From Theionarchaea archaeon (GTDB taxonomy: Archaea > Methanobacteriota_B > Thermococci > Methanofastidiosales > SZ-28-30), in assembly GCA_018992685.1 (NCBI GenBank), contig JACVGT010000033.1, forward strand, positions 1-13,889: a stretch of 13,889 nucleotides of DNA. Direction: 5' to 3'. The notes below the pieces were generated by a model. It had not been told where the DNA came from. It saw nothing but the letters and a program-made list of their open reading frames with translations, and made no database searches. Positions 1 through 13,889 of this stretch are shown in pieces. Each line of letters begins with the position of its first letter. Positions within the stretch are counted from its first letter, which is position 1. Made by a program: the position numbers and the translations under genes.

Positions 1-79
1 CTACTACAATCACGAAAGGTCTCACATGGGCATCAACGGTGCAACGCCTCACGCGAGATATGAGGAGCGGTTGCCATGA
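1..79 (+). CDS. Transposase C-terminal fragment (IS481-like DDE integrase), cut by the window start
   Basis: The frame starting at base 2 reads YYNHERSHMGINGATPHARY and then six more residues to a TGA at 77-79. The Y-N-x-E-R-x-H-x-x-I-x-G-x-T-P pattern is the typical carboxy end of rve-fold DDE transposases of the IS481/IS3-like type, which cut and join insertion-sequence ends. Only the last 25 codons are present. The catalytic D, D and E residues would lie upstream of the window, so intactness cannot be judged. The fragment is followed directly by repeats that look like an insertion-sequence end, which supports the call. The exact family (IS481 versus an IS3 relative) is inferred from the tail motif only. 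Confidence 0.8.
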   Translation, partial: YYNHERSHMGINGATPHARYEERLP

Positions 80-89
80 GACTTATAAG

Positions 90-135
90 AAGTGTTACCT
101 ATGTGTGGTGTCAAAAGTGTCACCCATGTCTGGTG
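90..135 (+). repeat. Two imperfect direct repeats in the insertion-sequence end
   Basis: Bases 90-110 and 115-135 are 21-base copies that differ at three positions and are separated by four bases. Their shared core is AAGTGTyACCyATGTsTGG. Repeated units of this kind near an insertion-sequence tip commonly serve as transposase binding sites; that role is inferred here. They lie between the transposase stop and the proposed element end. Confidence 0.7.
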
Positions 136-163
136 ATATTACAGGTGATTGCGGTACACAACC

Positions 164-180
164 CTTTTATTCTATAGGAG
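164..180 (+). promoter_or_regulatory. Likely TATA box and ribosome site for the HAD-NfeD-TruD operon
   Basis: CTTTTATT at 164-171 is a TATA-like element centred about 22 bases before the ATG at 190. TAGGAG at 175-180 could act as a ribosome-binding site with nine bases of spacing. If the TATA-like box is used, transcription would begin close to the start codon, leaving the TAGGAG outside the mRNA. Which mode is used cannot be decided from sequence. The site is just outside the insertion-sequence end. Confidence 0.4.
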
Positions 181-189
181 CATGGGGAC

Positions 190-849
190 ATGATGATTAA
201 GGCAGTAACTTTCGATCTGTGGGGTACCTTGATACTGGATTCCTTACAGTACGAGAAAGAGCTTACACGTAAGAGAGAAGATCTTCTGTATGGTACCCTG
301 GAAGGGCTTTCCAGCAGAGAAGATATCAGGAAAGCCATGGAATATGCACGGTCTGGAATTGAAAGGACTCGCAAAACCATGAGAGATGTTCCCACGTCTG
401 AGCATATCAGGCTGCTCCAGTCATTTCTGAAAGTTGACAGTGACCTGGAACCTGCCTACACCGAGGCCATCTTGCACATGCTGCCTCCTCTCAACCCTCA
501 TTCTCGCGAGGTTCTCACCAAGGTGAAATCAGTGGCCAGAGTAGGCCTCATCTCCAACACAGGGATAACCCCGGGAGGCGTAATTCGAAAAGCCCTATCA
601 GACCTGGGGATCTGGTCGTTTTTTGATGTCGGATTGTTCTCCAATGAGGTGGGATATCTGAAACCTCATCCCAAGATATTCGAAGTGGCTTCCAGAGAAT
701 TGGAGGTTTCTCCTAGTGAGACTCTGCACGTTGGTGATGACAGGATCAATGATATTGAAGGTGCTTCGGCAGTGGGAATGAGCACCCTCCTGGTGGAAGA
801 GCCTGGCGATCTACGTCAGGTGTTGGAGGTGGTGTTCAATGGGAAATGA
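190..849 (+). CDS. HAD-superfamily hydrolase (DxWGT type)
   Basis: The 219-residue protein is a haloacid dehalogenase-fold hydrolase, probably a small-molecule phosphatase; the substrate is unknown. Motif I is FDLWGTL with nucleophile D9. Motif II is ISNTG with S122. The motif III lysine is K158 in LKPHPK. Motif IV is GDDRIND at 182-188. A helical cap of about 80 residues lies between motifs I and II. Position 11, usually the acid/base aspartate of HAD phosphatases, is tryptophan. DLWGT proteins form a recognised HAD subgroup, so this is not damage, but it makes a classical phosphatase mechanism less certain. A second ATG at 193 is an equally possible start. The gene heads an operon: its stop at 847-849 overlaps the next start by 11 bases. 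Confidence 0.85.
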   Translation: MMIKAVTFDLWGTLILDSLQYEKELTRKREDLLYGTLEGLSSREDIRKAMEYARSGIERTRKTMRDVPTSEHIRLLQSFLKVDSDLEPAYTEAILHMLPPLNPHSREVLTKVKSVARVGLISNTGITPGGVIRKALSDLGIWSFFDVGLFSNEVGYLKPHPKIFEVASRELEVSPSETLHVGDDRINDIEGASAVGMSTLLVEEPGDLRQVLEVVFNGK

Positions 850-1219
850 GGGAATGGCTGACAGAAAAGAGATTGCAGTCAGAGTAGGGGCCTTCAGTGC
901 GATTTATATTCTCGTGGCTGCAGTAGTACTCCTCTATCTTGAGATCGCATGGCTGATTGTCCCTGCTCTCATTGTTATTGCGGTTTGGGGGGCTTATGTA
1001 TACCACATGAATGTGAAAGTACTGGGAATGCCTGCGAGAATTATCAGTATTGAAGGAGCAGAAGGAAAGGCCCTGACTGATATATCTGATACTGGTAAGA
1101 TAAAGGTGAGAGGAGAAATCTGGAATGCGCAGACTTCTAGTCCCATCAAAAAAGGAGAAAAGGTGCGAGTCCTGCGCAGAGAGGGCATTGTCCTAGAGGT
1201 GGAACCTGTTGAAGATTAA
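839..1219 (+). CDS. NfeD-like small membrane protein with C-terminal OB-fold domain
   Basis: The 126-residue protein has two adjacent hydrophobic helices (about residues 16-34 and 36-56) and then a small beta-rich domain (about 65-124). That domain has the pattern of the NfeD C-terminal OB-fold: G-x-A-x-T-D-I at 76-82, then V-R-G-E-I-W at 90-95, K-K-G-E-K-V-R-V at 104-111 and a final L-E-V-E-P. NfeD proteins typically partner with membrane stomatins or SPFH proteins; no stomatin gene is visible here, so the partner is unknown. The start at 839 is favoured over 854 because GGAGGTG at 825-831 lies seven bases upstream, inside the preceding gene. It overlaps that gene by 11 bases and truD by 11 bases, implying translational coupling. 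Confidence 0.72.
   Translation: MGNEGMADRKEIAVRVGAFSAIYILVAAVVLLYLEIAWLIVPALIVIAVWGAYVYHMNVKVLGMPARIISIEGAEGKALTDISDTGKIKVRGEIWNAQTSSPIKKGEKVRVLRREGIVLEVEPVED
1195..1202 (+). promoter_or_regulatory. Shine-Dalgarno site that fixes the TTG start of truD
   Basis: AGAGGTGG lies six bases before the TTG at 1209, inside the NfeD-like gene. It supports initiation at a non-ATG codon and translational coupling of truD to the gene before it. Confidence 0.6.
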
Positions 1220-2336
1220 GGAGAAGCCAGAAGATTTCGTGGTGGAAGAGGTCATTGAAATAACCCATACCGAGAATGAGTGTCTGGTCTGTACACTGGA
1301 GAAGACAGACTGGGATACCATAGGGGCGATAAAAGTTCTGGCCAGGAAGCTTGGAATATCTCAGAAGCGGATTGGGTTTGCTGGATTGAAGGACAGGCAG
1401 GCAGTGACCCGACAGAAGATATCTGTGTCAGGAGCGGATTTGGAGCAGCTGGAATCGGTGAAGATACCGCGGGTTTCAATCATTGATATTGAATGGGGGG
1501 ATCGCATACGGCTTGGAGATCATAGAGGAAATCGATTTATCATCATGGTGAGAGATGCTTTCTTGTCACCAGACGATGTGGAAAGAATTCGAAAAGGGTT
1601 TCCCAATTATTTTGGACCGCAGCGATTTGGTGAAGTACGGCCCATAACCCATGAAGTGGGCAGAGAACTGGTGAAGGGGGACCTGGATAAGGCTGCTCTT
1701 ATCTTTTTGGCAAAACCGTTTGAAAAAGAGAGATATTTCGAGGTGCGAAAAGAGCTGTGGGAAACGCATGATTTTGAGAGAGCAAGAAGGGAATATCCAT
1801 TCTCACTGAGGTATGAACGGGCCATGCTGGAGAATATTGGTAAGGGAGCGAAGAAGGCATTTGAAGCTCTGCCTCGACGGTTGAACACCCTTTTTATCCA
1901 CGCGTATCAGGCTTATATCTTTAATGAAATTGTAAGAAGGAGATCAAAAGCAGTTCCAGTTACTGAGGTTGAGCCGGGAGATGTGGTGGTTGACTGGGTT
2001 GGCACCCGGAGAGTTGTCACCATTGCGGGAGAACACAATATGGACAAGATTGCAGAACGAGGGCTATGTGCTGCTGCTCCCATTGTTGGGTACAAGACCC
2101 AGGCACGAGGGAGGATGAAAGAGATCACCCGGGAAATTCTGGAAGAAGAAGGCATTGTAAAAGAGGATTTTCGACTGAGGGAATTTCCTTCTTTGGCCAG
2201 CAGAGGGACATACAGAGAAATTGCAGGAAAAGCGCAGGATATCTCATACACATGTGAGGAAGGAGGAACTAAAATTGAGTTTTTTCTCCCAAAAGGTGAG
2301 TACGCTACAGTTTTCCTGAAAGAACTCCTTGGTTGA
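1209..2336 (+). CDS. truD: tRNA pseudouridine synthase, TruD/Pus7 family
   Basis: The 375-residue protein is a TruD-family enzyme that isomerises uridine to pseudouridine in tRNA, classically at position 13. Its start, K-I-K-E-K-P-E-D-F-V-V-E-E, is the family's usual amino end, which together with a good ribosome site supports the TTG start. The catalytic motif is GFAGLKDRQAVTRQ (residues 56-69), with D62 as the expected nucleophile. NYFGPQRFG (133-141) is the conserved substrate-loop motif. The end, LPKGEYATVFLKELL, is also typical. The TRUD insertion domain lies roughly between residues 145 and 320. The length fits archaeal members. It overlaps the NfeD-like gene by 11 bases and ends the operon. 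No lost motif is visible. Confidence 0.96.
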   Translation: MKIKEKPEDFVVEEVIEITHTENECLVCTLEKTDWDTIGAIKVLARKLGISQKRIGFAGLKDRQAVTRQKISVSGADLEQLESVKIPRVSIIDIEWGDRIRLGDHRGNRFIIMVRDAFLSPDDVERIRKGFPNYFGPQRFGEVRPITHEVGRELVKGDLDKAALIFLAKPFEKERYFEVRKELWETHDFERARREYPFSLRYERAMLENIGKGAKKAFEALPRRLNTLFIHAYQAYIFNEIVRRRSKAVPVTEVEPGDVVVDWVGTRRVVTIAGEHNMDKIAERGLCAAAPIVGYKTQARGRMKEITREILEEEGIVKEDFRLREFPSLASRGTYREIAGKAQDISYTCEEGGTKIEFFLPKGEYATVFLKELLG

Positions 2337-2385
2337 GAGTTTCCTTTTATGTCTGCTCTTGCCAGTCGAATCAAACATGGAAAGA

Positions 2386-2401
2386 CTTAAATACTTATAA
2401 G
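2386..2401 (+). promoter_or_regulatory. TATA box for a leaderless CHAT-receptor transcript
   Basis: CTTAAATA at 2386-2393 follows a purine-rich GGAAAGA stretch that could be the BRE, and is centred about 27 bases before the ATG at 2417. The expected transcription start therefore falls at or next to the ATG. No Shine-Dalgarno sequence lies between them. A palindrome, CTTATAAG at 2394-2401, overlaps the initiation region and could be a second TATA element or an operator. Confidence 0.6.
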
Positions 2402-2416
2402 GTTAAGAAAGCTTAA

Positions 2417-5400
2417 ATGCCTCGGAGAATGTGGAGATTAGTTGAGAAGAAGTGCACATTGGTGGTACTAATTGGGATATGTATGTGGATAACTTTTATT
2501 CCACTATCGAGAGCAACTGCTTCTGCCTGGAGTTATCACATTGAAGGAATAACAGCTTCAGCAATGTCAAGAAACGGTGAATACGTAATTATAGGGACTC
2601 AGGAAGGATATTTCTATGTTTTTGACAAATTCGGGAACGTTCTGAGAACTGATCAGGTCACAAGCAAGATCACTGTTCTTGGCATTTCGGAAAACGGAAC
2701 GTTCTTCATTGGAACAACTATAGGTTACTACCTGTCTACGCTGAAAGGTGAGCCACAGATAGATTTCAATGACAGAACTCCTGTTACTTCAGTTTCAATG
2801 TCAGATGATGGGGAGGGTATCATAGTAGGGACACAAAGACAGATCTACCTATTCCTCCAATCCACCCTGGCAAAAGAACTATACGTGTGCGCTTCTTTGG
2901 AAACCTGCACAAAAGAGGACCAGGTTAAGACTACAGCGATCTCATCACTTGGGGAGGTGGCAGTTGCAGCTACGGAAACCTTTCTTCATCTGTCCAAGAA
3001 TACCGAGGGTACATGGCGGAGCAGGGAATTTGATGGAGAGAAGATAACTGCCCTCGCTATTTCTGACAACGGGGAGATTGTCGTTTGTGGAACTTGGAAT
3101 GGTTCTATCTTTGTTTTCGATTCTGATCTGAACTACATCACTAGCTGTCAAACCCCAGGAAGAGTAGAAGATATCGAGATCAGTGCCGATGGTACCAATG
3201 TCTTGTGTGGAATCGAAAATGGACTAATCGCCCTCCTAAGAACAGATGGCAGAATAGTGTGGCAGAGGAAATCTGAGGAATTCTCTGGCCCTGTTTGCAT
3301 ATCCAGCGATGACAAAATCATTGCAGTCACGGGCAGCAGGCTCGACATTTTGGATCATTCTGGAAAGACTCTTCAGGGAATCTCTGTTCCAGGAGAATTG
3401 AATGAAATTCATCTCTCCCGCAATGGGCAGTATCTCTGGTGTGTCACGACTGATGAAGTAGTATTCTACGAGTTGTATGATAATACTTACAGGTTCACCA
3501 GAGAATATAGGTACTCCTCACGAAAATCCCTTCCACTTAGTGACACCCTCGTAGAAAAAGCAAGTCTGTTAAGTGCGATAGAAAGGCCAAATAGATTTCA
3601 AATAGGGGATATTGACGGTGATGGGGAAAATGAGATAATCATCGAGTCCGGCAAAAAGATTGTCGTGACTGACAAAGTTGGAAGAATCCTATCCGAAATT
3701 GACTTTGCGAGTGAGCCACAATTACAGCGACTCTTGGATGTTACAGGAGACTTGATACCTGAAATCATAATTAGTCATTCAGATGGACGAATGAGTCTGG
3801 AATTTTACAGTGGGAAAGGCGAATTTCTCGCCCAACACGAATTCTTCAATCAATGGTGGAGCCAACCTACAGTTGGAATCAATATTTCACCTTTTGCAGC
3901 ATTTGACATTGACGATGACGGAAGAATAGAAGTAATCTGTGTTTTATCAGCTGCATATGTGATGATCCCTCGAGGAATCTACGTTTTTGAGTATCCCACA
4001 TTCTCAGATGAATGGTTCTACCCGTATGCGCCTATAGTCGTAACGGCCACACTCGTTGACCTTGACGGGGATGAGGATTTGGAAATTCTCATCGGATCAA
4101 ATGCACCCTGCAATGGAAGAAGCGTAGGGAATACTGATGATTGCCATGCATATGTAGCAGCCGTTGATTCGCAGGGAAACGAATTATGGATTAGAGAGGT
4201 CGGGGAGGGCTACACGAGGGCTTGGATCGATGCTGCTGATCTTGATGATGATGGTAGTAATGAGATTGTGTGTTGTGGCTGGTATTTTGACGATACATGG
4301 GGGAAGTTATTTGTTCTTGACAAAGATGGTGACTACGTATGCGGAGAAGACAACGTGTTCCAGCATTCAGTCTTTCTGGGCGGCATTTCCGATCTTGACG
4401 ACGATGGAAAAAAGGAGATTCTTGTCTTTACATCTGACGGAAATATTATCATCTACGATTCTCTCTTGAATCTAAACTGCAGTCGAAATATTGAAATGAA
4501 CATGACGAGGCTCACTTCGGCTATCATTAATGATATTGATGCCGATGGCGAAAAAGAAATCATTTTGTCCTCAAATGATGAAAGAGTGTACATCTTGGAT
4601 AGAGCTCTTGATATTGAATGGACGACATCTTTTCCAGGGGTTGAAAAGAGGATCTATTCTCTTGTCACCGCCCTATTCGGATGCAAGAACGATCTCATAC
4701 TCTTGAGCGATACGATGCATGTTTACTCACATCAATATGATAATGCATCAGGGCCCTGCCCCTTATGGGAAATTACAGAGCGAACCCTCTCAGAGGAAGC
4801 CAATGCCAATGAAATACTGGGACAGTCTGCTTTCGAGGGTAAGAATTACATAAGTTCCAGAATCCACTACAAGAATGCACTTGAAATATACACGGAGCTG
4901 GAGGATGGAGAGAAAATAGGAGAACTATCTGAAACAGTCTTCAAGCTAGATATACGAATAGGGTTAATCCTTCTGGTCGTATCTGATATAGGACTTTGTG
5001 CATTCATGACCCGTTCATGGCTAAGAAGAAGATGGTCTAATATGGCCGAAGGAGGCCTCCTTCTCAGTCTTCCTGTTCTTCTCGGACTATTGGAAGTCCA
5101 TGCCGCTCATGAGAATTATCTTCGAACATTCGCAACATTTACCACACCTTTTCTCATTGGTTCTGTAGTCATCATTCTACGCAGGAAAGTCATCGGATTT
5201 TCAAGGACAATTGCATCCATACTCTCTGGTCACAAGGACGTGCTGGTGCTCTCTATTATGAGATCAGATGGATCTTACAGGGTATCCGCTGAAAGCATTG
5301 GCGAGAAGTTTCGACCGGTAAAAGAGTCCAGAATAGTTGAACTCTCACCAGCAATGAAGAAAGAGCTCGTAAAGAAGGCAGAATTCGTAGTCAGAGTAAT

Positions 5401-6187
5401 AAGTCAGTTTTCATCCACAGATGAACAGGAAGTACCCATTGATTATGCAGAAGACGTTCTGGCAGAAATTGGAGGAGCCATATTTTCACGATTTATTCCT
5501 CAAGACTTTTCTGATATTCTGAGAGCCAAATTCTTGCTACTGGAGGTGGAGGACACTGAGATTCCTTGGGAGCTCATGTTCTCTCATACGTTCTTTGCCT
5601 CGAAATATGCCGTATCAAGAAGAATCGTTGCCAGTGAATCAGTGACTGTCCGTCAGAGGAAAACCAATGGAAAAAGAGCGCTCGTCATTTGCGATCCCAG
5701 TGGAACACTGCCAGATGCAAGGAAAGAATGCCGGATTGTCTATGGCAGATTGAACCAAAAGATGGAGACAGTATACATTGAAGGGAGCGATGCTACCATA
5801 CAGGATGTAACCTCCTTATTGAATACAGGGTTTGACATTATTCATTTTGCTGGTCATGTAGAGAATGGTCTCGTCCTCTCTGACGGTATCATGCACCCTG
5901 AGTCGGTGAGAGCATGTGTCTCAGGGATCCCCGTGGTCTTTGTGAACGGATGCAAGTCAGAAGACCTCGCTCAGGCTTTTCTCCTGGGAGGTGCCATGGC
6001 ATACGTTGGCACTCTTCACCCAGTGCATGACGATTCAGCGGCTGAAATTGCCTCGGACTTCTACGATCTATGTCTTCAGTACCAAATCGGAGAAGCCTTA
6101 AGGAGGGCGAGGGAGAATCACAGGGAGAGAAACCTGGTTTGGGCTTCTCTGGTGATGTATGGAGACCCTACCCTGAAATTGTTTTAG
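2417..6187 (+). CDS. Predicted transmembrane CHAT-protease receptor with two exported beta-propellers
   Basis: This 1256-residue protein is not a named family; its parts are recognisable. Residues 1-37 form a signal peptide with a plausible cleavage after ASA. Residues about 40-360 hold eight WD-like or PQQ-like repeats with a recurring pattern of I-T-x-x-x-I-S-x-(D/N)-G-x-x-x-x-x-G-T. Residues about 395-720 hold seven FG-GAP/VCBS-type blades, each with a DxDxDGxxE calcium loop, starting at D398, 441 (degenerate), 497, 548, 608, 659 and 706. Residues 797-830 resemble one TPR unit. Membrane helices lie at about 848-866, 878-895 and 904-921. Positive clusters R-S-W-L-R-R-R and L-R-R-K put the carboxy part inside the cell. 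There the CHAT domain runs from about 1030 to 1256, with IPWE (1049-1052), HFAGH (catalytic H1147), NGC (catalytic C1179) and the usual GDPTLKLF end. CHAT domains are caspase-like cysteine peptidases. An outside sensor driving an inside protease is my inference. It is monocistronic, with its own promoter. Confidence 0.85.
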   Translation: MPRRMWRLVEKKCTLVVLIGICMWITFIPLSRATASAWSYHIEGITASAMSRNGEYVIIGTQEGYFYVFDKFGNVLRTDQVTSKITVLGISENGTFFIGTTIGYYLSTLKGEPQIDFNDRTPVTSVSMSDDGEGIIVGTQRQIYLFLQSTLAKELYVCASLETCTKEDQVKTTAISSLGEVAVAATETFLHLSKNTEGTWRSREFDGEKITALAISDNGEIVVCGTWNGSIFVFDSDLNYITSCQTPGRVEDIEISADGTNVLCGIENGLIALLRTDGRIVWQRKSEEFSGPVCISSDDKIIAVTGSRLDILDHSGKTLQGISVPGELNEIHLSRNGQYLWCVTTDEVVFYELYDNTYRFTREYRYSSRKSLPLSDTLVEKASLLSAIERPNRFQIGDIDGDGENEIIIESGKKIVVTDKVGRILSEIDFASEPQLQRLLDVTGDLIPEIIISHSDGRMSLEFYSGKGEFLAQHEFFNQWWSQPTVGINISPFAAFDIDDDGRIEVICVLSAAYVMIPRGIYVFEYPTFSDEWFYPYAPIVVTATLVDLDGDEDLEILIGSNAPCNGRSVGNTDDCHAYVAAVDSQGNELWIREVGEGYTRAWIDAADLDDDGSNEIVCCGWYFDDTWGKLFVLDKDGDYVCGEDNVFQHSVFLGGISDLDDDGKKEILVFTSDGNIIIYDSLLNLNCSRNIEMNMTRLTSAIINDIDADGEKEIILSSNDERVYILDRALDIEWTTSFPGVEKRIYSLVTALFGCKNDLILLSDTMHVYSHQYDNASGPCPLWEITERTLSEEANANEILGQSAFEGKNYISSRIHYKNALEIYTELEDGEKIGELSETVFKLDIRIGLILLVVSDIGLCAFMTRSWLRRRWSNMAEGGLLLSLPVLLGLLEVHAAHENYLRTFATFTTPFLIGSVVIILRRKVIGFSRTIASILSGHKDVLVLSIMRSDGSYRVSAESIGEKFRPVKESRIVELSPAMKKELVKKAEFVVRVISQFSSTDEQEVPIDYAEDVLAEIGGAIFSRFIPQDFSDILRAKFLLLEVEDTEIPWELMFSHTFFASKYAVSRRIVASESVTVRQRKTNGKRALVICDPSGTLPDARKECRIVYGRLNQKMETVYIEGSDATIQDVTSLLNTGFDIIHFAGHVENGLVLSDGIMHPESVRACVSGIPVVFVNGCKSEDLAQAFLLGGAMAYVGTLHPVHDDSAAEIASDFYDLCLQYQIGEALRRARENHRERNLVWASLVMYGDPTLKLF

Positions 6188-6297
6188 TTAAATACCTCGG
6201 TCAGTTCAGTTCTCGTAGGGAGCTTCCAAGGTACTCTCTAGCAGAATCCGAAATCACAGATTCCTGATCGAGGCCTCCGAAGGACCACACCGAATTA

Positions 6298-6429
6298 GTG
6301 AAATCAAGTAATTTCCCTGAATATCCAATTCGAGACCCGGTGGATAATTCAGGATATGACTCGTGGGGATACTGGACATCCTGGGTTAGAACCTTTAACC
6401 TGACAAGAGTGAACACCAAAAGAATATAA
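6298..6429 (+). pseudogene. Possible remnant of an exported-protein gene
   Basis: Inside the 264-base gap after the CHAT receptor, one frame is open from just after a TGA to a TAA at 6427-6429; a GTG at 6298 could start 43 codons. Its tail (NSGYDSWGYWTSWVRTFNLT, then V-N-T-K-R-I) is rich in W, Y, S and N and looks like a piece of an extracellular domain. No ribosome site precedes the GTG, and the frame is closed upstream. It may be a decayed gene end or chance. The rest of the gap shows nothing I can identify apart from the promoter of the next gene. Confidence 0.2.
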
Positions 6430-6430
6430 G
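6423..6430 (+). promoter_or_regulatory. TATA box for the XPB-Bax1 operon (leaderless)
   Basis: AATATAAG is centred about 25 bases before the ATG at 6452, with an A-rich CCAAAAG stretch just upstream as a possible BRE. No GGAGG-like site lies before the ATG, so a leaderless mRNA is likely. Confidence 0.5.
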
Positions 6431-6451
6431 TGATGCATCCAAGCAGGCGCA

Positions 6452-7780
6452 ATGATTCTCCAGTTTTACAAGGGGACTATCCAGATTCAGGGAGACTACC
6501 ACCTTCCCAATACTGCGTGGGATGAGAGATCAAGGACATACCGGGCTCAGGCCTTGTACTACAGAGAGATTACCACTTATCTTAAGCAATCAGCTATTGA
6601 GTACATCGATTCTGTTTTAGATCTGGTTCCCTGTCCTGAGCTGGCATTCTCAGTGGAGTTGCGGGATTACCAGCAGGAAGCGTTGTCAAGGTGGCTGAAA
6701 GATAAGAGAGGAGTCATCATACTCCCTACTGGTGCTGGGAAGACATATGCTGCCCTCAAGGCTATGGAAGCTGCAAATTGTGCCACATTAATTGTTGTCC
6801 CTACGCTGGATCTTGTTGATCAGTGGAAAGAGACTATTACACGTGTATCTTCAGAAGATGTGGAAGTGGGAGAGTATACGGGACGAACAAAGACATTGAA
6901 GGCCATAACTGTCACCACGTATGATTCTGCCTACATCAATATTGATCATCTGGGAAACAGGTTCAGACTAGTCGTATTTGATGAGGTTCACCACCTTCCC
7001 TCAGAAGGGTACCGGCACATTGCAGAGTTGTGTGCAGCCCCCTATCGCCTTGGATTGACTGCCACCTATGAGAGGGAGGACGGCCAGCATTATATGCTGC
7101 CCCGTCTTGTAGGAGGGAAGGTTTATGAAGTACATCCCCACCAGCTGGCAGGAACTCACCTATCTGAATTTGAGATACGGAAAATTAAGGTGGATATGTC
7201 GCCCGAAGAGCAGGAAAAATACGCTGAAAATATTACGATATTCAGGAACTACCTTCAGGCCAGTCATATCCGGATGAGAACCCCGGAAGATTTTCAGAAA
7301 GTGGTGTACAGGAGTGGGTATGATCCCCGTGCATGGCGGGCAGTGAAGGCTCGAAATGAAGCCAGAAGAATCGCTTATAACTCTCAATCAAAACTAGAGA
7401 GGCTGCAGGAATTGCTGGAGAGACACAGAACTGATAGAATCATTATCTTCACACGGTATAACGATCTGGTGTACCATATTTCAAAAGAGTTCTTTATCCC
7501 TTGTATAACCCATAAGACGGAAAAGAATGAACGGAAAGAGATTTTGAACAAATTTAAGAAAGGGAAGTATACAGTCATTGTAAGTTCACAGGTTCTGGAT
7601 GAGGGAATTGATGTCCCTGAAGCAAGTGTAGGTATCATCCTGAGTGGGACAGGAAGTGTCAGAGAATACACGCAGCGGCTGGGCAGGATTCTGCGACCGA
7701 CAGACAAGAAAGCTATCCTGTACGAGGTGATCTCACGAGGCACTGCAGAGATCCAGACGTCTGCCAGGAGGTCACGATAG
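6452..7780 (+). CDS. XPB-family DNA repair helicase (superfamily 2)
   Basis: The 442-residue protein is an archaeal XPB-type ATP-dependent DNA helicase, thought to act in DNA repair with the Bax1 nuclease. After an amino-terminal domain of about 65 residues, helicase motifs appear in order: R-D-Y-Q-Q-E-A (71-77), Walker A LPTGAGKT (91-98), TLDLVDQW (118-125), DEVH (177-180), LTAT (202-205), IIIFTRYN (330-337), DEGIDVPE (383-390) and QRLGRILRP (408-416). The sequence RED at 208-210, right after LTAT, matches the RED motif diagnostic of XPB. The insertion at about 240-300 fits the thumb domain. The length matches short archaeal XPBs, which lack the eukaryotic extensions. The bax1 gene follows after 12 bases, a conserved archaeal pairing. 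Confidence 0.95.
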   Translation: MILQFYKGTIQIQGDYHLPNTAWDERSRTYRAQALYYREITTYLKQSAIEYIDSVLDLVPCPELAFSVELRDYQQEALSRWLKDKRGVIILPTGAGKTYAALKAMEAANCATLIVVPTLDLVDQWKETITRVSSEDVEVGEYTGRTKTLKAITVTTYDSAYINIDHLGNRFRLVVFDEVHHLPSEGYRHIAELCAAPYRLGLTATYEREDGQHYMLPRLVGGKVYEVHPHQLAGTHLSEFEIRKIKVDMSPEEQEKYAENITIFRNYLQASHIRMRTPEDFQKVVYRSGYDPRAWRAVKARNEARRIAYNSQSKLERLQELLERHRTDRIIIFTRYNDLVYHISKEFFIPCITHKTEKNERKEILNKFKKGKYTVIVSSQVLDEGIDVPEASVGIILSGTGSVREYTQRLGRILRPTDKKAILYEVISRGTAEIQTSARRSR

Positions 7781-7783
7781 TCG

Positions 7784-7791
7784 GGTGGGAG
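7784..7791 (+). promoter_or_regulatory. Ribosome-binding site of bax1
   Basis: GGTGGGAG immediately precedes the ATG at 7793 with one base between. It is a poor match and close spacing, so coupling to termination of the helicase 12 bases earlier is probably as important. Confidence 0.35.
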
Positions 7792-7792
7792 C

Positions 7793-9304
7793 ATGTTTTC
7801 CAAGGATTTACTTGTCACCAGAAAGCGGAAACCGTATATAACTCCCGTGTATCTTCATCCTGACGAGTTACTGCTGGCAACCAGGATAATCTCCCTCTAC
7901 AGAGAAGGAAAGACCAAAGGAGAAATTGATGAGGAGACATCCTCTCTGGAAACCCACAGCAACTTCCGGGTGGTGAGAGGGCTGTCGGAGCTCATGCGGA
8001 GGCGAACCACCTTTAGCTCATTGTATGCGGCAGATCCCAGGGCAGTACGCACCTTCTTGTATGAGAGAGGGATCACAACCAACAGAAAGGAACGATCTCT
8101 CGCACTGGAAGAAGCTGCCCTCAAGTTCTCGGTCTCGATGGAGGACATAGAAAGCAGTTTCTGGGCAGATCGGGAGGAATTTCATAGGGTATCAGCTGTT
8201 GAGGACATTCCTGCTGGTGACCTGATTACGTCTTACAACCTTTCCCTGACCCAAACTCTCCTATTTGATGCCATATCTCTGCAGTTTTCATCCTCGGGGA
8301 ACTATCAGAACATCTTCAGGATGATCAAGTACCTGGGGTTAATGTACGAGGTGGATTCAGAACAGGACCCCTTTGTTGTCACGGTAACTGGTCCTGCCTC
8401 TCTGTTCAGGAAAACTAAGAAATATGGAACTGCTCTGGCTAAATTGCTCCCTCATATTATGAGAGCACCTTCATGGAAGATCAGAGCCCAGATAGAGACC
8501 ACTGTAGCAGGAGAACCCCGGATTTACATATTTGAGCTTTCAGATAGCAAGCAGAAGTTGTTTCCTGATACTCTGGAACTGGTTGAACACTTTGATAGCG
8601 CTGTGGAAGAAGACTTCTTGAAACGGTTTTCTTCTTTGAGGAAAGACTGGGACATCAAGAGGGAGCCCACCATCCTGCAAACGGGGGCTACGGTGATGAT
8701 TCCTGACTTCAGTGTGGAAAGGAGGGGAAAGAAGTGTTATGTAGAGATCGTGGGCTTCTGGACACCAGAATACCTGGAAAAGAAGACTGAGAAGGTGAAA
8801 GCACTAGAGGAGGAGATTATTCTCTGTGTTAGTAAGGAACTGCAGTGCGCAAAGAAGGATTTTCAGAAGGAAAATGTCAATGTAGTCTTCTATGATAAAC
8901 AGGTCCCCATGAAACCGATTTTGGACAAGATCAGATGCATTGAAGAGGAACAGATGAGAGAAGAGGGGGAAAGGGTTTCAGAAGGAAAGATTGAATTAAC
9001 TGGTGAGATTGTTTCTCTGGAGGACATTGCCCGCTCTCAGAACGTGGGAATAGAGGCAGTAAAACGTGTCCTGGAAAACAGTGAAGAAGGAGAAGTAGTG
9101 GGAGATATGTTTGTGAAAAAGAGTGTACTGGAGAGCCTCAAAGTGAAAGTGGCAACTCTGGATGATATGCGGCTGCCATCCGTTAGAGAAGTTCTGAAAG
9201 AGTACAACCTGGATGAAAAAGTCTTGAAAGCCTTGGGCTACGATATTGAATGGAAAACCCTCGACATGAATCAGGCTGTGGTGAAAAAGGCTGCATCTTC
9301 ATGA
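7793..9304 (+). CDS. bax1: Bax1 (DUF790) nuclease partner of XPB
   Basis: The 503-residue protein begins MFSKDLLVTRKRKPYITPVY, a typical DUF790/Bax1 start. Bax1 proteins bind archaeal XPB and act as structure-specific DNA endonucleases; the pair is viewed as a counterpart of XPB-XPG in nucleotide excision repair. The likely PD-(D/E)xK-type active site is PDF (304-306) followed by CYVEIVGFWTPEYLEKK (315-331), with D305, E318 and a downstream lysine as candidate catalytic residues. The amino half is helical and probably the XPB-binding part. Residues about 400-450 read like a small winged-helix segment, with V-S-L-E-D-I-A-R-S-Q-N-V (407-418). A charged stretch at 383-397 precedes it. The operon position right after the helicase is strong support. 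Confidence 0.92.
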   Translation: MFSKDLLVTRKRKPYITPVYLHPDELLLATRIISLYREGKTKGEIDEETSSLETHSNFRVVRGLSELMRRRTTFSSLYAADPRAVRTFLYERGITTNRKERSLALEEAALKFSVSMEDIESSFWADREEFHRVSAVEDIPAGDLITSYNLSLTQTLLFDAISLQFSSSGNYQNIFRMIKYLGLMYEVDSEQDPFVVTVTGPASLFRKTKKYGTALAKLLPHIMRAPSWKIRAQIETTVAGEPRIYIFELSDSKQKLFPDTLELVEHFDSAVEEDFLKRFSSLRKDWDIKREPTILQTGATVMIPDFSVERRGKKCYVEIVGFWTPEYLEKKTEKVKALEEEIILCVSKELQCAKKDFQKENVNVVFYDKQVPMKPILDKIRCIEEEQMREEGERVSEGKIELTGEIVSLEDIARSQNVGIEAVKRVLENSEEGEVVGDMFVKKSVLESLKVKVATLDDMRLPSVREVLKEYNLDEKVLKALGYDIEWKTLDMNQAVVKKAASS

Positions 9305-9387
9305 GGGTTATGCAATGCAGTTCACGGAGCATTCAGTACGTGAGAGAACTTGGCATCCGTGTGGGAGGAGCGATCATGGTACTGTGA
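9301..9387 (+). CDS. Possible 28-residue ORF coupled to bax1
   Basis: The ATG at 9301 overlaps the bax1 stop in an ATGA arrangement and opens 28 codons to a TGA at 9385. The product starts M-R-V-M-Q-C-S and contains SIQYVRELGIRVGGAIMVL, which looks more like a folded-protein fragment than random sequence. I do not recognise it. It may be a real small protein, the truncated start of a lost operon gene, or chance. The ATGA overlap is the only positive signal. Confidence 0.25.
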   Translation: MRVMQCSSRSIQYVRELGIRVGGAIMVL

Positions 9388-9393
9388 ACAACA

Positions 9394-9401
9394 TTTTATA
9401 T
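9394..9401 (+). promoter_or_regulatory. TATA box for leaderless rtcA
   Basis: TTTTATAT is centred about 25 bases before the ATG at 9422, with an ACAACA stretch just before it. No Shine-Dalgarno match lies between box and ATG, so a leaderless mRNA separate from the XPB-Bax1 transcript is likely. Confidence 0.6.
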
Positions 9402-9421
9402 GTCAATGAAGTTGTCAATGC

Positions 9422-10456
9422 ATGCTTGAAATTGATGGTAGCCATGGTGAAGGTGGAGGACAGATTCTCAGGACTGCTGTGGCTTTATCTGCTGTCACAG
9501 GAATCCCCTGCAGGATTACTAACATCAGAGCAAACCGTCCCAGTCCTGGATTGAAACCCCAGCACTTGATGGGGATAAAGGCAGCTGCAGAGATATGTAG
9601 CGCTGACACAAAAGGGGTTCACAGTGGATCAACATGGATAGAATTCATTCCTCATGATATTTCAGGTGGTGAGTACACCATCGAGATCGGGACTGCTGGA
9701 TCCATAACGTTGATCCTGCAGGTCTTGACCCCTATCTGTCTCTTTTCAAATGAGCCTGTCAAATTAACTATCACAGGAGGAACAGATGTGAAGTGGAGCC
9801 CTTCTATGGCTTATTTTGAGAAGGTATTCTGCAGTATCCTGGAAAAAATGAATGCTCATGTTCAAGTGAATGTGAATAAGTATGGGTTCTATCCAAAAGG
9901 AGGAGGCAGGGTTACAGCAGTAATTCATCCCTGGAGTCAGAAGAGTGGATTGAATCTCACAGAGAGAGGTCCAGTGAAGACTCTTGAGGTGGTAAGTATT
10001 GCTTCCTCTTTCCTAGAGAATGCCAGAGTAGCAGAACGGCAGTACGAGGCATTCGAAAAGGGAGTTTCCGGTCATGTTGTGGGGAATGCCAGGTATGTAG
10101 ATACACTGAACCCTGGTTCATCACTCTGTGGAGTGGCTTTTTGTGAATATTCTGTACTGGGAGCAGATTCTCTGGGAGAAAGGGGAAAACCTGCAGAGAC
10201 GGTGGGTAGAGAGGTAGCAGGGTTCTTGCAAGAGGAAATTGACTCAAAAGCTGCTCTTGATGTTCACATGGGAGATCAGATTGTTCCATATCTGGCCCTG
10301 GCAGGAGGAAAGGTTACCGTATCTCAGATCAGTAACCACACCAGAACCAGTATCTGGGTCTGCCAGCAGTTTGTAGACACCAGATTTACCATAGAAGAAA
10401 CCAAAGTAACTGCAGTGAGGGAAGGTGGACAAGGTTCGAATTTCTCGGGACACTAG
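9422..10456 (+). CDS. rtcA: RNA 3'-terminal phosphate cyclase
   Basis: The 344-residue protein belongs to the RtcA family, which converts an RNA 3'-phosphate to a 2',3'-cyclic phosphate with ATP through an enzyme-AMP intermediate. The start M-L-E-I-D-G-S-H-G-E-G-G-G-Q-I-L-R-T is the family's signature opening, so 9422 is the natural start. RANRPSPGLKPQH (36-48), EIGTAGSITLILQ (88-100), FYPKGGGRV (156-164) and the substrate-loop region around 115-135 are all typical. ISNHTRTSIWV (303-313) contains H306, which matches the adenylated catalytic histidine. Length is normal. It appears monocistronic, ending in a T-rich stretch. RNA repair or processing is the likely role; no RtcB gene is present in the window. 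Confidence 0.95.
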   Translation: MLEIDGSHGEGGGQILRTAVALSAVTGIPCRITNIRANRPSPGLKPQHLMGIKAAAEICSADTKGVHSGSTWIEFIPHDISGGEYTIEIGTAGSITLILQVLTPICLFSNEPVKLTITGGTDVKWSPSMAYFEKVFCSILEKMNAHVQVNVNKYGFYPKGGGRVTAVIHPWSQKSGLNLTERGPVKTLEVVSIASSFLENARVAERQYEAFEKGVSGHVVGNARYVDTLNPGSSLCGVAFCEYSVLGADSLGERGKPAETVGREVAGFLQEEIDSKAALDVHMGDQIVPYLALAGGKVTVSQISNHTRTSIWVCQQFVDTRFTIEETKVTAVREGGQGSNFSGH

Positions 10457-10469
10457 CCTTTTTCTTTCC
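10457..10469 (+). terminator. T-rich terminator after rtcA
   Basis: CCTTTTTCTTTCC starts directly after the rtcA stop codon. Pyrimidine tracts with runs of T are the usual archaeal intrinsic terminators; no hairpin is needed or seen. Confidence 0.45.
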
Positions 10470-10543
10470 ATCTAGTTACCCTGAGAGCGTGGCGAAGCGC
10501 ATTAATGGAAAGGTACTTAAGGAGGTTCTACGTTAGTAACAAC

Positions 10544-10587
10544 TACTACCATATATAGTATGTATGAGGTAGCAGAACAGTGAGGAG
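10544..10587 (+). promoter_or_regulatory. TATA box and ribosome site for the DUF885 gene
   Basis: ATATATA at 10551-10557 is a strong TATA element; transcription should start near 10580. GAGGAG at 10582-10587 lies eight bases before the ATG at 10596, giving a short leader. The TATA is flanked by an inverted repeat, TACTA (10544-10548) and TAGTA (10556-10560), and a looser CTACC/GGTAG pair at 10546-10550 and 10568-10572, which could be an operator. The remainder of the gap, 10470-10543, shows nothing recognisable. Confidence 0.5.
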
Positions 10588-10595
10588 ATGCAGCC

Positions 10596-12500
10596 ATGAA
10601 AACCGTTCCAACCCATGGTAATAGAAAAAGATTGGTCTCCAGAACCCTTGTTCATAAGATTGCCGCATGCATTTCAATATTCATGTTAACGGGATGTATT
10701 GGGCAGGGTACGAACCCAGCTCCTGAACAGGTGTCTTCCGTGGCTGACATTGTAGCTCAATTGGAAGGGCTGCCTATCGATGAGTTCTTTGAGGAATCCT
10801 TCCGGTACCTGCAGCTGAGAGATCCTGATACACTCATCTACAACGGACTCGCCGACGAGTATGGTGTTGAGGGGTATGACCAATTCACCACTTTATCAGA
10901 CTCCTACATCCGCGAGACCCAGCAGCTGGAGTCGGGTATTTTGGGCCTGCTGCGGGGTTACGACCGCAGCTCTCTATCTTCTGAACAGAAACTATCCTAC
11001 GACATTTATGAATGGTATCTCGACGACCTGGTGCGCGGACACGAGTTTATGTACTGCGGGTATCCCATCAATTCTATGGGCCTGTGGGATACACAGTACT
11101 GGCTCGTTTATTCTCTGTTCGACTCTCTACCCATGAACAGTTTGCAGGACGCCAGAACCTATGTCACACGGTTGTCTCAAATAGACACCTGGATGGAACA
11201 GCTGCTGGAACAGTTGACTTTGCGAGAGCAAGCGGGAGTTATTCCGCCGAAGTTCTTGGTGCAGAGGTCTATTAGTCTCGTTGATATCTGTATTCAAGAA
11301 CGGGAAGATGGCGCATTTGATGCGGAGGCTACCTACCTGTACACTTCTTTTCGCGAGAAGCTTGAAAAAATTAATATCACTGACGAGCAGGAATACGCAC
11401 TGCTCTATACTGCTTTGGCTGAAATCGAGCAGGTTTTCATCCCGGCTTTCATTGAGTTGAGGGACTATCTTATTTATCTGGAAAGTATTGCAAGTGATGC
11501 ACCTGGCGTGGGCACGTTACCAGGAGGCGAGGCGTACTACACCTACATTTTGCGTTACTGGACTGGCACAGATTACAGCCCAGATCAAATCCATGAACTG
11601 GGGCTGGTCGAGGTGACGCGCGTTCAGGAAGAGATGCGCGCAGTTGCCGTCGAAATGGGCTACCCAGAAGATGTGAGTATGGCTGAACTGGATCAACTCT
11701 TTTCTACAGACACTGATTATCTTCACGGGGAAGCCTTGAAGACGGAATATGAGAGGCTCATCGCAGAAGCTGATGAAGCCATGGAAGACTATTTTGACTT
11801 GCGCCCGAAAGCGAAGGTGATCGTTACCTACGATCCCGAGGCCCCGCCTGCCTACTACCAGGAACCACCTAGAGATGGCTCAGGCCCTGGCCAGATGGTT
11901 GCTAACCTGGCCAACTCGGCACAATTCATTTTCTACAACCCCACTGTTTTGGTCCATCATGAAACCATCCCGGGGCATCATGTACAGATTGCCCTCGCCT
12001 CGGAATTGGACCTGCCCACCAGCTTCAGAAGAGACATCATTTATAATTTTTACAGGCAGCAGGTGCCCTTTGAGGCATATACTGAGGGCTGGGCTTTATA
12101 TGCTGAAGGGCTGGCCTCGGAAATGGGACTCTACAGGAATGACTCCCTGGGTAACCTGGGGCGGCTGAGGCTCCGTCTCCATCGTACTGCCCGCCTGGTA
12201 GTTGACACGGGTATCCACGCCAAAGGATGGACTGTCAGCCAAGCTATTGACTACCTTGAGGAGGCAACAGGTTCACAGTACAGCCAAAGCCGACTAGCGC
12301 AGATCATTGCTATACCTGGACAGGCCTGCGGGTACAATATTGGCATGCTCAAAATCCTGGAGTTGCGCCAGCGAGCAATGGATCAACTTGGTGACAAGTT
12401 TGACATTAAGGAATTCCACAACATGATCTTAGGCCATGGTCCAATGCCTATGCAGATCTTGGAGCAGGTTGCAAATGACTGGATCGAAGCGAATAAGTGA
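10596..12500 (+). CDS. DUF885 family metallopeptidase-like lipoprotein
   Basis: The 634-residue protein is an exported DUF885-family protein, a gluzincin-like group of predicted zinc peptidases. Residues 1-33 are a lipoprotein signal peptide: basic start, hydrophobic core I-A-A-C-I-S-I-F-M, and lipobox LTGC with C34 as the anchored cysteine. A helical scaffold follows. The zinc motif is H-E-T-I-P-G-H (455-461), and the third ligand is expected at E497 in EAYTEGWALYAEGLA (493-507). Both are hallmark motifs of the family. N-A-Q-F-I-F-Y-N-P just before the zinc motif and a Gly/Pro/Gln-rich segment near 590 also fit. Length is usual for the family. It is a stand-alone gene with its own promoter. 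DUF885 proteins are widespread in bacteria, so acquisition by transfer is possible but unproven. The peptide substrate is unknown. Confidence 0.88.
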   Translation: MKTVPTHGNRKRLVSRTLVHKIAACISIFMLTGCIGQGTNPAPEQVSSVADIVAQLEGLPIDEFFEESFRYLQLRDPDTLIYNGLADEYGVEGYDQFTTLSDSYIRETQQLESGILGLLRGYDRSSLSSEQKLSYDIYEWYLDDLVRGHEFMYCGYPINSMGLWDTQYWLVYSLFDSLPMNSLQDARTYVTRLSQIDTWMEQLLEQLTLREQAGVIPPKFLVQRSISLVDICIQEREDGAFDAEATYLYTSFREKLEKINITDEQEYALLYTALAEIEQVFIPAFIELRDYLIYLESIASDAPGVGTLPGGEAYYTYILRYWTGTDYSPDQIHELGLVEVTRVQEEMRAVAVEMGYPEDVSMAELDQLFSTDTDYLHGEALKTEYERLIAEADEAMEDYFDLRPKAKVIVTYDPEAPPAYYQEPPRDGSGPGQMVANLANSAQFIFYNPTVLVHHETIPGHHVQIALASELDLPTSFRRDIIYNFYRQQVPFEAYTEGWALYAEGLASEMGLYRNDSLGNLGRLRLRLHRTARLVVDTGIHAKGWTVSQAIDYLEEATGSQYSQSRLAQIIAIPGQACGYNIGMLKILELRQRAMDQLGDKFDIKEFHNMILGHGPMPMQILEQVANDWIEANK

Positions 12501-12566
12501 ACAGGATTCCACAAATAAGATAATGGTGGTCAGCTATTTTGACTCCTTCGACAATCTGAACAAGGA

Positions 12567-12574
12567 TTTTTCTT
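12567..12574 (+). terminator. Possible T-rich terminator after the DUF885 gene
   Basis: TTTTTCTT lies 66 bases beyond the DUF885 stop and before the promoter of the next gene. It is a weak candidate on T content alone. Confidence 0.25.
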
Positions 12575-12612
12575 GATGGAGGTACCTTTGTTACATCAGA
12601 ATGTTTCAAAAT

Positions 12613-12632
12613 CTATTTATCAACCAAGGTGG
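12613..12632 (+). promoter_or_regulatory. TATA box and possible ribosome site for the serine hydrolase
   Basis: CTATTTAT at 12613-12620 is centred about 26 bases before the ATG at 12643, which would give a leaderless mRNA starting there. AGGTGG at 12627-12632 could serve as a ribosome site only if transcription begins further upstream. An in-frame ATG at 12601 would add 14 residues but precedes the TATA box and is not preferred. Confidence 0.45.
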
Positions 12633-12642
12633 ATCACCCAGT

Positions 12643-13889
12643 ATGAACCGAGGTATAGTTGTGATACTTCCTCTCATGGTTTCTCTGTGTATTACACAGG
12701 GAAATCCCCCTATTGTAGAGGAATCCGCCGCATCAGGGTATGACTTTACTCTTCTTGATAGGTACCTAGCCCGGAAGGCATCAGAACATCACGGAATGGC
12801 TCTCATACTGGTTCGAGATGGGAACATCATTTATGACAAGGGATTTGCAGGAGTCACCAGCGACACGGTGATGCCCATTGCTTCAGCTTCCAAGTGGTTA
12901 TCTGCAGGTGTTATCATGGCGCTGGTGGATGAGGGGATGCTTTCATTGGATGACAGAGCATCAGACTACCTTCCGAAGTACACAGGTAACCATGGAGAGA
13001 TGACTGTGAGGCAGTTATTTTCTCATACATCGGGCTTACCTGGTCACTATTCCAGCACAGGGATTCCGGGTTCTGATGACATTTTGGGAAACAGGTCCAT
13101 TACGCTGGCGGAAAGCGTTGATATGATTGCTCAGGTCGAATTATTGGCAGATCCTGGCACCCAACTTTACTATGGTGGATTGTCTATGCAGGTGGCCGGG
13201 AGAATTGCTGAAGTGGCCAGCGGTGAAGACTGGTTTGATCTCTTTGAAGAAAAGATTGCATATCCATTAGACATGAATGAAACTGATTTTGATGGACTGG
13301 GACCTACCAGGAACCCCCGGATTGCGGGGAGTATTCAGACCTCAGCGCATCAATACGCCAGATTCCTGCAGATGTTGCTGGCAGAGGGGAGATACAATGG
13401 TCATCAGGTTCTCTCCTCAGATGCAGTACATGAGATGTTAAAGGATCAGACGTTTGGTGTCCCCATTGTGTACAGTCCATGGCAGCAGTACAAACATCCG
13501 CCGCCTGTGGCTCAAGAGGTCCGATATGGGATTGGCTGCTGGCGTGAGGTCATTGATGAAACAGGCGCCATTAAAGAAGCAAGTTCGCAAGGCGCATTTG
13601 GGTTCTCACCGTGGATTGACGTGGATCGAAACCTTGCAGGTGTCTTAGCCGTCAAGAGCCGCCTGACAGGTGTGATGCCTCTATATCTGGAAATGAAAGA
13701 GATAATTCGAGAGATTGTCGATACGGCAGATGCAAAGCAATCATCTGGCCAAGGCAGCAGCCCTGACATTCAGAGGGACTTTAATGAGTTGCATGAGGTT
13801 GACACTGGTCCATCCACAGCAGAAATGATTGAGAATACTGTTGTGTGCGATGAAGCCAGAGAAGAACTCCGGCTGCACACAACCCACTC
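12643..13889 (+). CDS. Exported serine hydrolase of the beta-lactamase/PBP-like fold (partial, runs off the window)
   Basis: The frame stays open for 415 complete codons to the window edge. Residues 1-20 form a short signal peptide (G-I-V-V-I-L-P-L-M-V-S-L-C). The catalytic SxxK motif is SASK at 81-84, with S81 as nucleophile. F-S-H-T-S-G-L (126-132) is the conserved turn of the class C/esterase/DD-peptidase group. The usual YxN position appears as Y177-G-G after PGTQLYY (170-176), and the KTG or HxG strand position appears to be S-Q-G (315-317). Members include esterases, D-aminopeptidases and DD-peptidases; an esterase or peptidase is likelier than a resistance lactamase, but the substrate is unknown. 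After about residue 350 a polar tail continues, so there may be a further domain beyond the window. Confidence 0.85.
   Translation, partial: MNRGIVVILPLMVSLCITQGNPPIVEESAASGYDFTLLDRYLARKASEHHGMALILVRDGNIIYDKGFAGVTSDTVMPIASASKWLSAGVIMALVDEGMLSLDDRASDYLPKYTGNHGEMTVRQLFSHTSGLPGHYSSTGIPGSDDILGNRSITLAESVDMIAQVELLADPGTQLYYGGLSMQVAGRIAEVASGEDWFDLFEEKIAYPLDMNETDFDGLGPTRNPRIAGSIQTSAHQYARFLQMLLAEGRYNGHQVLSSDAVHEMLKDQTFGVPIVYSPWQQYKHPPPVAQEVRYGIGCWREVIDETGAIKEASSQGAFGFSPWIDVDRNLAGVLAVKSRLTGVMPLYLEMKEIIREIVDTADAKQSSGQGSSPDIQRDFNELHEVDTGPSTAEMIENTVVCDEAREELRLHTTH

Follow-up and report, generated by a model that had tools for sequence, protein, structure and literature searches.

A putative single-chain membrane receptor-protease with an exported double propeller and an inner CHAT domain in a Theionarchaea archaeon

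Introduction

Characterised CHAT proteases are mostly soluble and respond to signals from within the cell, such as RNA, nucleotides or partner proteins. Csx29, the TPR-CHAT protein of type III-E CRISPR systems (Craspase/CASP), is a soluble, TPR-based protease that is kept inactive until its sensor part switches it allosterically, and it is activated by RNA together with Cas7-11. Cleavage depends on its H615 and C658, which move into register upon activation (PMC10028731). The SAVED-CHAT protease (PDB 8tl0) is likewise soluble; it forms filaments and senses through a SAVED domain. HetF of Anabaena is anchored in the membrane, carries its CHAT domain at the N-terminus (aa 1-555) followed by one helix and TPR, sits at midcell and cell junctions, and works in cell division and heterocyst formation (PMC8406250). 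DdvA of Myxococcus (PDB 8rot, 8rw5) is a transmembrane protein with a CHAT domain and serves as the anti-sigma factor for the ECF sigma factor DdvS. A CHAT domain on the membrane is therefore already known from HetF and DdvA and is not new in itself.

Here, we describe a window of 13,889 nucleotides from a Theionarchaea archaeon, the whole stretch of DNA that was analysed, for which the original prediction had proposed a transmembrane receptor with exported propellers and an inner CHAT protease. The window genome (G000) is congeneric with JACVGW01, deposited as Theionarchaea archaeon SZ_28-30. It was compared with the sole sampled congener from Theionarchaea (G001); contigs of both genomes are denoted by C.

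Results

Layout of the receptor gene

The gene occupies positions 2417-6187 of the forward strand, as do all its features given below, starts with ATG and encodes 1,256 aa, annotated as a membrane receptor with a C-terminal CHAT domain. Hydropathy and charges place a signal peptide at residues 1-35 (2417..2521), with five K/R in its n-region, an h-region at 13-31 and RATASA at its end. A WD-like/PQQ-like propeller follows at residues 45-366 (2549..3514), supported by repeat positions and by several Pfam propeller and WD40 profiles of the WD/PQQ type, which match residues ~37-323; these matches, like those to FG-GAP_3 and CHAT given below, are well beyond chance. The second propeller, at residues 398-717 (3608..4567), is of the FG-GAP type (Pfam FG-GAP_3, E 5.3e-16) and holds seven DxDxDG-type loops, whose motifs, by reading, lie at residues 398, 441, 497, 548, 608, 659 and 706. 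Hydrophobic helices were found at residues 846-865 (4952..5011) and, as an extra hairpin, at 877-895 and 903-921 (5045..5179). Pfam, alignments and fold delimit a conserved inner module, consisting of a pre-CHAT region and the CHAT domain, at residues 939-1256 (5231..6184). Pfam and hydropathy thus bear out the predicted order of signal peptide, propellers, three helices and CHAT domain.

The finer repeat counts fared less evenly. Eight WD-like units and seven DxDxDG-type motifs can be counted by reading, as predicted; only one WD40 stretch passes Pfam, and the strict DxDxDG pattern is present in five of the seven motifs and degenerate in the other two. The AlphaFold model of the ectodomain, built from a single sequence, is poor (mean pLDDT 40), and because of this the blade counts are readings without structural confirmation. 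A TPR-like juxtamembrane unit at residues ~789-840 (4781..4936), which the original prediction had made part of the layout, was seen by eye only; it has no TPR match in Pfam and is not conserved, being missing from the closest relative (G001:C106). A PADLOC scan of the window returned a weak propeller match only.

The CHAT domain and its catalytic pair

A Pfam search placed the CHAT domain (PF12770) at residues 1048-1250, at the predicted C-terminal location, with E 4.1e-16 and 59.7 bits, where the curated cut-off is 24; in a profile scan of the genome it scored 63.8 bits. In CHAT alignments, the catalytic pair corresponds to H1147 (nt 5855-5857) and C1179 (nt 5951-5953). A profile of eight CHAT sequences puts both residues in the same columns as the catalytic pair of CHAT proteins with solved structures, among them Csx29 proteins and DdvA, and H1143, C1179, D1205 and W1242 are invariant in all eight CHAT sequences, drawn from archaea and actinobacteria. 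The window protein is likely to be catalytically competent, because H1147 and C1179 align with the His and Cys of known CHAT proteins.

Only the catalytic half can be trusted in an AlphaFold model of the inner part built from four sequences; there, pLDDT is ~80 for much of residues 1079-1250. This half shows the caspase-haemoglobinase fold: its best Foldseek match is the SAVED-CHAT protease (E 5.5e-9), with further matches to separase, gingipain and Csx29, and its best structural match by VIA-align is DdvA (Z 19). In this model, the membrane helix and the first half of the inner module have pLDDT under 50, so that the pre-CHAT region is left without a reliable fold. The structural check proposed with the original prediction was therefore informative for the catalytic half and not for the ectodomain. 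Profile, motif and fold all assign the window protein to the CHAT family.

A family with exchanged N-termini

At least four membrane-anchored CHAT proteins, including the window protein, are encoded in G000 and G001. Their inner modules are 37-41% identical, and the N-termini that precede this common part comprise two double propellers, one GATase-like region with MopE repeats and one multi-helix region. In the protein of G001:C106, a signal peptide precedes both propeller regions (~30% identical to those of the window protein), one helix and the start of the inner module; its CHAT domain is only presumed, because the contig ends 47 residues into that module. The protein of G001:C8 (L035 4957-8062) starts with a signal peptide and a GATase-like region (Pfam IFT52_GIFT) and continues with MopE metal-binding repeats, a single helix and the CHAT domain; the two halves of its reading frame are joined by assumption because a 100-base gap (a run of N) interrupts the assembly within the repeat stretch. 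In the alignment, Glu replaces its catalytic His at the position of H1147. The protein of G000:C21 (L036 6029-8242), 41% identical, begins with several membrane helices and short extracellular loops, has no large ectodomain, and keeps both catalytic residues, so that at least one close homologue retains the His/Cys pair. By eye, it also carries a possible winged-helix-like stretch.

Three more CHAT proteins of G000 (L042, L044 and L045, on G000:C1 and C4) have no predicted helices in the stretches read; NTPase-like motifs were noted by reading downstream of their CHAT domains. With five CHAT matches, G000 is rich in comparison with the other archaea sampled.

Membrane topology

Hydrophobic segments lie at residues 13-31, 846-865, 877-895 and 903-921. 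Given an N-terminal signal peptide, the flanks with a K/R surplus (1-12, 866-876 and 922-936) would all fall on the inner side, which agrees with the predicted arrangement of propellers outside and protease inside. Relatives add support of another kind: G001:C106 and G001:C8 have a signal peptide and one helix rather than three, followed by the same cytosolic region, which places the inner module inside provided that their signal peptides are real. Helix 1 of the window protein aligns with this single helix. The other two helices form an inserted hairpin that keeps the crossing parity, so the CHAT domain should be inside in all three proteins. An outer location of the propellers and an inner one of the CHAT domain is therefore well supported as a prediction, and independently of the charge rule. 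Elsewhere in the taxonomic order, related WD-like exported propellers are joined to one helix and two C-terminal zinc ribbons (L052, L054), so such a propeller appears to serve as an ectodomain there too; these proteins fit a predicted division into propeller ectodomain and cytosolic C-terminal side.

The locus as a lineage-specific insertion

Positions 155-2338 and 6318-12509 of the window align side by side on G001:C2 (blastn), and the intervening segment of ~4 kb (2339..6317), which holds the receptor gene only, is unmatched. In G001, TruD (86% identical) and XPB helicase (93%) are encoded next to each other, ~155 bases apart, with no receptor gene between them. The insertion boundaries were inspected for signs of a transposon and show no clear terminal repeats, either direct or inverted. 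An AT-rich TATA-like element, ACTTAAATACTTATAAGG, read from the sequence at 2385..2402 on the forward strand just 5' of the ATG, probably provides the gene with its own promoter.

By Pfam, the neighbours in the window are TruD, NfeD, XPB helicase, Bax1 (DUF790) and RtcA. XPB helicase and the Bax1 nuclease (DUF790) form a tandem at 6452-9304, an ordinary archaeal pair. Farther along lie a lipobox-bearing DUF885 protein (10596-12500), probably exported, and after its gene an open-ended beta-lactamase-like serine hydrolase (12601-13887; by reading), probably exported as well. The original prediction had suggested looking for substrates among conserved neighbours. Since the receptor gene has been inserted alone between genes that adjoin each other in the congener, the flanking genes are not candidate substrates, and at the loci compared in G000 and G001 no conserved partner gene was found.

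The other members were placed in the same manner. The G001:C8 gene sits where G000 carries other genes. For G001:C106, the G000 counterpart of the flank is without a receptor gene, in a comparison that is one-sided because the contig breaks off there. The G001 contig that corresponds to G000:C21 stops at the border. Three of the four family members thus appear to be lone genes in lineage-specific places. At the place of the C8 receptor, G000:C3 (L108 3212-8703) has three related ORFs of ~450 aa and a membrane protein.

Distribution

Among 396 archaeal genomes sampled, 11 gave any CHAT match, and full-length matches to the inner module were confined to G000 and G001. A peptide-pattern search with the whole protein found no relatives in 84,980 genomes; the same number of genomes searched with patterns from the core alignment gave the congener and two actinobacteria only. 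The CHAT proteins of these, Rhodococcus (L063) and Lentzea (L064), are the closest outside relatives found, with 31-32% identity over the CHAT domain and the pre-CHAT region. Unlike the window protein, neither ORF shows an ectodomain or signal peptide; the Rhodococcus ORF adjoins another CHAT-like ORF and a caspase-like ORF. Short archaeal proteins (L081 and L082, f42) were considered as candidates and set aside: helices flank their CHAT domain on both sides, and the large ectodomain is absent. Searches of viral contigs and of phage records for relatives of the receptor gave none, and plasmids gave just weak, partial CHAT matches.

Discussion

The window protein shares the CHAT fold and the His/Cys pair with Csx29, and the receptor proposed below would resemble it in being a protease that is kept inactive and is under allosteric control by a sensor part. 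However, Csx29 has no membrane part or ectodomain, and the window protein lacks an N-terminal TPR array (one TPR-like unit by eye); no Cas7-11 (gRAMP), Csx30 or cas genes lie beside the receptor gene. In SAVED-CHAT, whose fold matches the catalytic half, the SAVED domain takes the place of the membrane ectodomain. HetF and DdvA share membrane anchorage with the window protein. HetF has no signal peptide or propeller ectodomain, and its CHAT domain is N-terminal (PMC8406250), whereas that of the window protein is C-terminal. The anti-sigma function of DdvA likewise sets it apart, as no Pfam match to an anti-sigma domain or an ECF sigma gene was found in the receptor or the scanned neighbours. 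We know of no propellers in DdvA. The window contains no gasdermin gene. By the criteria compared, the predicted protein falls outside the Csx29, HetF, DdvA and gasdermin types of system. A literature search found the combination of CHAT and FG-GAP in no paper, and the layout of CHAT, beta-propeller and membrane was undescribed in a search with little reach into subscription journals. The original prediction knew of no described system with this single-chain layout, and we found no description of an exported double propeller joined to an inner CHAT domain, with swapping of ectodomains.

We consider it reasonably probable that these proteins constitute a Theionarchaea family of single-chain, type I-like membrane receptor-proteases that work from outside to inside, with a constant CHAT part and an exchanged N-terminus. 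The chief reason to propose a receptor is the apparent exchange of sensors while the inner module stays constant, and signalling through it into the cell is plausible. The input could be a ligand, a surface partner, a Ca2+-dependent state of the propeller or the clustering of several receptors. Conformational change or clustering would carry the signal across the membrane helices to the inner module, which would bring His and Cys into register, analogous to the allosteric switching of Csx29. The activated CHAT domain would then cut a cytosolic target encoded elsewhere, or itself. Its probable use would be the surface sensing of another cell or virus, leading to a protective or self-limiting response; a death or stress-response role is possible.

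Caution is called for mainly because one paralogue, G001:C8, has Glu instead of the catalytic His, so that proteolysis would not be kept in every family member; this paralogue is possibly a pseudoprotease. The Glu would suit a scaffold or a protein for surface adhesion, with an inner CHAT domain that is vestigial or serves protein interaction and cuts nothing, as would the missing substrate partner at the receptor locus. Double-propeller and MopE ectodomains are, moreover, common among surface proteins, and the window ectodomain could be an adhesin without sensing. However, both catalytic residues and the surrounding motif are kept in the window protein and G000:C21, and the invariance of four residues across the eight CHAT sequences also speaks for a working protease, so that we regard a pure scaffold as improbable.

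A membrane-tethered housekeeping protease with a structural ectodomain, in which the tether ensures envelope placement and the signal comes from inside, would find a precedent in HetF with its position at midcell and cell junctions (PMC8406250) and would accommodate G000:C21, with its short loops in place of a large ectodomain. A housekeeping role is, however, difficult to reconcile with a gene that is missing at the congener locus and whose family members occupy different places. Outside the membrane, the nearest counterpart is only ~30% identical, compared with 86-93% for the flanking genes; across the two genomes compared, this difference may reflect either fast change or old paralogy. We judge a housekeeping tether unlikely.

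A gingipain-like surface peptidase, with CHAT outside too, would recall the secreted proteins of Thermococcales, of the same class, in which a single exported chain of ~2,000 aa (L068-L073) carries both FG-GAP-type repeats and a peptidase of caspase fold, and would suit the weak Pfam C25 match of the window protein (E 6e-6), but those peptidases are C25-like and apparently extracellular, with PKD-like domains and a C-terminal anchor, whereas here the CHAT profile is far above C25, three helices (one in relatives) separate ectodomain and peptidase, and basic residues lie on the peptidase side each time, making this reading very unlikely.

The receptor reading, if true, would reveal a direct prokaryotic route from a surface event to intracellular proteolysis, with sensor and protease joined across one membrane. 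Tentatively, and with some doubt, the family might be extended to one-component "caspase receptors", in which interchangeable sensors and an inner protease form an adaptor-less counterpart of death receptors and spread as single-gene cassettes. Such receptors would offer a simple model for the origin of receptor-coupled caspases, and the window protein offers a concrete case on which to test whether archaea use proteolytic signalling from outside to inside.
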